DNA of 64,000 nt from Saccharospirillum sp. (GTDB taxonomy: Bacteria > Pseudomonadota > Gammaproteobacteria > Pseudomonadales > Natronospirillaceae). Where the stretch lies: contig JAIUML010000001.1 of NCBI GenBank assembly GCA_022565595.1, positions 186,001 through 250,000 of the forward strand, given 5' to 3'. Below are positions 1 through 64,000 of this stretch, in pieces; positions within the stretch are counted from its first letter, which is position 1; the number at the start of each line of letters is the position of its first letter. Made by a program: the position numbers and the translations under genes. The notes under the pieces are model-generated. The model ran no database searches, had not been told where the DNA came from, and saw only the letters and a program-made list of their open reading frames with translations.

Positions 1-244
1 ACCACGCCACCCGGAACGATTGTCAGAACCACTGGCAGCGATGCGCAGACAGCAGAGCGATGGCGACAGCGAGAACAGGGACCGCTAGCGCTAGTCCATA
101 GGCGGACACCCACCTCTGTGTGCATGTCTATTGTTCATGCCCAATTGGCCGACCGGGTTTTTTCTTTGTACAGTTACCTGAATTCGATGACGGTGCACTG
201 CAGCGCCCTCGCCTGTTTACATCCCTCAACACATGGGCTGAATC
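1..244. other. Left edge, no assignable gene
   Basis: No gene can be assigned here. A short plus-strand frame is open from the window edge to a TAG at 86-88 and could be the last 28 codons of an upstream gene. It has no recognisable motif, and the other two forward frames are also open over part of the stretch, so the assignment is weak. Confidence 0.2.
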
Positions 245-718
245 ATGTCTTCCATACCACGCGAGAACGTCCAGTCTTACCCCCGCCCGCCCGCGCTGGA
301 GCCAGCGTCGCTGCCGATAACGATCTACCTTGGCGGTCTTCTAGTTGCCAAATCGAATCGCGCGTTGCGAGTACTGGAGACCCATCATGCGCCCACCTAC
401 TACCTGCCAGCAGCAGACGTTAGCGCTATACTTCATTCAGCATCAGGCTCAAGTTTCTGCGAGTGGAAAGGTAAGGCACAGTATTTTGATGTTATTGCTG
501 GGGACGTCATCGCCACTCGGGCGGCCTGGACCTACGAAAAACCGACCGATCGCTTTACACCCCTGGCCGGCTATATCGCTTTCTACGCTGGCAAGATGGA
601 CGAGGCCTGGGTTGGGGATATGCGCGTCATTCCACAGCCGGGTGATTTTTATGGTGGCTGGGTAACGCCCAATCTGGACGGCCAGATCAAGGGTGCACCA
701 GGAACGGGACATTGGTAA
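245..718 (+). CDS. DUF427 family protein
   Basis: A 157-residue soluble protein with the hallmarks of the DUF427 family. These are the core motif CEWKGKAQYFDV at residues 72-83, a W-x-Y-x-x-P turn near 95-100, the segment IAFYAGKMDEAWV at 111-123, and the near-universal C-terminal motif PGDFYGGW at 132-139. It also has the usual family length. DUF427 proteins are small beta-rich proteins without an agreed biochemical function. There is no signal peptide or membrane segment, so it is probably cytoplasmic. The Shine-Dalgarno sequence before the ATG is weak. The gene stands alone, about 100 bp before a CIA30-like gene on the same strand, and no functional link is visible. Confidence 0.85.
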   Translation: MSSIPRENVQSYPRPPALEPASLPITIYLGGLLVAKSNRALRVLETHHAPTYYLPAADVSAILHSASGSSFCEWKGKAQYFDVIAGDVIATRAAWTYEKPTDRFTPLAGYIAFYAGKMDEAWVGDMRVIPQPGDFYGGWVTPNLDGQIKGAPGTGHW

Positions 719-814
719 CTGCCTGCCTGACTGTCATCCAAAAAGAGCATCCTATCGTTTATGGAAGTCACCCGGGGAAAAAGTGGTTTTTCCTGGATCG
801 CAAACAGGAAGACC

Positions 815-1372
815 ATGCGTATACTGATCCTTGTGACATTGGCCCTTGCAAGCCTTACGCCGGCCATTGCCTCTGATGCACCAGGCAATATAGCGATCGA
901 GGAAATAGCCATGCAACCCGAACCCCAGTGGCGGTTTTTTACAGACCAGGTCATGGGAGGGCAGTCGACCGGGCAAGCAACCCTGGCGACAGATGCCGAT
1001 ACGCCCTATGTTCGTATGACGGGTCAGGTCAGTACGGCTAATCGCGGTGGTTTTATTCAGATACGGCTCGACCTGCCCGGCCCTGCGCCTGCAAACACCG
1101 AGGGCATCCGCTTGGTGGTGCGTGGCAACAATCAGCGCTACTTTGTGCACCTGCGAACTAGCGGCACAAGGTTGCCCTGGCAATATTACCAGGCAGGGTT
1201 CGAAGTCACAGAAAACTGGTCGGAAATACGGCTTCCGTTCGAGTCTTTTGTCGCCTCCGGTGCGCTACTGCGGAAAGTACCACGAGCCAGCAACCTCAAG
1301 TCGGCCGCTGTTGTTGCTTACGGGCGCGACCATGAGGCCCACATAGATGTTCAGGCGCTAGGCTTTTATTGA
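815..1372 (+). CDS. CIA30-like exported protein
   Basis: The family is named for complex I intermediate-associated protein 30; bacterial members are mostly uncharacterised beta-sandwich proteins. The ATG at 815 was chosen over an in-frame ATG 54 bp upstream for two reasons: AGGA lies just before it, and it begins directly with a signal peptide (MRILILVTLALASLTPAIAS). The mature part opens with the CIA30 signature WRFFTDQVMGGQSTG. It continues with the alternating strands of the carbohydrate-binding-like fold, including a segment ANRGGFIQIRLDL and a late strand WSEIRLPFESF. The length of 185 residues fits the family. The signal peptide implies an extracytoplasmic location, so an assembly role in complex I as in mitochondria is unlikely. 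It stands alone. Confidence 0.75.
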   Translation: MRILILVTLALASLTPAIASDAPGNIAIEEIAMQPEPQWRFFTDQVMGGQSTGQATLATDADTPYVRMTGQVSTANRGGFIQIRLDLPGPAPANTEGIRLVVRGNNQRYFVHLRTSGTRLPWQYYQAGFEVTENWSEIRLPFESFVASGALLRKVPRASNLKSAAVVAYGRDHEAHIDVQALGFY

Positions 1373-1662
1373 GTGCCGATTGATGCTTTTTGCATTAGGT
1401 TGAAGTGCCCGTTCTAGCGGGTGAAGTTCAGTGTCTTGTTTATTCCTGCCAAGCCCTGTGCTCCAGTCTCGGAGTGCGAATCCCTTGTATCGCTTCATGG
1501 CCGCACAGAGAGCGGAGCGCCGCCACTGGGTTAGCCTATCTGGGTGATTGTGCCAGGAGAAGACTACCCATAGCATCGGGTGGTTGAATTCACGCATTGA
1601 CGCTCAGGGAGGCAGGCTCTTCCTAGGGGTCAAACGAATCACTTGACTAACAAGGAATCCTT

Positions 1663-3612
1663 TTGCTCATGCTGGCAACCAAATCACACCCCTTTGTTCG
1701 CAGCAAGAACTGGCTCTCAGGCTGTACGATGTACCTTACCCTCATTGCGGCAGGTGGGCTTCTACTGGGTTGTGATTCTTCATCGGAGTCTGGCCTAAGC
1801 AGCCAGGATCAACAATTGCTTGATCGCCTTCAGGCGCCTGTCATAACGCACATGAACGCTCTAGGCTCTCCCGCTTACCCTGGCAGTCAGTTGGAGATCA
1901 GCGTTTCTGCCTACAGCCCTCTGGAAAGGAGCCTCAGTTATGAATGGTCCGTTCCCGATGAGTGGGATGTTCTGGATGAAAACTCTGATCGCATTACCGT
2001 TCAGGCTCCCTACGAGAAGGCGTTGACAACACCTGTTACCGTCGTGGTATCGGACGGCAGTCACAGCCAAAGCGCCAGCCTTGACCTGGCCACCAGGGGG
2101 CCTGCTATTGAACAGTTTTCTATTGTGGCGACGCCCGATGCCAACCAAATCGAAAGCATCGATTTCTCTGTCAATGCGTTCAATCGCGATGGGGGCTTGT
2201 TAAGCTATCAGTATCGCCTCGGCGGTTCCGCAATGGGCGAAGATTTGCCTCAATGGCAATGGCAAGCAGAGAGGGTAATTGCTCCGGGCTTCTATGATGT
2301 TAGCGTTACCGTCAGCGATGAAGGCGGACTGACCAGCAGCGCTTATTCAACCTTCTGGCTGCCCGGCATTTCAAACTGGACTACGGCTGGCGGAGACCGG
2401 CAGAGCACAAGGCGCAGCGGTGCTGACGTCAACGGTCCTACCTTATTGCCCACAGACATTTGGGCCTATGGAGCCGGCACCTCGAATTTCTCCGCACCTG
2501 CGATCGGGCCTGACGGTATGATCTATGCCATTCTGAACGAAGGCGATGATCTAAAAATTGCGGCCATAGATCCGACAGCGTTGCCTGCCAACCGCCTGGC
2601 CTGGGAGTGGAGTGAAGCGGCATTAAACACGGGCGACCATCAAATAGAGTACCTCAGCAATATTGTATTGGGTGACAATAGTGACCTCTTTGTAGCGGGC
2701 TGCCTCAGTAATGATAATTGCTATATTTTCCGGCTGAATACACAAGCGGAAACCGACGCTACTCGCCTGAACATTGCACGCACCATTGAAGATTTCAGAA
2801 CGTCACTTCCAACGATGCTCTCCATCGACCAGCAGGGCGTCGTCTATTTGGCGAATGGTCGTTTTGTGCGAGCCTTTACTTTTGGTGAGTCCACTTCTCG
2901 GGAATACTGGAACATCGAACTGGAACATTGGGTGAGAAACTATGCATTGGGCAATGATAATACCCTCTATGCAGTGCAGGAGAGCTCCGGTTCGAAATAC
3001 ATGTTAAGCGCCATCAAGACGCGTTACAGCCAGGCGGGCAGCCAATACGAATGGCGCGACGAAGCCGTGGCCCGTCGCGGCGGTTCCGATTTTTACCTCG
3101 GCATGGTGACGGGCAGTGACGGAACACTATACGCGCTGACCAAAAGCCATCTGACGGCCATTGAGGTGGACGACCTCTCGGTAAGCCCTTCCATCTCATG
3201 GGTCTATCCACCAGAGGGGCAGGATCCCTGGAGCTATGAATTTAACGCCAGGAGCCTTTTGATTCACGAGTCGACGCTTTATCTGGTTGAAGGCGTCGGG
3301 GGAGATGAAATACTCATGGCATTTGACCTCAGTAAAGATAAGCCTACGCCTAAGGTCATCTGGGAGCCGGGCGCTGACGCCAGAATTCGGTCTGCTCCAG
3401 CGATGAGCGCAGACGGAACGCTTTACCTTTTTGGTATTGAGAACGGCGATGGCGCTGTCTTCGCACTCGACAGCCGTCTGGACACATCGAACGATGAACG
3501 CTTGCTCTGGAAAAGTACCGGGCATGATCCAGGCACGAACGCCCGACTCCTGATTGGCGATGGACTCGTTGTCATCACGTCCACCGCCGGGGTGTTGCTG
3601 CTAAAGGAATAG
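1663..3612 (+). CDS. Lipoprotein with Ig-like and PQQ-type propeller repeats
   Basis: A 649-residue exported lipoprotein. The TTG at 1663 lies 6 nt after AAGGA. The ATG at 1669 is the alternative start and changes only two residues. The lipobox LLLGC gives Cys37 as the lipidation site. Residues about 55-235 look like two Ig/PKD-type beta-sandwich modules (strands such as LSYEWSVPDEW and VTVVVSDG). From about residue 240 there are repeated propeller blades of the PQQ/quinoprotein type, recognised by SAPAIGPDGMIYA, RSAPAMSADGTLYLF and similar repeats. No catalytic residues were recognised. Family knowledge suggests a scaffold or binding role on the outer membrane. The gene is monocistronic and is followed by a 14-bp inverted repeat. 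Confidence 0.8.
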   Translation: MLMLATKSHPFVRSKNWLSGCTMYLTLIAAGGLLLGCDSSSESGLSSQDQQLLDRLQAPVITHMNALGSPAYPGSQLEISVSAYSPLERSLSYEWSVPDEWDVLDENSDRITVQAPYEKALTTPVTVVVSDGSHSQSASLDLATRGPAIEQFSIVATPDANQIESIDFSVNAFNRDGGLLSYQYRLGGSAMGEDLPQWQWQAERVIAPGFYDVSVTVSDEGGLTSSAYSTFWLPGISNWTTAGGDRQSTRRSGADVNGPTLLPTDIWAYGAGTSNFSAPAIGPDGMIYAILNEGDDLKIAAIDPTALPANRLAWEWSEAALNTGDHQIEYLSNIVLGDNSDLFVAGCLSNDNCYIFRLNTQAETDATRLNIARTIEDFRTSLPTMLSIDQQGVVYLANGRFVRAFTFGESTSREYWNIELEHWVRNYALGNDNTLYAVQESSGSKYMLSAIKTRYSQAGSQYEWRDEAVARRGGSDFYLGMVTGSDGTLYALTKSHLTAIEVDDLSVSPSISWVYPPEGQDPWSYEFNARSLLIHESTLYLVEGVGGDEILMAFDLSKDKPTPKVIWEPGADARIRSAPAMSADGTLYLFGIENGDGAVFALDSRLDTSNDERLLWKSTGHDPGTNARLLIGDGLVVITSTAGVLLLKE

Positions 3613-3796
3613 CGGGTAGTCGAGGTTAGTAAGACCACTGCAGCGCCGATGATGGCAAAGGTGTCGCCTCCATCGGCGCTATAGCTATACAAAGCAATAC
3701 AACGGACACCCAAAGCATTAGCCCAGGTTGGCTATGGGTGTCTAAAGACCGTTGTTGCCCACTGTGGTGGATGTCCATCTAGTCTTCGTTTAACAG

Positions 3797-3832
3797 CTCT
3801 GTTCTTGAAACGTCCATTTTTCAAGAACAGAG
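3797..3832. terminator. Perfect 14-bp inverted repeat, putative bidirectional terminator
   Basis: Arms at 3797-3810 and 3819-3832 are exact reverse complements (CTCTGTTCTTGAAA) with an 8-nt loop. The repeat lies between convergent genes ending at 3612 (+) and 3861 (-). There is no clean T-run on either side, so termination is inferred mainly from position. A regulatory or mobile-element remnant is possible. Confidence 0.45.
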
Positions 3833-3860
3833 TAATGGCTCGGTATTTAATTGACCCCTT

Positions 3861-4415
3861 TCAAGAAGCCACTGCTTGAGCGATGGATACCTTGGGCTTT
3901 ACGGTCAGTGTCTGATGCAACCGCCCGGCAAGGTCGGACACGGAAATCAAACCTCTGATCTGATGCTGCTCTCGATCCAACACCAGACAATACGTCTCTC
4001 CCGATTCACGCAGGGTGTTGAGCATGTCCGCAATCTGGATGTTTTTCAGTGCCTCATAGTCCACTACCGGAATCTCTGCTCGCGGCTGCATCATATCTGA
4101 CGCCGTCAGTTCTAACCGGCCGACACCCAATAGGGCTTGAGTGATCAGGAAGCGCTGTTCGCAGAGCCGATCTTCACTCAAAAGCCCGACTAATTCGCCA
4201 GTCTTGTCGGCAACCAGCTTACAGTCCACCCCCTCCATCGCCATCTGTCTGGCGACATCTATGGCACTGGCATTAGAACGGACCTTATGAGGCTGGTGAA
4301 TGCGGAAATCCTTCAACAGAGCCAACACCGGTGACTGCTCGGTCCAATCGAAAAATTCATAGGGGCTTACTAAATGATCCTGCGGATCAAGATGGGATAT
4401 CGTAAGTTCTTTCAT
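3861..4415 (-). CDS. CBS-domain pair protein
   Basis: A 184-residue soluble protein consisting of little more than two CBS motifs. The first, at about residues 45-100, includes the SAIDVARQMAMEGVDCKLVAD and GELVGLLSEDRL strands. The second, at about 106-170, starts from SDMMQPRAEIPVVD and ends with IRGLISVSDLAGRL. CBS pairs usually bind adenine nucleotides and act as energy or ionic-strength sensors, but no partner domain is fused here. The start is supported by AGAGGT 7 nt upstream. That Shine-Dalgarno sequence lies inside an 11-bp arm that can pair with the end of the upstream gene (see findings). The upstream small exported protein gene is on the same strand 87 bp away and is probably co-transcribed. 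Confidence 0.8.
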   Translation of the reverse strand: MKELTISHLDPQDHLVSPYEFFDWTEQSPVLALLKDFRIHQPHKVRSNASAIDVARQMAMEGVDCKLVADKTGELVGLLSEDRLCEQRFLITQALLGVGRLELTASDMMQPRAEIPVVDYEALKNIQIADMLNTLRESGETYCLVLDREQHQIRGLISVSDLAGRLHQTLTVKPKVSIAQAVAS

Positions 4416-4422
4416 GGCGAAT

Positions 4423-4510
4423 ACCTCTGATACTTGCGCATCGAATGCACAAATACGACGAATGCATTTGGCAAAAAGCCAAACGCCTTTGGTTGTTCGG
4501 TATCAGAGGT
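4423..4510 (-). promoter_or_regulatory. Long-range stem that can mask a ribosome-binding site
   Basis: An exact 11-bp inverted repeat, ACCTCTGATAC at 4423-4433 and GTATCAGAGGT at 4500-4510, encloses 66 nt that contain a smaller TTTGGC/GCCAAA hairpin. On the minus-strand transcript the downstream arm contains the Shine-Dalgarno sequence of the CBS gene. The upstream arm contains the stop codon of the small exported protein. This geometry would suit translational coupling. Confidence 0.45.
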
Positions 4511-4808
4511 AGTAAGGTGGTGCGCGCGCATAAGGGCGAACTGCCGATACCGACAGATGTGCCCTGAGGGGTGATGGGGTGACGACCGAGTAAAACACCG
4601 ACGCCGCCGCATCGGCGATGGCAGTGCAAACCAGATCGTCTGGATCGCCTCCCAACGAGGGGTTTGGCAGTTCGACCCAGTGTTCATAGGGCGCATTCAA
4701 CGCCTGCTCTTTGCCCTTGCCAACCTCTGTTGCAGATGCCACCGACGCGGAAAAAACCACGCTCAGCATAGCGGCAGTTAACAGAAAGGATAGAACGCGG
4801 CTCAGCAT
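4503..4808 (-). CDS. Small exported protein of unknown family
   Basis: A 101-residue protein with a clear Sec signal peptide at the N-terminus (Arg4, then hydrophobic residues to about 22, cleavage likely after SASVASA). The mature part is short, about 75 residues, without cysteine pairs, repeats or a known motif; it contains one cysteine in DLVCTAIADAA. The Shine-Dalgarno sequence is weak. Its last codons form one arm of the RNA stem that reaches the ribosome-binding site of the downstream CBS gene, which supports its being translated. No homologue was recognised. Confidence 0.5.
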   Translation of the reverse strand: MLSRVLSFLLTAAMLSVVFSASVASATEVGKGKEQALNAPYEHWVELPNPSLGGDPDDLVCTAIADAAASVFYSVVTPSPLRAHLSVSAVRPYARAPPYYL

Positions 4809-5011
4809 ATTAATCAGGCAGTTTCCGTCGGGAAGTCAGTCATTGCAGGCCAACCAGCATTGTGGGGAGCCCATCAGGCAGGTGCTGACACTGTTACAGC
4901 ACCAACCTGGCTATCATTGTGGCATTCCTGCCGAGAATCAAGTATTTATTTATACGAAGAAAAGGCAGACACTCTGGTATTAGAAAAACGTTCTACTACA
5001 GAGAATATTGG

Positions 5012-5674
5012 ATGAATTCAACCACTGCTGACGCGTTACTCATGGGCGCTACCGGCCTTGTCGGCGCAGCCGCGCTGCCGCTTCTGGCACAAAGGTGTAC
5101 AACCGTCTGGACGCCCGGAAGACGCCCACCGCCAGACTCACCGGCCAACAGTGCTCATATCGAAACGGATTTTATCGACCTCAGTGCCCTGGATGCCTCA
5201 ATACCCAATGCGCCAGGGGTACTTTGCATCGCCTTTGGTACGACCATCAAGCAGGCGGGTAGCCAGGCTCGGTTCAAGACAATCGACAAGGACTACCCAC
5301 TGGCCCTGGCGCGTTGGGCCTTGCAAAAAGGCACCCGACGCATCTGCCTGATCTCGGCCGTCGGCGCTGACGCTCATTCCCGCGTTTTTTACAATCGCAT
5401 TAAAGGTGAGCTTGAGCAGGAACTGAAGGCACTGCCCCTACAGAGCCTGCATATTCTGCGCCCTTCTTTGCTGCTGGGGCATCACCCACACAGACCGATG
5501 GAAACATTGGGGCAAACAATAATGGGGCCACTTGCACCACTATTCCCTGCAAAAATACGGCCCATTCGGGCCAGTCAGTTGGCAGAAAAACTGGTGGCTT
5601 GCGCTATCGACAATAGCGCTGAAGGTGTGCAAATTCTCGAAGGCCGTGCGCTGTTTGAGACGGCACCCAGCTAA
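5012..5674 (+). CDS. NAD(P)-binding Rossmann protein, atypical SDR
   Basis: A 220-residue protein of the atypical short-chain dehydrogenase type (NmrA/HTATIP2-like). It has an N-terminal dinucleotide motif MGATGLVGAAA at residues 11-21. A later VGADAHSRVFYNRIKGELE segment resembles the SS...YxxxKGxxE pattern of oxidoreductases related to YbjT/HTATIP2, and a C-terminal HILRPSLLLGH segment is also typical. The start at 5012 was preferred because upstream in-frame codons encode a basic stretch atypical of the family. The substrate is unknown. It is followed 86 bp later by a small membrane protein gene on the same strand, with no clear functional connection. Confidence 0.7.
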   Translation: MNSTTADALLMGATGLVGAAALPLLAQRCTTVWTPGRRPPPDSPANSAHIETDFIDLSALDASIPNAPGVLCIAFGTTIKQAGSQARFKTIDKDYPLALARWALQKGTRRICLISAVGADAHSRVFYNRIKGELEQELKALPLQSLHILRPSLLLGHHPHRPMETLGQTIMGPLAPLFPAKIRPIRASQLAEKLVACAIDNSAEGVQILEGRALFETAPS

Positions 5675-5760
5675 CTGGAGGGTCGTACCAATTTTGGAGC
5701 CCAGGGCGGTTTGGTTTACACTGCCATCAATCGGACAAAACACCTTAAGGCAAATTCACC

Positions 5761-6039
5761 ATGAAGGCTCGACTCAGACAACTCTTCTCACCGCTGCTGA
5801 ATTACTTTGAAGCTGGCGAAGGTGAGTACCACTACCGGAAGCTGAATCGCTCTGTGCTGGTTGGTGTTGGCATTCTGCTGTTGGTTCTCGCTGCGGGCTC
5901 CTTTGCCTCGTCTCTGTTCATTGGCATCATGGGGGCCATTATCCCCATTGTGATTTTTCTCAGTGGTAGCATCGTCTGCCTGGTGATCGGCGTGCTCGGC
6001 AATGACCGGGCCGTCGCCAAAATTTGGGGCAACAAGTAA
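5761..6039 (+). CDS. Small two-helix membrane protein
   Basis: A 92-residue protein. The N-terminal 30 residues are amphipathic and charged. Two hydrophobic segments follow at about residues 34-52 and 54-80, separated by a short turn, and the C-terminus is short and charged. It resembles the many conserved hypothetical inner-membrane proteins of gammaproteobacteria, but I do not recognise the family. It ends 3 bp before the end of the convergent AAC(3)-I-like gene. Confidence 0.6.
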   Translation: MKARLRQLFSPLLNYFEAGEGEYHYRKLNRSVLVGVGILLLVLAAGSFASSLFIGIMGAIIPIVIFLSGSIVCLVIGVLGNDRAVAKIWGNK

Positions 6040-6042
6040 CCG

Positions 6043-6540
6043 TTATTCTTTTGAGCCCTCCTTCCCTGCCCCACCACTGCCCTCGGTGACGGGGATATCA
6101 AAGTGCAAAACATCTTCGCGCTGCCCCATACGGGTGTACAACGCGATGGCGGGCTCATCTTCCACACCCGTGTCGGCCTGCACATAAATCACAAAAGCTC
6201 CGCGCTCAATGGCCACTTTTTTCACCGCTTCAATCAAAGCTGTCGCAATGCCTTCGCGTCGATGTGACCCGGACACCGCCAAATCGTAAATGTAAATCTC
6301 GCTGCGCTCCTGTTCGAACTTTTTCAGCTCATAGGCCGCAATGCCACCCACGACCTCGGCACCTTTCAAGGCGGCAATGGCAATAAAAGAATCACCACCC
6401 AAAAGTCGCTGTAGGTAATCGGTGCTCGGCCGCTGGCCGGTATAGGTTTGTTCATCGTCGAAGACCTCACCAAAGAGGGTAGACACCGCTTCCATTAAGC
6501 CCGTATCACCGGGGCCAAGCTGACGACAGACAAGTGACAT
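6043..6540 (-). CDS. AAC(3)-I family aminoglycoside 3-N-acetyltransferase
   Basis: A 165-residue GNAT acetyltransferase resembling the AAC(3)-I aminoglycoside enzymes, which acetylate the 3-amino group of gentamicin-type compounds with acetyl-CoA. The diagnostic stretch EIYIYDLAVS at residues 81-90 is followed by HRREGIATALI (93-103), the acetyl-CoA pyrophosphate loop, and by VIYVQADTGVEDEPAIALYT near the C-terminus. The start at 6540 is fixed by GGAGG about 8 nt upstream. A longer reading to 6867 would run through a decayed lysR fragment. It may be an intrinsic environmental acetyltransferase rather than a clinical resistance gene; substrate range cannot be read from sequence. Remnants of an unrelated gene pair lie next to it, which suggests insertion. 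Confidence 0.8.
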   Translation of the reverse strand: MSLVCRQLGPGDTGLMEAVSTLFGEVFDDEQTYTGQRPSTDYLQRLLGGDSFIAIAALKGAEVVGGIAAYELKKFEQERSEIYIYDLAVSGSHRREGIATALIEAVKKVAIERGAFVIYVQADTGVEDEPAIALYTRMGQREDVLHFDIPVTEGSGGAGKEGSKE

Positions 6541-6649
6541 GAGGTTTCCTCCTGAATGGTTTTTTTTGGGCGCTCGCCATAGGCAGTCAGTGTTAAAAGC
6601 GAATGAGCGGAGCCCATTGCTCAGCCCAGGTATGGTGAGCGCTCTCACC

Positions 6650-6778
6650 CTGCGCTTCCAATCGACTGATGGCCTTACTGACGGTGGAGGGATCCGTACC
6701 ACAGCTTTTCGCGGCGGCTGCGAAACTGCCACCGTCGCACGTCGCCAAAAACATCTCCAACAAGCGCAGTTTATCCAT
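6650..6778 (-). pseudogene. LysR-type regulator, N-terminal helix-turn-helix remnant
   Basis: About 43 codons from an ATG at 6778 encode a typical LysR N-terminus: MDKLRLLEMFLATCDGGSF, then AAAAKSCGTDPSTVSKAISRLEAQ, covering the helix-turn-helix. After LEAQ the similarity stops, and the frame ends 17 codons later next to the AAC(3)-I-like gene. The remaining linker and effector domain, about 250 residues, are missing, so this is a truncated gene. Confidence 0.7.
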
Positions 6779-7005
6779 CCCATACCCACGTCATGCGACC
6801 AAAGATCCCGCAAAAAAATAGCATGAAATTCATGAATTGTATTCACGATTGATAGGGTGTTGCGCATTATTTTCTTTTAATGGCTGCCCCATAGAATCCT
6901 GGTCCAACATCACATGCTTTCATTCAGAGGATATATGTCGCATTCAACGGACCTCAAAACACCCCGCTTTCGTCGCCACCTGGCCTACCTGTTCCTCGCC
7001 TACTG

Positions 7006-7206
7006 AGGCTGATGGATACGCCACCCTGGTACTTCCGCTTGATGTTCCGCCAACCCAGGCATGAACAAATGCGCCGTACCATTCTGGAATTTTCTGGAAT
7101 AAAACCAGTGCGCATCAGCAGTTTTGGTCCGGTGCGGCAAGCCGATGAAAAACGTCGGCAGCTTTGGCTAGATCGAGCCAAGGCGCTGGGTCGTCAACGT
7201 ATTTAA
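7006..7206 (+). pseudogene. C-terminal remnant of flavodoxin-fold NAD(P)H oxidoreductase
   Basis: The segment LMDTPPWYFRLMFRQPRH followed by MRRTILEFSGIKPVR matches, from memory, the C-terminal part of NAD(P)H-dependent quinone/FMN reductases of the MdaB/KefF type, including the conserved PPWY and F-x-G-I-x-P-V-R elements. The N-terminal FMN-binding two thirds are absent and no start codon with a ribosome-binding site is present. Such reductases are often encoded divergently from a LysR regulator, which matches the lysR remnant on the opposite strand at 6778. Confidence 0.6.
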
Positions 7207-7253
7207 TCGGCCCAAAAACCAGGATTGCGCCTTGTGAGCCAAAAAGTTTGTAC

Positions 7254-7724
7254 TCAAGAGTACTCAAAGCTGAGCGAGAAGGTGTTACGCATATGCACTA
7301 CTCGGTCATCGGAATGCTCGGCGTACTCAATAAAACCAAGGCGCTTATACAGCCATTTGGCTCGAGTGTTGGCCCGGTAAACATTCAGGCTGACCACACC
7401 ATTACCGATTCTGGCAGCATAGTCGACCAGGGCCTGACACAGCTGCCGCCCGTACCCCAGACCTCTGAAGTCAGGATTGGTAATAATTCTTGCCAAGTGA
7501 CAACGGCCATCGGCCATGCTCAGAATTTGACCAAAGGCCAATAAGTCCGCATCCGATCGACAGCAAAAAGCGTTTTCAGGGAGGAATGAGATTTCTTTCA
7601 CTAACCGAGCAGTGTGAATAGGAAAAGTCACAGCAGGCCCTGCCCAGGTTCGGCAGTCTTCTTCCGTACCTATCCAGGTGGTCACCTTTTCGAGATCATC
7701 AATTGACGCTTTTTCGATCGTCAT
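7254..7724 (-). CDS. GNAT family N-acetyltransferase
   Basis: A 156-residue GNAT-fold acetyltransferase. It has the acetyl-CoA loop (NPDFRGLGYGRQLCQALVDYA, R/Q-x-x-G-x-G/Y type) at about residues 83-103. A downstream strand and helix, VVSLNVYRANTRAKWLYKRLGF, are the usual C-terminal GNAT elements. The spacing and the phrase LNVYRANTRAKWLYKRLGF resemble RimI-type or small-molecule acetylases. The acceptor is unknown. The Shine-Dalgarno sequence is weak. The gene is isolated, downstream of the remnants that surround the AAC(3)-I-like gene. Confidence 0.75.
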   Translation of the reverse strand: MTIEKASIDDLEKVTTWIGTEEDCRTWAGPAVTFPIHTARLVKEISFLPENAFCCRSDADLLAFGQILSMADGRCHLARIITNPDFRGLGYGRQLCQALVDYAARIGNGVVSLNVYRANTRAKWLYKRLGFIEYAEHSDDRVVHMRNTFSLSFEYS

Positions 7725-7963
7725 ATCAAATCACAACTCACAAACTCACTCTCCCTTTTCGCACTTCCTATAAAGCCGGACAAAAGGCAAAAAACCCAAG
7801 CGAACCGGCCTGCAATACACCCGTTGCACCAATCGCCAAGCTAAGTCGATAAATATTCACCCACTCGCTGACCATTTACAAACCTGCGCTTTCATATGGT
7901 AACCGTTCCCTGGTGGAAAATCCTTTTGCCACCCATTCTGTGTTCCAATCATCACCGGCTAGC

Positions 7964-10642
7964 TTACCAGAGCACCTCACCGCTTTCAGGATCTATGCTA
8001 CCCAGGTTACGACGGTAACTACCGGATAGCTCCCGAAAGCTTCCTCCCACGTAGAGGCGATTACGCAGCGGATCAGCCAAGAGAGTGTGTGTTCTATCCC
8101 GACCAACAGAGCCCGCCCAGTCGGTCAGCAAGGAACCGTCCGTTCTATCGAGTGCCATCAGAGATTCAACCTCTTCGCCCATGTTAAGCTCAGAAAAGCG
8201 CCCGGCTACAAATACCCTGTCGCCCCATTCGACGATATCGTACACCAGAGGCGTCCCAATAATGCTGGCAGTCACTGTCGGTTGCCAGGTGTCAGACCGT
8301 GGCCGGCCTGCAACGGTGAGATCATAGCCAATTAGCCTGTAGGGCGAGAAACTGCCACCGGCATAGAGCCGCTCGGAAGTCGAACCAAGATGGTGAACAA
8401 TGCCGGAAGCAATGCCCGCATCCCAATGTTCATCCGGAACTCCAGTATTAAAACTGATGGCGGCAAGGGATTGCAGGCTTTCTCCACCTACGTTTGAGAA
8501 ATTGCCTCCTATATAGAGCCAATCGTCGGTACTGGTAATGGCATAAACGGTATTATCAATGTCGGGCTCGAATCCTGCAATAAGGGTGCCCGTGTTCAGG
8601 TTGAATGCTGCCGTGCGGGATTGACTGGTACCGGCAATCTCCGTAAAAGCACCGCCCACATAGAGGGTACTCCCTCGAATATGCATGGCGCGAATGGAGC
8701 TGTCTGCATTCACATGCCAATCACCCAGTGCGCCGTTTTCAAGATGCAAACGTCCGATGCCAACACGATCTGTACCATTGAGTTCGGTAAAGTTACCACC
8801 CACATACACATTGCTGCCATGAACCTTCAGCACCCTGACCGTGCCGCTGGCAGAAGGAGACCAGTCTGTCAGCATACCGGTCGTCAGGTCTATCGCCGCC
8901 AGTCGCTCCCGAGTGACGCTACCAGGCGAACCGCCGGCTAAATAGATACTGGAGCCCTGGGGCGCAAGGCCGTAAAGCCACTCTTTCGACTCAGGTGCCC
9001 AACCGAGTAACTGGCCATCATCAGCCATATCGAAGGCGGCAGCATGTCGGCGAGGCTCACCTTCAGCGCTCAGAAAGCCTCCCCCCACATAGAGCCGGTC
9101 GTTGTCATACGCCAATGCCCAGACACTGCCGTCGAGTAACGGATTCCAATCTAGCAGCGTATGGTCCAGTAGAGAAAAGGCCGCCAGGTAGGTGCGGCTT
9201 CGTAAGCCCGAGGCAGTAAAATAGCCACCCACAAAGAGCGTATCGTTGGCGACCAGAAGCCGGTTAACGCTGTTATCTAATTCAGGGTTAAAATCAACAT
9301 CCAGAGCGCCGGTATCCGTATCGACTCTGCCTAAACGGCGCGGAACCCCATTGATCTCATCAAAGGCACCGCCCAGGTAAACGTGGCCATTAGAAAACGC
9401 CATATCAAGTATATTGCCACCAGAGGCACTGGGCACCCAGGTTGCGTCAAGTGCACCGGTGGTACTATCCAATGCCGCCAGCCTGTTTCGGGGTGCACCA
9501 CCAACATCGGAAAATCGACCACCCACGTAGACGGTGTCTTCAGTAACAATCAGGGAATCGACAAAGTCATCGAAGATCGGAGCCTCGAAAACATCCAATT
9601 CGCCACCGCCACTTATACTAAATGCCGCTATATTGCTGCGCGGCTCACCGTTGACTTCGGAAAAATTACCGACGACGAAGACTCGATCGCCGACACGGGC
9701 CATGCGCCAAATCCAGGACCCTTCAAAGGAAACATCCCAGTCTGGGTCAAGCGTGCCATCCGCCCGTATTCGCGCAAGAAACTGGCGCGGTTCGCCATCA
9801 ATGGAGGTAAAGTCACCCCCAATGATCCAACCTCCTTCGTCATCCGGCACCGCGTCATAAACCCACCGGGTGATCTCTGGCATGGGGCCAACCGGGTGGC
9901 CAGAGCCCAATGAAGCCACTCCACCACCGCCTACCCCCATACCAGCAGCCTGGAATTCACCCCCAACCATAAGGGTGTCTTCGTGCATTACCTGGCTCCA
10001 GATCGCCCCATCGAAGCTAACAGGCACCGGCCTGGCCGAGGAAACAGGGGAGCGGAAACCCGCCCGTTCAGCAACGAAATACCAGCCTTTATCAGCGGCG
10101 AAGTCATCGGCTACTGAACCAAGCACTCGCTCATACCCGGCAACACTCGTCAGCATGCCAGCGTTGGCACACACACCATGGTTGCTCCAGTCGCAATCAC
10201 GATCGGTTGAATAGAGAATATCGACGCTGTCTGGTCCACTCCAGCTCAGGGTCATTTCCATAATGCCGGATACCGCAGTCAGTTCAGGCAACCCAAAGCA
10301 GTAGATGCCAACATTGGTCACGCTCTGCCCGCCTACGCTGCCGCTGCCATTACTGACCTCACACCCCTGGCCAGCCGGGTAGGCCTGAACACTGATGTTA
10401 TAACTATCGCCACTGCTGTAGGAGCCAGGCAAGGTGAAACTGCCGTTCCCCAGGATTTCAAGCGTACTGCTGCCATCGGCGATGGTCAGCGAACCACCCA
10501 CCGACAGGCCTGTCACCTCTCCACCCACAGAACTACCGCTACCACCACCACCGCACCCTGCCAAACCAAACAGCAGCGTTAGCACCATTAAGAGTGAAAG
10601 CTTTATCGACCCTAAAATACGCCTGGTGAATTGCCTTTTCAT
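7964..10642 (-). CDS. Large lipoprotein with repeated beta-propeller blades
   Basis: An 892-residue surface-type lipoprotein. The ATG at 10642 has AAGGAGGT upstream; the longer reading to 10714 has no such site. The signal ends in the lipobox GLAGC (Cys30), followed by a glycine/serine tether. A short beta module at about residues 35-110 precedes at least a dozen repeats of about 45-50 residues built on VYVGGxFxxxxGxxRxxLAAxD plus TGxLxxWxP. This is the pattern of delta-60-repeat and related propeller proteins. No enzyme motif is visible. Family knowledge suggests binding or adhesion at the cell surface, but that is inference. It appears monocistronic. Confidence 0.85.
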   Translation of the reverse strand: MKRQFTRRILGSIKLSLLMVLTLLFGLAGCGGGGSGSSVGGEVTGLSVGGSLTIADGSSTLEILGNGSFTLPGSYSSGDSYNISVQAYPAGQGCEVSNGSGSVGGQSVTNVGIYCFGLPELTAVSGIMEMTLSWSGPDSVDILYSTDRDCDWSNHGVCANAGMLTSVAGYERVLGSVADDFAADKGWYFVAERAGFRSPVSSARPVPVSFDGAIWSQVMHEDTLMVGGEFQAAGMGVGGGGVASLGSGHPVGPMPEITRWVYDAVPDDEGGWIIGGDFTSIDGEPRQFLARIRADGTLDPDWDVSFEGSWIWRMARVGDRVFVVGNFSEVNGEPRSNIAAFSISGGGELDVFEAPIFDDFVDSLIVTEDTVYVGGRFSDVGGAPRNRLAALDSTTGALDATWVPSASGGNILDMAFSNGHVYLGGAFDEINGVPRRLGRVDTDTGALDVDFNPELDNSVNRLLVANDTLFVGGYFTASGLRSRTYLAAFSLLDHTLLDWNPLLDGSVWALAYDNDRLYVGGGFLSAEGEPRRHAAAFDMADDGQLLGWAPESKEWLYGLAPQGSSIYLAGGSPGSVTRERLAAIDLTTGMLTDWSPSASGTVRVLKVHGSNVYVGGNFTELNGTDRVGIGRLHLENGALGDWHVNADSSIRAMHIRGSTLYVGGAFTEIAGTSQSRTAAFNLNTGTLIAGFEPDIDNTVYAITSTDDWLYIGGNFSNVGGESLQSLAAISFNTGVPDEHWDAGIASGIVHHLGSTSERLYAGGSFSPYRLIGYDLTVAGRPRSDTWQPTVTASIIGTPLVYDIVEWGDRVFVAGRFSELNMGEEVESLMALDRTDGSLLTDWAGSVGRDRTHTLLADPLRNRLYVGGSFRELSGSYRRNLGSIDPESGEVLW

Positions 10643-11315
10643 AATAAAATACCTCCTTCTATTGTTTTTTGGTTTTACTGAAAGCCTTTGGAGACTGAAA
10701 TAATCAGCAGCCAAAGTCTGGCTAAATCTGAAACATGGAATTGAGCTTAGGCGAGCATCAACTGCACGCTCTGCGTATTGAAATGCCCTGATGACTAAAC
10801 CACTGCAGAGTTATTATGAGTTTCTATTTTTATTGACAGAATAAGGGTTAGTACTACATCCGATAACTTTAAGATCTGAATGAATGTCAAGGTAGCCAAC
10901 TTTTCAGCGTTTTGCGAACTATCATTTTATCCACGACTTGTGAAAGCCCACCAGAGCCGACCTTACAGTGTTTTAACCAGGGCAGCCACCACAGTGATGG
11001 CTGACTTTCTTACTTCTCGAGCGTCACTTTCATCATGGCATCTCCATTAGGGGCGTCGATGACGACCTCAGCTCGCCTGACCTTCTGTTGGAATGGCCGA
11101 CATATCCACCCACAATTGGGTAATGACGCGACGGTCCGTTTTTCAGGTACCATTTTGATAGCTGGCTAGAAGTGATTGATGGATTGATTAATTTCTTGAA
11201 ATCATCGTCCGTTCAGCCACGTTGATTGACCCCCACGAGAAAGCCGGGCCAGGTTTGCCTGTCCTTGCAGTCGGAGCCCCTATGTCTATACCTAATTCCC
11301 AGTTACCGCGTCGCG
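10643..11315. other. AT-richer intergenic region with gene debris
   Basis: About 670 bp with no intact gene. The part nearest the lipoprotein should carry its promoter. On the minus strand, around 11014-11100, a frame ends with RAEVVIDAPNG...KVTLEK and a TAA, which reads like the last 25 codons of a lost gene. Its upstream part is frame-broken and no family is recognised. The right end leads into transposase remains. Confidence 0.4.
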
Positions 11316-11790
11316 GTAATGCCATTACCAGCCTGCCTGGCCTATGTCGACTTGAACCCCATCCGCGCCAGAATGGCAGAAACGCCAGAAACTTCCGACT
11401 ACACCTCCGCCAAAAAACGAATAGTAAGCGTCACGAATGACAAAAAACCGACCCAACTAAATCAACCAAAGGAACTATTACCCTTTGTTGGCTACCCCCG
11501 ACAAGACATGCCAACAGGGCTGCCATTCAGACTTCAGGGCTATCTGGGACTTCTGGACTGGACCGGGCGACAATTACGCCGAAACAAAGGTGGCGTTATA
11601 GATGACTCTCTTCCACCTATATTGGAAAGACTGAGTATTGAGCCTGAGAAGTGGTTATATACCTCCAGCCATTTTGAAAGCTCATTCAAAAGCTTTGTCG
11701 GCACCGCAAAAAGCATTTTGAGCAAGTGCAAACACCTATGTTACCAACGAACACCGCAGCTAACCGCCGGGTTGTTGCTGACCTGGCAAC
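11316..11790 (+). pseudogene. REP-associated tyrosine transposase, C-terminal remnant
   Basis: Codons from about 11316 encode CLAYVDLNPIRARMAETPE, DYTSAKKRI, then GYLGLLDWTGRQLRRNKGGVI, PPILERL and HFESSFKSFVG, ending near CYQRTP. This is the C-terminal half of the IS200-like REP-associated transposases (RAYT, Y1_Tnp family). The N-terminal HUH catalytic half is missing here, and the beginning of the frame is unrelated sequence. A fragment of the other half lies 2.1 kb downstream at 13920-14215. Confidence 0.8.
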
Positions 11791-12105
11791 CTTCACCAAC
11801 ATACCCTTTTTAGTGCTGAATCCTGGTTCAGGAATTAGCCGTGGCTGGAATATGGAACTTAGGGTTAATTTTCCAGATTCGGCACGTATATCAAGCAACA
11901 ACCAAGACAACGAACATTCTGTGGCTTTGATTTAAGAACTTCTGATGTTTGTTTCTATGTAATGGGTGTCTCGTCTATTTCTCGTCTATTTGTACTGTAG
12001 ATAGCACAAAGGTGGAGGTACCGAATGACCAGTGCTTTTTTGCCCGCGGGGCTTTAGTTTTAGCATTGCCTTCCGCGGGCTAAAGTTCGACTTGGCTGAC
12101 TTAAT

Positions 12106-13593
12106 CTAATAGAGACCTCTATTCAATGCATCAATCATGGCAGAGAACACTTTATTTCCTCTAATAGTGGCGCCGGTAAATCCATCAACATCCGGGATAA
12201 AGTCAGCAGTTCGATGTAAGTCGAGTAGTGTTTGAACGGGTTTGCCGTCTATGTATTCCAATATTGCCTGGTGTTGTTGGAGCACTGGGTATAACGTGTC
12301 GCCGGGTTGAAGTGCCCTGTAATCTGTTCCTGAGTAATAGAGGTGTCGGAAGCTGGGGTTTTTAATGAGGCCGTTTTCAACGAAAAACTGAATCGAGACC
12401 TGCTGAACACCAGAGTCCTCGAAGATTCCCCTATAACGACCATCAGCAGGTTCTGGCAGGCTTAGTTTCGTTGTATCAGATGGGGTGTAAGCCTGCCGAG
12501 ACAAGGCATTCATGATGGCTGAAACCACCTTATTGGACCGTACTGTAGCTCCTGTGAAGCCATCCACATCTTGAATCAGTTGAGATGGATGATGCAAATC
12601 GACGATGGTTGCAAGCACTTTGCCATCAAGATAGTCAAGAATTTGCTGATGTTGTTGGGCTACAGGGTAGAGTTGGTCGCCTTCTTTTAGTTGCCGATAG
12701 TCTGTTCCACTGTAGGCCAAGTGACGGAAGCGTAAGTTTTGAAACCGGTTATCGACAAGGTCAAACTGAATACTGACCTGCTGTTCACCACGGTCACCAA
12801 AAGTACCCCTATAGCGACCATCAGCGTAATAGCCAAATTCGATATTTATCTCTCCATCGGGTGTGTAGACGCCTCGGTTAAGTGCATCGTTAAATGTTGA
12901 ATACAACTTACTGCCACGAATTGTGGCGCCTGAAAAGCCATCAATATCTTCAATATAATCTCCGGGTCTCTTCAGTTCTTCAATAGATTCAAGTGTCTTT
13001 CCTTCGAGGTGACTTAAGGCCTGTTCATGTTGACGCTTTACCGCATACAAGGGATGTTGATCATCCATTCGGCGATAATCATCTCCCTTGTAGTACAAGT
13101 GACGAAAACTGAGGTCAAAAAGCACCCCATCACGCAAATGAAACTGTACAACTACCTGTTGGTCACCACCATCACCAAACATCCCTCTATAACGACCATC
13201 GACAAGAGTAAAAGGATCCGAACTGAAGCCACTTCGAGTTGTTGAGACGTCCTGATGTTCATGGCCTTCTTGAGCCGATCTGATAGCGTTGCCGACGGCC
13301 TGAAGAAAACCTTGACTGGTGTAGGTTGCGCCAGAGATCCCATCAATATCTGTATTTTGAAGCTCTATTATCTTTTGAGTAAGCTCAACAAAAACTGGTT
13401 CTGCGATGGACGGGGTGTCACCGTGGGAGACCACACGGATATCAGAAACCTGGCCCTCACCCCATTCTACCTCCAGTTCGATGGTACCATTGTAGCCTAA
13501 AGCACTGCCGCTAAAGGTATCTGCATGGATTGGGGTTGCAAGTGCCGCAAATAAGGCACCTGCCACGATAGCGTGTTTCGTGTAGAGTTTCAT
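12106..13593 (-). CDS. Periplasmic protein with four FMN-binding (flavinylation) domains
   Basis: A 495-residue exported protein with a signal peptide (cleavage after about residue 24, AATPIHA-type) and four FMN_bind domains in tandem. Each ends in the D-x-x-[S/T]-G-A-T motif that ApbE-type flavin transferases modify: DGISGAT (Thr90), DGFSGAT (Thr224), DGFTGAT (Thr350) and DGFTGAT (Thr476). Domains 2-4 are near-copies with repeated RYRGxFxDxGxQQVxxQF and FRHLxYxGxDYR segments, indicating internal duplication; domain 1 is divergent and shorter. Proteins of this class carry covalent FMN and pass electrons in the periplasm. No apbE or redox partner is in this window. A possible GCCCGCGG inverted repeat lies just past the stop (12042-12080). 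Confidence 0.88.
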   Translation of the reverse strand: MKLYTKHAIVAGALFAALATPIHADTFSGSALGYNGTIELEVEWGEGQVSDIRVVSHGDTPSIAEPVFVELTQKIIELQNTDIDGISGATYTSQGFLQAVGNAIRSAQEGHEHQDVSTTRSGFSSDPFTLVDGRYRGMFGDGGDQQVVVQFHLRDGVLFDLSFRHLYYKGDDYRRMDDQHPLYAVKRQHEQALSHLEGKTLESIEELKRPGDYIEDIDGFSGATIRGSKLYSTFNDALNRGVYTPDGEINIEFGYYADGRYRGTFGDRGEQQVSIQFDLVDNRFQNLRFRHLAYSGTDYRQLKEGDQLYPVAQQHQQILDYLDGKVLATIVDLHHPSQLIQDVDGFTGATVRSNKVVSAIMNALSRQAYTPSDTTKLSLPEPADGRYRGIFEDSGVQQVSIQFFVENGLIKNPSFRHLYYSGTDYRALQPGDTLYPVLQQHQAILEYIDGKPVQTLLDLHRTADFIPDVDGFTGATIRGNKVFSAMIDALNRGLY

Positions 13594-13919
13594 CTTTGGC
13601 TCCTTATTGCGCTTCTTTGTTTTATAAGCGCAATTGTGTAGAGATGGAGGTCAGCTGGTAGACTCGGCACTTTACTACGCCAAGAGAAAAAGCACCATTG
13701 AGTTACAATCGGCTGACCGAGAATGAATGACACCAAATTTACGCGCTTATGTAAGCCGAAAATTTGCAAAGTAGTATTGAATAGATGCTTATGCTAGTAC
13801 TAAACACATAGTTAAGCCAGTAATGGGCGGACAGGACAACCACAATATCGGACTTGACGGAATGCAGCTTATACAGTAGATCGGGAGCTATTAAAAATCA
13901 GGGTCAGAAACATTCCAAA

Positions 13920-14215
13920 ACCAGGGAAAAGCCTAATCTCACTGGAAGCCACGCCCTACAACCATTGCGTGGCTCGCTGCGTCCGCCGTGCGTTTCTCTG
14001 TGGTCGGGACCAACATACAGGCATGGACCAAGAACATCGACGGGGCTGGATTAGTACTTCCTGTAAACAACGTCCAACCACTACCATGTGGTACTACACA
14101 TTAACGCCAGCAAAGCGAAAGCCTGGGATACTCGAGAAGTCATCACCCGCTGGCACAAATTATTCAATGGTACACCGCTAACTCACAGATACCTCGCAAA
14201 CACTCTCAAGCTACT
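13920..14215 (+). pseudogene. REP-associated tyrosine transposase, N-terminal remnant
   Basis: Two frames together encode the N-terminal half of a RAYT. CVRRAFLCGRDQHTG followed by EHRRGWI is in one frame. NHYHVVLHINASKAKAWD, then TREVITRWHKLFNGTPLTHRYLA, is in another from about 14076. NHYH is the HUH metal-binding motif. About 20 codons between the two parts are missing, as is everything after the second. The gene is therefore broken by an internal deletion, a frameshift and a 3' truncation. Confidence 0.75.
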
Positions 14216-14283
14216 TGTTGTGTGGTAACGACGGCACGGGGCTGAATGGAAATCTTGAAGCTGTGCCACAAATATCGCTCCCA

Positions 14284-14445
14284 TTACTCCAGAAGCCTCT
14301 CTGGTGCATCCACATCCTCGTGCAGAACGCGAACAACGAGCACTTCCGATTCATGCAGTTGATAAAAAACAGAGTGACGCTCGACCTGTAATCTGCGATA
14401 CCCAGAAAAAACATGATCGTAGTTCGCGCCCAGTGATGGATGATC
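14284..14445 (-). pseudogene. ParE toxin, C-terminal remnant
   Basis: About 53 codons read DHPSLGANYDHVFSGYRRLQ, then HSVFYQLHESEVLVVRVLHEDVD, ending at TAA. This is the C-terminal half of a ParE/RelE-superfamily toxin, with the conserved G-Y-R-R, H-x-V-F-Y and RVLH elements. The first 40-45 residues are absent. The sequence starts directly at the stop codon of the antitoxin gene in another frame, with no start codon or ribosome-binding site, so a deletion removed the toxin N-terminus. Confidence 0.75.
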
Positions 14446-14698
14446 AATCAGCCGCCTTGATCCGCTTACGGCCAGCCGCTTTAATCGCCGATATATCCAG
14501 CGGTTTCGGGTCCCCGCTTGACTCACCCTCAGCGAGGGCTTGCCTAAGCATGGCAAGACGTTCTTTGGCCTGCTGGCCCCTTCGAATGAGATCGCGGATG
14601 TACTCACTATCGTTACCAAAGTGGCCGCTTTCAATCTGGGCTTTCACCCAACCGTCTTGCTGTTCAGTCAGTGTGATGGTTTTTCGGTGCATGCTCAT
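14444..14698 (-). CDS. parD: ParD-type antitoxin
   Basis: An 84-residue antitoxin of the ParD/CopG type. The N-terminal ribbon-helix-helix contains KTITLTEQQDGWVKAQIESG, then GNDSEYIRDLIRRGQQ. A charged C-terminal tail, LDISAIKAAGRKRIKAAD, would normally wrap the ParE toxin. The start at 14698 has AGGAG about 9 nt upstream. An in-frame upstream codon would add six residues without support. Family knowledge: ParD neutralises ParE, a gyrase poison, and represses its own operon. Because the adjoining parE is truncated, this is an orphan antitoxin that could act on a ParE elsewhere. Confidence 0.85.
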   Translation of the reverse strand: MSMHRKTITLTEQQDGWVKAQIESGHFGNDSEYIRDLIRRGQQAKERLAMLRQALAEGESSGDPKPLDISAIKAAGRKRIKAAD

Positions 14699-15092
14699 GG
14701 CTGATGCTCCTAACATGGAAGAGATATGAGTCTCAGAGGCCGTTTTTCATGTGCAGCTTGACCACCGTTCAAGCGCTATAAATCAACCGGTTAAACACAT
14801 GGAACTATTGCGAGACTATATCCGTATTCGCTATTTGAATTACCAAAGGTCACCACAAGGAAATGGCTGCCGTGGTGGATACTGGCTCAAGTCATCTTGT
14901 CTACATTCGAGTAAGAAGCGAGTTGTAAAAGGCCCCAGGATCAACTCGCACTTTGAAACCCTTCAACCACGCTACCGCCAGTCCGGATACCTGGCAAACC
15001 AAAAAACCGGCGCTGTTGGGTGAGTTTTTATTGCCGGTTGGTCTAAAAGTGCCAGCTTTGGCGGTGGAATTCAAAGTTTGTGGGGGATTGTG
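14699..15092. other. Intergenic region without visible genes
   Basis: About 390 bp between the parD start and the end of the convergent-side ridA gene. It should hold the parD promoter at its left edge. No coding frame with a ribosome-binding site, RNA gene or clear repeat was seen. A segment near 15008-15040 could form a weak hairpin (GCCGGTTG against CAACCGGC-like bases) but was not judged reliable. Confidence 0.4.
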
Positions 15093-15485
15093 TTATTTCG
15101 CAACGGCGGCGTAGGCGATGATTTCCACCAGCATCTCTTCTCGGGCAAAGCCGGAGACGATAATGGCGGCGCGGTTGGGGTATGGGGCTTGCACGTACTC
15201 TGCGTAAGCCTGGTTTACAGCGCCGAGGTGGGCGCGGTCGGTGACGTAGATCAGCACCTGGGTGAGGGCTTCCATGCCGACACCGGCGCAATGCAAGGTG
15301 TCCTTGAGGTTGTCCAGGCTTTGTCGGGCCTGGGCTTCTATGCCGCCGCTGACCACCTGGCCTGAAGCGTCGATGGGTATTTGGGCGGTGAACAGGATGC
15401 CCTGGGCGGTTACGGCCCATTCCAGGGGCGCTTTGGATGTCGGCAGGTTGGTTTTTACAGGGGTAATGGTCGCTGGCTGATTCAT
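15093..15485 (-). CDS. RidA family reactive-intermediate deaminase
   Basis: A 130-residue Rid (YjgF/YER057c/UK114) protein. Diagnostic elements are ILFTAQIPIDASGQVVSGG, SLDNLKDTLHCAGVG with the helix that packs the trimer, VLIYVTD, and PYPNRAAIIVSG with Arg as the carboxylate-binding residue of active RidA. The last element is followed by VEIIAYA with the conserved Glu. RidA hydrolyses reactive enamines and imines released by PLP enzymes and amino-acid oxidases. It is the last gene of the minus-strand run starting at 22123, 15 bp after the DUF3726-like gene, suggesting that the pathway makes an imine intermediate. Confidence 0.88.
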   Translation of the reverse strand: MNQPATITPVKTNLPTSKAPLEWAVTAQGILFTAQIPIDASGQVVSGGIEAQARQSLDNLKDTLHCAGVGMEALTQVLIYVTDRAHLGAVNQAYAEYVQAPYPNRAAIIVSGFAREEMLVEIIAYAAVAK

Positions 15486-15500
15486 GTTTTGCGGGTCCGT

Positions 15501-16268
15501 TCAGTCGTTGTCGGGGGTGGCGGCGCCGGCGCCGCTGCGCGAGGCGTCGGTGGCTTCCACGAGCAGGCGTTCGGCGAGGGTTTTCAGGGTGTGCCAGAGG
15601 CTATCGTCGACGTCCATGCCTTCCACCAGGGCCGCGTTCCGAAAGCCGGTCAGGCTGGCTTCGGTTTGTTGGTGCAGATCGCGCAGTTCGTATTCCGAGC
15701 GCAGGTTGGGCATGAGGTCGACATGGTTGGCCATAATGAGGGTGATGTCATCGTTGGCTTCGGTGCCTTCGGGTGCTTCGTCTACGGTGTACACACACAT
15801 CTCGGGGATGGGGTTGTTGGCCTTGAAGCCGACCACCTGTTCCACCAGTGGGTTGTGGGCGTTGCGCCAGAAGGCGGTGATGTTCATGCCGCGCTTGGCG
15901 AGGCGGGAGAGGTAGCCGAGGATCAGCACCCGGTTATGGCAGTGGCGAATGCGGGTGATCGAGAGCCCCCTCGTTCGCGCGCGGGCAAAGCCCAGCTCCA
16001 CGGCCAGGCTGGCGTTGCCGAGCACGCTCTGGCTGTGGGCGTCGAGCACGGTCAGGTCGGCGTCCTGATACAGCACCGTCGGTTTTCGGCTGGGGTCTTC
16101 CTGCATCAGATAGGCCATTCCCTTGTTGAGGGCAGCCACGCCGTTAAGGCCGTGCACTTCGAGCCAGGCGACCATGTCGGCCGCGTCTATGGCATCGCCT
16201 TCGGCAAAGCCGAGGCTGGAGAAGGCCTTGCGGCATTGGCCCTGCAGTTCGTTAAAGGAGACTTTCAT
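15501..16268 (-). CDS. DUF3726-like protein
   Basis: A 255-residue soluble protein that I assign tentatively to DUF3726. Its N-terminus (KVSFNELQGQCRKAFSSLG, then DAADMVAWLEVHGLNGV) resembles the start of the type-2 malate/L-lactate dehydrogenase family. That family also includes delta-1-pyrroline- and piperideine-2-carboxylate reductases. The conserved dehydrogenase NAD-binding segments were not recognised further on. The middle part carries SITRIRHCHNRVLILGYLSRLA and a VYTVDEAPEG strand. The start overlaps the stop of the upstream 576-codon gene by 4 bp (ATGA), so the two are translationally coupled and probably work together. Function unknown. Confidence 0.6.
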   Translation of the reverse strand: MKVSFNELQGQCRKAFSSLGFAEGDAIDAADMVAWLEVHGLNGVAALNKGMAYLMQEDPSRKPTVLYQDADLTVLDAHSQSVLGNASLAVELGFARARTRGLSITRIRHCHNRVLILGYLSRLAKRGMNITAFWRNAHNPLVEQVVGFKANNPIPEMCVYTVDEAPEGTEANDDITLIMANHVDLMPNLRSEYELRDLHQQTEASLTGFRNAALVEGMDVDDSLWHTLKTLAERLLVEATDASRSGAGAATPDND

Positions 16269-17995
16269 AGGGCATTGGCATCCGGCTGTACGGGGAAACT
16301 CCAGTCGTCCAGGGCGTCGACTCGGGCGTCATCCAGCCCGCCTTCGTCAAACAGCTCGCTGAACAGGGGGGCGCCCTGGAACAGGGTCACGCGCACCCAG
16401 CGGTCCGATTTTGGGTCGAAGCGGCTGGCACCAAAAAATGAGAGTTTGGTGCGCAGCAGGTGCATGGGTTTCATCTGTCTGTGCCAGAGGTTGGCTTGTA
16501 TCTCGCCGTAGGGGGTGGTCGCCAGCGTCTGGATGCGGCGCACAATTTCCTTCTGCTCCGGGTGCGCCATTAAAAATTCCACGACCAGGCCTTGAGGCAC
16601 GCGCTCCACAAAGGCTTCCAGTCGTTGGTGGGCATTGTGAATACGCGGCCCAATGGCCAGTGGGGTTTCCTTTTCGGCGCCGGCTTCCTGGCGGCGGACG
16701 CCGAGCCTGGGTTCTTCTTTCTCGGCGGATCGGTACCAGAACCAGTAGCACTGATCCGGGTCGTTTTCGTTGTAGGTCAGCGCCCAGGCGCAGCGTTCAC
16801 GAATCAGGCTCAACAATTCAATAGCCTTCATGTCCGGTTGCAGTTCCAGCAGCTCTTCACAGCCCAGTTCGTTCTCCAGGGCGTCGATGGTCTCAGGGTA
16901 GAGCTCAATCAACAGGGTGTTGAGCAGTTCCTGTGCTTCCAGTTCGCAGTGGCTGTCGGCCCAGGTCAGCAAATCCTGCCATAAGGCGGGGCTGGTTGGG
17001 GTGCGCTCCAGCCAGCCGATCACATCGGCAAGGGAGGCGACCGTTGCCGCATTGCGTTGGGTCTGTTCGGCATCCTCGGTGCAGGTTTCCTGCAAGTGCC
17101 GGTGGGCCCGGCGCAAAAGGGTTAACAGCCGATTGCGGCTGGCATGGCTCGGCGGCTGGATGCGGGCCGACGCCAATGCGCATTCGCGGCTGTACACCCA
17201 CTGTTGAATCAATTGCGGGTGGTTGATCAGAAAGGGGGCCATGCCAAGACCGGTGGCGTTGCCAATGCCCAGGTAACGTTGCAAGGCGGGTGCCAGGGCC
17301 ACCGCCTGTTGTGGGTCACGCTGGCGCGCCAGGTGCTCTACCTGCTGAATGGAGAAATCACGCAGCAGGTAGACGGCAAACATCTGTGCAGAGAACGGCC
17401 GATTGAAATCCGGGTTTTCGCGCAAGCGGGCGTAGTCGGCAATGCCAAACTTGCCATTGCCGTACACCGCTGTGGTGCGATAGAGGTAGCCAACCCGGGT
17501 CAGCCAGTCCGGCTGGGGTTGCTGGCCACTGGCCAGCGCTTCCACAAAGCCGTCAAAATTGCGCAGGCTTTTGTTGGCGCGGGATAACACCAACAAGCGA
17601 GGGTGCTGGCGGCCGGCTTCCTGCAGCGGCACATTGGCGGCCATGTGCTCCAGCAGCCGCTCTTCCACCTCGCCTTCCAACAGGGCGAAGGTGACGTCCC
17701 AGGCTTCGGCGATGACTCGGTCAGAGCGGTGCTCAGGCGCCAATGCCTGAGAGAACACCACCCCATGATAGAGCTGGCTCGGGGTTTTCAGCCGGTAGAT
17801 CACGGTGCCATGGCCTTGTGCATCCAGGTCGAACCGCGTGGTGGTGATCTGCCAGTTCTCTCGGGCCATCTGGCGCACCAGGCTGCGGCAGAAACTCAGG
17901 CGGCTGGCGTGCAGGCTGCCCAATCGCTCCAGTCGCATCACCTGCTCGGCAGGCCTTAACCGCCAGTGAGGGTGACTATCCACCTGAGTCGTCAT
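16265..17995 (-). CDS. Conserved protein of unknown family (576 aa)
   Basis: A 576-residue soluble protein, with no signal peptide and no membrane segment. I recognise no family. The N-terminal part (about 1-160) is an alpha/beta region with FCRSLVRQMARENWQITTTR, TVIYRLKTPSQLYHGVVFS and HPRLLVLSRANKSLRNFDGF. The middle has GYLYRTTAVYGNGKFGIADY, a well-ordered glycine/aromatic segment, and FSAQMFAVYLLRDFS. A long helical part follows, then QCYWFWYRSAEKEEPRLGVRR. No nucleotide-binding, metal or PLP motif is evident. It overlaps the next gene by 4 bp and follows the BCCT gene by 3 bp, so it belongs to the operon. An enzyme or a ligand-binding partner are both possible. Confidence 0.8.
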   Translation of the reverse strand: MTTQVDSHPHWRLRPAEQVMRLERLGSLHASRLSFCRSLVRQMARENWQITTTRFDLDAQGHGTVIYRLKTPSQLYHGVVFSQALAPEHRSDRVIAEAWDVTFALLEGEVEERLLEHMAANVPLQEAGRQHPRLLVLSRANKSLRNFDGFVEALASGQQPQPDWLTRVGYLYRTTAVYGNGKFGIADYARLRENPDFNRPFSAQMFAVYLLRDFSIQQVEHLARQRDPQQAVALAPALQRYLGIGNATGLGMAPFLINHPQLIQQWVYSRECALASARIQPPSHASRNRLLTLLRRAHRHLQETCTEDAEQTQRNAATVASLADVIGWLERTPTSPALWQDLLTWADSHCELEAQELLNTLLIELYPETIDALENELGCEELLELQPDMKAIELLSLIRERCAWALTYNENDPDQCYWFWYRSAEKEEPRLGVRRQEAGAEKETPLAIGPRIHNAHQRLEAFVERVPQGLVVEFLMAHPEQKEIVRRIQTLATTPYGEIQANLWHRQMKPMHLLRTKLSFFGASRFDPKSDRWVRVTLFQGAPLFSELFDEGGLDDARVDALDDWSFPVQPDANAL

Positions 17996-17998
17996 GCG

Positions 17999-19621
17999 TC
18001 AGCTCCCGGGCCGAGTGTCAACAGAAGCCGTGGTGGCACCCACCAGTGCGACTTCGCCTTTAGGCGGGACGATGCCCTGATCCCTTGCCATAGCGTAAGC
18101 CGCTTTCGGCCCAATGTAGAGTGTTGGCAACAGAATGAGCGAAACCGGTATGGCGGTGATCACGATGAACTGCTGCAGCGCGCTGATCTGGCCCGCGCCC
18201 ATGTACAGCAATACCGCAGCCATAACAGCCATGGCCACACCCCAGAAGGCCCGAATAATCGGCTCTGGCTGGTCGTGCCCTGCACTGACGACGGCAATGG
18301 CGTAGCTCATCGAATCGCCCGTGGTGGCCACAAAGATGGTGGTCAGCAGCAAAATCGCCAGCGCCATTAGGGTGCCACCGGGCAGGGCCTGGGCGATGGT
18401 CAGGGTCGCGACGTCAAACTGGAAGTTGTTCAGCGCGTCGGTCAGGTCAATGGCACCACTGAGTTGGTAGAAGATGCCGGAACCGCCCAACAGGGTAAAC
18501 CAGATGGTGGTGGCAATGGGGGCCATGACCGAGACGGCCAGTATCATCTGACGCACCGTACGGCCACGCGAGATGCGCGCCACAAAAATGGCCATCAATG
18601 GGCCGTAGCCGAGGAACCAGGCAAAAAAGAACACTGTCCACCACTGCATCCACCAGCCGGGGGCGGTGGCGTTGGTAACAGTCGACATGGCAAAGAAGGA
18701 GGTGATGTATTCACCAAAACCCTGGGTATAGGCGTTGGTCAAAAACAGCGTGGGGCCGAAGATGAAAATGACCGCGGCAATGGCGAGCGCCAGAAACACA
18801 TTGAAGCGGCTGAGCAACTGGATGCCTTTGTGGATGCCGGTCATCGCTGAGGTGACATAGATGGCGGCCAGTACCATCAGAATCATTAGCTGGGTGCCAA
18901 AGCCTTGCGAGAAGCCAAAGAGTTCATGCAGGCCGAAGCTCACCTGGGTTGCCAGAAAACCAATGGGCCCGACGGTGCCCGCCACCACGGCGATCACACA
19001 GGCGGCATCGACCACGCCACCGAACCAGCCACTCATCACCCGTTCGCCAAATACCGGGTACAAGAGAGTGCGGGGCTTGAGTGGCTGGCCTTTGGTGTAG
19101 TGCGCATGCGCCAGCACGATGGCCGAGAGCGTGCCCAGAATACCCCAGGCAAGGAAGCCCCAATGCATGAAGGATTGCGCCAGCGCCGGCGCGACCGCCT
19201 CGGCGGTGCCGGCTTCGGTGGAGAACACCGGTGGTGTAACCACGAAATGGTACACCGGCTCACCCGCGGCAAAGAAGACGCCGCCGCCCGCCAGCAAGGT
19301 GCACATGATGATCGAAAGCCATTTGAAGGTGCTCAGATCCGGCGCATCCGTATTACCGACTTTGGCGCTGCCTGCCGGCGAGACGGCCACGCCCAGGCCA
19401 ATGAGAAAGGTCAGCAACAACAATAACTGGAAAAACGAGCCGAGGGCATTGGCCGTCCAGGCAAAGCCTTCCGAGATCAGCCCCGCCGTCCATTGGATGT
19501 CGTAGAGCGAGAGGCCGAGGAATAGAATGATAAAGCCGATGCTCAGGACGAGCACCACCGGGTCGCCAAAGCGTTGGATGCCGACACCGGTCGGCGCTTT
19601 TGAGGAGGTTGCTGAGGTCAT
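17999..19621 (-). CDS. BCCT family transporter (betaine/carnitine/choline type)
   Basis: A 540-residue inner-membrane protein with about 12 hydrophobic segments and BCCT features. Examples are the N-terminal RFGDPVVLVLSIGFIILFLG, FFAAGEPVYHF, the segment SFMHWGFLAWGILG, and the signature MQWWTVFFFAWFLGYGP in the TM8 aromatic box region that binds quaternary ammonium groups. Family members take up glycine betaine, choline, carnitine, proline betaine or ectoine with Na+ or H+. It sits between the unknown 576-codon gene and the dipeptidase gene in one operon, so it most likely imports the compound degraded by the cluster rather than serving osmoprotection alone. Confidence 0.92.
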   Translation of the reverse strand: MTSATSSKAPTGVGIQRFGDPVVLVLSIGFIILFLGLSLYDIQWTAGLISEGFAWTANALGSFFQLLLLLTFLIGLGVAVSPAGSAKVGNTDAPDLSTFKWLSIIMCTLLAGGGVFFAAGEPVYHFVVTPPVFSTEAGTAEAVAPALAQSFMHWGFLAWGILGTLSAIVLAHAHYTKGQPLKPRTLLYPVFGERVMSGWFGGVVDAACVIAVVAGTVGPIGFLATQVSFGLHELFGFSQGFGTQLMILMVLAAIYVTSAMTGIHKGIQLLSRFNVFLALAIAAVIFIFGPTLFLTNAYTQGFGEYITSFFAMSTVTNATAPGWWMQWWTVFFFAWFLGYGPLMAIFVARISRGRTVRQMILAVSVMAPIATTIWFTLLGGSGIFYQLSGAIDLTDALNNFQFDVATLTIAQALPGGTLMALAILLLTTIFVATTGDSMSYAIAVVSAGHDQPEPIIRAFWGVAMAVMAAVLLYMGAGQISALQQFIVITAIPVSLILLPTLYIGPKAAYAMARDQGIVPPKGEVALVGATTASVDTRPGS

Positions 19622-19668
19622 GACGGTTTCCTGTTTTTGTTGTTGGGCGTTATTGCGTATCCGCGTAT

Positions 19669-20670
19669 TTAAATGACAGTGCCCGGTTGTGGGCGCGTGC
19701 CTTCAGTCAGTTGGTGCAGCCAATTCAGGCCCATGATTTTCTCGACGTCCAACTCGCTGAACCCTTTCTGCCGTAATCCCCGGGCAATGTTGGGAAAGTG
19801 ACGGTTGTCACTGAACCAGGACAACGGCTCGGGCCAGCCGGCCGCAGCCGCACTGCCCTCGCCATAGTCCGTCGCTTTGGACCAACGGCCATTGCGCATC
19901 CAGGTGAGCACCGTTTCTGGCTGTGCCTGGCACAGGTCGGTGCCCAGCCCGATGTGATCGACACCCATCAGTTCGGCGGTGTCGGCCACCATGGCGCAAA
20001 AATCCTCCAGCGTGCAGGCGGAGCCGTGTTTGAGGTGAAAGGGGTACACCGAAAAACCGAGCAGCCCACCGCTTTGTGCCACCGCGCGCAGCACGTCATC
20101 CGATTTATTGCGCTTGGCGGGGTGAAAGCTGTAGGGGTTGGCGTGTGAAATGATCACCGGCCGTTCGGAGATCTCGATGGCCTCAAGCGTTGAATGTTCG
20201 GCGCTGTGCGACATGTCGATGACCATGCCGACCCGGTTCATTTCCCGGATCACTTGCCGGCCGAAGCGAGTAATACCGCTGTCTTCGGCTTCGTAACAGC
20301 CGCAGGCGAGCAGGCTCTGGTTGTTGTAGGTCAGTTGCATAATGAGCAGGCCCAGCCGCCGCAGAATGCCGACGAGGTCGATGTCGTCTTCGATCGGCGA
20401 GCAGTTCTGGGCACCGAAGAACACCCCAACCCGGCCGGATTCCCGCGCCAGCTCAATATCACTGGCCTCTCGCACCGGCACAATCAGGTCGCTGTGTTGC
20501 TCGAAGCGACGTTGCCATTCGCCAAAGCGCAGCAGAGTTTCGCGGCAATTTTCGTGGTACACCAGGGTGGCGTGCACCGCATCAACACCGCCTTCGCGCA
20601 TCTGCTCAAAAATGCCTCTCGACCAGTTGGAATACTGCAGGCCGTCGATGGTCAACAATGAGTGTGACAT
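19669..20670 (-). CDS. M19 (membrane dipeptidase) family protein
   Basis: A 333-residue protein of peptidase family M19, closest by eye to the subfamily found beside dimethylglycine genes in Pseudomonas. Segments seen are DIDLVGILRRLGLLIMQLTYNN, LACGCYEAEDSGITRFGR, MNRVGMVIDMSHSAEHSTLEA (metal-ligand His), RPVIISHANPY (second His) and VDHIGLGTDLC (catalytic Asp). The usual N-terminal H-x-D zinc ligands are replaced: the protein begins LLTIDGLQYSNWSRGI, without His. That makes a classical binuclear dipeptidase activity doubtful. No signal peptide. It lies 10 bp after the aldehyde dehydrogenase gene, within the same transcription unit. Confidence 0.85.
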   Translation of the reverse strand: MSHSLLTIDGLQYSNWSRGIFEQMREGGVDAVHATLVYHENCRETLLRFGEWQRRFEQHSDLIVPVREASDIELARESGRVGVFFGAQNCSPIEDDIDLVGILRRLGLLIMQLTYNNQSLLACGCYEAEDSGITRFGRQVIREMNRVGMVIDMSHSAEHSTLEAIEISERPVIISHANPYSFHPAKRNKSDDVLRAVAQSGGLLGFSVYPFHLKHGSACTLEDFCAMVADTAELMGVDHIGLGTDLCQAQPETVLTWMRNGRWSKATDYGEGSAAAAGWPEPLSWFSDNRHFPNIARGLRQKGFSELDVEKIMGLNWLHQLTEGTRPQPGTVI

Positions 20671-20680
20671 AGCGACCTCC

Positions 20681-22123
20681 TCACGCCCGGGTGTAGCAGG
20701 TTTTCACGGCGGTGTAGAATTCGCGCGCGTATTGCCCCTGTTCACGCGGGCCAAAACTGGACGCTTTACGGCCGCCAAAGGGCACGTGGTAATCGGTGCC
20801 GGCCGTGGCCAGGTTGACCATGACACAGCCGGTCACGGCGCGCGCTTTGAAATCCGAGGCTTTCTGCAACGACTGAGTAAACAGACCCGCCGTCAGGCCG
20901 TATTGGGTATCGTTCAGGGTTTCCAGGGCGGTTTCATAATCCGCGACCCGAATCACGCAGGCGATGGGGCCAAACACCTCCTCGCGGTTGATGGCCATTG
21001 CGTTATGGGTGTCGGTAAACAACACCGGCTGCATGTAGTAACCCTCGGTTGGCTGATCCGGGGTCTGGTTGCCGAAAGCCAGGGTCGCGCCTTCGGCCAA
21101 AGCCGATTCGACCCACTGCTGGTTCGACGCCAATTGGCTGGCACTGGCCACTGGCCCGATCTGGGTCTGTTCATCCAATGCCGAACCCACTTTGGCATCC
21201 GCCAGCCGGACCTTCAGCCGTGAGACGAATTCATCGTGTATGGCATCCGTCACAATCAGTCGTGAGGAGGCGGTGCATTTTTGCCCGGTGCCGGAGTAGG
21301 CACCGGCAAAGGCCGCTTCAACTGCCAGATCCAGGTCGGCGTCGTCCAGCACAATGAGGGCGTTCTTCGAGCCCATCTCCAACTGGCATTTGACCAGATT
21401 GGCGGCCGTGGTCGAGGCCACCCGACGCCCCACAGCCAGCGAGCCGGTAAACGAGACGGCATGAATATCCGGGCTGCCGATCAGGGCTTCGCCCGCTTCC
21501 TGACCACTGCCGGTGACCAGGTTGAAGGTTCCGGCTGGCAAGGATTGCCGACTGATGATCTCGGTCAGCGCCCAGGCACTGGCCGGCACCAGGTTGGCCG
21601 GTTTGAACACCACGGCGTTACCGAAGGCGAGTGCCGGGGCGATTTTCCAGACGGCGGTGGCCATGGGGAAATTCCACGGGCTGATGATGCCGACGACGCC
21701 CAGGGGTTCACGGCGCGTTTCAATTTCGACGCCGGGGCGCACCGATGCAGCCCGTTCGTCAATCTGACGCAGCACTTCGGCAGCGTAATAATGGAAAAAC
21801 TGACCAGAGCGGTACACCTCACCTCGACCTTCGGCCAGAGGCTTGCCTTCCTCGCGAGACAGTAGTTCACCCAATTCATCTTTGCGCGCGATCAGCTCAT
21901 TGCCAATGGCCATCAAAGCGTTATACCGCGCTTCCAGGCCGGTGACGGCCCAGGCCTTCTGGCCTTCGGCTGCCGCCTGAATGGCCTGATGCACCTGGCT
22001 GGCACTGGCTTGATCGTAGTGGCCGATGGTGTCGCTTAGGTCCGATGGGTTGAGGTTGGGCAAGGCGGGGTGATCGCCGGCAACCCAGTCACCACCAATG
22101 TACAACGCATGTGATTGAGGCAT
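20681..22123 (-). CDS. NAD(P)-dependent aldehyde dehydrogenase
   Basis: A 480-residue ALDH-superfamily enzyme with all catalytic parts: Asn151 in SPWNFP, Glu249 in QLEMGSKN and the nucleophile Cys283 in GQKCTASSR. The C-terminal end FGGRKASSFGPREQGQYAREFYT is characteristic of alpha-ketoglutarate semialdehyde dehydrogenases and close succinate-semialdehyde or benzaldehyde relatives. Its likely role is the last oxidation of a semialdehyde to a carboxylate that enters the TCA cycle. It is the first gene of the minus-strand operon, divergent from lysR, with a 17-bp palindrome between them. The exact substrate cannot be read from sequence. Confidence 0.9.
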   Translation of the reverse strand: MPQSHALYIGGDWVAGDHPALPNLNPSDLSDTIGHYDQASASQVHQAIQAAAEGQKAWAVTGLEARYNALMAIGNELIARKDELGELLSREEGKPLAEGRGEVYRSGQFFHYYAAEVLRQIDERAASVRPGVEIETRREPLGVVGIISPWNFPMATAVWKIAPALAFGNAVVFKPANLVPASAWALTEIISRQSLPAGTFNLVTGSGQEAGEALIGSPDIHAVSFTGSLAVGRRVASTTAANLVKCQLEMGSKNALIVLDDADLDLAVEAAFAGAYSGTGQKCTASSRLIVTDAIHDEFVSRLKVRLADAKVGSALDEQTQIGPVASASQLASNQQWVESALAEGATLAFGNQTPDQPTEGYYMQPVLFTDTHNAMAINREEVFGPIACVIRVADYETALETLNDTQYGLTAGLFTQSLQKASDFKARAVTGCVMVNLATAGTDYHVPFGGRKASSFGPREQGQYAREFYTAVKTCYTRA

Positions 22124-22196
22124 GAGGTACTCCTGTTATTTTTCCCTAGCCTAAACCTCAAACTCGGATAAATATAATCAAAAATATCGTAATTTT

Positions 22197-22213
22197 TATA
22201 AGATTTTCTTATA
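22197..22213. promoter_or_regulatory. Candidate LysR operator
   Basis: TATAAGA at 22197-22203 and TCTTATA at 22207-22213 are exact inverted repeats separated by TTT. They lie between the divergent aldehyde dehydrogenase and lysR genes in an AT-rich stretch. The symmetric ATAAG-N5-CTTAT form fits the T-N11-A type of LysR binding site. Confidence 0.5.
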
Positions 22214-22243
22214 GTGATGAACGTCAGGGTGGGAGTCACGAGC

Positions 22244-23119
22244 ATGGCCATCGAGTTAAAAATACAGCCGTTGCGATATGTGTTGATGGTCGTTGAAAAA
22301 GGCAGCTTTCACGCGGCCGCACAGCAGTTGCATCGCAGTCAGCCCGCCTTGTCGATGGCCATTCGAGATCTGGAAGAGAAGCTGGACCAGCCCCTGTTTG
22401 AAAAACACCCGAAAGGTCAGCTCACCCCTTTTGGAGAGCACTGCTTACCGAGGTTTCGCGAGTTGGTGCAACAACACGACCGCCTCGCCCACGAACTAAC
22501 CCAGATGGCACAAGGCCACCGTGGTAGCGTCACCCTGGCCACCGTGCCTTCTGTGGCCAGCCGGCTGATGCCCGGTTTTCTGGCTCATTTCATTGCTCAC
22601 CACCCGGACATCAACATCAATCTGCACGACGAGAATGCCGATTTTGTGTGTCGAATGGTGGCGCAGGGCGAGGTAGACCTGGGCATCAGCAGCGCCTGGG
22701 TGCAGGATGATCGTCTGGCGTTTACGCCCTTGCTGGAGGATAAGGTCGGGGTAGTCTTGCACAGAGATCATGCCCTGGCCGATGCCAAAGCATTACGATG
22801 GGATCAACTGATGGGTGAGCGGTTTATTGCCAATGGCACCTCGCGCCTGCTGCAAAACACAGCAGCCAGCGAACTGGTGGCCAACAGCCATTTCTACATA
22901 TCGAACATGATCTCCCTGGTGGCCATGCTCGAAGCCCGCAGCGGCATCACCACCCTGCCCAGCCTGGCGTTTCCAGAAGAGTCGCAACTTTTGCGGTTTG
23001 TTCCCCTGAGCGATCCAACGCTGGTGCGCCAGTTGGGCGTTGTCAAACTGGCCCATCAGTCTCTGTCACCACCAGCACAGGCGTTGGAGCGGGCAATACT
23101 GGCGCAATTCAAGCTTTAA
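22244..23119 (+). CDS. LysR family regulator of the adjacent catabolic operon
   Basis: A 291-residue LysR-type activator. The helix-turn-helix is at about residues 7-60 (VLMVVEKGSFHAAAQQLHRS, then QPALSMAIRDLEEKL), followed by the effector domain with RGSVTLATVPSVASRLMPGF and a late GITTLPSLAFPEE segment. The start at 22244 is preferred because GGGAG lies 8 nt upstream; an ATG 30 bp earlier is the alternative. It is divergent from the operon at 22123-15093 and should control it in response to an operon substrate or intermediate. A palindrome in the shared control region is a likely operator. The downstream siderophore-interacting gene is convergent. Confidence 0.88.
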   Translation: MAIELKIQPLRYVLMVVEKGSFHAAAQQLHRSQPALSMAIRDLEEKLDQPLFEKHPKGQLTPFGEHCLPRFRELVQQHDRLAHELTQMAQGHRGSVTLATVPSVASRLMPGFLAHFIAHHPDININLHDENADFVCRMVAQGEVDLGISSAWVQDDRLAFTPLLEDKVGVVLHRDHALADAKALRWDQLMGERFIANGTSRLLQNTAASELVANSHFYISNMISLVAMLEARSGITTLPSLAFPEESQLLRFVPLSDPTLVRQLGVVKLAHQSLSPPAQALERAILAQFKL

Positions 23120-23129
23120 CAAGACCCAA

Positions 23130-23891
23130 CTATTGAGGATCGTCAACAGGGGGCTCCCGTTCAGCGTCCTGGCGCTTAACCACCTTATGCTGGTCTTCAC
23201 TGATGCCCATTTTCCAGTAGCTGGAAACGTAGAGGTGGTTCTTGGGGGTCTGACGTTCCTGTTTGAAGTAAGCGCGCAGGTTGCGCATGCTCTGGAACTC
23301 GCATGCTGCCCAGACGTCGGCCTGCCCTGCGAGCCAGTCGAGTTGTGTTACCCGTTTCAACAGCGCCTGGCCTTCCGGGTCCGGCTGGGGGTTAACGAAC
23401 CAGATCAGTTCAAGATTGTCCGGTTTCTCCAGGTCCTGAATGTCGGTCTGGTCAAGCACTTCTATAACGGCATAGCCCCGTGCATCCTGGGGCAATTGCG
23501 CCAGGTTCACGCTGATGGCAGGCAAGGCGGTCATGTCTCCAACGAGAAGGAACCAGTCTGCGTCTTCGTTCGACAGCTTTTTCGGGCCCGGGCCGCCGAC
23601 CAGAATGCGATCGCCCGGTTGTGTCTCTACCGCCCATTGTGACGCGGGGCCAGCTTCCTCGTGTATCACAAAGTCGACGTCTATTTCCGCCTCTCTGTGG
23701 TGGCGCACGGTGTAGGTTCGCATCAGCGGGCGGTCGTCGCCTTCGCTGGGGAACACCAGTTTGATATAGGCACTGGCCTGGTCGGCGGGGAAGGAGGTCA
23801 TAGCCTCGCCACCCAGGGTTATGCGGCGCATGTGGGGCGTTATAACCTGGGTGTTCAGCACTTCCAGCTCGCGGGGTTCGGGTCTTGCCAT
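23130..23891 (-). CDS. Siderophore-interacting protein, FAD-dependent ferric reductase
   Basis: A 253-residue protein of the SIP/ViuB family that reduces ferric siderophores in the cytoplasm. Hallmarks are ITPHMRRITLGGEAM, the FAD-binding RTYTVRHHREAEIDVDFVIH with R-x-Y-T/S, HEEAGPASQWA, GDRILVGGPGPKK, and the NAD(P)H part WFLLVGDMTALPAIS. The C-terminal ending has VWAACEFQSMRNLR and LYVSSYWKMGISEDQHK, in which the K-x-G-x-x-E-D-H/Q pattern is diagnostic. There is no siderophore synthesis or uptake gene nearby. It is convergent with lysR on the left and 120 bp downstream of the SLC13 gene. Confidence 0.9.
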   Translation of the reverse strand: MARPEPRELEVLNTQVITPHMRRITLGGEAMTSFPADQASAYIKLVFPSEGDDRPLMRTYTVRHHREAEIDVDFVIHEEAGPASQWAVETQPGDRILVGGPGPKKLSNEDADWFLLVGDMTALPAISVNLAQLPQDARGYAVIEVLDQTDIQDLEKPDNLELIWFVNPQPDPEGQALLKRVTQLDWLAGQADVWAACEFQSMRNLRAYFKQERQTPKNHLYVSSYWKMGISEDQHKVVKRQDAEREPPVDDPQ

Positions 23892-24012
23892 TTGAGCCTC
23901 CTGTTGTTGATACGGGGGCTCATTACATCACAAATCATACGCTAATGATAGTCACTTGCATTTACATGAACGAGTAACGCCTGACCTCTGTTTGAACCTT
24001 TGCCCAACGGGT

Positions 24013-25854
24013 TCAGAACACGATGTTCAACATCACCATCGAGACCACAATAAACAGTGCGGTCATGCCCAATCCGGCTTTCATGAAGTCTTTTACCCTG
24101 TAACCACCGGGTCCCATAATCAAGGCATTGACCTGATGAGTGGGGATCAGGAAGGAGTTGGAAGTGGCTATGGCGGCTGTCAGGGCGAAGACTCTCGGGT
24201 CTGCATCCATCCCAGTGGCCTGAGCGGCGATGGCGATGTTGATCGCCAATGGCACCAACAGCACCGTTGCACCGACGTTGGACATGACCAGGGTGAAGAA
24301 GGTGGCCAGAATGGCGATGGCTGCTTGTAGTACCCAGGGTGAGACGTCGCCGAGAATGTCGAGAGTGTTCTGCGCGATCCATGCGGCGGTACCGGTTTGC
24401 TCTACGGCGGCGCCCAGCGGTATCAAACTGGCGAGCAGGAAGACGGTTTTCCAACTGACGGCGTTGTAGGCTTCGTCCATGGTCAATACGCCAGTGAGGA
24501 CCATACCGAGTGCGCCGGTCAGCAAGGCAACGGACAAGCGCAGGTCGGTAAACAGCACCAGACCCAGAGCGATAGCAAACATCACCACTGCCATCTGTAC
24601 CTTTTGAGGGCGCAGCTCTTCTTTCGGGTATTCGGAAGTAATGACGACGAAGTCCCGGTTTTTTTCCAACTGCATTAAAGAATCCCACCGACAGTGTGAG
24701 ACCAGAACATCGCCGGATTTCAAAGGCCGTTCGCGCAGGTTGTCTTCAACCGTTTCACCGCCATGGTGGATGCCGAGTACAGATAGACCATAGGTTTTGC
24801 GCATGGCGATTTCACGTACGGTCTTGCCGATCAGGTTGGATCGGGGCGGCAAAACGAGTTCCGCCACACCGGACTTGGTCGGCGAAAGCACATCAGCAAA
24901 AACGTCGAGTTGATCGAACAGTTCAAAGCCGGGCTCGGCGGCGACTTTTTCTACGGCTTCTCTTCGACCCAACAAGGCCAGTCGCGACCCAGGCTCGATG
25001 GTCAAGCCCCCCCAGGGTCCGACTCTGAGCTCGCTTTTCATGAAACTGGCGATCACCACAACACCATAGGCCTGTTCGAGTGCCAATAATGTCTGCCCGA
25101 CCAGTGGATCTTTGGGTTCGATGCGAAATTCTCGAATAATGAAGTTCATACCGTAAACGCGGTGGTAATAGTCCACTACGCTTTCTGCATCGCTATGGTT
25201 GGGTAACGAGGTGGGCAGAATAAAACGGCCAAAGAAGACGAAATACAGTATGCCTGCAGTCATGAGTGCCAGGCCGATCGGAGTGACGTCGAACAGGTCG
25301 AAGGTTTCCATGCCTTCGGGCAACAGGTCGTTGAGCAGGATGAGTGGGCTGGAACCCACCATGGTGATGGTGCCACCCAGAATACAGCAGAAGCCCATGG
25401 GCATCAGCAAGCGGGATTTGGGCAAACCGGTGCGAGCAGAGATGCGTGAGACGACAGGTATGTACAAGGCTGCCGCGCCAACGTTCTGCATGAAGCTGGA
25501 GATCAGGCCAGACGAGCCTGAAACCAGAGGAATAATGCGCGCTTCCGTGCGACCCCCAAAGCGAATGATCAGACTCGCCAGCCGGCTCATGACGCCGGTT
25601 TTATCCAGCCCGGTGCCAATAATCATCACGGCAATAATCGACATGACGGCGTTACTGGCAAAGCCATTGAGCAGGGTATCCGGGTCAGCAAGATCACTGA
25701 GCGCCGGTACCATACTGAGCAGCCCCAACATCACCATAATAGCAATGGCGGCTACGTCTATGCGGACAATTTCCGATACAAAGAGAAAGATGGTAAACGC
25801 CAGTATGGCGAGTACGACCATCATTTGGGGTGTCAGTGTGATGATTTCGCTCAC
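24013..25854 (-). CDS. SLC13/DASS-type permease with TrkA-C domains
   Basis: A 613-residue membrane protein of the CitT/ArsB/SLC13 superfamily. Two blocks of about five or six transmembrane segments flank a cytoplasmic insert of about 200 residues (roughly 205-405). The insert contains two RCK-C/TrkA-C domains, one with LVGQTLLALEQAYGVVVIASFM and one with IGKTVREIAMRKTYGLSVLGI. Substrate-region motifs such as GGTITMVGSSP and SNVGATVLLVPLAI are visible. Relatives with this architecture include Na+/sulfate and dicarboxylate transporters. It begins 12 bp after soeC, so it is probably in the soe operon. Sulfate, sulfite or a sulfonated acid is a reasonable substrate guess, but not shown. Confidence 0.85.
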   Translation of the reverse strand: MSEIITLTPQMMVVLAILAFTIFLFVSEIVRIDVAAIAIMVMLGLLSMVPALSDLADPDTLLNGFASNAVMSIIAVMIIGTGLDKTGVMSRLASLIIRFGGRTEARIIPLVSGSSGLISSFMQNVGAAALYIPVVSRISARTGLPKSRLLMPMGFCCILGGTITMVGSSPLILLNDLLPEGMETFDLFDVTPIGLALMTAGILYFVFFGRFILPTSLPNHSDAESVVDYYHRVYGMNFIIREFRIEPKDPLVGQTLLALEQAYGVVVIASFMKSELRVGPWGGLTIEPGSRLALLGRREAVEKVAAEPGFELFDQLDVFADVLSPTKSGVAELVLPPRSNLIGKTVREIAMRKTYGLSVLGIHHGGETVEDNLRERPLKSGDVLVSHCRWDSLMQLEKNRDFVVITSEYPKEELRPQKVQMAVVMFAIALGLVLFTDLRLSVALLTGALGMVLTGVLTMDEAYNAVSWKTVFLLASLIPLGAAVEQTGTAAWIAQNTLDILGDVSPWVLQAAIAILATFFTLVMSNVGATVLLVPLAINIAIAAQATGMDADPRVFALTAAIATSNSFLIPTHQVNALIMGPGGYRVKDFMKAGLGMTALFIVVSMVMLNIVF

Positions 25855-25866
25855 CGGGGTTCCTGT

Positions 25867-26802
25867 TTATTGGCCGTAAAATACATTCACGACGTGCCTG
25901 GCTTCCACAAAAAATAACCAACGCTCAATGGCCAAGCCACCGAGCAATAATAGAACAGCCAGCGCTGTTAACACCATCATGGATGTTTGCAGCACTATCA
26001 ACATCAGTATTGCTGGAATCACAAAACCCGCAAGGTAAACCACCCAGCGCATTTGCTTCACAGTTTGTGCCGGCACCTGGTTGCTGAATTCCTTGTTCAG
26101 AAAGCTGCGACTGCTCTGGCCAGATTCGAGAATCTTGATCTTCGCTCGGGTGATGCCCATGGCCGTGTTGAGTGTGGGCCCCTGGGGTTTCCCTATCCAG
26201 ATGTAGTAGAGCAGTTTGGCAAGGCCTGCGATGACCAACAATACCAGCGCCAATCCTGAAAGCACGTTGAGCTCTATCCCTTGAATGGCTGCAATCAATG
26301 TCAGGATAACGGTACCAGAGCTGATGGCCAGCAATAAATAGTTCGCTGGCACCAACGCACTGTTCCACTGGGGGATAGTACGAAGGCTGGCGTAGATCAT
26401 TCCTGTGCAGAAAACGGTGGCCAGGGCCAACAGACCTGTGAGGATGCCGAACAGCACACCCCACCATGCCAGGCTGCCCGTGTCTCGGGCCAGCCATAGG
26501 CTGATCAGGTACACCAGTACCGTAGGGTAGAACAGCACCGCAAAGACGCCCTCACGCGACAACCAGGAAGAGCGAAACCGGAAGAAGGCGCGCCAGGCAT
26601 TTTTCGGGTTGGCGAGGTGGGCGGTGGATGACAGCAAGCCGATGGTGGCCAGCACCGAGCCGATAAGGATGGCCACCAGCGTATGGCCGGGGCCCATGCC
26701 GGGAACCCAACCCATCAGCGATAAAGCAACGGCCATCAAGATCAGCCCAAAACCCGCACCCGAGGATACGGTGAATAGAATAACCGATACTGCAGGATGC
26801 AT
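25867..26802 (-). CDS. soeC: Membrane anchor subunit of sulfite dehydrogenase (SoeC/DmsC type)
   Basis: A 311-residue integral membrane protein of the DmsC family with about eight hydrophobic segments. Characteristic pieces are STAHLANPKNAWRAFFRFRS and SWLSREGVFAVLFYP, a cytoplasmic or periplasmic signature of DmsC subunits, and FCTGMIYASLRTIPQW. It anchors the catalytic and iron-sulfur subunits and passes electrons to the quinone pool. It follows soeB by 49 bp and is followed closely by the SLC13 permease. Assignment to SoeC rather than DmsC rests on the partner subunits. Confidence 0.82.
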   Translation of the reverse strand: MHPAVSVILFTVSSGAGFGLILMAVALSLMGWVPGMGPGHTLVAILIGSVLATIGLLSSTAHLANPKNAWRAFFRFRSSWLSREGVFAVLFYPTVLVYLISLWLARDTGSLAWWGVLFGILTGLLALATVFCTGMIYASLRTIPQWNSALVPANYLLLAISSGTVILTLIAAIQGIELNVLSGLALVLLVIAGLAKLLYYIWIGKPQGPTLNTAMGITRAKIKILESGQSSRSFLNKEFSNQVPAQTVKQMRWVVYLAGFVIPAILMLIVLQTSMMVLTALAVLLLLGGLAIERWLFFVEARHVVNVFYGQ

Positions 26803-26851
26803 GTTCAGAAACCTCCTCTGACAACGAAAACGAAAACCAGGGCACTACAGT

Positions 26852-27550
26852 TCATCGCACCACCACCTTGTTCAGCCATTTCTTGAAGCGATCGGTCAGT
26901 GGTTCCAGTTGTCCGCCGTTATGAGTTGGAGCATTGGGTTTGGGCCGAGGCGGTAAATAATGGTTGACCGGGTTGTAACCCAGCTCGGGCATGGATTGCA
27001 GGCCGTTACGCTCACGCACCAGCACACTGACATTGGAATCCGGATCGTCGAAGTCGCCGAAGTGCCGCGCCTTTGATGGGCAAGTAAGCACACAAGCGGG
27101 TTGACGCTCGGCTTCTGGCAGTTCGGTGTCGTAGATACGGTCGACACAGAGGGTGCACTTTTTCATGGTGCCGGAGGCCTGGTCGAGTTCGCGCGCGCCA
27201 TAAGGGCAGGCCCAGGAGCAGAGATTACAGCCCATGCATTTGTCCTGATCGACCAGAACGATGCCGTCTTCCTCGCGTTTGTAGGAGGCTCCGGTGGGGC
27301 ATACGGTCACGCACTCAGCTGTTTCGCAATGCATGCATGACATGGGCATGTTGACGGTTTTGTTGTTCGGGTACTCGTCAACCTCGTAACTGCGCACCCG
27401 GTTAAAAGCGACGCCATTGGGCTCTTTGCCGTAGGGTTCGTAGTCGGTCAGGGCACCCAGGGTGCCGGATGTGTTCCACTGTTTGCACGACACCACACAG
27501 GCATGACAGCCAACGCAGGTGTCCATATCAATCACAAGTCCCAGTTTCAT
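26852..27550 (-). CDS. soeB: Iron-sulfur subunit of sulfite dehydrogenase (SoeB type)
   Basis: A 232-residue ferredoxin-like electron-transfer subunit with four cysteine clusters for four [4Fe-4S] centres: CVGCHACVVSCK, CMHCETAECVTVCP, CMGCNLCSWACPYG and CTLCVDRIYDTEL with CVLTCP. The segment PACVLTCPSKARHFGDFDDP followed by MPELGYNPVNHYLPPRP matches my memory of SoeB and helps separate it from DmsB and TtrB. No signal peptide, consistent with a cytoplasmic location. Its start overlaps the soeA stop (ATGA, 27547-27550). Confidence 0.87.
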   Translation of the reverse strand: MKLGLVIDMDTCVGCHACVVSCKQWNTSGTLGALTDYEPYGKEPNGVAFNRVRSYEVDEYPNNKTVNMPMSCMHCETAECVTVCPTGASYKREEDGIVLVDQDKCMGCNLCSWACPYGARELDQASGTMKKCTLCVDRIYDTELPEAERQPACVLTCPSKARHFGDFDDPDSNVSVLVRERNGLQSMPELGYNPVNHYLPPRPKPNAPTHNGGQLEPLTDRFKKWLNKVVVR

Positions 27551-30513
27551 AGTGACTTCCTCTTGATGATGTCCATCAGGGAGCGTTTCAGACGCACGGG
27601 TTCATGCGTGCTGTAGCGCACCTGATCGGGGCTGGGTTGGGCGCCGGGCAGCGGTTTCATGGTGTCGAATTGAGGCCAACTGGTACCGGCTTCGTCGCTG
27701 CTGGCCGGAGTGATTTTCACCTTCAAGTCGTACCAGGCCGCCTGGCCGGTAATGGGGTCGGAGTTGGTCAAACGACGCTCGTGATCGTCGTTGCCATCCA
27801 TTTTCGGCAACAATTCAGAGATCAGGTGGTTCATCAGGAAACCTTTGCGCGCTTCCGGTGCGTCTTTATCGAGCCCCCAAGCGCCCGACTGCTTACCGAT
27901 GGCGTTCCAGGTCCAGACGGTATCAGGCTGGCAGCCCTCCATCAGCTTGACCTGTACGCGAACGCGGCCGTTGTGAGATTCCACCCACACCCAGCTCTCG
28001 TCAGCAATGCCGAGGCTTTCACCTTTCGCCCGGTTCATGAACAGGAAGTTCTGGGCGGTGATCTGCCGCAGCCAGTTGTTCTGTGAATCCCAGGAGTGGT
28101 ACATGTGCATCGGCCGCTGGTTGATGGCATGGAAGGGGTATTCCTGCGGATCAACGCGCTGTTCTTCGAGCGGCAAATAATAATGCGGCAACGGGTCGAA
28201 GTATTGCACCAGCCGTTCCTTGTCGATGTCGTCGGGTGGCAAGGGGCCGTCATAGAGGCCCTGACCAGCGAGACGAAACTTCTGCAACACTTCGGAGTAA
28301 AGCTCCATGATGATCGGTGCATCACTGGGGTTGAAGCCGACTTCTTTGGCCCAGGCCAAATAGTCTCTATTCACATGGCGATAAAAACGCATGTGTTCCG
28401 GCAAGTGATGCTGGAAAAAGCCCTGGTTCTCGATGTACTTGTCCCACTGCTTTTCGTTTGGCTCACCGCGCATGGACTTTTCGCCCTCTTTGCCACGCCA
28501 GCCAGCTAAAAAGCCGATACCCGGTGCTTTTTCCCAGCGCGCAATAAAATCGGTGTAGCCGCTGAATTTGGGCTTGCCGTCATCATCAACAAAAGCAGGA
28601 AAGCCCAGCCGACCGGCCAGGTCGACCATGACTTCTTGCCAGGCACGCACATCACGATCGGGTTTCAGCACCGGTGAGCGAATGGCATCGCAAGCGGAAT
28701 CCGGCTCGGATATTGGTCGGTCGAGCATGGAGATGGTGTCATAGCGCTCGAGGTAGGTGGTATCGGGCAGCACCAGATCGGCAAAGTTGACGGTCTCGGA
28801 ATGGAAGGCATCAACCACCACCAGAAAGGGCAACTTGTATTCGCCGCTCTCGTCCTTCTCGCGCAGCATATCGCGCACCTGAGAGGTATTCATGGTCGAG
28901 TTCCACGCCATATTGGCCATGAACAGAATCAGGGTATCAATGGGGTAAGGGTCACCATTGACAGCGTTGGTGATGACCATGTGCATCAGGCCATGGTTGG
29001 CAATGGGTGCCTCCCAGGAATAGGCCTTGTCAATGCGCATGGGCTTGCCCTGGTCGTCCACCACCAGGTCTTCGGGGGAGGTCGGAAAGCCAAGCGGCGG
29101 AGACTTGAGCGGCGTGTTGGGCGCCATCTCTTTGGCCGGTTTAATCGGTGGCGGTGTATGGCGTGGGAAAGGTGCCTTGGCCCGATGGCCGCCGGGAACA
29201 TCAATGGTGCCTAAAAGTACCTGAAGCAGGTGCAGGGCACGGCATGTCTGGAAGCCGTTGGAGTGTGCCGAAATCCCCCTCATGGCATGCATGGACACCG
29301 GCCGGCCGATGAACTTGTCGTGCTTGCGCCCGGCCCAGTCGGTCCACTCACATTCGATCTCAATGGTTTCCTTGAAGGCAACATGCGCCATTTCCAGCGC
29401 CAGCCGTTCAATGGTGTCTGCGTCCAGGCCGCAGACCTCGGCCGCTTTTTCCGGAGCGTAGCGCTCATCCAGATACTGCTCGGCAATCAGCGTCATAACG
29501 GTTTTGGTCTGGCGACCGTCCGGCAGGCTGTATTCACCGAACATGGAGGCCTCTGCGCCCGGAGCCATGCCGTTGGTGGGTGCGTTTTTGCCTTGATCCC
29601 AGACCAGAGGGTTACCCTCTTCGTCGCGAGCAATCAGCCCATCGTCTGAGTGGCCCGGATGGTTGATCACCAGGAAGGGCGCGTTGGTGTAGCGTCCGAG
29701 AAAGCCCCAGTCGATCAGGTCGCGCGACAGCAGCACATGACACATGGACAGAGCCAGCATGGCATCGGTACCGGGTTTGATCGGTACCCACTCATCGGCC
29801 ACGGCCTGATAACCCGTGCGCACCGGGTTCACGGCCACGAACTTGGCGCCGCGCTTTTTGATTTTTTCGATACCGAGCTTGATCGGATTGGAAGCATGGT
29901 CTTCCGCGACGCCCCAGAGCATGAAGTATTTGGTGCGTTCCCAATCCGGGTCACCGAATTCCCAGAACGACTGGCCGATAGAGTAGAGACCTGCAGCCGC
30001 CATATTCACGGAACAGAAACCACCATGAGCCGCCCAGTTGATGGTACCGAACTGTTGCGCCCAGAGGCCGGTCAGTGCCTGCATCTGATCGCGCCCGGTG
30101 AAGAAGGCCAGTTTTTTCGGGTCGGTTTCGCGGATATGGCGCAAACGCTCGGTCAGCATGGCCAGGGCGTCGTCCCATTCGACTTCTTCAAATTCGCCTG
30201 CACCGCGTTCTGTGCCGGCTTTACGCATCAGGGGTTTGCGCAATTTGGCAGGAGAATTCTGCTTCATGATGCCGGCATTACCCTTGGCGCACAGCACCCC
30301 CTGGTTTACGGGGTGATTGGGGTTGCCTTTGATGAAACGGACCTGGTTGTTCTCGACCGTCACTTCGATGCCACAACGGCAGGCGCACATGTAGCAGGTG
30401 GTGTAGTGCTTCTCCTGTTTACTGTGGTCCTCGAAGGCGGGCATGGTTTCGGCGACAGCCGCCATGGCACTGGCGCTGGCAGATGCGCCCGGCCGGGTCT
30501 TGCGATTTGACAT
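27547..30513 (-). CDS. soeA: Molybdopterin catalytic subunit of sulfite dehydrogenase (SoeA type)
   Basis: A 988-residue member of the DMSO-reductase molybdoenzyme family. The N-terminal [4Fe-4S] motif has Cys40, Cys43, Cys47 and Cys75 (CYMCACRCG ... LCAKG). Cys167 in GGFCSVN is the likely molybdenum ligand. The ATG at 30513 has GAGGAG upstream; an upstream TTG gives only seven more residues. There is no twin-arginine signal, so the enzyme should face the cytoplasm. This is a property of SoeABC and unlike periplasmic DmsA, PsrA or TtrA. SoeABC oxidises sulfite to sulfate and donates electrons to quinone. It is the first gene of soeABC-permease. A related tetrathionate- or polysulfide-type enzyme is the main alternative. 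Confidence 0.85.
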   Translation of the reverse strand: MSNRKTRPGASASASAMAAVAETMPAFEDHSKQEKHYTTCYMCACRCGIEVTVENNQVRFIKGNPNHPVNQGVLCAKGNAGIMKQNSPAKLRKPLMRKAGTERGAGEFEEVEWDDALAMLTERLRHIRETDPKKLAFFTGRDQMQALTGLWAQQFGTINWAAHGGFCSVNMAAAGLYSIGQSFWEFGDPDWERTKYFMLWGVAEDHASNPIKLGIEKIKKRGAKFVAVNPVRTGYQAVADEWVPIKPGTDAMLALSMCHVLLSRDLIDWGFLGRYTNAPFLVINHPGHSDDGLIARDEEGNPLVWDQGKNAPTNGMAPGAEASMFGEYSLPDGRQTKTVMTLIAEQYLDERYAPEKAAEVCGLDADTIERLALEMAHVAFKETIEIECEWTDWAGRKHDKFIGRPVSMHAMRGISAHSNGFQTCRALHLLQVLLGTIDVPGGHRAKAPFPRHTPPPIKPAKEMAPNTPLKSPPLGFPTSPEDLVVDDQGKPMRIDKAYSWEAPIANHGLMHMVITNAVNGDPYPIDTLILFMANMAWNSTMNTSQVRDMLREKDESGEYKLPFLVVVDAFHSETVNFADLVLPDTTYLERYDTISMLDRPISEPDSACDAIRSPVLKPDRDVRAWQEVMVDLAGRLGFPAFVDDDGKPKFSGYTDFIARWEKAPGIGFLAGWRGKEGEKSMRGEPNEKQWDKYIENQGFFQHHLPEHMRFYRHVNRDYLAWAKEVGFNPSDAPIIMELYSEVLQKFRLAGQGLYDGPLPPDDIDKERLVQYFDPLPHYYLPLEEQRVDPQEYPFHAINQRPMHMYHSWDSQNNWLRQITAQNFLFMNRAKGESLGIADESWVWVESHNGRVRVQVKLMEGCQPDTVWTWNAIGKQSGAWGLDKDAPEARKGFLMNHLISELLPKMDGNDDHERRLTNSDPITGQAAWYDLKVKITPASSDEAGTSWPQFDTMKPLPGAQPSPDQVRYSTHEPVRLKRSLMDIIKRKSL

Positions 30514-30784
30514 GGTGCGGTGCTCCTCGGTCAAAAGGCCGATTTATGGTTGTTGTGCAGAGCGCTTTATATCTATTCGGCCTAACCTTATATTAAATTA
30601 ATCTAATACGTCAAGAATGAAGGTAGTCGCTCTTTGAAAATCGTCAAGTACAGTTTCCCGGGCGCTGATGCAAATGGAGGGACTTTAATAACCAAAGCTT
30701 CTAATATAGAAATTATTCATTCCTTCCGATTGATCCATCAATTCCTATACTGACCTCAATGATCCACATTGCGAGGAAGGTCCC

Positions 30785-30958
30785 ATGTCCGTACAACAGG
30801 TGCAGCACAGCGATTATCAACAACTGGCATCCCGTATTGCCGAGTTGAGCAAAACGCTTGAGGCCATGGAGTCCCGGATGCATAAGCCAGTTGCCAGGAA
30901 AACCCCGGCTAGCCCAAATGCGGTTGTCGAAACCCCGCTGGCCATTGCCGCCGGCTAG
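30785..30958 (+). CDS. Free-standing 57-residue small protein
   Basis: An ATG at 30785 preceded by GAGGAAGG opens a 57-codon frame that ends at TAG (30956-30958). The protein starts MSVQQVQHSDYQQLASRIAE and has an amphipathic helix at about residues 11-33 (LASRIAELSKTLEAMESRMH), then a proline-alanine-rich tail. A strong intrinsic terminator follows 20 bp after the stop. Ribosome-binding site, start and terminator together make a real small gene likely. I do not recognise the family. The helix pattern suggests a small coiled-coil or protein-binding role. Confidence 0.6.
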   Translation: MSVQQVQHSDYQQLASRIAELSKTLEAMESRMHKPVARKTPASPNAVVETPLAIAAG

Positions 30959-30977
30959 TACTTTAACTCCCTCCCTT

Positions 30978-31007
30978 CGGCCTCTTGCCTGCAGAGGCCG
31001 TTTTGTT
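30978..31007 (+). terminator. Rho-independent terminator of the small gene
   Basis: CGGCCTCT (30978-30985) pairs exactly with AGAGGCCG (30993-31000) around a 7-nt loop and is followed by TTTTGTT. This ends the transcript of the 57-codon gene. Confidence 0.85.
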
Positions 31008-31204
31008 CTGTCTTTCACCTTCTGACTTCTGGCCGCTTTTCTTTTCGTTTTCTTCACTGCACACTGGTCGAACAACACCCGAATAGGGATGCGGCTGGTT
31101 TTATGCCGGCTTTTTCATCCTTTTTTTGTTTATCCCGTATAAACTGGTCTTGTTCTGATTCCCCATGAAGGTCGAGGGGAAACTGTGATCAAGGGAGCCT
31201 GTGC

Positions 31205-32233
31205 ATGAACCTGAAACGGCCATCGCCCATCACTGACTCGCCATTGAGCCGAGCGCTGGTGACTCTGGCGGCCATTGTCATCATTCTGGCAGGAATGCGC
31301 TTTTCGCAGCCGATATTGGTGCCAATATTGCTGGCGGCGTTCCTGGCAGTGCTGACGTCACCGGCCGTCACCTGGATGGTGCGCCGCAAGGTACCGCTGG
31401 CCATCGCCATTGGCCTTGTGGTGACTCTGGTGTTCGCCTTCACCTACATATTGGGCAGCCTGGTGGTGTCTTCGGCGGAAGACATGATTCGATCCATACC
31501 AGACTATGAACGCCAAGTGGATGAGTGGCTTTTTTCCTTGCGTAATCAGTTTCCCTGGTTGGCAACCGATGTTCGCAGCAGCCTGCAGTCCATGGCGCCA
31601 CCCGATAACTTTATTGCCTTCGCGGGTCGCTTCTTTTCTGGTGTCGGCAGCATTCTGATCGCCAGCATTCTGATGATATTCATTCTGATCTTCATGCTCT
31701 ATGAAGGTCAGGGCCTGCGCTCCAAAATGCGCCGCGCTCTGGGTAACGATGACAGCGTCGACTATACCCGCCGCTTCACCAAGCTGGTTCAGCGTTACCT
31801 GCTGATCAAAACCCTGGTCAGTGCTTTGACGGGCCTGACCGTCTGGGCACTGATGACGGCCATTCAAGTGGATTTCCCGATCCTCTGGGGCACCTTTGCC
31901 TTTTTCATGAACTTTATTCCGAACATCGGCTCTTTGATCGCGGCGATACCCGCAGTCATTCTCGCCGGCATTCAGCAGGGCTTGCCGGGCTTTGTCATTT
32001 GCTCCGTCGGCTTTGGCGCGATCAACGCCATTATCGGCAACATTATGGAACCCAGGCTGATGGGGCGCTCCCTGGATCTCTCCACTCTGGTGGTGTTTCT
32101 GTCGTTGATTTTCTGGGGATGGATACTGGGGCCAGTCGGCACCCTGCTTGCTGTGCCGCTGACCGTTGTCGTCAAGATTGGCCTGGAGGTTTACCCGAAG
32201 AGCCGATGGATCGCCATTCTGTTAAGCGAGTAA
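31205..32233 (+). CDS. AI-2E family permease (PerM type)
   Basis: A 342-residue membrane protein with the AI-2E/PerM layout. Two to three N-terminal helices start at about residue 17 and are followed by a cytoplasmic or periplasmic insert (about 85-140, VVSSAEDMIRSIPDYERQVD). A C-terminal bundle then has TLVSALTGLTVW, FFMNFIPNIGSLIAAIPAV and NIMEPRLMGRSLDLS, with LVVFLSLIFWGWILGPVGTLLAVPL as the family signature. Members include putative autoinducer-2 exporters and Na+/H+ antiporters, so the substrate is uncertain. The start has GGGAG upstream. The gene is convergent with the ligase gene and separate from the small gene before it. Confidence 0.9.
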   Translation: MNLKRPSPITDSPLSRALVTLAAIVIILAGMRFSQPILVPILLAAFLAVLTSPAVTWMVRRKVPLAIAIGLVVTLVFAFTYILGSLVVSSAEDMIRSIPDYERQVDEWLFSLRNQFPWLATDVRSSLQSMAPPDNFIAFAGRFFSGVGSILIASILMIFILIFMLYEGQGLRSKMRRALGNDDSVDYTRRFTKLVQRYLLIKTLVSALTGLTVWALMTAIQVDFPILWGTFAFFMNFIPNIGSLIAAIPAVILAGIQQGLPGFVICSVGFGAINAIIGNIMEPRLMGRSLDLSTLVVFLSLIFWGWILGPVGTLLAVPLTVVVKIGLEVYPKSRWIAILLSE

Positions 32234-32246
32234 GATCGTTGCGCTA

Positions 32247-33845
32247 TCACTCGCCAGCTTCTGTGTGGGCCAGCTCGCGCAGCCGGCCTTTCAGAATTTT
32301 GCCGGTCGCCGTCGCCGGTAACTGCGTCATGATGTGTATTCTGTTGGGGCGTTTGTAAGGCACCAGTTGGTCCTTGATGAATTCATGCAAAGCCTGCTCG
32401 GTGATGCAAGAGCCGGGGTCACATTGAACATAGGCAATCACCTCTTCATTGCCAGCCACCTGGCGCCCCACTACTGCCGAAAGAACGACTGACGGATGAC
32501 GGTTCAGCACGGCTTCGACATCGGGCGGGTAGACATTGAAGCCGGATCGAATGATCAGTTCCTTGCTGCGGCTGACAATATAAAGCTGCCCCTGACCATC
32601 AACACGGGCAATGTCGCCAGTATTCAGCCACCCATCGGTGGTCAAACATCCTCTGGTTGCCTCTGGCTGACGATAATACCCGAGCATGATGTTCGGGCCG
32701 CGCACCCATAGCTCTCCCAATAAGGTTTTTGGTGCTGGCTCTCTGTCCTCAACCGTGGGTTGCAGCCGGTATTCCAATAAAGGCAGCACCTTGCCGACGG
32801 TGTTGTCTTGTGGCTGCTCATCGATGCGCGTCTGACTGATGGTTGGGCTGGCTTCGGTGAGGCCATAACCGTTATGGAGTGTCAGCTTGAACAACGCTTC
32901 CACCCGTTGTTTGGTTTCCAGATCCAGGGGGGATCCACCGGCAGAAATATAAACCAGCGACTCAGCTTTCAGAGTGCGCTGTCCGGTACGAAGGTATTCC
33001 AGAGTTTTGGCATACATGGCGGGTACGCCCTGCAATACGGTGATGCCCTCTTGCTCCAGAGCATCAAGCATCGCATCAACATTGAACTTCGGTACCGTAT
33101 AAAGACAGGCACCGTTGTATAACGACCCCATGCACACCGAAGACAACCCGAACACATGCGACATCGGCAACACACCGTAGACTCTTTGCCCTTGCGTCAG
33201 GTGGCGCATGCCACCAGAAATGGACGCGATATAAAGAATGCCACGATGGCTGAGCATGACGCCTTTGGGGCGACCGGTTGTACCAGAGGTGTAGATCAGC
33301 GCAGCCAGTTGGCGATGCCCTTGCGCATACACCGGGTCTGTTTCTGTTTCGTGCAGAGCGCTGATCATCAATTTGCCCAGACTGGCATGGGCATAGCCTG
33401 CTGCACTATGGCGTCGGCCGTGTTGTTCGGCTTCTGTTGACCCATCCGCCATATAATAAGTGCGCCTGGGCTGACAGTCGGCTGCAATGGCATCGATTTC
33501 ACTGGCCGAAAGCCTTGGGTTAACAATGGCGATACTGGCGTCCATTTCCGTCACCGCCAACAGCAACACCACCAGAGCTCGGCCATTTTCGCTGACCGCC
33601 ATAATACGATCACCCGGTCGAATGCCCTGCTCCGCCAACCAGACTTTTGCGGCCTTTAGCTGATCCGACAGCTCTTTGTAGCTCCATCGTACCGCGCCAT
33701 CAACCAGTGCAGGTTGATCGGGAAATCGACGAGCATTGTCGTGAATGCGCGTGCTGAGACGATCCGGCAGTTCAGCCACCAGCTCACTGGCACAACGGCC
33801 GAATATCTGTTCATCCGGCGCCTGATGAGGCGTTGCCCAGTTCAT
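32247..33845 (-). CDS. AMP-forming acyl-CoA ligase
   Basis: A 532-residue class I adenylate-forming enzyme. Core motifs are the phosphate loop YTSGTTGRPKGVML, the A5 motif NGYGLTEASP, the A8 hinge TGDIARVDGQGQLYIVSRSKE and the catalytic lysine at A10 in PATATGKILKGRL. It activates a carboxylic acid to its CoA ester through an acyl-AMP. The gene overlaps the acyl-CoA dehydrogenase stop by 1 bp (TGATG), so the two form an operon on the minus strand. The context with beta-oxidation enzymes and a TAXI-TRAP transporter points to import and activation of a carboxylate. Chain length or ring identity is not evident. Confidence 0.9.
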   Translation of the reverse strand: MNWATPHQAPDEQIFGRCASELVAELPDRLSTRIHDNARRFPDQPALVDGAVRWSYKELSDQLKAAKVWLAEQGIRPGDRIMAVSENGRALVVLLLAVTEMDASIAIVNPRLSASEIDAIAADCQPRRTYYMADGSTEAEQHGRRHSAAGYAHASLGKLMISALHETETDPVYAQGHRQLAALIYTSGTTGRPKGVMLSHRGILYIASISGGMRHLTQGQRVYGVLPMSHVFGLSSVCMGSLYNGACLYTVPKFNVDAMLDALEQEGITVLQGVPAMYAKTLEYLRTGQRTLKAESLVYISAGGSPLDLETKQRVEALFKLTLHNGYGLTEASPTISQTRIDEQPQDNTVGKVLPLLEYRLQPTVEDREPAPKTLLGELWVRGPNIMLGYYRQPEATRGCLTTDGWLNTGDIARVDGQGQLYIVSRSKELIIRSGFNVYPPDVEAVLNRHPSVVLSAVVGRQVAGNEEVIAYVQCDPGSCITEQALHEFIKDQLVPYKRPNRIHIMTQLPATATGKILKGRLRELAHTEAGE

Positions 33846-34996
33846 CAGCTGGCATCTCGCACCATGTTGCGAGCAATCACCAGCTGCTGTATCTGACTGG
33901 TGCCCTCGTAGATGCGGAACAGCCGAACGTCGCGGTAAAACCGCTCTACAGCGTACTCGGCCATGTAGCCTGCCCCACCGTGAATTTGTACCGCCCGATC
34001 CGCGACCCGGCCGACCATTTCCGAGCAGAACAACTTGCTGCAGGAAGCCAGGGTCGACACGTTTTCGCCGGCATCCTTGCGTCTGGCACCGTCAAGCACC
34101 ATGCATTGGGCGGCATAGCTTTCGGTTTTGCAGTCGGCCAGCATGGCTTGCACCAATTGCTGATCGGACAGTGGCACACCAAATTGCTTTCTTTCCATGG
34201 CATAGCGCAGAGACTCTTCGATCAAACGGGTCGCAACCCCGACACAGACCGCCGAAATATGCAGCCGCCCGCGGTCGAGCACTTTCATCGCTGTTTTGAA
34301 GCCCTGACCTTCTTTCAGGCCAATGATATTGGCCGCCGGCACGCGGCAGTCCTCAAAAATAATGTCGCAAGTGTGGGAGCCTTTCTGACCCATTTTCTTG
34401 TCGATCGCACCGCGCGACAACCCTGGCGTATTGGCTTCAACAATAAAAGCCGATATACCGCCGGCGCCCTTGTTCGATGGGTCGGTGCGAGCCATGACGG
34501 TAAAGAGGTCTGCTTCCGGCCCGTTGGTGATATAGCGCTTGGTACCATTCAATACATAGTGGTCACCATCCAGAGTAGCGGTGGTTCTCAAGCTGGCGGC
34601 ATCGGAACCCGAATCGGGCTCAGTCAAACAAAAAGCACTGATGATGTCGCCCGTCGCCATGCGCGGCACATAGCGCTCTTTTTGCTCGTCGGTGCCGTCT
34701 ATCAGAATACCCTGAGCGCCAATGCCATTGTTGGTTCCGAAAATGGACCGGAACGCTGGCGACGCTTGGCCAATTTCCATCGCCACCAGCACCTCCTCTT
34801 CCATGGTCATGCCCAGGCCGCCATAAGCCTCGGGTATCGCCAGACCAAAGAGTCCGATCTCTTTCATTTCCTGAAGGATATCGGCCGGCACCTGATCCGT
34901 TTCGGCGAGTACCGCCTCGTTGGGAATCAACCGTTCGCGCACAAACTTTCTCAAGGTACCCAATATCTGGTCCAGTGTTGCCTGATCTCTGATCAT
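33845..34996 (-). CDS. Acyl-CoA dehydrogenase
   Basis: A 383-residue FAD flavoprotein of the acyl-CoA dehydrogenase family. It shows AFCLTEPDSGSDAASLRTTA (FAD and substrate loop), KRYITNGPEADLFTVMARTD, FGVPLSDQQLVQAMLADCKTE and VQIHGGAGYMAEYAVERFYRDVRLFRIYEGTSQIQ, with the usual catalytic Glu in YEGTSQ. The start at 34996 was chosen because family members begin with a helix like IRDQATLDQILGTLRKFV. A longer reading to 35056 has no Shine-Dalgarno sequence. It is divergent from the 3-hydroxyacyl-CoA dehydrogenase gene across a control region with a TTCCGC palindrome. It performs the first oxidation of the activated acid. Confidence 0.92.
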   Translation of the reverse strand: MIRDQATLDQILGTLRKFVRERLIPNEAVLAETDQVPADILQEMKEIGLFGLAIPEAYGGLGMTMEEEVLVAMEIGQASPAFRSIFGTNNGIGAQGILIDGTDEQKERYVPRMATGDIISAFCLTEPDSGSDAASLRTTATLDGDHYVLNGTKRYITNGPEADLFTVMARTDPSNKGAGGISAFIVEANTPGLSRGAIDKKMGQKGSHTCDIIFEDCRVPAANIIGLKEGQGFKTAMKVLDRGRLHISAVCVGVATRLIEESLRYAMERKQFGVPLSDQQLVQAMLADCKTESYAAQCMVLDGARRKDAGENVSTLASCSKLFCSEMVGRVADRAVQIHGGAGYMAEYAVERFYRDVRLFRIYEGTSQIQQLVIARNMVRDAS

Positions 34997-35023
34997 GGTC
35001 GCTCTACTCCGCTCGATTCTTGT

Positions 35024-35040
35024 ATTCCGCTGTGCGGTAT
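35024..35040. promoter_or_regulatory. Candidate IclR operator (copy 1)
   Basis: ATTCCGC (35024-35030), TGT, GCGGTAT (35034-35040) is a near-perfect 7-bp inverted repeat in the divergent control region of the acyl-CoA dehydrogenase and hydroxyacyl-CoA dehydrogenase genes. A further TTCCGC half-site lies at 35045-35050 and a GCGGAA half-site at about 35117-35122. The same palindrome occurs at 42217-42231. Confidence 0.5.
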
Positions 35041-35172
35041 TATCTTCCGCATACATTGCGCCGAACTTTTACATAGCCTAGGATGTCAGTCAATGTTTAG
35101 AATTCAGTTTTTCACTGCGGAACCGAGAATCCGTGTTTACCACTACAGACCACAACCATAGGAAAGCCAACC

Positions 35173-36714
35173 ATGTCGAGCCAAAGCCCTACCCCTGCCA
35201 ACAAGCCCCTGACGTTCCAACGACTGGGCATCGTCGGCACCGGCGCCATGGGACGAGGTATCGCGCAGATTGCCGCCGAGGCCGGTGTGGACGTCAAACT
35301 CTATGACCTGAACGCCAAAGCGACGGAGGCGGCCATCGACTTCGTCGCCGGGCTGTGGCAAAAAAAGGTCAGCAAAAACAAATTGACCGAGGACGATCAG
35401 AACCGCTTGCTGTCCAAACTGATGCCCAGCTCAGACATGACCGACCTGGCCGATTGTGAAGTCATCATCGAAGCCATTGTCGAAAAGGTAGACGCCAAGC
35501 AAAGCCTCTTTGTGCAACTTGAAACCCTCGTCAGCGAAGACACCATTCTGGCAACCAACACCTCCTCGCTGTCGGTGACGGACATAGCATCCGGCTGCGC
35601 CAGACCTGAGCAGGTGATCGGTTTCCACTTCTTCAACCCGGTTCCATTAATGAAGATAGTGGAAGTCATTCCTGGCGTGAAAACGGCATCACAGGTTCTG
35701 CAAAAGATGACCGACTTTGGTCAGCAACTTGGGCACTTCCCTGCCCGCACAACCGATACCCCCGGGTTTCTGGTCAACCATGCTGGCCGAGCCTTTGGTA
35801 CAGAAGCGCTGCGTATTCTGGCCGAGGGCAGTGCCAGCTGTGCGGATATCGATCGCATCATGACCGATCAGGGTGGGTTCAAAATGGGCCCCTTTACCCT
35901 GATGGACCTGACCGGGCTCGACGTCTCTGCCGCTGTCATGGAATCCATCTACAACCAGTACTACCAGGAACCTCGCTACCGACCCGCTCAACTGATCAAA
36001 CCCAGAGTCAGTGCCGGCCTGCTCGGCCGCAAAACCCAGGCAGGCTTTTACCAATACAAAGATGGCCAGCAAGTCATGCCGGAAGAGCCCCGTTTTGAAC
36101 GCACGGCTCCCTGCCCCGTCTGGATCAGCCCTGAGGATGAGTCCAGTTGTTCACTGCTGATCGGTCTGGTGAAAACCGCTGGCTGGCCGATGGCCAACTC
36201 GGCCGATGACCCGGATGCACTGTGCCTGATCACGCCCTGGGGTGAAGACATCAGCGACTGCGCACTGCGCCAGGGTTTGCCACTGGGTCGCACCCTTGGC
36301 ATCGACATGCTCGCCGGCCTCGACAAACGCCGCACGGTGATGAGCAGCCCGGCGACCGAACCCGACTTTACCCGAGCCGCCATGACCCTGTTCAGCGAAG
36401 ACGGCAGTTTTGTGACACGCCTGAAAGACAGCCATGGCTTCGTGTTGCAACGCATCATCGCCGGCATCGTCAATATCGGCTGTGACATCGCCCAGCAAGG
36501 CATCGCCGAACCGCAAACCATCAACAAAGCCGTGGAACTGGGCCTGGGTTATCCCAAAGGACCACTGGCCCTGGGGGACCACTACGGCCCGGCCAAAATC
36601 CTCACAATATTGCACAACCTCTATAACGCCAGTGGCGACCCACGCTACCGACCCAGCCCCTGGCTGCGTCGTCGAGCAAAGCTGGGTCTGCCACTCACTA
36701 CCGAAGAACTCTGA
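35173..36714 (+). CDS. 3-hydroxyacyl-CoA dehydrogenase (PaaH-like)
   Basis: A 513-residue NAD-dependent 3-hydroxyacyl-CoA dehydrogenase. The dinucleotide motif IVGTGAMGRGIAQIA lies near residues 20-34. TNTSSLSVTDIA and the catalytic GFHFFNPVPLMKIVEVIPG follow, then TPGFLVNHAGRAFGTEALRI. Two C-terminal 3HCDH helical domains are present, the second with ELGLGYPKGPLALGDHYGP. The double C-terminal domain and length of about 510 are typical of the PaaH/PaaC (phenylacetate pathway) and short-chain diacid types rather than the 280-residue enzyme. It is co-directional with the thiolase 24 bp downstream and divergent from the dehydrogenase-ligase pair. It catalyses the third step of the acyl-CoA route. 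Confidence 0.88.
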   Translation: MSSQSPTPANKPLTFQRLGIVGTGAMGRGIAQIAAEAGVDVKLYDLNAKATEAAIDFVAGLWQKKVSKNKLTEDDQNRLLSKLMPSSDMTDLADCEVIIEAIVEKVDAKQSLFVQLETLVSEDTILATNTSSLSVTDIASGCARPEQVIGFHFFNPVPLMKIVEVIPGVKTASQVLQKMTDFGQQLGHFPARTTDTPGFLVNHAGRAFGTEALRILAEGSASCADIDRIMTDQGGFKMGPFTLMDLTGLDVSAAVMESIYNQYYQEPRYRPAQLIKPRVSAGLLGRKTQAGFYQYKDGQQVMPEEPRFERTAPCPVWISPEDESSCSLLIGLVKTAGWPMANSADDPDALCLITPWGEDISDCALRQGLPLGRTLGIDMLAGLDKRRTVMSSPATEPDFTRAAMTLFSEDGSFVTRLKDSHGFVLQRIIAGIVNIGCDIAQQGIAEPQTINKAVELGLGYPKGPLALGDHYGPAKILTILHNLYNASGDPRYRPSPWLRRRAKLGLPLTTEEL

Positions 36715-36738
36715 TTGCCAAACTGACCGAGGTAAACC

Positions 36739-37944
36739 ATGCAAGACGCTTTTATATACGACGGCATTCGCACCCCCTTTGGCCGTTTCGGCGGGCAACT
36801 GGCCAGTGTACGACCGGACGACCTGCTCAGCCTGGCAATTCGCACCTTGGTGCAACGCAACCCTTTTGCACTGGGACAGTTTGAAGACGTGGTTGCCGGC
36901 TGCACCAACCAGGCCGGGGAGGATTCACGCAACGTGGCACGCCATGCCGGCCTGTTGGCCGGTTTGCCGGTCACGGTAGCCGGGCAAACCGTCAATCGCT
37001 TATGCGGCAGTGGTCTCGCCGCTGTTATCGATACCTCCCGTGCCATTCGTTGCGAAGAGGGCGCCCTGTACATCGCCGGTGGTGTCGAAAGCATGAGCCG
37101 CGCACCCTATGTGCTGGCCAAGGCAGAGAGCCCGTACGCACGCAATCAGACCATGTACGATACGGTCATTGGCGCCCGCTTTGCCAACCCACTCATTCAG
37201 GAAGCCTTTGGCAACCACAGCATGCCGGAAACCGCCGACAACATCGCCGCTGATCTGTCGCTGCCACGCGACCAGGCCGACGCCTTTGCCGAGCGTTCCC
37301 AAACACTTTACCAAAAGGCATTGGCGCAAGGCTTCTACACAGAAGAATTGCTGGAAGTCGAAGTCAGCCAGGGCCGTAAACAACCGACACTCAAGGTCTC
37401 GGCAGACGAACACCCACGCCCGGAAAGCAGCGCCGAAAAACTGGCAAAACTGCCGCCCTTGTTCAAAGAAGGCGTCGTCACCGCCGGCAATGCCTCCGGC
37501 ATCAACGACGGTGCCGCCGCCTTGATTCTTGGCAGCTACCAGGCAGGCGCTGATGCCGGCATCAAACCCAGAGGTCGTATCGTCAGTTGCGCCGTAGCCG
37601 GCGTGGAACCCAGAGTCATGGGGCTAGGCCCAGTACCCGCCTCGCGCAAGGCCCTCGCGCTGGCAGGCCTCACACTCGACGATATGGACGTCATTGAAAT
37701 CAACGAAGCCTTCGCCGTCCAGGTAATGGGCTGCGCACAACAACTGGGCATCGGTTTTAACGACGTGCGTTTGAATGCCAACGGCGGCGCCATTGCCATT
37801 GGCCACCCACTGGGCGCCTCCGGCGCAAGGCTGGCTTTGACTGCGCTGCGACAACTCGAAGCACAACAAACCCGATACGCCCTGGTCACCATGTGCATCG
37901 GCGTTGGACAAGGCATTGCCGTTATTATCGAACGCTGTCGCTGA
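36739..37944 (+). CDS. Thiolase, 3-oxoacyl-CoA acyltransferase (PaaJ-like)
   Basis: A 401-residue biosynthetic/degradative thiolase. The acylated cysteine lies in NRLCGSGLAAV near residue 90. The base histidines and second cysteine lie in AIAIGHPLGASGAR and VTMCIGVGQGIAVI, and EINEAFAVQ carries the substrate loop. The overall start QDAFIYDGIRTPFGRFGG matches beta-ketoadipyl-CoA thiolases (PcaF/PaaJ type) well, which would release acetyl-CoA plus a shortened or dicarboxylic acyl-CoA. It is 24 bp downstream of the hydroxyacyl-CoA dehydrogenase and is the last gene before a large palindromic repeat. Confidence 0.9.
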   Translation: MQDAFIYDGIRTPFGRFGGQLASVRPDDLLSLAIRTLVQRNPFALGQFEDVVAGCTNQAGEDSRNVARHAGLLAGLPVTVAGQTVNRLCGSGLAAVIDTSRAIRCEEGALYIAGGVESMSRAPYVLAKAESPYARNQTMYDTVIGARFANPLIQEAFGNHSMPETADNIAADLSLPRDQADAFAERSQTLYQKALAQGFYTEELLEVEVSQGRKQPTLKVSADEHPRPESSAEKLAKLPPLFKEGVVTAGNASGINDGAAALILGSYQAGADAGIKPRGRIVSCAVAGVEPRVMGLGPVPASRKALALAGLTLDDMDVIEINEAFAVQVMGCAQQLGIGFNDVRLNANGGAIAIGHPLGASGARLALTALRQLEAQQTRYALVTMCIGVGQGIAVIIERCR

Positions 37945-37980
37945 ATTCCCGTAGAACTATGTGGCCATATCGAGAAGTAA

Positions 37981-38093
37981 GCGACGGATACCGGGGGTGC
38001 CTCAGCAGGGGGGTCTGCAGCAGGGATGCTGCAGTCCAGGCTCCACGGATGGATACACGCCGACCCTGCAGAGGCACCCCCGGTAGCCGACGC
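37981..38093. repeat. Long intergenic palindrome, copy A
   Basis: Outer arms of 30 bp at 37981-38010 and 38064-38093 are imperfect reverse complements (core GATACCGGGGGTGCCTC against GAGGCACCCCCGGTAGCC). The interior holds an exact hairpin CTGCAGCA-GGGA-TGCTGCAG at 38015-38034 and a shared strand with GGCTCCACGGATGGAT. Two related copies occur at 45511-45633 and 50134-50247. Confidence 0.8.
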
Positions 38094-38163
38094 GGACCAC
38101 GGCCACCTGATCAACCCTGCAACTCCAGTTCCAATTGCATAAACAACAGAGTGATCCCTTCAA

Positions 38164-38949
38164 ATGACTGACGATCAAACCGAAGAAAAAGATCGCAACT
38201 TTGTGACTGCCCTGGCACGCGGCCTCGAATTGTTGCGTGCCTTTGAGGCCGGTGAAACCTATCTGGGTAATGGTGAGTTGTCCAAACGCACCGGCATCCC
38301 CAAACCCAGTGTGTCGCGGCTCACCTATACCTTGACCCAACTGGGTTACCTGAAGTACAGCAGTCACCTCGAGAAATACCAACTTGGCCCCGGCGTGCTG
38401 GCCTTGGGTTATCGTTTTTTTGCCAGTCATGGCATTCGTCAATTGGCTCGGCCCTATATGCAGGAACTGGCCAACTCGACTGACTGTGCCATTGCTCTGG
38501 GTGATGTCGATCGCAACGCCATTACCTACGTTGAGGTGTGCCAGGGCCCCGGGCCGCTGATGGTGCGTTTGGAAGCGGGTTCGCGCCTGCCGGTGGTCAG
38601 TACTGCCATTGGTCGTGCCTGGTTGTGTGGCATCAATGACGCTCGTCGTACGGCGTTTCTGGAGCAACTCAAAAAGGCCGACCCCAAGCAATGGAAGGCC
38701 GCTCAGGAGGTGATACAGAAAAGCCTGAGCGATTACCAGCAATATGGTTTTGTGTTTTCCGAAGGCGATTGGGAAACCGAGATCAGTGCCGTTGCGGTGC
38801 CCTTGATTCTGGAAGGCGGGTCGGAAGTCATGGCCATCAACTGTGGCGGTGCTTCATTGCGGCTAACGCATCAGATTCTGGTCGAGAAACTGGGGCCGCG
38901 TTTGAAACTTCTGGCCAACACCATTCAGAACGAATTGAAGCACGGTTGA
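38164..38949 (+). CDS. IclR family regulator
   Basis: A 261-residue regulator with an N-terminal winged helix (ALARGLELLRAFEAG, ELSKRTGIPKPSVSRLTYTL, then LGYLKYSSHLEKYQLGPGVL) and the C-terminal IclR effector domain. The latter has LIGRAWL-type and RLEAGSRLPVVSTAIG elements and a C-terminal ATVAVP-like strand ISAVAVPLILEGGSEVMAINCGG. Family members repress or activate degradation genes for aromatic and dicarboxylic acids in response to a pathway compound. It is surrounded by the acyl-CoA pathway genes and should control them. The TTCCGC-N3-GCGGAA palindromes at 35024 and 42217 are candidate targets. It is convergent with the TRAP permease. Confidence 0.88.
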   Translation: MTDDQTEEKDRNFVTALARGLELLRAFEAGETYLGNGELSKRTGIPKPSVSRLTYTLTQLGYLKYSSHLEKYQLGPGVLALGYRFFASHGIRQLARPYMQELANSTDCAIALGDVDRNAITYVEVCQGPGPLMVRLEAGSRLPVVSTAIGRAWLCGINDARRTAFLEQLKKADPKQWKAAQEVIQKSLSDYQQYGFVFSEGDWETEISAVAVPLILEGGSEVMAINCGGASLRLTHQILVEKLGPRLKLLANTIQNELKHG

Positions 38950-38956
38950 GCCAGCC

Positions 38957-40966
38957 TCAGGCTGGCAACTGGGTCTGTTTGATCTGGCTCCAGCGCGCCA
39001 TACCTATTGCCGGGAGCAGACAGGCTGCGGAGATCAGCAACAACTGCCATTGTGTGACCGGTATTAAATCGCCACCACCGGGCAAGGCCAGCGCCAGGCC
39101 AGCCACCAGAATGAGCCCGCGGATTACAACCTCCTGAAACACCCCATAGCCGAGTCGGCCAATGCCGATCATGTATCCTTGCATGGCCGAGGCAAAAAAG
39201 ACAATGCCGACAACCGCCTGCACAAACACAACGGAAATTTCCAGCGCACTGCCCTGCATGATCAGCGCCGGGTTCAATACAAACAAAAAGGGTATGAAGT
39301 AAATAACGCTGCCCAGTTTCATCGCCTGCAGCCCGGTTTCTATTGGGCGGGCGCCAGCGACTGTGGCGGCCGCAAAGGCGCCGAGTGCCACCGGCGGTGT
39401 AATAAAGCTGAGCATGCCCCAGTACAGAATAAAGAGATGCACCGCCATTGGATCGAGGCCAGCTCCCCGTGTGAGCGCTGGCGCCAGTGCCACTGCCAGA
39501 AAGATATAGGCGGCGGTCACCGTCATGCCGATGCCCAATACAAAACTGGTCAGCGCGCCCATCAACAGCAGCAGCAATATGCTGCCACCGGCGAGAAAGA
39601 TAAAGTCGTTGGCGATGGTGCCGGACAAGCCCGTTATCGACAAGGCTCCGACCAGCAAACCGACACCCACCAGAATCGCCGTCAACTCTGCAAACAGCTT
39701 GGCTGCATCGGTCAGTGCCATATAGGCTTGCTTCAAACCCCAGCGATGTTTTTTGGAAAACTGGTTCAGTACCAGTAATAGCGCTGTCGCGTAAAAGGGC
39801 GCCAGTGCTTCACGCTGCAATACCAATAACATCCAGACCAACAAGGCGAAAACGAAAATAAAGTACCAGCCTTCTTTCAGGGTGGTCACCAATGAAGGCA
39901 GCTCTACTTTCGGCAAGCCCTTCAAATCGTTACGAGCCGAGTAGGCGTCTATCTGAATAAAGAGCCCGAGGAAATACAGCACTGAGGGTATAACGGCTGC
40001 CAGAACCACCGCTGAATAAGGCACATTCAAAAACATCGCCATCACAAAGGCGGTAGCACCCATGACCGGTGGCATCAATACGCCGCCAGTTGAAGCGCAG
40101 GCTTCCACACCACCGGCAAAGGAGCGCTTCATGCCAATACGGCGCATGGCTGGAATCGACATGACGCCTGTGGTCAATACATTGCTGATCACACTGCCAC
40201 TCATCGAGCCCATTAAACCGCTCGAAAAAATGGAGACCTTGGCGGGCCCGCCGCGAACATGGCCGAGCAACGAAAACGCCAGGTTGATAAAGAAGGCACC
40301 ACCCCCGGTTTTTTGCAACACCACGCCAAACACCAGAAAACCGATAACCAATCCAGCAAAAGCCTGCAACGGAATGCCCATCACACTCTCGGTGCTCATG
40401 GTGTGGTACATGGCGGTTTCTTCGAGCGAGCTGGGAAAGGCCTGAATAGGCCCGGGCATGATATCTGCAACCAGCGGGTAAAGAGAAAAGGTGGCGGCAA
40501 TAATGGCAATGGGCCAACCGCCAGCCCGGCGAGCGGCCTCGATAATCAACAGCCAGAACAGGTAGCTGAAATAAATGGCGAGGTCTGGTGCAGCAAACGC
40601 CCAACCACGTTCCAGTATCAACTCGGCATGCATCACAAAGTATCCGCCCGTGATCAGCGTCAAACCACTTAATCCGTAGTCGTACCAGGAGACAGGCTTT
40701 GAGGAGAGTGATGCCGTCGCTGGCCAGAGCAAGAACACCAGTGGCAACAACAGAGCCACCACTGAATAGTAGAATTGTGTTTCCAGACTGGAGACAAACA
40801 AGAACCAACCGAAGTTGAACAGATAATCCAATGTCATCAGTAACAGCAGGCTGGTTACTGCTGCTGGCAACCAGGCCAAGGGCCCGGGCAACTGACGAAT
40901 GCGTACTACTTTTTCCGGATCTGGCTCGGCGCTATAGGCCGGGTCAGGCTGAGCATTGGTTGTCAT
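38957..40966 (-). CDS. TRAP transporter fused permease (4TM/12TM, TAXI type)
   Basis: A 669-residue membrane protein in which the small (4TM) and large (12TM) TRAP subunits are fused, as is typical of TAXI-type systems. Large-subunit motifs are seen: SIFSSGLMGSMSGSVISNVL, TTGVMSIPAMRRIGMKRSFAGGVEACASTGGVLMPPVMGATAF and MTVTAAYIFLAVALAP. It uses a Na+ gradient with the periplasmic binding protein encoded upstream (41032-42189). The neighbouring acyl-CoA pathway makes a carboxylate import role likely. A short hairpin GCCAGCC-TCA-GGCTGGC at 38950-38966 overlaps its end, facing the convergent iclR gene. Confidence 0.9.
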   Translation of the reverse strand: MTTNAQPDPAYSAEPDPEKVVRIRQLPGPLAWLPAAVTSLLLLMTLDYLFNFGWFLFVSSLETQFYYSVVALLLPLVFLLWPATASLSSKPVSWYDYGLSGLTLITGGYFVMHAELILERGWAFAAPDLAIYFSYLFWLLIIEAARRAGGWPIAIIAATFSLYPLVADIMPGPIQAFPSSLEETAMYHTMSTESVMGIPLQAFAGLVIGFLVFGVVLQKTGGGAFFINLAFSLLGHVRGGPAKVSIFSSGLMGSMSGSVISNVLTTGVMSIPAMRRIGMKRSFAGGVEACASTGGVLMPPVMGATAFVMAMFLNVPYSAVVLAAVIPSVLYFLGLFIQIDAYSARNDLKGLPKVELPSLVTTLKEGWYFIFVFALLVWMLLVLQREALAPFYATALLLVLNQFSKKHRWGLKQAYMALTDAAKLFAELTAILVGVGLLVGALSITGLSGTIANDFIFLAGGSILLLLLMGALTSFVLGIGMTVTAAYIFLAVALAPALTRGAGLDPMAVHLFILYWGMLSFITPPVALGAFAAATVAGARPIETGLQAMKLGSVIYFIPFLFVLNPALIMQGSALEISVVFVQAVVGIVFFASAMQGYMIGIGRLGYGVFQEVVIRGLILVAGLALALPGGGDLIPVTQWQLLLISAACLLPAIGMARWSQIKQTQLPA

Positions 40967-41031
40967 ATGGTCTACCAGTTAAAAAACGAAAAGCAAGCCA
41001 GTCTCCTGGCTTGCTGTCAGAACCGGCCCGG

Positions 41032-42189
41032 TTATTCGAATACCAGATCCATACCCGCTGAATTCAACGCGGCTGCCCGTGCCTGCATCCAGGCCTGGGT
41101 GAAGGCGTCATCGTCGCTCGGGGCACTGTCGATAAAGTTATCCCAGGCTTCCAGTATCAGGTCTTGCCGATGCACCAGGTAATCCTGATGCGCCTGCAGT
41201 TCGTCATTCCAGATGCCGATTTCCTCGTAATAACGGATCACCCCTTCGTGAAACGGAATCACCCAGCTCAAGTCCTGGTTTTCCAATGCATAGCCGTTGG
41301 CGCCCGGAGCCGAGTCCTTGTAGTAATCATACTGTTCCTGCATGGCTTTGATCAGACTGTAGGCGACTGTTTCGTCGAGGCTGCTGTTGCCAATCACAAT
41401 GGGGTAAGGGTAGCTTGCGCTGTGAACGGGGTTATCAGCGCTGACGCCACCGGCACCCGCGGTTACCAGATGCGGCTGGAAATAAGGTGCGACTGTCGCC
41501 ATACGCTCCCAGCCCTCGCTGTCGTCTGGATCCAGCACCGGCCAACTGATGCCGCGCGAACTGCTCGCCAATTGTTGGGCGGGGGGTGTAACAGAAGTAG
41601 TGAAAGCCGCATCGGCATTGCCGGCGATGATGCCGTCAAAAGAGCGGGCATAGCCGGGGAAGTCGACTCGTTCCACATCATCCCAGGTCAGGCCACCAAA
41701 GGCGAGGTAGGCCTCGGTACCCTTGTTCAAGGCATCGTCACCGCGTATGTAGGCGACGCGCATGCCTCTGAGATCCGCCGGTGTTTCCACATTCATGTCG
41801 CCCGCCACGGCTATGGACAAGCCGAAGGAGGCCTTGGAAGTGGTAATTAATCGAATCGGCTGGGGGCCCCAGTCGCGATCGGCAAACATCAACACGCCTT
41901 CAGCGCCGTAATAGCTCGCTATGCCACAGGCGCACAGGTCTACGCGGCCGGTTTTCAATGGGGTCATGCGCGAGACATCGTTATCGCCGGGCAGAATCCG
42001 AACGGCTGTGCCGTATTGAGATTGCAACATGTTGCCAATGGCCACCACCTGGGCATAGCCACTGGAATTGGTGCCATAGGCCGTCCAGGCCATGGTAGAG
42101 GGTAATTCAACTTCAGAGGCCAGGCTGGCAGACGCACCGAACAACAGTGGCAGGCTGACAACAGCGAGACTTTTAGCGAAACGATTCAT
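41032..42189 (-). CDS. TAXI family TRAP substrate-binding protein
   Basis: A 385-residue exported binding protein (signal peptide ending ...FGASASLAS, about residues 1-25). The mature part starts TMAWTAYGTNSSGYAQVVAI. It has typical TAXI elements: LKTGRVDLCACGIASYYGAEGV, TPADLRGMRVAYIRGD, DFPGYARSFDGIIAGNADAAFTTS and the SYPYPIVIGNSSLDETVAYSLIKAM region. It binds the substrate for the downstream 4TM/12TM permease, 65 bp away. A TTCTGC-TCT-GCGGAA palindrome lies upstream at 42217-42231, shared with the divergent enoyl-CoA hydratase gene. The ligand is unknown, but the pathway suggests an organic acid. Confidence 0.9.
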   Translation of the reverse strand: MNRFAKSLAVVSLPLLFGASASLASEVELPSTMAWTAYGTNSSGYAQVVAIGNMLQSQYGTAVRILPGDNDVSRMTPLKTGRVDLCACGIASYYGAEGVLMFADRDWGPQPIRLITTSKASFGLSIAVAGDMNVETPADLRGMRVAYIRGDDALNKGTEAYLAFGGLTWDDVERVDFPGYARSFDGIIAGNADAAFTTSVTPPAQQLASSSRGISWPVLDPDDSEGWERMATVAPYFQPHLVTAGAGGVSADNPVHSASYPYPIVIGNSSLDETVAYSLIKAMQEQYDYYKDSAPGANGYALENQDLSWVIPFHEGVIRYYEEIGIWNDELQAHQDYLVHRQDLILEAWDNFIDSAPSDDDAFTQAWMQARAAALNSAGMDLVFE

Positions 42190-42216
42190 GGAACTCTCCT
42201 GTCTGTTATTGTTTTG

Positions 42217-42231
42217 TTCTGCTCTGCGGAA
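42217..42231. promoter_or_regulatory. Candidate IclR operator (copy 2)
   Basis: TTCTGC (42217-42222), TCT, GCGGAA (42226-42231) matches the palindrome at 35024-35040 in arm sequence and 3-nt spacing. It lies about 30 bp upstream of the TAXI gene start and in the region shared with the divergent enoyl-CoA hydratase. TTTCGC half-sites occur at about 42237 and 42311. Confidence 0.5.
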
Positions 42232-42403
42232 TTAACTTTCGCATAAGTACTTATCCTGGACTCGGCCAATCCTCCTGTCAATACTTGACCCTCTTTTGTC
42301 AATCAGGTTGTTTCGCAGTGCAGTTGATTGTTTTGTTTTGGTTGACTAATGGACGCTGGCTCACCACCCTATGGAACGACTGACTAGACCGCTTGGAGTT
42401 CTG

Positions 42404-43792
42404 ATGAGCCAGACTGTTCATTTAAGTTACGAGGGTGACACTGCCCTGATTGAAATCGACAACCCGCCGGTCAACGCCCTGTCGCAGTCAGTCCGTGCCG
42501 GCATAATGGCAGCGCTGGACAAGGCCGAAGCGAACCCGGTTATCAAGGTGATTGCCTTGTTCGGCAAAGGCAAGGTCTTCATCGCTGGCGCCGACATCAA
42601 GGAATTCGGCAAGCCGCCGCAATCCCCCATTCTGCCGGATGTGATAAACCGGCTGGAACGCAGCAAAAAGGCCGTCATTGCTGTAGTGCACGGCGTGGCG
42701 CTGGGGGGAGGCCTGGAAGTGGCGCTGGGGTGCCACTATCGGGTGGCGCTCAAGGAAACGCGCTTGGGCCTGCCGGAAGTCAAACTGGGGCTCTTGCCTG
42801 GCGCTGGTGGAACCCAGCGATTGCCCAGGCTGACCGGGTTGGCGATTGCCGCAGAATGGATTACAGAAGGAAAATTGATCGACACAGAAACCGCTCTAAC
42901 CAGCGGATTGATCGATGCCATTAGTGACGAACCAACGGCTCGAGAAGCAGCCCTGACGGCTGCCCAGGCATGGGCCGATGGGAAGATCCGATTGCGCAAG
43001 ACCGGCGAACTGCCCAATGCGCCTGCCGATGAACAAGCCATTGCATCGATTCGCCAGGCGTTGTTGCAACAAAGCCCGGAACTCTATTCACCCTTCCGCA
43101 TACTGGAAGCGTTGGAGGCCAGTTGCACGCTGCCACTAGAGGAAGGCCTCCGTTACGAGCGGGAACTCTTTTTCGACTGTATGGATTCGCCGCAACGGGC
43201 AGGGTTGATTCACCATTTCTTTGCCAGTAAAGCCATCGGCAAAATACCTGGTGGCGAGTCGGCGGCGACATTGACTGAACTGCGCCTCTCGGGCAATCAC
43301 CTGCTAGTTAAAGCACTTGCAGACCACCCTCTGGCGCAGGTCTCACCCGGCTCGACAGTTGGCATCGAAGTGCATTTTACTGACGCATCGACCGAACGAG
43401 AACCCGGGGTGATCAACGTCCAACTGGTGGATGCCGATGCCGACTTTACAGAGCCACAAGCGGCGTTTTCTCTGATCTGCATTCCAGACAGCACTGTGTT
43501 GGAACTGGTTGATCACCGGGGGCTAGCTGGCGTTCAACAGGCTCTGGTCAAGGTGTTGACAGGCGCTCGATTCAGCGTGATTCCCAGCAAAAAACATAGC
43601 CTTTACGGCGCCTTGAGCAAGGCAACAGGGTCAGCAGAAGACAGGCATGTTGCCATGGAACGCAGTGCCCTGATGGCGGTGGAGGCAGGGCTCTGTTTTC
43701 GCCCCGAGGACATTGATGTCCTGGCCATTGACGCCCTCGGGTACCCAAAACACCTGGGTGGACCGCATTTCCAGGCGACGTTGCAGAAGTAA
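42404..43792 (+). CDS. Enoyl-CoA hydratase with degenerate FadB-like C-terminal part
   Basis: A 462-residue protein. The ATG at 42404 has GGAG about 8 nt upstream and begins with MSQTVHLSYEGDTALIEIDN. Residues 1-190 are a crotonase fold: GKVFIAGADIKEFG oxyanion loop, HGVALGGGLEVALGCHYRVA, and LPEVKLGLLPGAGGTQRLPR, where the second catalytic Glu lies in LPEVKLGLLPG. Residues about 260-290 look like the linker of FadB-type fusions (HHFFASKAIGKIPGG). Where a 3-hydroxyacyl-CoA dehydrogenase domain should follow, about 180 residues are left with no GxGxxG. The end has AVEAGLCFRPEDIDVLAIDA and a GYPKHLGGPHF tail, as in FadB C-termini. It is divergent from the TAXI-TRAP genes. Confidence 0.85.
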   Translation: MSQTVHLSYEGDTALIEIDNPPVNALSQSVRAGIMAALDKAEANPVIKVIALFGKGKVFIAGADIKEFGKPPQSPILPDVINRLERSKKAVIAVVHGVALGGGLEVALGCHYRVALKETRLGLPEVKLGLLPGAGGTQRLPRLTGLAIAAEWITEGKLIDTETALTSGLIDAISDEPTAREAALTAAQAWADGKIRLRKTGELPNAPADEQAIASIRQALLQQSPELYSPFRILEALEASCTLPLEEGLRYERELFFDCMDSPQRAGLIHHFFASKAIGKIPGGESAATLTELRLSGNHLLVKALADHPLAQVSPGSTVGIEVHFTDASTEREPGVINVQLVDADADFTEPQAAFSLICIPDSTVLELVDHRGLAGVQQALVKVLTGARFSVIPSKKHSLYGALSKATGSAEDRHVAMERSALMAVEAGLCFRPEDIDVLAIDALGYPKHLGGPHFQATLQK

Positions 43793-43795
43793 CCT

Positions 43796-44809
43796 TTATG
43801 AACTGGCAACATAGCGGCCACGCCCCGAACTCTTGGCACGATAAAGGGCCTGGTCGGCCTGCTCAAAAAACCGCCAGAAGTCACCCTGATCTTGCGGAAT
43901 GTGACAACAGGCTCCGATGCTGACGCTCAGTATCAGGTCGCCTTCTGCTATGGGCATGGCCTTGATCCGCTCGATCATACGATCCGCCACCTGAGCGACT
44001 GACTCCGGCGTTGTATTAAGCAGTACCACCACAAATTCATCACCACCAAAACGGGCAATGATGTCACTGCTGCGCAAGGTACTCTGTAGTATCTGAGCTG
44101 CCGCCAGCAGCAATTCATCAGCCCGCAAATGGCCGAGGTGGTCGTTCAGGTTTTTGAATTCGTCGATATCGCACACCATCACGGCAACCTGCTGCTGGTG
44201 ACGTTGCGCGAGGTCAAAAAAGCGAGGGGATTGCTGCTGTAGAAAACGGCGATTGGGAATGCCCAACTGAGCGTCCATCAGCAAACTGGCTTCGAGTTTT
44301 TGTTGGGAAGCTCGCAGTTCAGCTTCGATCTCCTTGAGTTCGGTCACGTCGGTATCCGAGCCGAGGTAGATCCATGGCTGTCCGCCATCCAGCCGATAAA
44401 CCACGGTGCCCTGATTGGTCAGCCAACGATAGCTGCCATCGGCTTTTCGAAACCGGAACTGACAATTGAACAGATCCGTTCGTCCATCCATAACCGATTG
44501 CCATACCTGCTCGACGCGCGCTTTATCATCAGGGTGCACGTAATTTAGCCAGTCGTTGGCGGTTGCAAAAGGGGCTTCATAACCAGGGTGGATATGCGTC
44601 TCTGTGGATTGGGCACGGTATTCATTATGGTCAATAACAAAGGCCCCCATTCGCTCCAGGGCAACTCGCACACGGGGGTTATGGCATAACACATCCAGTA
44701 GCTGTGATACTTCCTGTTTCATCTTGGGATCCACGACACTACCCTGCTGCTGATAACGGCTTTCCGTCCCGCTGGTCACTTCCGCAGTGCCACCCTGCAC
44801 CACGGACAT
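43796..44809 (-). CDS. Diguanylate cyclase with PAS domain
   Basis: A 337-residue signalling protein. Residues about 45-160 form a PAS/PAC domain (DWLNYVHPDDKARVEQVWQS, then QFRFRKADGSYRWL). The GGDEF domain at about 175-335 has the intact motif GGDEF at 255-259, a metal-binding Asp in VCDIDEFKNLND, and an inhibitory I-site R-S-S-D at 246-249, five residues before GGDEF. It should make cyclic di-GMP from two GTP and be product-inhibited. No transmembrane segment, so a cytoplasmic sensor. The start codon has only a weak ribosome-binding site. It is convergent with the enoyl-CoA hydratase gene, 3 bp apart. Confidence 0.92.
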   Translation of the reverse strand: MSVVQGGTAEVTSGTESRYQQQGSVVDPKMKQEVSQLLDVLCHNPRVRVALERMGAFVIDHNEYRAQSTETHIHPGYEAPFATANDWLNYVHPDDKARVEQVWQSVMDGRTDLFNCQFRFRKADGSYRWLTNQGTVVYRLDGGQPWIYLGSDTDVTELKEIEAELRASQQKLEASLLMDAQLGIPNRRFLQQQSPRFFDLAQRHQQQVAVMVCDIDEFKNLNDHLGHLRADELLLAAAQILQSTLRSSDIIARFGGDEFVVVLLNTTPESVAQVADRMIERIKAMPIAEGDLILSVSIGACCHIPQDQGDFWRFFEQADQALYRAKSSGRGRYVASS

Positions 44810-44843
44810 ACAACGTTAAAGGTAGCCGTCAGGGGCATGCTTG

Positions 44844-45410
44844 TCAGGCTCTGGACATGAATTTCTTGCTCTCGGTATTGACCTTGATAATTTCACCCTG
44901 CTCGATGTACTCGGGCACTTGAACGGTAATGCCACCTTCCAGCAGTGCCGGTTTGGTGCGCGCCGATGCAGAAGCCCCTTTGATGCCTGGCGCCGTCTCG
45001 ACAATGGTCTTGGTAACGGACTGAGGCAGTTCGATGGCGACCAGTTCTTCGTTGACCAGCAAGCCGGCCAGTCCTTCCATGCCATCGTGCAACCAGGCCA
45101 GTTGCTCGCCGAGTTCATCGGCCGACAACAGATGTTGGCTGTAGTCTTCGATGTCCATAAAGGTGTGCATGTCACCGTCGGCAAAGAGGTACTGCAGGCT
45201 GCGGGTCTGGGCATCCGCGAGAGCAATCATTTCATCCCCTTTAAAGGCAACGTCTCTTTTCCGTTTGGTCACCAGTTCGTTGAGCGTCATTTTATAAAGC
45301 GTTGCGGCACCTCGAGCGCTGGGGCTGTGCACCTCAACTTTGCGGACGGTGTACTGACTGCCATCCAGTTCAATGACGTTACCAGGTTTGATTTCAGGGG
45401 CTTTTGGCAT
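44844..45410 (-). CDS. efpL: Elongation factor P-like protein EfpL (YeiP)
   Basis: A 188-residue EF-P paralogue that relieves ribosome stalling. The start at 45410 has GAGGT upstream; the longer reading to 45557 runs into an intergenic repeat. The tip loop SPSARGAATLYK at residues 29-40 places Arg33 where EF-P has its modified lysine or arginine. VETAPGIKGASASARTKPA is the EF-P/EfpL domain III signature, and the FMDIEDYSQH segment is EfpL-like. The C-terminus is VPEYIEQGEIIKVNTESKKFMSRA. The canonical efp would be elsewhere. A long palindrome lies upstream at 45511-45633. Confidence 0.92.
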   Translation of the reverse strand: MPKAPEIKPGNVIELDGSQYTVRKVEVHSPSARGAATLYKMTLNELVTKRKRDVAFKGDEMIALADAQTRSLQYLFADGDMHTFMDIEDYSQHLLSADELGEQLAWLHDGMEGLAGLLVNEELVAIELPQSVTKTIVETAPGIKGASASARTKPALLEGGITVQVPEYIEQGEIIKVNTESKKFMSRA

Positions 45411-45510
45411 GATGACCTCAGGGTGGTGTTCGAATTTTGCGCGCAGTTTAGCGCCAGAATGAGGTCGGCAACAGTAAAAATATGGGTTGGTCTTGCGGCA
45501 CTGGTCCGCA

Positions 45511-45633
45511 GCGGCTACCGGTGGTGCCTCTGCAGGGTCGGGCGGAGTGCCGCCCACTCAATCCTCCCTGGAGCCTAGACCGCAGCATCCTTGCTGCGGA
45601 CTCCCCTACAGAGGCTACACCGGCATCCGCCGC
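45511..45633. repeat. Long intergenic palindrome, copy B (reversed)
   Basis: Same family as 37981-38093 but in opposite orientation. Arms GCGGCTACCGGTGGTGCC (from 45511) and GGCTACACCGGCATCCGC (to 45633) are imperfect reverse complements. Internal hairpins are CCGCAGCA-TCCT-TGCTGCGG at 45580-45599 and GGCGG-AGTG-CCGCC at 45541-45554. It lies between malate synthase and efpL. Confidence 0.75.
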
Positions 45634-45678
45634 TATGTCAGTGCCAGCGCCGAAACTCGATGACTAGTAATTAATCAT

Positions 45679-47856
45679 TTACTCTTGCAGAACTGCCTTC
45701 ACTTTAAGGCGGTAGGCATGCAGCAAGGGCTCGGTATACCCATTAGGTTGAGCGCGGCCTTCCAGCACCAGAGCCAGAGCGGCCTGGAAGGCCAGGCTTT
45801 GGTCGAAGTTGGCCGCCATGGGGTGGTAAGTCGGGTCGCTTGCGTTTTGTTGGTCTACTACAGCGGCCATGCGCTTCATGGTTTCTACGACTTGTTCTTC
45901 CGTACAGAGGCCGTGGTAGAGCCAGTTGGCCATGTGTTGGCTGGATATGCGCAGGGTGGCTCTGTCTTCCATTAAACCGACGTTGTGAATGTCCGGTACT
46001 TTGGAGCAGCCGACGCCCTGGTCGACCCAGCGCACGACGTAGCCGAGAATGCCCTGGGCGTTGTTATCCAGTTCCTGTTGAATGGCTTCGGGGCTCAGGC
46101 TGGCTCTGTCTTGCAACAGTGGCAGGGTGAGCAATGCGTCCTGGCTGGCTCTGGCGCGTTTGCGCAGCTCGGCCTGGCGGCTGCGTACGCTGATCTGGTG
46201 GTAATGCAAGGCGTGGAGCACCGCTGCTGTTGGGGACGGTACCCAGGCGGTATTGGCGCCCGCCAGTGGGTGGGCTTTTTTCTGTTCCAGCATGGCGGCC
46301 ATTTCGTCCGGCATGGCCCACATGCCTTTGCCGATCTGGGCGCGGCCGGGTAAGCCTGCGGCGAGGCCAACGTCGACGTTGTTGTCTTCGTAGGCGCTGA
46401 TCCAGGCGGACTGCTTCATTTGGCTTTTAGGGATCATGGACCCGGCAAGCATGCTGGTGTGAATCTCGTCGCCGGTGCGATCGAGGAAGCCGGTGTTGAT
46501 GAAAACGGCACGGTGTTGCGCGGCCTTGATGCAGGCTTTCAGGTTCAGGGTGGTGCGTCGTTCTTCGTCCATGATGCCGACTTTGAGGGTGTTCTCGGCC
46601 AGCCCCATTGCCTGCTCTATGCGGGCAAAGAGGTCGACGGTAAAGGCGACTTCCGCTGGCCCGTGCATCTTGGGTTTTACGATATAGACACTGCCGGTGC
46701 GGCTGTTGCGCAGCCGGTTGGCGGCCTTGAGGTCATGCATGGCGGCCAATACTGTCACCATGCCATCCAACAGGCCTTCGGGCACTTCGCAGCCATGGGC
46801 GTCCAGAACGGCATCGTTGGTCATCAGGTGGCCAACATTGCGCACAAACATCAGGCTGCGACCGTGCAATTTGAAGGGTTCGCCATCACGATCGAGATAG
46901 GACCGGTCTTGCGCCAGAACACGGGTCACGGTTTTTCCACCCTTCTCGAAGCGCTCTTCAAGGTTGCCTTGCATCAGGCCCAGCCAGTTGCGGTAGACCT
47001 CGACCTTGTCTTCCGCATCCACGGCGGCGATGGAGTCTTCGCAGTCCATAATGGTGGTCAGTGCTGCCTCGAGCAGCACATCCTTGATGCCCGCCGGATC
47101 GGTTTGACCGATGGGGTTGGTCGGGTCGATCTGAATTTCCAGATGCAGGCCATTCTGTTGCAGCAGAATTGAGGTGGGCGAGGCCACGTCGCCCTGATAA
47201 CCAACCCACTGATCTGGCTGCTTGAGGCCCGTGGTTTCAGCGCCCTTAAGACTAACCTGTAGTTGTTCACCGAACTGGAAGCCAGAGACATCCGCCCAGG
47301 AACCTGTTTCCAGTGGTGTTACCTGATCCAGATGCGCCTTGGCAAAGGCAATAACTCGCTCACCACGTACCGGGTTATAGCCCTTGCCCGCCTCCGCCCC
47401 GCCTTCATTGCTGATAGCATCGGTGCCGTAAAGGGCATCGTAGAGGCTACCCCAACGAGCATTGGCGGCATTGAGTGCAAAACGAGCGTTCTTGACCGGC
47501 ACCACCAACTGAGGCCCGGCCTGCAGAGTGATTTCGGTATCAACCTGATTGGTGGTGATCTCAAAATCATCCGGCTCGGGCAGCAAATAATTGATTTCCT
47601 GCAGAAACGCCTTGTAGGCTGCGGCGTCATGCGGCTCGACAGAACGCTCCAGGTGCCAGGCATCGATTTTGGCCTGAAGCGCATCTCGCTCGCGCAACAA
47701 GGCTTCATTACGAGGCCCGAACTCCGCCACTATCTCGGCAAATTGCTGCCAGAAATGCGCGGGGCTGATGCCCGTGCCCGGAGCGATGTCGTTTTCAATC
47801 AGCTGGTGCAGAGCGGCAGCAATCTGCAAGCCGCTTTCGTCGATCCGGTCAGTCAT
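45679..47856 (-). CDS. glcB: Malate synthase G
   Basis: A 725-residue malate synthase of the G type (single-chain, glyoxylate shunt). The enzyme condenses acetyl-CoA and glyoxylate to malate. Signatures seen are [47 protein letters not shown] (metal-binding Glu/Asp in the barrel), [20 protein letters not shown] and [35 protein letters not shown] and [22 protein letters not shown] follow, along with a C-terminal [21 protein letters not shown]. Length is the normal 720-730. It lies 117 bp downstream of a LysR gene on the same strand. Acetyl-CoA from the neighbouring acyl-CoA pathway would need this anaplerotic step when carbon is limited to C2 units. Confidence 0.95.
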
Positions 47857-47973
47857 GGTCTGGGCCTCTGAAGTCTTTTGAGTTTTATAGTTACTTCAGA
47901 GTGTACGTTCTGGAAATAATTTATCCAATTTATCGTTTTTATACCCACCATTTTTAGTATGAATGACGAGAGT

Positions 47974-48924
47974 TCAGAAAACCGGCGCGTCTATGGTATC
48001 TGCAACCTCATTGATCAGTCGCCTCATCCAGCGGTGTGCCGGGTCGTGATGCAGCAGTGGGCTCCAGACCAGTTTCAACTGGATGGAGGGTATTTCAAAA
48101 GGCGGTGCCATTGCCACCAGCTTGGGGTTGTTGGCCTGTATCAGGGCAGCGCGCGAGGGAATGGTCAGCACCAGGTCGTTGTGTTCGGCCAACAGCATGG
48201 CCGCCTGATAGTGGCGGGTAAAAACGGTGATGCGCCGCTTCTTGCCGAGTTGCCCCAGCACCTCATCCACCCAGCCCAGGCGTTGAACATCCTCCGGGTT
48301 GACCCCGACACCGACACCGAAGCCGGTTTTACTGACCCAGACATGCTGCGCCTTGAGGTAATTCTTCAAACTGAAGTTGTTGATCAAGGGGTTATCCGAA
48401 CTGACCATGCAACAGAAGTCGTCGCGCCAGACAATGGTCTGGTGAAACGACTGGGGGATGTCATCAAAGCGGTTGATGACCAGGTCCACCTTACCCTGCT
48501 CCACATCCAGAAAGCTGACATCGCTTGGCGTCATCAAATCCAGGATGACATTGGGGGCATCCTCACGCAGCCGCCGCAGCAGCACAGGAACCAATGTTGA
48601 TTCCGCATAGTCACTGACCATGATGCGAAACACCCGCTGGCTGCTCTTGGCGTCAAAATCAGCCCTGGGCTGAATGGCGCGCTCGATGTCGTGCAATACC
48701 GCCCGCAACATGGGCTCCAGTTGGCGAGCCCGTTCTGTTGGCGTCATGCCCTCACTGGTGCGAATCAGCAGGGGGTCACCGAATAAATCTCTCAGCCGAC
48801 GCAGGCCATTGCTCATCGCCGGTTGGCTGATGCCCAGCTTGTCCGCCGCACGGGTGACATTGCGCTCTCGCAACAATACATCCAGATACACCAGCAAATT
48901 CATGTCGATCCGGTTAAGCTGCAT
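47974..48924 (-). CDS. LysR family regulator
   Basis: A 316-residue LysR-type regulator. The winged helix-turn-helix is at residues 8-66 (LLVYLDVLLRERNVTRAADK, then SQPAMSNGLRRLRDLFGDPL), in the LeuO/NodD-like style with MNLLVYLDVLL. The effector domain follows, with FRIMVSDYAESTLVPVLL and VDLVINRFDDIPQSFHQTIV. It is on the same strand 117 bp upstream of the malate synthase gene, so it might regulate it, although LysR genes are usually divergent from their targets. The ligand is unknown. Confidence 0.85.
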   Translation of the reverse strand: MQLNRIDMNLLVYLDVLLRERNVTRAADKLGISQPAMSNGLRRLRDLFGDPLLIRTSEGMTPTERARQLEPMLRAVLHDIERAIQPRADFDAKSSQRVFRIMVSDYAESTLVPVLLRRLREDAPNVILDLMTPSDVSFLDVEQGKVDLVINRFDDIPQSFHQTIVWRDDFCCMVSSDNPLINNFSLKNYLKAQHVWVSKTGFGVGVGVNPEDVQRLGWVDEVLGQLGKKRRITVFTRHYQAAMLLAEHNDLVLTIPSRAALIQANNPKLVAMAPPFEIPSIQLKLVWSPLLHHDPAHRWMRRLINEVADTIDAPVF

Positions 48925-49069
48925 TCAACCCCCTGCCATCAGAATTGATACCAGTTTAATTCACTTAGTGAATACTGATAAGCTCCATTATTCATTGGCA
49001 AGCGTTTGAGATTGAATAGAAACGCTGCTAGCAGACTGAACCAATCTTTTAGACAAGGCTCGAACCTCC

Positions 49070-50074
49070 TTGGACATACTCACACACGGCGTGCTGGGCG
49101 GCAGTTTCGCCCAAAGCCTGGCCCGCAAAGATCGCCTGCTGCTGGCAAGCCTGGCCGGCTTTGTTGGCGGCATTCTGGCAGACGTCGATATTCTGGTGCG
49201 CTCCAGCGACGACCCCTTGCTCAACCTCGAAGTACATCGGGCAATGACCCACTGGCTGGTTTTCATCCCCATCGGCGGCCTGATTGCGGCCTTGCTGCTA
49301 TGGCCCTTGCTGCGACGCAAAAGTCCATTTCGGGAGCTACTGCTTTTCACCACGGCGGGCTATGCCACCCATGCCCTGCTGGATGCCTGCACCAGCTATG
49401 GCACTCATCTGTTCGGGCCATTCTCGAACAGTGCTGTCGCCTGGAACCTGATCTCGGTGGTCGACCCGGTAGCAACGCTGATCCTTCTGGTCGGCTTTGG
49501 GGTGGCACTCGCCCGCAAACAACCGAGGGCGGCTCAGCTAGGGCTGGTGCTGCTGATTGGCTACCTCGCCTTTGGCGCCTTCCAACACGATCGTGTGCGC
49601 ACTCAAGCACTGGCCATTGCCGCGGAACTTGGCCACCAACCCGAGCGACTGGTGGTGAAGCCGACTTTGGGTAACCTCGTGCTCTGGCGCACCCTCTATG
49701 TGCATGAAGGCTATTACCACGTCAATGCCATCCGAGTCGGGCTCGGAACAGACATCGTGCGCGGTGACCACATAGCGGTATTTGACCGTGAACAGGTTCT
49801 GGCGCAACTGGATTCAGACAGCCGGCTCTATAAAGACATCGAACGCTTCCACCGCTTTGCCGACGGCTACCTGGTCTGGCACCCGGAGCACGCCGATGTC
49901 ATCGGCGATGTGCGCTACGCCATGCTGCCACAGGAAACAGCGCCAATTTGGGGTATTCGGCTGCCTGATGGCTGGCGTGAAGGGGAAGATCGCATCACCT
50001 TTGAGCATTTTCGTCGTACTGATCCACACACTCGCCAAGCTTTTATTAACTTGCTGCTTGGCCGTCTACCTTAG
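49070..50074 (+). CDS. Inner-membrane metal-dependent hydrolase-like protein (YdjM type)
   Basis: A 334-residue protein with about five hydrophobic segments in the first 165 residues, starting MDILTHGVLGGSFAQSLARK, the typical N-terminus of the DUF457/YdjM family. Conserved polar residues fit a metal site: the His in LTHG, HRAMTHW and the later THALLDACTSYGTHLF. The second half (about 175-334) is a soluble domain with HRFADGYLVWHPE. The start is TTG (49070). No ATG gives the correct family N-terminus, and the ribosome-binding site is weak, so translation may be low. The neighbours, a LysR gene (divergent) and an M14 gene (convergent), give no clear function. Confidence 0.8.
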   Translation: MDILTHGVLGGSFAQSLARKDRLLLASLAGFVGGILADVDILVRSSDDPLLNLEVHRAMTHWLVFIPIGGLIAALLLWPLLRRKSPFRELLLFTTAGYATHALLDACTSYGTHLFGPFSNSAVAWNLISVVDPVATLILLVGFGVALARKQPRAAQLGLVLLIGYLAFGAFQHDRVRTQALAIAAELGHQPERLVVKPTLGNLVLWRTLYVHEGYYHVNAIRVGLGTDIVRGDHIAVFDREQVLAQLDSDSRLYKDIERFHRFADGYLVWHPEHADVIGDVRYAMLPQETAPIWGIRLPDGWREGEDRITFEHFRRTDPHTRQAFINLLLGRLP

Positions 50075-50133
50075 GAAAGTTCCCTTTTAGGCGAGAAAGG
50101 ATCGACTGTGCTGCTGTTTTTTACTACATGCTA

Positions 50134-50247
50134 GCGACGGATACCGGGTTAGCCTATCCGGGGACGTCTGCGGCCCGGATGGCCGCAGTCGAGCCCCCAT
50201 GGACGGGTTTACGGCGACCCCGGATAGGCTAACCCGGTAGCCGGCGC
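50134..50247. repeat. Long intergenic palindrome, copy C
   Basis: 30-bp arms at 50134-50163 and 50218-50247 (TACCGGGTTAGCCTATCCGG against CCGGATAGGCTAACCCGGTA) are nearly perfect reverse complements. An inner hairpin CTGCGGCC/GGCCGCAG lies at 50168-50188, and a GAGCCCCCATGGACGGGTTT strand is shared with copy A. It lies between convergent genes. Confidence 0.85.
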
Positions 50248-50282
50248 GGGTTCAGCCAATTCACCAAACGACCAGTAATGAC

Positions 50283-51407
50283 TCACAGTAAAGGCAAAGT
50301 CTGCCACATGGCATCCAGATTGGCGGCACCCAACCGCATGCTGCGCTCCGGTGACCAACCGGTCTCTGGCATGGGTCGCTCTGTGGTGTCCTTGAAAGGC
50401 ATTTCCAGGGTCATGGCCAGGCAATTGAAGTGCTCGGCAATAAAGGTAGTACTCAGCGTCATGTTGGCGGTGCCGGGTGCGGATACCGGGTAGCCGTGCT
50501 CGGTCTGGAAATCCGGGCAAACGGTACTTAACACCGACTTGTAGGTGTCCAGTTGCAGTGCCATGTGATCATTCCAACGGGGTATGCCTTCGGCACCGGC
50601 AATAAAGTTGTACGGTAGAGCCTCATCGCCATGCACATCCAGACAGAAATCGATGCCTTTTTGCTCCATGGCTTCACGCACGTAATAGACTTCAGGCGTT
50701 AGCTCAATGGTCGGGCTCTGCCAGGCGCGGTTCAGGTTCTTGCCCTTGGCGTTGCAGCGCAAATGGCCGCGTACACTGCCATCCGGGTTCATGTTGGGCA
50801 CCACGTAGAATACACAATGGTCCAGAATGGCTCTGCTCAGGCTGTCGTTATCGTCCAGCAAGCGTTCCAGAAAACCTTCCATCCACCACTCAGCCATCGT
50901 CTCGCCCGGGTGCTGCCGGCCAATCACCCATAGGTTCTTCTTGTCTGCGGCAGGTTCGCCAATGGTCAACAGCGTCAGCGGGTAACCGTCTGGTGTGGTG
51001 CAAAGTGTCTCGCTGCTGACACGATCGTCTTCCAGAACAGCGCCGATCAGTTGCTGGTGTCGCTCAAAACTATAAGGAGCGAAGTAGGCGTAATAGACGC
51101 TGTCGGTTTCTGGTGTGTGGTTGATGCTCAAAGTTTTACCATCGAACTCGGTCGGTACCCGGAACCACTGCTGGCGATCGTATGAAGCCACGGCCTGATA
51201 ATTGACGAAGCCATCCGGGTAGGATACCTCACCGGCATTGACGATATTGAACCGAGAGGCCACCCCACGGGCACCACTCACCTGAAAGTAAAACCATTGT
51301 TTGTGTTCATCACCCACATCGTTTCGAATGCGCAATTGCACATCGCTCGGGTCGCTGGTTTGCAGGCACTCAATATTGCCGGCATCAAACTGAGCATTGA
51401 TGATCAT
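50283..51407 (-). CDS. M14 zinc carboxypeptidase (AGBL/CCP-like subfamily)
   Basis: A 374-residue cytoplasmic metallocarboxypeptidase of family M14, subfamily close to cytosolic carboxypeptidases. An N-terminal beta-sandwich (about 1-120) carries RIRNDVGDEHKQWFYFQVSG, followed by the peptidase domain. Zinc ligands are His166 and Glu169 in RQHPGETMAEW and His259 in LDVHGDE; Arg and Asn lie in NPDGSVRGHLRCNAKGKNLNR; the catalytic base Glu335 lies in LEMPFK. Such enzymes trim C-terminal or side-chain glutamates in eukaryotes. In bacteria the substrate is unknown, with peptidoglycan peptides or processed proteins as options. No signal peptide. The gene is divergent from an exported DUF4785-like gene. 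Confidence 0.88.
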   Translation of the reverse strand: MIINAQFDAGNIECLQTSDPSDVQLRIRNDVGDEHKQWFYFQVSGARGVASRFNIVNAGEVSYPDGFVNYQAVASYDRQQWFRVPTEFDGKTLSINHTPETDSVYYAYFAPYSFERHQQLIGAVLEDDRVSSETLCTTPDGYPLTLLTIGEPAADKKNLWVIGRQHPGETMAEWWMEGFLERLLDDNDSLSRAILDHCVFYVVPNMNPDGSVRGHLRCNAKGKNLNRAWQSPTIELTPEVYYVREAMEQKGIDFCLDVHGDEALPYNFIAGAEGIPRWNDHMALQLDTYKSVLSTVCPDFQTEHGYPVSAPGTANMTLSTTFIAEHFNCLAMTLEMPFKDTTERPMPETGWSPERSMRLGAANLDAMWQTLPLL

Positions 51408-51587
51408 GCTGATGTCTCCGCAAGGGCTTTCAATTAAAAGTCAAGAATCACGGCTATACCGAAAGACTAGTGACGTCACTTTACAGATAGAGGGCTTTCC
51501 TGACCAGCCTCCTGTACAGCCTGCTCAATTCTCCCTATGGTCGAGCCTGGTCAAAAAACAAAAACCGAACAAGACCAAAGAGCCTTC

Positions 51588-52781
51588 ATGAAAAAAATTC
51601 TGATGCTGTCCCTTATGGCCGCACTGATGATCAGTGTAGTCACCGCTCTGGCGATGTTGCGGCCAGAACAAAACGACGTCGTCCTGGCTGATCGAGCAGA
51701 CCACCAACAGACGCCGGATGCACCCACAGTGAATGCGTCCCAGGAGTCTGCCAACGCCTCTGGTACGGCGGCAACTGACGATACCAATCAGGCAGCCGAA
51801 GCGACCGCCACTTCTGAATTGGCTGTAAACGAACACTCACCAACGCCTGGCGAGCCTGCTGAAGACGAAGTGATTGATGCCCTGCTGTCCGACCTCTTTG
51901 CCGAAGTCGCTGACGCCTATCAACTGCAGGCGCGCTACCCGCACTTCTCTCAGCCCATAGTCGATGCAGAGGCATTGCAGGGCTATCGACCCAATGGTAC
52001 CCATCAGGTCAGCCTGCCCTACCCTTTGCCCAACGGCGATACCTACCATGCCAGCCTCGGCCTTGATCGGTACCGCTACACACCAGACGATCAGCAGCAG
52101 GTCAGCCTCGAACTCTCGACTGATCGTGGTACAACGATACGACAGGTTGAGGCCGAGATAACAAACCTCAATGGCCAGGTTCTTCACGCCCAGCCGCTGA
52201 ATCTTGCGGCGGCAGCAAACCTGAGTCACGACATGCACATAGAACTGTCAGACATCTGGCAACCCGATTGGCCAGCCGAGTTGCAGTGGCGCGTTCGGGC
52301 TCGTCTGGGCCAGCAACAGTTGTCGGTGGTGGCGCCCTTTTATCTGGACCGACCAGTCGCCACCCTGATCGGCTTGGGTGCTGTGGGCGTCAGCGAGGGC
52401 TTTCTCGACATTCCCTTGAATATCCGTACCGATCACCCCGGCTATTACTTTGTTCAAGCCAACCTGTTTTCCGATTCCGGCAAACCCTTGCTGCACCTGC
52501 AAGCTGAAGGGCCGGTTGCCGAAGGCTACCCGGCGTTGACATTGCAAGCTTTTGGGCCGGCTTTATTGGAAGCAGATGCGCGAGGCCCCTATCAATTAAC
52601 TGATATTCAGTTGACTCGTCTGGGTGACGACAATCAACCAGATCGTTTCGGCCGAGCCAGCCAGGCGGCCTTCCCGGTTTCTGCCATCTCTCTTGATGCG
52701 TTCGAGGGCGTTGACTGGGAAGACCCCATGCTGGCGGAGCGATTGGAGTTCCTGAAAGGAAACCGTACAGACGCGCCATAA
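51588..52781 (+). CDS. Exported protein resembling DUF4785
   Basis: A 397-residue exported protein. The start at 51588 begins MKKILMLSLMAALMISVVTA, a signal peptide or membrane anchor; the upstream in-frame ATG would place charged residues before it. A low-complexity Ala/Thr/Glu/Asp linker (about 25-95) is followed by a beta-rich body with Ig-like C-terminal strands (LSVVAPFYLDRPVATLIGLG, then DHPGYYFVQANLFSDSGKPL). This resembles DUF4785, but I am only moderately sure. No enzyme motif was found. A secreted lipase-like gene follows 152 bp downstream, co-directional, so the two may act together outside the cytoplasm. Confidence 0.6.
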   Translation: MKKILMLSLMAALMISVVTALAMLRPEQNDVVLADRADHQQTPDAPTVNASQESANASGTAATDDTNQAAEATATSELAVNEHSPTPGEPAEDEVIDALLSDLFAEVADAYQLQARYPHFSQPIVDAEALQGYRPNGTHQVSLPYPLPNGDTYHASLGLDRYRYTPDDQQQVSLELSTDRGTTIRQVEAEITNLNGQVLHAQPLNLAAAANLSHDMHIELSDIWQPDWPAELQWRVRARLGQQQLSVVAPFYLDRPVATLIGLGAVGVSEGFLDIPLNIRTDHPGYYFVQANLFSDSGKPLLHLQAEGPVAEGYPALTLQAFGPALLEADARGPYQLTDIQLTRLGDDNQPDRFGRASQAAFPVSAISLDAFEGVDWEDPMLAERLEFLKGNRTDAP

Positions 52782-52933
52782 CGACGCGGATGTCTGTCAG
52801 GCATCGGTGCATCAAGTACTGAACATTGAAAGGAGCAATACCCGGTTGCACGAAAGCTTCGTGAACCATTTTGTCTCTGGTAGAAGTTGCGGTCATCAGA
52901 GTCTCTCAACAAAAACAATAGAGTGAGAACGCA

Positions 52934-54001
52934 ATGAAAAAACCTGGAAACACCCTACTGAAAACACTGTGTATGACCCTGTTGCTGGCACTGACTGCAA
53001 CAGCGGGGCATGCGGCCATTAATGGCAAGCCAGTCATACTGGTACATGGTTTTCAATATGAGCACTTGGGCAATTACCCCAACACCGCTCAACTGGAACA
53101 GGATGCCAGCTTGTACTGGCAAGACTATTGGCTCTCCCGTGCCGAAGCGGTGTTTTACTGGTCCAGTGCTGAGCGCATCAACGGTGGCATTGCCGACCAG
53201 ATCCGCACTCAGGTTCGGCAGTTAGCCGATGCTGGCACCTGTCAGGCCGGTTGCGTGGTCGTTACGCATTCCACTGGCGATCTGGTTACAAGGCATATGC
53301 TGCGCAACCTGAATGGCTGGTTATGGCAGTGGGGCTATGGGCCGGACCGGTTTCAGGTAACAGCCGTGATCGACCTGGCCGGGGCTGGTGGCGGTACGGA
53401 GCTGGCCAACCTCGGTGTTTCGGTGATCGACAGCAACAACCTGATCACTAGCGCCGCAACGACGGTGGTCAACTGGTTCCTTGGCACCAATGCTGGCCCG
53501 GGTGAACTCGGGGTGGTCTATGATCTGCAACCGGCGGTCGCGCGCAATACCGCCATTCACAACAGCGCCGTGCCTCGGCTGCGCTTTGTCGGAGCCGGCG
53601 ACACCTTTGCTCGTTTGACCAAGCCGTTCATTCTGGGATACGACGACAGTGTAGTGCCGCTGCACTCCGCCTGCGGCTCCATACTGGCCGAACGTGTTGA
53701 ATCCTGCTCCAGTCAGATTCGCACCGACGGCAAGGTCACCTCGGTCAGCCGAGCACCCACGGGTTTGTGGCACAACCATTACCCGGTGTTAATGGGCGAC
53801 AAGACAGATCACTTTGAGATCATCAGCGCTCAACGTTCCGGCAAACTGGTGCCTGTGGTCAACCATCAGAACCTGGGGGGGTTGAACCTCAACTTCGTTG
53901 AAGAACAGTATTGGAGTTGGTGGTATTGGGGCACCATGCGATTCGTGCAGAACAGTGATCAGAAGAGTTTTTCGGCCAATATATTCGATACGCTGAACTG
54001 A
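52934..54001 (+). CDS. Secreted lipase-like alpha/beta hydrolase
   Basis: A 355-residue hydrolase with a signal peptide (about residues 1-27, LTATAGHA). The oxyanion part is VILVHGF at 34-40 and the nucleophile Ser113 lies in VVVTHSTGDLVTRH (H-S-T-G in place of the usual G-x-S-x-G). A late HNHYPVLMGDKTDHFEI segment offers His and Asp for the triad. Cysteines around residues 103-107 and in HSACGSILAERVESCSS may form disulfides. It is a candidate triacylglycerol lipase or polyester depolymerase-type enzyme, but the substrate is not evident. It follows the DUF4785-like gene and ends at a strong nested hairpin. Confidence 0.75.
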   Translation: MKKPGNTLLKTLCMTLLLALTATAGHAAINGKPVILVHGFQYEHLGNYPNTAQLEQDASLYWQDYWLSRAEAVFYWSSAERINGGIADQIRTQVRQLADAGTCQAGCVVVTHSTGDLVTRHMLRNLNGWLWQWGYGPDRFQVTAVIDLAGAGGGTELANLGVSVIDSNNLITSAATTVVNWFLGTNAGPGELGVVYDLQPAVARNTAIHNSAVPRLRFVGAGDTFARLTKPFILGYDDSVVPLHSACGSILAERVESCSSQIRTDGKVTSVSRAPTGLWHNHYPVLMGDKTDHFEIISAQRSGKLVPVVNHQNLGGLNLNFVEEQYWSWWYWGTMRFVQNSDQKSFSANIFDTLN

Positions 54002-54005
54002 ACGG

Positions 54006-54063
54006 TCTGTTCATCTAACGAACACCATTCAGCGACCAGGGAGGGTCGCTATTCGTGAACAGA
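54006..54063 (+). terminator. Nested hairpin after lipase gene
   Basis: Outer arms TCTGTTCA (54006-54013) and TGAACAGA (54056-54063) enclose an inner exact stem AGCGACC (54031-54037) and GGTCGCT (54044-54050). It starts 5 bp after the stop codon. T-rich sequence follows about 10 nt further on. Probable transcription terminator or mRNA 3'-end stabiliser. Confidence 0.55.
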
Positions 54064-54219
54064 TGAGAGAAAAATCTACTTTTTCTTATACATTATTTCC
54101 AGACACGACAGTATAAGTATTTAATTTTAAACAACTGTCCAATAACCGTGCAATCTGTATAAACTCCGCCCCCCAGAACAATAAAAGACCTGTATTTGAA
54201 CCTTTTTTGGACGAGCATC

Positions 54220-55815
54220 GTGCGATCTATTATCTGTTTTTTCGCTGTATTGATCAGCTTGTTCGTAGGCCCTGCCGTAGCAAGCAACGGCCTGACGCTT
54301 CAATCTTTGGCAGCCTATCACGAACTCAATAAAGAATATTACCTGGCTGGAATTTACGCAGAATCCCCCTTTTCCAGCGCAGAAGAGTTCCATCAAATGG
54401 CCGGTGATAAACGGTTGGTAATCAAGGTCACCACCCGACGTTGGACGCCACGCCGCTTCGACATGATGTGGAAACAGGACATTGCCATCAACAATGACTT
54501 GTCAGTCAATCCGGCCATTACCGAAAAGATTCTGACCTTCACTGAAGCACCCACCGAGAACCTCTCCGTTGGTGACACCATTGTTATTGATCACCCGGCC
54601 GGAGCAGGCACCCACATCTGGATCAACAACAGTCTCTGGCTTGAATCCGATCAGGCCGGGCTCTTTACCTATTTTGCCAATGCCTGGCTTGGCGATGTGC
54701 CGGCTTCACGCTTGTTTCAGGACACTCTGCTAAAAGGCGCCCCACTGGATGAGCAGACGCTCGCACGCTATCAAGAACTGAATGCACCTGCCGACCGCAC
54801 CGACATTTTAAACCACTGGCAACAACAGCGGCAGAATCAGGGTGAGCAACAACAGGCTGAAGCCGAGCGCCGGGCGCGTGAAGAAGCCGAAGCCCAGGCA
54901 GCAGAACGCGCGCGCCAACAGGCTGCTGCCCGTGCCGACGAAGCCGAAGCCGCTGCAGCAGAAGCCGCCCGTGTGGCACAGCGCAGAGCCGAGGCTGAGG
55001 CCGCAGCTCAAGCCGAAGCCGATGCTGCAGCACGAGCGCGAGCGGAAGCGGCCGCCCGCGAAGCAGAAGCGGCGGAGGCTGCCGCCCTGGCCAGAGCACA
55101 GGCTGAACGGGAAGCCGCACAACGGGCCGAACGGGAAGCCGAAGCACTGCAATATTATCGTGAAGCCTATCACTGGGATTTGCTGCGCAAAGTCTACGCG
55201 CGCGTCAGCTACCCCGATTGGGCAAGGCAGCTTGGTCAGGAAGCCGATGTCCGGGTTGACATTATCGTCTCCCCCAATGGCGATCTACAACGCATCGACG
55301 GTGTCACCCCGGCCAACGCCGGCCTATTGGGCCAGGCATTAACAACGGCCATAGAACAATCAGCGCCTTTTGCCCCCTTGCCGGACGCCTTGCCCAATGG
55401 CGCACATCGCCTGAGCGTCAGCTACCCCTTTCGTCTGAATCAGAACCAGGCCAGCTTGCCGCCCAGACCATCACCCCCCGAATGGTTGCGAGAGTCCCTG
55501 GCACTGAGCGACGAAGAGCGCACCGAAATGCTGACTCGCTATCAGCAACGTTTAATGGCTCACATTGAGGGACACATCGAGTACCCCTACTGGGCAGAAA
55601 ACCTCGGCCAGCAGGGGCGTGTCGGCGTGCGCATCGAAGTCATGGCCGATGGCTCCATCAGCCAGATACAAGTTACCGAACGTTCACGACATGCCGTGCT
55701 TGACCGCGAACTGCAGGATGCTGCTAGACGAGCATTGCCGCTGGAGCCGATTCCTGACGAGTTGGGATACGCCCAGGTGACACTCGATCTGACCCACGAA
55801 TTCACCCTCAGGTGA
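54220..55815 (+). CDS. Chalcone-isomerase-like / coiled-coil / tandem TonB-C protein
   Basis: A roughly 531-residue exported or membrane-anchored protein. GTG at 54220 and TTG at 54196 are both possible starts; GTG is closer to a GAG-rich site and begins with a clean signal-like segment. Residues (TTG numbering) about 30-195 resemble the chalcone-isomerase-like fold (LAAYHELNKEYYLAGIYAES, VGDTIVIDHPAGAGTHIWIN). Residues about 215-320 are an Ala/Glu/Arg coiled coil like TolA. Two TonB C-terminal domains follow, at about 335-420 (ARVSYPDWARQLGQEADVRV) and 450-539 (YPYWAENLGQQGRVGVRIEV). Tandem TonB-C is uncommon. It precedes a porin and a PstS-like gene, suggesting an envelope-spanning energy or transport role. 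Confidence 0.75.
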   Translation: MRSIICFFAVLISLFVGPAVASNGLTLQSLAAYHELNKEYYLAGIYAESPFSSAEEFHQMAGDKRLVIKVTTRRWTPRRFDMMWKQDIAINNDLSVNPAITEKILTFTEAPTENLSVGDTIVIDHPAGAGTHIWINNSLWLESDQAGLFTYFANAWLGDVPASRLFQDTLLKGAPLDEQTLARYQELNAPADRTDILNHWQQQRQNQGEQQQAEAERRAREEAEAQAAERARQQAAARADEAEAAAAEAARVAQRRAEAEAAAQAEADAAARARAEAAAREAEAAEAAALARAQAEREAAQRAEREAEALQYYREAYHWDLLRKVYARVSYPDWARQLGQEADVRVDIIVSPNGDLQRIDGVTPANAGLLGQALTTAIEQSAPFAPLPDALPNGAHRLSVSYPFRLNQNQASLPPRPSPPEWLRESLALSDEERTEMLTRYQQRLMAHIEGHIEYPYWAENLGQQGRVGVRIEVMADGSISQIQVTERSRHAVLDRELQDAARRALPLEPIPDELGYAQVTLDLTHEFTLR

Positions 55816-55882
55816 ACCCTTTAACGACCGGTGACCACCAGGCTTACCGGTTCGAACCAAGACCTTCACTCAGGAGAGGCCT

Positions 55883-56992
55883 ATGAAACTCACCCCTTGG
55901 CTAATGGCAGTCGCTATTGCATTGCCAACCAGTGCCAACGCCTTTGACATTCGCTTTAACGGCTTCATGTCCATTGGTGCCGGCGTTACTCTGGACAAAG
56001 ATCAGAATTACATTGTTGACCCAGTGAATGGTGGCACTTACACCAATGAGCTGTCTTTTGCCCCCGGCTCCATGATTGCCATTCAGGCACTGGCCAGAGT
56101 CAATGACAGCCTGACGGCCACGGCTCAAATGATCGGGCGAGGCGGTGAGGATTTCGATACCTCTTTTGAATGGGCCTACCTCAGCTACCGGGCGACAGAC
56201 AGCCTGGAATTGCGAGCTGGTCGGCAACGGGCACCACTCTACTACTACTCCCGCTTTCTCGACCTCGGCTATGGTTACCAGTGGATACGACCACCGATGG
56301 AAACCTACAACCTTTTCGTGACAACGGTGGAAGGCATTAGCGCCGACTACCGCTTGAACCTGGGGCCCGTCAGTGGCACCTGGACAGGCTACATTGGCGC
56401 GACCGAGAGCTACGACCCGGTCGCCGGAAGCGATGTGCATTTTCGTCGCCTTGCCGGCACCGCGCTCGACTTGAGCCTCAGTGATTTTACTTTCCGTGGT
56501 GCCTACCACTCGGCAATGGATACTCAGATTACCCGTTACATTGCCATGGACCCGAACAACCCACAGAACACCACGCCCTTTCGCCTGGACCTGCCATTGG
56601 CGTTCATGTCTGCAGCATTGTCTTACGACAACGGCACCCTGTTCAGTATAGTGGAAGCCACTCGTGCAGTTAACGATGGGGACCCGGACCTGATCAATAA
56701 CCGCAACAGTGTCTACGCCTCTACCGGCTATCGCATTGGCAGCCTGACGCCGCACTTGACCTACGCTGTTTACTGGGAAGACGACAACGGCGTAAGCCCG
56801 CTTCCTGGCGCTCCAGACCCTGGTGCCAACCCGGTTGAACTGCACTCCTATACAGCAGGTGTGCGCTGGGACTTTGATATAGCGGCCGCATTGAAGCTCG
56901 AATACACCCACCGTCAGGATCACACTGAGGTACCTTTACCGCACTTTGGCGACGCCGATGTGATTTCTGTAGCCATTGACGTTGTTTTTTAA
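55883..56992 (+). CDS. Outer-membrane porin-like protein
   Basis: A 369-residue outer-membrane beta-barrel protein with a signal peptide MKLTPWLMAVAIALPTSANA (cleavage after residue 20). It ends in a C-terminal phenylalanine after VISVAIDVVF, the outer-membrane sorting signal. Alternating amphipathic strands such as LTATAQMIGRGGEDF, SLELRAGRQRAPLYYYSRF and WDFDIAAALKLEYTH indicate a 16-strand general porin. It lies between the tandem TonB-C gene and the small PstS-like gene, 67 bp and 13 bp away. The set recalls porin plus small phosphate-binding-like gene pairs seen beside sensor systems in marine gammaproteobacteria. Confidence 0.82.
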   Translation: MKLTPWLMAVAIALPTSANAFDIRFNGFMSIGAGVTLDKDQNYIVDPVNGGTYTNELSFAPGSMIAIQALARVNDSLTATAQMIGRGGEDFDTSFEWAYLSYRATDSLELRAGRQRAPLYYYSRFLDLGYGYQWIRPPMETYNLFVTTVEGISADYRLNLGPVSGTWTGYIGATESYDPVAGSDVHFRRLAGTALDLSLSDFTFRGAYHSAMDTQITRYIAMDPNNPQNTTPFRLDLPLAFMSAALSYDNGTLFSIVEATRAVNDGDPDLINNRNSVYASTGYRIGSLTPHLTYAVYWEDDNGVSPLPGAPDPGANPVELHSYTAGVRWDFDIAAALKLEYTHRQDHTEVPLPHFGDADVISVAIDVVF

Positions 56993-57005
56993 GGGGTAAA
57001 CCGGA

Positions 57006-57431
57006 ATGATTTTTACTGCATTGAAACGAACCCTGCTGGTTGCCCTGCTGCTGGTGTCGACCAGCGCCATGGCGGAGTGGGTCATCATCGTTCACCCGAG
57101 CAATCAATCTGCGGTGGATGAACGACTGGTTCAGAACCTCTACCTGGGCAGGACCAATGAGTTTGCCGATGGCCAGAGTGCTGAGCCACTGGATCTTAAC
57201 CCAAGAGAAGCGCTGCACGAGCAATTCTTGCGCAAGGTGGTTCGTCAGCGAGCGGTCCAGTACCGTCGGCACTGGTCACAATCTCTGTTCACTGGTGGTG
57301 GTGAGCCGCCCGAACAGGTAGCCAGCCAGATGGAGATGGTGCGCCGTGTCAGCGAAAACCCGGCCATGATTGGTTACGTTCACAGCGACCAGGTGACCGA
57401 CAACGTTCGCGTCGTTCTGAGATTTCAATAA
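57006..57431 (+). CDS. Small PstS-like periplasmic protein
   Basis: A 141-residue protein with a signal peptide (MIFTALKRTLLVALLLVSTS). The mature part resembles a short half of a phosphate-binding (PstS) protein: a start strand EWVIIVHPSNQS, VQNLYLGRTNEFADGQSAEPLDLN, RAVQYRRHWSQSLFTGGGEPP, and an ending NPAMIGYVHSDQVTDNVRVVLRF. These sequences match the C-terminal PstS-like domain seen as short stand-alone proteins. With only one lobe, classical phosphate uptake is unlikely. It starts 13 bp after the porin stop, so they are co-transcribed. A sensor or porin-accessory role is plausible. Confidence 0.75.
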   Translation: MIFTALKRTLLVALLLVSTSAMAEWVIIVHPSNQSAVDERLVQNLYLGRTNEFADGQSAEPLDLNPREALHEQFLRKVVRQRAVQYRRHWSQSLFTGGGEPPEQVASQMEMVRRVSENPAMIGYVHSDQVTDNVRVVLRFQ

Positions 57432-57492
57432 GACTTCTAAAGCGAACCACATCCCGTTATGGTTAGGCCAAACCAAGCACTAAGGCCTGACC

Positions 57493-58737
57493 ATGACGCT
57501 CTCTCTTCATACCCTCCGCGAGTGGGACTCCACTGACCCACTGGCGTCTTTTCGTGATGAATTCGATCTGCCGGATGGCCTGATCTACCTAAACGGTAAT
57601 TCCCTGGGCGCGCTGCCCAAAGCCGCCAAGCAACGTGCTCAGCAAGTCATCGAGCAGGAGTGGGGCCAGGGCCTGATTCGCAGCTGGAATACGGCCGACT
57701 GGGTCAATCAGCCGCGCCGGCTTGGACAAAAGATTACGCCTCTGATCGGTGCCAAAGCCGAGGAAGTCGTTGTTGCGGATTCCACTTCGGTGAATCTGTT
57801 CAAGGTCGTTGCTGCTGCGCTGGCGTTGCAGCAAAAAAAGGGTCGGCACGAGATCATTACCGAGCCTGGCAACTTCCCGACCGACCGTTACATTCTGCAG
57901 GGGCTTTGTCAGTCACTGGCTGGCGACCCGGTGCTGACAACACTGCCAGCGACGGAGATAACGGACCGGATCAGCGAACAAACCGCTGTTGTTGTACTCA
58001 CCCATGTCCACTACAAAAGCGGCCAGATGCACGACATGAAGGCCATTACCCGCAAGGCGCACGAACAGGGTGCCCTGGTGGTGTGGGATCTCAGCCACAG
58101 CACAGGTGCGGTGCCTGTTGACTTGAATGGGGCTGATGCCGACTTTGCCGTGGGTTGTGGTTACAAGTACCTCAATGGTGGGCCCGGCGCGCCGGCCTTC
58201 ATTTATGTCGCTGAACGTTTTCATGGCAAGGTCGAACAGCCGCTCAGTGGCTGGTTTGGGCACAGCGCTCCCTTTGCCATGCTTGATGACTACGAGGCTG
58301 TGGGCGACATCCGCCAGATGCTGACCGGTACCCCTTCTGTCGTGGCGAACTCGTTGCTTGAAGTGGGTCTGGATATTTATGGGCGTGTCGACATGCAGCA
58401 ATTGCGGGAAAAGTCCGTACGTTTGACGGATGCGTTTATCGAGCTGGTTGAACAGAGTTGCGCCGACCGTGGGTTCACTCTCGCCTCGCCCAAAGACAGC
58501 AAGGTCAGAGGCAGTCAGGTATCGCTGACTCATCCCCAGGGTTACGCCATTGTCCAGGCCTTGATTGATCAAGGCGTTATTGGCGACTATCGCGCCCCGG
58601 ATATTCTGCGTTTTGGCTTTGCACCGCTCTATGTGCGTTTTGAGGATATCTGGCTGGCAGTTGAGACGCTCAAGAACGTCATGGACAAGGAATTATGGCG
58701 GGATGAGCGGTTTCAAAAACAGCAGGCTGTGACTTGA
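57493..58737 (+). CDS. kynU: Kynureninase
   Basis: A 414-residue PLP-dependent kynureninase, which cleaves kynurenine to anthranilate and alanine, or hydroxykynurenine to hydroxyanthranilate. PLP lysine is Lys225 in GCGYKYLNGGPGAP. Asp199 in WDLSHSTGAVP pairs with the pyridine nitrogen. IYLNGNSLGALPK, SWNTADWVNQPRRLG, ADSTSVNLFKVVAAAL and the C-terminal FGFAPLYVRFEDIW are family markers. Full normal length. No kynA or kynB is visible in this window, so the rest of tryptophan oxidation must be elsewhere. The next gene in the same direction is the PheS-like ligase, which may use a related aromatic compound. Confidence 0.95.
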   Translation: MTLSLHTLREWDSTDPLASFRDEFDLPDGLIYLNGNSLGALPKAAKQRAQQVIEQEWGQGLIRSWNTADWVNQPRRLGQKITPLIGAKAEEVVVADSTSVNLFKVVAAALALQQKKGRHEIITEPGNFPTDRYILQGLCQSLAGDPVLTTLPATEITDRISEQTAVVVLTHVHYKSGQMHDMKAITRKAHEQGALVVWDLSHSTGAVPVDLNGADADFAVGCGYKYLNGGPGAPAFIYVAERFHGKVEQPLSGWFGHSAPFAMLDDYEAVGDIRQMLTGTPSVVANSLLEVGLDIYGRVDMQQLREKSVRLTDAFIELVEQSCADRGFTLASPKDSKVRGSQVSLTHPQGYAIVQALIDQGVIGDYRAPDILRFGFAPLYVRFEDIWLAVETLKNVMDKELWRDERFQKQQAVT

Positions 58738-58859
58738 CAAGCCCCTGCCATAACAAGATGATAATTCCATGACTATCTTGATGATCGCACATCGATTTAC
58801 TGACCTCCGAGTCCTGCAACAGGGCACGGCGGTCTGACTTTTCCTGTCTGAAAAGCCAA

Positions 58860-58879
58860 CTCCGAGCCCGGGCTCGGAG
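58860..58879. repeat. Perfect 20-bp palindrome
   Basis: CTCCGAGCCC followed by GGGCTCGGAG is perfectly self-complementary. It lies 123 bp after kynU and 75 bp before the PheS-like gene. A second short stem CTTTTC/GAAAAG precedes it at about 58837-58854. It could be an attenuator, terminator or operator. No T-run follows, which argues against a standard terminator. Confidence 0.45.
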
Positions 58880-58954
58880 GCAATACTCAACTTTGATTTT
58901 TTGGGTATCAACAAACCGACATGTTGTTCGGTTTATGGCTTTTTGGAGATCACC

Positions 58955-60070
58955 ATGCCTGCACACCTCACTCTTGATCAGTTGATCAACGCGCTGTCCC
59001 TGCGAGACCTGACCGATGCCGCTCAAGGCACCCATGCCATCCAGGATTTGCTGGAGCAACTGACACAAGGCGTTCGAACCCTCTGGCAATGCCCGGTACA
59101 ACTACTTCGCGCCAATCCGCTCGTTAGAGTGTCCGAAAATTATGACGCACTCGGTTATCCTGTGGAGGGGCCGGCCAGAGACAGCCGTTACAGCCGATAC
59201 ATCAGCGAGCAGTGGATGCTTCGTACTCAGACGTCCACCATGGCGCCTGGCTGGCTGGCCTCCTGGGTGGACAAGACACCCAGAAAGCTGGCATTGATCA
59301 GCCCCGGGCTGGTTTATCGGCGTGATTGCATTGATCGTCTACATTGCGCCGAGCCACACCAGGTCGACATCTGGGTGCTATTGCCCAAACCTCTGGACGA
59401 ACCTGAAGAGGTACTTCGGTCTGCCGCCAGTGAAATTCTGCATGACCTTTTACCCGAACATGCGATTCACCTCTCGCCCTCCCCTCATCCCTATACTTTG
59501 AACGGTGTGCAGATTGATGCACTCAACGAACAGTCCGAGCTGGTGGAAGTGGGTGAATGTGGCCTCATTCATCCGGACCTGCTGACACGAGCAGGATGGG
59601 ATAACACTCGCATGACTGGCATTGCCATGGGGCTGGGCCTGGATCGTATCCTGATGTTGCGCAAGCACATGAAAGACATTCGATTGCTGCGTCAGGAACA
59701 CCCGGGCATTAGCGCTCAGTTGCAAGACCTGAAGCGATGGCGAACGGTCTCCTGGCAACCGTCAATCATGCGGGATTTGTCGATTGCTGCCGAAAATGAG
59801 ATGGACTGCGAAACACTTGGCGATCAGATACGCGAGGCCATTCCTGAGCAGGCAGACTGGATTGAGTCGGTCGAGTGGCTAGGCGAGACACCCTACGATG
59901 AGTTGCCGGAGTCGGCCAGGTTGCGGCTGGGGTTAAATCGGGAACAGAAAAACGTGCTGGTCAGGCTGGTGATTCGACATCCGACACGCAGTGTGAGTAG
60001 TGACGAGGCCAATGTCTTGCGGGAGCGGGTTAGTCGGGCGATTCATTGTGGGGGAGAGGGCCGGTCGTAA
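58955..60070 (+). CDS. Stand-alone PheS-like ligase with FDX-ACB domain
   Basis: A 371-residue class II synthetase-like protein. The ATG at 58955 has GGAGA 5 nt upstream; an earlier frame start lacks this. The catalytic part (about 55-255) carries PheS features: NYDALGYPVEGPARDSRY (62-79), LRTQTSTM (89-96, ligand pocket), motif 2 VYRRDCIDRLHCAEPHQVD (120-138), VEVGECGLIHPDLL (198-211) and motif 3 GIAMGLGLDRILMLRKHMKD (222-241, Arg231). Residues about 268-366 (WQPSIMRDLSIAAE, VLVRLVIRHPTRS) resemble the FDX-ACB anticodon-binding domain normally at the end of PheT. The N-terminal PheS coiled coil is absent. It resembles a monomeric mitochondrial PheRS. I recall such proteins being listed as PheS-related ligases of unknown substrate. 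Confidence 0.8.
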   Translation: MPAHLTLDQLINALSLRDLTDAAQGTHAIQDLLEQLTQGVRTLWQCPVQLLRANPLVRVSENYDALGYPVEGPARDSRYSRYISEQWMLRTQTSTMAPGWLASWVDKTPRKLALISPGLVYRRDCIDRLHCAEPHQVDIWVLLPKPLDEPEEVLRSAASEILHDLLPEHAIHLSPSPHPYTLNGVQIDALNEQSELVEVGECGLIHPDLLTRAGWDNTRMTGIAMGLGLDRILMLRKHMKDIRLLRQEHPGISAQLQDLKRWRTVSWQPSIMRDLSIAAENEMDCETLGDQIREAIPEQADWIESVEWLGETPYDELPESARLRLGLNREQKNVLVRLVIRHPTRSVSSDEANVLRERVSRAIHCGGEGRS

Positions 60071-60076
60071 ATGACT

Positions 60077-60103
60077 TTAAAAGCCCCGTTAAGGGGCTTT
60101 TAA
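60077..60103. terminator. Bidirectional rho-independent terminator
   Basis: TTAAAAGCCCC (60077-60087) pairs exactly with GGGGCTTTTAA (60093-60103) around GTTAA. A/T runs on both sides serve the PheS-like gene on the plus strand and the convergent TRAP operon on the minus strand. Confidence 0.9.
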
Positions 60104-60121
60104 TGCCTGCGGCACCGTCAT

Positions 60122-61489
60122 TTACCCATATCGCATCTCTGGCAACCACAGAACCAGGTCTTTCCAGAAAAAGACCATAATAACCGCCAACACCTGTATC
60201 GCGATGAAGGGTAATACGCCTTTGTAGATGTCGGTCATCTTGATTTGAGGCGGGGCAACACCCTTCAAATAGAATAACGAGAAACCGACTGGCGGTGTCA
60301 GGAAGGAGGTCTGCAAGGTCAGTGCAAACAGCACGACAAACCAGGTCAAATCGAAACCGAGCAGTTTGACCACTGGGCCAACCAGAGGCAGCAAAATCAA
60401 ACTGATTTCCAGCCAATCAAGGAAGAACCCGGCAATGAAGGTAATAAAGAGAATCACCAATACAATGCCGCCAGGCGACAACGGAATCGATGTAAGCAGA
60501 CCCGCGATAAACTGATCGCCACCCAGGTTACGCATGACCACGGCAAAGGCGGTTGCGCCCAGGAAAATACCGAAGACAAAGGCTGTCGTTATCGTCGTCT
60601 TGCGGGATACATCCTTTAGTACCGCCCAGCTCAAACGGCCATTCATGGCGGCCAGTATGGTCGCACCCAGAGCACCGACTCCTGAAGCTTCTGTCGGAGT
60701 AGCAATGCCGAAGAAAATCGAGCCCAGAACCGCCAGAATCAAAGCCAACGGTGGTACAACGGCCAACAATGTATTCCAGATCAGTTTGCCAGTAATGGGC
60801 GGCAAATCGGTTCTGGCAGGAGCAAAACCCGGAATCAGGGTTGCAGCAATGATCACATAGATGATGTACATGAAGCCTAACATCACACCGGGAATCAAGG
60901 CTCCCATGAACAAGTCACCTACGGAAATAGACAACTGATCAGCCATAATGATGAGCATGATGCTCGGTGGAATCAGAATCCCGAGTGTTCCGGAAGAGGC
61001 AACAATGCCACTGGCAAAGGAGGGCGAATACTTTTGTTCCAACATGACAGGAAGAGACAACATGGCCAGCAATACAACAGAGGCGCCCACGATACCGGTA
61101 GAGGCTGCCAGCATAATGCCGATCAGGATGACGGCGACCCCGAGCCCACCGCGAAAACGACCGAAGATATTGACAAAATTGACCATGAGTCGCTCGGCAA
61201 CACCTGAGCGCTCCAACATCAAGCCCATAAATATGAACATGGGCAAGGCCACCAGAATCCATTTGGTCATCTGGTCGTAAATACGCTGAACGAAGATGCC
61301 GAAAATGCGCCAATCCGTCAGGAAATAGGTATCTACGTCGAAATACTGGAAGGCGACAATTGCGCCAACACTGAAAAACACCGAAACACCGGCGAGGATC
61401 CAGGCCACTGGATAGCCAGTAAAAATGAGCAGAATAAAACTGCCCAACATCGCCATTACGATGATCTCATAAGTCTCAAACACAAACAT
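60122..61489 (-). CDS. dctM: TRAP transporter large permease (DctM type)
   Basis: A 455-residue membrane protein with about 12 transmembrane segments, the DctM core of a TRAP transporter. Signatures are SFILLIFTGYPVAWILAGVSVFF, LMVNFVNIFGRFRGGLGVAVILIG, AASTGIVGASVVLLAMLSLPVML, YSPSFASGIVASSGTLGILIPPSIMLI and LLTPPVGFSLFYLKGV-like LTPPVGFSLFYL. The start is uncertain: ATG at 61489 (chosen), TTG at 61501, or GTG at 61483, the last having the best spacing from GGAG. It follows the small permease gene by about 39 bp. It moves an organic anion with Na+. Confidence 0.88.
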   Translation of the reverse strand: MFVFETYEIIVMAMLGSFILLIFTGYPVAWILAGVSVFFSVGAIVAFQYFDVDTYFLTDWRIFGIFVQRIYDQMTKWILVALPMFIFMGLMLERSGVAERLMVNFVNIFGRFRGGLGVAVILIGIMLAASTGIVGASVVLLAMLSLPVMLEQKYSPSFASGIVASSGTLGILIPPSIMLIIMADQLSISVGDLFMGALIPGVMLGFMYIIYVIIAATLIPGFAPARTDLPPITGKLIWNTLLAVVPPLALILAVLGSIFFGIATPTEASGVGALGATILAAMNGRLSWAVLKDVSRKTTITTAFVFGIFLGATAFAVVMRNLGGDQFIAGLLTSIPLSPGGIVLVILFITFIAGFFLDWLEISLILLPLVGPVVKLLGFDLTWFVVLFALTLQTSFLTPPVGFSLFYLKGVAPPQIKMTDIYKGVLPFIAIQVLAVIMVFFWKDLVLWLPEMRYG

Positions 61490-61528
61490 TCTCCACGGCA
61501 ATGTAACCGTTACGGTACAGCGAGTTGC

Positions 61529-62137
61529 CTAGCGTTGGTCTTGGTCAGTTTCGGGAAGCGGTCGAGGAAAGCCGGTCAGCAATGACAAAGCTCTCAGCGC
61601 TCGAGCAATACCAGCCATCATCAACAAACTGAATGCCACCAGAATAACGGACTTGATGATCCACCTCATTGGCAAACCGCCGGGGTTGGCAGATCGCTCA
61701 TTGATCAAAAAGGATCGTTCAACAAAGGGATAGGCATAATAAAGAACAAACAAGCAGAAAGGGATCAGGAACAATATCGTCCCCAAAAACTCAATGGTTG
61801 CTCGCTTTTTCGGAGAAAACTGTTCAGCTACGACATCAACGCGAACATGTCCGTCCTTGAGTACACAATAGGACAGGCCAATCATGAAGCCGACGGCATA
61901 GATGTGCCATTGCAGTTCTTCCAGGGCAACAAAACTCTTGTTCAGGGCATAACGCAGTACCACGTTAAGCACCACCAGAAGCATGAGCAAGACCCAGGCC
62001 CATGAAAAGAACCGACCAAAGCCGTCGATAACCGCTTCGATCACATTGGTAATACGTGTTCTGGGATAAGGAACGGCGGCGGAGCTATGCTCCACCGCCT
62101 GCTCTACCTTATCCAGGTCGAGCTTGATTTTCGTCAT
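61529..62137 (-). CDS. dctQ: TRAP transporter small permease (DctQ type)
   Basis: A 202-residue membrane protein with four transmembrane segments (about residues 40-62, 82-98, 125-145 and 163-182). The DctQ motif is RYALNKSFVALEELQWHIYAVGFMIG, followed by LKDGHVRVDVVAEQFSPKKRATIEF. The start at 62137 was preferred over the upstream in-frame codon because it avoids overlap with the binding-protein stop. It lies between the substrate-binding protein gene (6 bp away) and dctM, forming a DctPQM operon. It stabilises the complex with the large permease and binds the loaded receptor. Confidence 0.88.
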   Translation of the reverse strand: MTKIKLDLDKVEQAVEHSSAAVPYPRTRITNVIEAVIDGFGRFFSWAWVLLMLLVVLNVVLRYALNKSFVALEELQWHIYAVGFMIGLSYCVLKDGHVRVDVVAEQFSPKKRATIEFLGTILFLIPFCLFVLYYAYPFVERSFLINERSANPGGLPMRWIIKSVILVAFSLLMMAGIARALRALSLLTGFPRPLPETDQDQR

Positions 62138-62142
62138 GGATC

Positions 62143-63207
62143 TTAGTCCCGGTGGTGCCAATCGTTCGGCAGGTAACCGTAGTCTTTCCAGGGAGCGTGC
62201 TCTGCCTGGAAGGCTTTCATCGAATCATAGACCCGTTTGAACATTTCGTCCTGTGCGGAGTACTTCGCCATTACGCGATCGGTCGCTGCTTCAAAAGCGG
62301 CCAGAGTTTCATCGTCGTAAGTACGCAGATTCACGCCCTTGGCTTCAAACTCTTTCAGTACGCCACCTTGCAGCGCTTCAGCCTTGGCGATAGCTGCTGT
62401 ATTACCAGCCATACAACCCATTTCGATCAGAGCCTGGGTCTGAGCATTCAAGCCATTCCAGTCATCCAGGTTGATGTAGAGGAACTGGTTCGTTGAAGGC
62501 TGGTGCCAACCTGGCAGGTAGTAGTAGCTAACGACCTGATAGAAGCCCAACTGATTGTCTACAGTCGGCAACGAGAATTCGGTACCGTCCAATACGCCCG
62601 TTTCCAGCGCCTGGTAGAGTTCACCGCCTGGCAAAACATTCACCGACATGCCGAATTCGGCCATGATTTCACCACCGATACCTGCAGCACGGAAACGCAG
62701 GCCGTCGAAATCTTCTACCGAATTCATTTCCTGTGCGAACCAGCCGGCCGCTTCGGGGCTAATGGTACCGCAGAGAATTGGATACACATTGTGTGGTTCG
62801 TAGAGCTCTTTCAGCAGCTCATCGCCGCCATGGTGATACATCCAGGCCATGAATTCCATGGACTCCAGACCAAAAGGTGTAGCACCGAACAGAGCGGAAG
62901 CTGGCAGTTGCCCCCATTCGTAACCCATCCAGGTATAACCGGCTGAGACGTTACCAGCACTGACGTTATCGAAAATGGACAGGGCCGGGATGATGGCGTT
63001 TGGCTCGAACACCTGCAGGGTTACTCGACCGCCACTGGCGTTGCTGATCATCTCGGAGACTACAGGCATGGTATCGCCAAGTGCTACCAGGGTTGATGAG
63101 AATGCCATCGGAACTTGCCAACGAACCCGATCAAAGTCGGCATGAGCGGCCATAGGTGCTGCTGTGATAGCAGCAGCAAGGGCTGCAATAGGTAAGGCTT
63201 TATTCAT
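62143..63207 (-). CDS. TakP-like TRAP substrate-binding protein
   Basis: A 354-residue periplasmic binding protein with a signal peptide MNKALPIAALAAAITAAPMA. It belongs to the DctP superfamily. The subfamily resembles TakP, which binds 2-oxo acids such as pyruvate. Markers are RWQVPMAFSSTLVALGDTMP, SAGYTWMGYEWGQLP, AAGWFAQEMNS, FDGLRFRAAGIGGEIMAEFG and LDGTEFSLPTVDNQLGFYQV with YYYLPGWHQPS. The conserved arginine in LRFRAAG should hold the carboxylate. It is the first gene of the DctPQM operon, presumably the most highly expressed. The ligand remains inferred. Confidence 0.88.
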   Translation of the reverse strand: MNKALPIAALAAAITAAPMAAHADFDRVRWQVPMAFSSTLVALGDTMPVVSEMISNASGGRVTLQVFEPNAIIPALSIFDNVSAGNVSAGYTWMGYEWGQLPASALFGATPFGLESMEFMAWMYHHGGDELLKELYEPHNVYPILCGTISPEAAGWFAQEMNSVEDFDGLRFRAAGIGGEIMAEFGMSVNVLPGGELYQALETGVLDGTEFSLPTVDNQLGFYQVVSYYYLPGWHQPSTNQFLYINLDDWNGLNAQTQALIEMGCMAGNTAAIAKAEALQGGVLKEFEAKGVNLRTYDDETLAAFEAATDRVMAKYSAQDEMFKRVYDSMKAFQAEHAPWKDYGYLPNDWHHRD

Positions 63208-63330
63208 AATCGATCTCTCTCAGCATGTTGTATTTATTGTTGATGCAGCGAGCCTCCGAGTGCTTCAGAGGTGCCATGAGTGTTCTCTGCATCGGCCTGT
63301 GCATCCTAGGCTGAGCTTGTTCCTGGCGCA

Positions 63331-63404
63331 GTCCTCCCTTGGTAGGAGGCATGCCCGGGGGCCCGATTGACGGCCTTCAATCGGCCTCCTCCTTTGGTAG
63401 GAGA
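63331..63404. repeat. Structured element with repeated TTGGTAGGAG motif
   Basis: Two near-identical stem-loops, CCTCCCTTGGTAGGAGG at 63333-63349 and CCTCCTTTGGTAGGAG at 63388-63403, flank a third hairpin CCGATTGA/TCAATCGG at 63363-63384. The outer ends CAGTCCTCC and GGAGACTG also pair partly. It lies between the TRAP operon start and rimO, 95 bp before rimO. Function unknown; an RNA leader, insertion remnant or repeat element are options. Confidence 0.5.
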
Positions 63405-63498
63405 CTGTAATAGTGCAGAATGAGCAGCGCTGCGCACTTGAAGCCCTGCCGCAGGGCGCTACAATACCGCTCCTTTTTTGCACAGCCCCGAGGTCGTC

Positions 63499-64000
63499 AT
63501 GTCCACCCACACCTTTACCCCCAAAGAAGGCCAGAGCGCCAATGCGCCCGGCCGGGTTGGCTTTATCAGCCTCGGCTGCCCAAAAAACACCGTCGACTCG
63601 GAGCGCATCCTCACGCAATTGCGCGCCGAGGGCTATGACATCGTTCCCAGCTACCACAATGCCGATGTGGTCATCGTCAATACCTGTGGCTTTATCGACG
63701 CCGCGGTGCAGGAATCGCTCGATACCATCGGCGAAGCGCTGAACGAGAATGGCAAAGTACTGGTGACAGGCTGCCTGGGTGCCAAGGAAGATCAAATCCG
63801 CGAAGTGCATCCGAGCGTGCTCTCGGTGACCGGTCCCCATGCCTATGAGGCTGTGGTCAATCAGGTACATGAGGTCGTCCCGCCCAGGCATGATCCCTTT
63901 ATTTCACTGATGCCGGATACAGGCGTCAAACTGACCCCCAAACACTACGCTTATCTGAAGATTTCTGAAGGCTGCAACCACCGTTGTACTTTCTGCATTA
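63499..64000 (+). CDS. rimO: Ribosomal protein S12 methylthiotransferase RimO (partial)
   Basis: The first 167 codons of RimO, truncated by the window end. It has an ATG at 63499 with GAGGT upstream. After a short tail it has the UPF0004 domain with [20 protein letters not shown], then [20 protein letters not shown] and [17 protein letters not shown], which hold the three cluster cysteines. The radical-SAM motif begins at [10 protein letters not shown] at the window edge. RimO adds a methylthio group to Asp89 of ribosomal protein S12. No obvious operon partner is seen upstream; a structured repeat lies 95 bp before it. Confidence 0.95.

Follow-up and report, generated by a model that had tools for sequence, protein, structure and literature searches.

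Architecture of srmL and its product

The window, by which we mean the whole analysed stretch of 64,000 nucleotides from Saccharospirillum sp., carries a PheS-like ORF on the plus strand at 58955-60070 (ATG at 58955, stop codon at 60068-60070, 371 aa), exactly where the first-pass annotation of this DNA had placed it. The protein belongs to NCBIfam NF051887, 'PheS-related mystery ligase SrmL' (459.4 bits against a curated cut-off of 300), a family that is already named, with no function in its name. The gene immediately upstream is a kynureninase gene by Pfam (kynU); its stop codon ends at 58737, leaving the gap of about 217-218 nt that had been reported as 218 bp. The features considered below are as follows.

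58734..58762, plus strand: sigma-70-like promoter (-35 TTGACA at 58734-58739, 17-nt spacer, -10 at 58757-58762)
58769..58837, plus strand: predicted leader peptide ORF, MTILMIAHRFTDLRVLQQGTAV and stop (CGA at 58793-58795, TTT for Phe at 58796-58798)
58802..58834, plus strand: hairpin inside the leader (regions 1:2), after the Phe codon and before the leader stop
58848-58858 / 58936-58946, plus strand: long-range stem CUGAAAAGCCA/UGGCUUUUUGG, found in single and alignment folds
58860..58879, plus strand: hairpin CTCCGAGC/GCTCGGAG (regions 3:4), its 3' arm able to pair with the leader around the Phe codon
58955..60070, plus strand: srmL, with a PheS-type catalytic core at residues ~25-248 and an FDX-ACB-like domain at ~262-363
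60077..60102, no strand assigned: short GC hairpin between A and T runs after srmL, likely a bidirectional terminator judging from its sequence, with the hairpin alignment taken from an Rfam match far below its cut-off

Bacterial PheRS is a PheS-PheT tetramer, and single-chain PheRS is known from mitochondria. The SrmL protein matched Pfam tRNA-synt_2d, the class II core of PheRS, at residues 25-248 (4.6e-32), and FDX-ACB at residues 268-363 with an E value of 0.0016, which lies under Pfam's cut-off. The C-terminal end of the pheT model (its last ~100 positions) matched srmL in 5 of 8 other records in one search and in 6 of 11 genomes in a second, the window's own copy having no such match, and 11 of the 19 aligned SrmL members match that model. 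A P..(R/K)D core is common to the C-terminal domains of SrmL, PheT and the mitochondrial type, and the SrmL domain contains an insertion about a dozen residues long. The C-terminal FDX-ACB-like domain that had been read from the sequence is therefore borne out, weakly in the window protein and better in its relatives, and the structural alignments described next agree with it.

An AlphaFold model of SrmL built from seven sequences reached middling confidence (pLDDT 78.7, pTM 0.57). Helices are predicted at residues 7-15 and 28-44 ahead of the core, with low confidence there; no long N-terminal coiled coil was seen in the model, and no pheT lies near srmL in the window, in line with the two absences annotated earlier. 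In a Foldseek search against the PDB, the top seven matches were all human mitochondrial PheRS (410-433 columns), one of them the complex with tRNA(Phe), and the alignments with 5mgv and 3cmq spanned 414-418 columns, in keeping with a core and a C-terminal FDX-ACB domain in one chain. The TM scores were modest (0.43-0.48) and the rmsd was high (14-19 Å), which may reflect a different angle between the two domains or an imperfect model. The SrmL family profile, searched against solved structures, also placed mitochondrial PheRS first (1.2e-38). On sequence and predicted fold, SrmL has the architecture of a single-chain PheRS, a core followed by a C-terminal FDX-ACB domain.

Distribution and phylogeny of the SrmL family

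All 19 aligned members matched the NF051887 model at E 0.001 or better. The window protein scored far below the cut-offs of both the pheS equivalog TIGR00468 (92.8 bits, cut-off 237) and the mitochondrial model TIGR00469, pheS_mito (92.3 bits, cut-off 258). Genome tallies, each of which counts the window's own genome, found srmL to be rare: 1 of 398 genomes in the phylum sample exceeded the family cut-off (the window's own), and the other matches there fell below it, as expected of pheS; srmL was present in 9 of 22 genomes of the window's family (protein query, E 1e-60), 9 of 390 of its order, one of them outside the family (protein query, E 1e-40), and 3 of 369 of its class (alignment query, E 1e-70). 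Most of SrmL was encoded in 2 of 72,556 plasmid records (Azotobacter chroococcum and Glutamicibacter nicotianae), and a partial copy in one further plasmid (Corynebacterium diphtheriae). Among 50,697 phage records, one genome of 634,780 bases carried most of SrmL, and a pattern-limited scan of IMG/VR added five contigs of 181-578 kb; a single-protein query of viral data gave no match, and the alignment query recovered six loci. This host range is a lower bound, Actinobacteria and other phyla lying outside the genome survey.

In a midpoint-rooted tree with long branches, the 19 full SrmL members formed one clade (100/100), apart from 14 PheS proteins and a mitochondrial-type PheRS (locus L061). 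Two phage groups and several bacterial groups lie within this clade, whose deep forks are not resolved. The aligned members are 34-62% identical to the window SrmL. The alignments leave out L045, in which the N-terminal part is missing, L064 (first match at 1-296 of 372 positions), L003 (same genome as L055; alignments A1 and A2), L081-L087 (repeats of L056-L060) and L061, which serves for comparison only in the pocket and the tree; the L060 copy, with an ambiguous start, was aligned from an internal codon. L061 (4869-5882 of a 90.7-kb IMG/VR contig) represents another type of single-chain PheRS among viral sequences, with an FPF loop and an FDX-ACB domain scoring 65 bits.

Among the matches listed, 'SrmL' occurred in the open-access literature only as unrelated acronyms, and we found no account there of a leader, tRNA-Phe neighbours, phage members or a functional proposal for srmL; these are contributed here, and the family name is older. 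For three SrmL proteins scanned, PHROGs returned merely an unannotated family. PADLOC gave no match for the two SrmL proteins scanned, and the reading of srmL as a defence system was dropped.

Catalytic residues and substrate pocket

The motif 2 arginines R122/R123, the LRTQTS pocket segment and the motif 3 arginine R231 named in the first-pass annotation are all present. R90, R122, R123 and R231 are invariant in 19/19 aligned members, so that the motif 2 and motif 3 arginines of class IIc PheRS are kept throughout; H130, E133, P134, H135, Q136 and D138, as well as H178, Y180, E201, R273 and D274, are equally invariant.

We compared the pocket with the PheS proteins of 13 fetched loci that passed the filter and with the window genome's own PheS. 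Roles in the PheRS pocket have been described for Phe216, Phe258 and Phe260 (PMC8555319). At the FPF loop (Phe258/Phe260 of T. thermophilus), SrmL has H178-P-Y180 and so departs from the bacterial Phe-binding loop; the position of the adenine-stacking Phe216 is occupied by P134, and E201 and D138 replace a Gly and a Glu of the PheS pocket. P134, D138, H178, Y180 and E201 differ both from PheS and from the mitochondrial-type L061. The proposed comparison with PheS and the mitochondrial type thus came out in two parts, the catalytic arginines being kept and the FPF loop and stacking Phe being replaced. Eukaryotic cytosolic PheRS is described as likewise lacking FPF (Asn410/Tyr412 instead) while still binding Phe, the ring being anchored by Tyr412 and Phe438 (PMC12447630). 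The loss of FPF is therefore compatible with a Phe substrate, an argument that does not extend to P134 and E201.

SrmL resembles mitochondrial PheRS (human FARS2; TIGR00469), its best match by fold and by profile, in combining a PheS-type core and a C-terminal FDX-ACB domain in one chain with no editing domain. It differs in the change of FPF to HPY, in the FDX-ACB insert, in its own clade and in its low TIGR00469 score. Human and yeast mitochondrial PheRS are described as monomeric (PMC9976931), and the monomeric or single-chain cases described in that source are mitochondrial.

Canonical PheRS in the same genomes

A search of the window's genome for pheST, as the earlier annotation had proposed, located canonical pheS (G000:C4:103453-104352) and pheT (G000:C4:100984-103353) side by side and away from srmL. 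Full-length pheT was also present in 11/11 other srmL-bearing bacterial genomes, 12/12 with the window's own, in a tally of bacterial genomes that leaves plasmid hosts aside; srmL is therefore an extra gene in all 12 bacterial genomes of the sample. The annotation had staked its case for an unusual ligase on the presence of pheST elsewhere and the retention of the catalytic arginines, and both were found. No pheS or pheT exceeded the cut-off in the six phage records, some of which may be fragments; weak matches to these models were srmL itself and one 66-position stretch (E 6.6e-4, LR745206.1).

Conserved leader ORFs upstream of srmL

The -35 hexamer of the promoter-like site overlaps the kynU stop codon, and the site agrees with the consensus at 10 of 12 positions; because the region holds two promoter-like sites against 1.0 expected, it is weak evidence alone. 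Similar hexamers were seen by eye before several other srmL leaders. The leader ORF, which did not figure in the first-pass annotation, came to light in the 450 nt ahead of srmL. It starts seven bases past the end of the -10, so that the transcription start would be expected near its ATG and the leader may be leaderless.

A short CGA-TTT (Arg-Phe) leader ORF precedes srmL in all 14 bacterial copies with upstream sequence, as against a short ATG ORF with CGA-TTT in 2 of 117 other upstream regions of the same loci. In 13 of these leaders CGA-TTT is followed by Thr, Ser or Ile, and the fourteenth (L064) is the same as that of L063, from the same genus. The place of Arg-Phe ranges from codons 6-7 to codons 17-18. 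The bacterial leaders hold one Phe codon, or two in two cases. Of the 12 measured, 8 have their stop codon 39 nt from the Phe codon, and the others 36-54 nt from it. Taken together with the phage copies described below, predicted leader ORFs with one or more Phe codons at the control position occur in 14/14 bacterial and 2/6 phage copies.

Within the window's leader, the hairpin at 58802..58834 has a folding energy of -20.0 kcal/mol for a 39-nt piece (z -3.6); the helix also appears in the fold of a six-sequence alignment, where it is nearly invariant and so shows little covariation. The hairpin at 58860..58879 was also called as a terminator-like palindrome on the minus strand. The long-range stem at 58848..58946 closes a multi-branch structure beside a U-run and the SD (GGAGA, 58945-58949). 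In the group of six copies to which the window belongs, a long-range AAAAGCCA/UGGCUUUUU stem next to the SD takes the place of a classical terminator, and from the folds this stem is presumed to act as a terminator or as an SD-masking stem. No classical terminator was found between the window's leader and srmL; a terminator-like hairpin was called at 58913-58934, the count of such hairpins being within that of shuffles. Rfam gave no family at cut-off in window positions 57000-61000 or near srmL in L046, L059 and L044.

Predicted attenuation at the Phe codon

In 12/12 testable bacterial leaders (L044 lay outside this test), the leader segment that best complements the hairpin's 3' arm has its start 0-4 nt from the first base of the Phe codon, the arms having been hand-picked from folds. 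By eye, this complement co-varies with the hairpin arm between groups. It was found in 0/2 phage leaders. We then modelled the ribosome at two positions in 14 leaders (12 bacterial, 2 phage). With the ribosome at the Phe codon, the 5' arm of the hairpin paired upstream with a probability of 0.60-1.00, and with the ribosome at the leader stop this upstream pairing fell to 0.01-0.47, a shift seen in 14/14. Antiterminator pairing was above the mean of shuffled sequences in 14/14 but within the top 5% in just 3/14, which leaves the pairing model plausible, not proven.

Of 15 copies, 8 have a classical terminator in the interval from leader to srmL, compared with 4 of 118 control regions (150 nt); the control is rough, the srmL segments being of other lengths and one of the 118 controls being the L080 srmL copy. 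Such a terminator was absent in 7 of 13 bacterial copies, namely the window's group of six and L044. In two phages, short ORFs with several Phe codons are followed by a terminator: MNTNTTFNFFFSHKMV in L046 (4 Phe in 16 codons) and MNMLNKNNFSFFMFDFFGTQARGAILLKE in L059 (6 Phe in 29 codons). Among the other genes of these two loci, a short ORF as rich in Phe was found ahead of 1 of 31 (L046) and 1 of 12 (L059). No credible leader was found in the other four phage copies (L056; and L057, L058 and L060, which lack a Phe-containing short upstream ORF). The bacterial leaders alone would be compatible with Arg sensing, because CGA is as invariant as the Phe codon and the latter is mostly single. The leaders of L046 and L059 have no Arg at the control site, and Phe is the element common to the bacterial and the two phage leader sequences.

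Phage and plasmid contexts

In L057, srmL (4965-6095) is flanked by tRNA-Phe(GAA) genes at 4720-4794 and 6246-6320, and 2 of the 17 tRNAs of this locus are tRNA-Phe. In L060, tRNA-Phe(GAA) is the second tRNA upstream of srmL, with 2 of 24 tRNAs being tRNA-Phe; the two observations are not independent, since L057 and L060 are 67% identical. L058, from a 508-kb viral contig, has synthetase ORFs of Trp/Tyr type, Ser type and a short His type, together with six tRNA genes, in the 4.5 kb ahead of srmL (514-4986); the locus has 17 tRNAs in total. ARAGORN found no tRNA in the 11 kb of L056, where the gene directly upstream of srmL (3901-4998) encodes polynucleotide phosphatase and kinase-like domains, an arrangement suggestive of phage tRNA repair. 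tRNA matches are numerous in five of the six phage records, at 49-71 each. Huge phages are described as carrying up to 15 tRNA synthetases (PMC7162821). The sixth record, L059 (181 kb), has no tRNA match and carries a tmRNA gene on the minus strand at 856-1231 (ARAGORN tag ANDTNYSLAA; RF04321 permuted tmRNA 141 bits, overlapping RF01850 140 bits), so that its labelling as viral should be treated with caution.

Two of the three plasmids carry srmL close to drug-resistance genes, which is suggestive, although such genes are common on plasmids of this kind. The L044 copy is near a Cmx-type efflux gene and tet(33). The partial copy of the C. diphtheriae plasmid (L045:11582-12229) lies between erm(X) and tet(65), matches only from residue ~157 on and is 86% identical to the Glutamicibacter copy.

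Neighbouring genes at bacterial loci

Six window genes were tested directly for presence at other srmL loci. A kynU homologue was found at 0/19 of them (tblastn, E 1e-5; flanks of ~5-12 kb), so kynU is not a conserved partner. The TRAP transporter downstream of srmL is also present in L047, a close relative, and L053 shares the DctM-type subunit alone, distantly; it too was rejected as a partner. The ~60 clusters listed for the bacterial loci revealed no gene that accompanies srmL consistently, and ARAGORN found no tRNA beside srmL in the window, L043-L045, L047-L055, L063 or L064.

Proposed function of SrmL

SrmL is probably a single-chain PheRS that supplements the housekeeping enzyme and is produced when Phe-tRNA(Phe) is scarce, a reading to which we assign a probability of roughly 0.64. 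It draws on what the sequences hold directly: a single-chain architecture, leader ORFs conserved among the bacterial copies, a hairpin arm complementary to the leader around its Phe codon, Phe-rich leaders in two phages, tRNA-Phe genes near srmL in two others, and pheT in every bacterial genome found to carry srmL. Among the functions suggested by the first-pass annotation, the charging of tRNA(Phe) by an additional synthetase is the best supported, through the Phe-codon leaders, the tRNA-Phe genes in two phages and the pheT in 12/12 genomes. SrmL would activate phenylalanine and charge tRNA(Phe) without PheT, as mitochondrial PheRS does. The leader ORF with its Arg-Phe codons would be translated; with Phe-tRNA(Phe) scarce, the ribosome would stall at the Phe codon and cover region 1, and region 2, thereby freed, would pair with the 5' arm of the next hairpin and allow srmL expression. 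With Phe-tRNA plentiful, translation would run on to the leader stop, allowing the hairpin that terminates transcription or masks the SD to form. SrmL may serve as a backup for the housekeeping PheRS or to charge phage tRNAs. It would be useful if the housekeeping enzyme were inhibited, damaged or overloaded, and less so if Phe itself were missing.

This arrangement resembles E. coli pheM-pheST, in which a Phe-rich attenuator leader with alternative hairpins is described upstream of pheST (PMC5371410): srmL leader Phe codons are likewise followed by predicted alternative hairpins ahead of a PheRS-type gene. Unlike pheST, srmL has no adjoining PheT, and its bacterial leaders mostly hold one Phe codon after an invariant CGA. 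A Streptomyces TrpRS is likewise under attenuation control. Additional synthetases have been tied to antibiotics (TrpRS with indolmycin, IleRS2 with mupirocin, SerRS with albomycin) and are sometimes plasmid-borne (PMC9437257). SrmL resembles these auxiliaries as an additional synthetase beside the housekeeping enzyme, sometimes on plasmids, and differs from them in that no inhibitor or resistance is known for it; no auxiliary inhibitor-resistant PheRS stood out among the matches listed from the open-access literature. More tentatively, and with the odds against it, SrmL could be a mobile, inducible rescue PheRS against a natural attack on PheRS or Phe-tRNA, in bacteria and huge phages alike. 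If so, there would be an undiscovered natural PheRS inhibitor, or a weapon of hosts or phages directed at Phe charging, and srmL would confer resistance or counter-defence, much as plasmid-borne IleRS2 does for IleRS. A transferred single-chain PheRS with a Phe-codon attenuator, in bacteria, on plasmids and in huge phages, would assign a function, open to direct assay, to a family so far known by name, would offer a small PheRS for study and would raise the question of why a second PheRS is worth carrying.

Several other functions were weighed against the auxiliary PheRS. SrmL might recognise tRNA(Phe) and activate a different amino acid, such as a polar aromatic or a modified Phe, or recognise another RNA. 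The five pocket residues that set it apart from PheS and L061, invariant in 19/19, speak for such a change; Phe binding by the FPF-less eukaryotic cytosolic enzyme (PMC12447630), the Phe codons common to 14/14 bacterial and both phage leaders and the tRNA-Phe neighbour in two phages speak against it, and we give it only a small chance. Slightly less probable still is a non-translational ligase or carrier function (EpmA-like, or as in amino acid:carrier protein ligases) with a retained tRNA-binding-like domain. The family is rare and patchy, it bears the name 'mystery ligase', and other synthetase paralogues are described as acting outside translation (PMC9437257), but the anticodon-type domain is kept and conserved, srmL lies among synthetase genes and tRNAs in L058 and close to tRNA-Phe in L057 and L060, and the bacterial clusters listed revealed no constant partner.

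The invariant Arg-Phe dipeptide of the 14 bacterial leaders, with two of three plasmid copies amid resistance genes (L044, L045), could also mean that the leader responds to an antibiotic that acts on the ribosome and halts it at Arg-Phe, SrmL acting in that stress and Phe-tRNA playing no part as the signal. We regard this as quite improbable: the two phage leaders are Phe-rich without Arg-Phe, and the place of the dipeptide varies, unlike in known drug-arrest leaders. An aromatic-catabolism ligase tied to kynureninase, with kynurenine, anthranilate or another aromatic as substrate, had been suggested from the closeness of kynU in the window and can hardly be right, the link being absent from all 19 other loci and further weakened by srmL having its own promoter-like site and leader. 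A decaying, functionless pheS duplicate, as the truncated L045 copy and the ambiguous L060 start codon might suggest, is just as hard to credit, given that 19 members at 34-62% identity keep the catalytic residues.

Elsewhere in the window, a 539-aa ORF at 54196-55815 holds a long Ala/Glu/Arg-rich stretch between two other regions and by eye resembles a coiled coil or a TolA-like linker.
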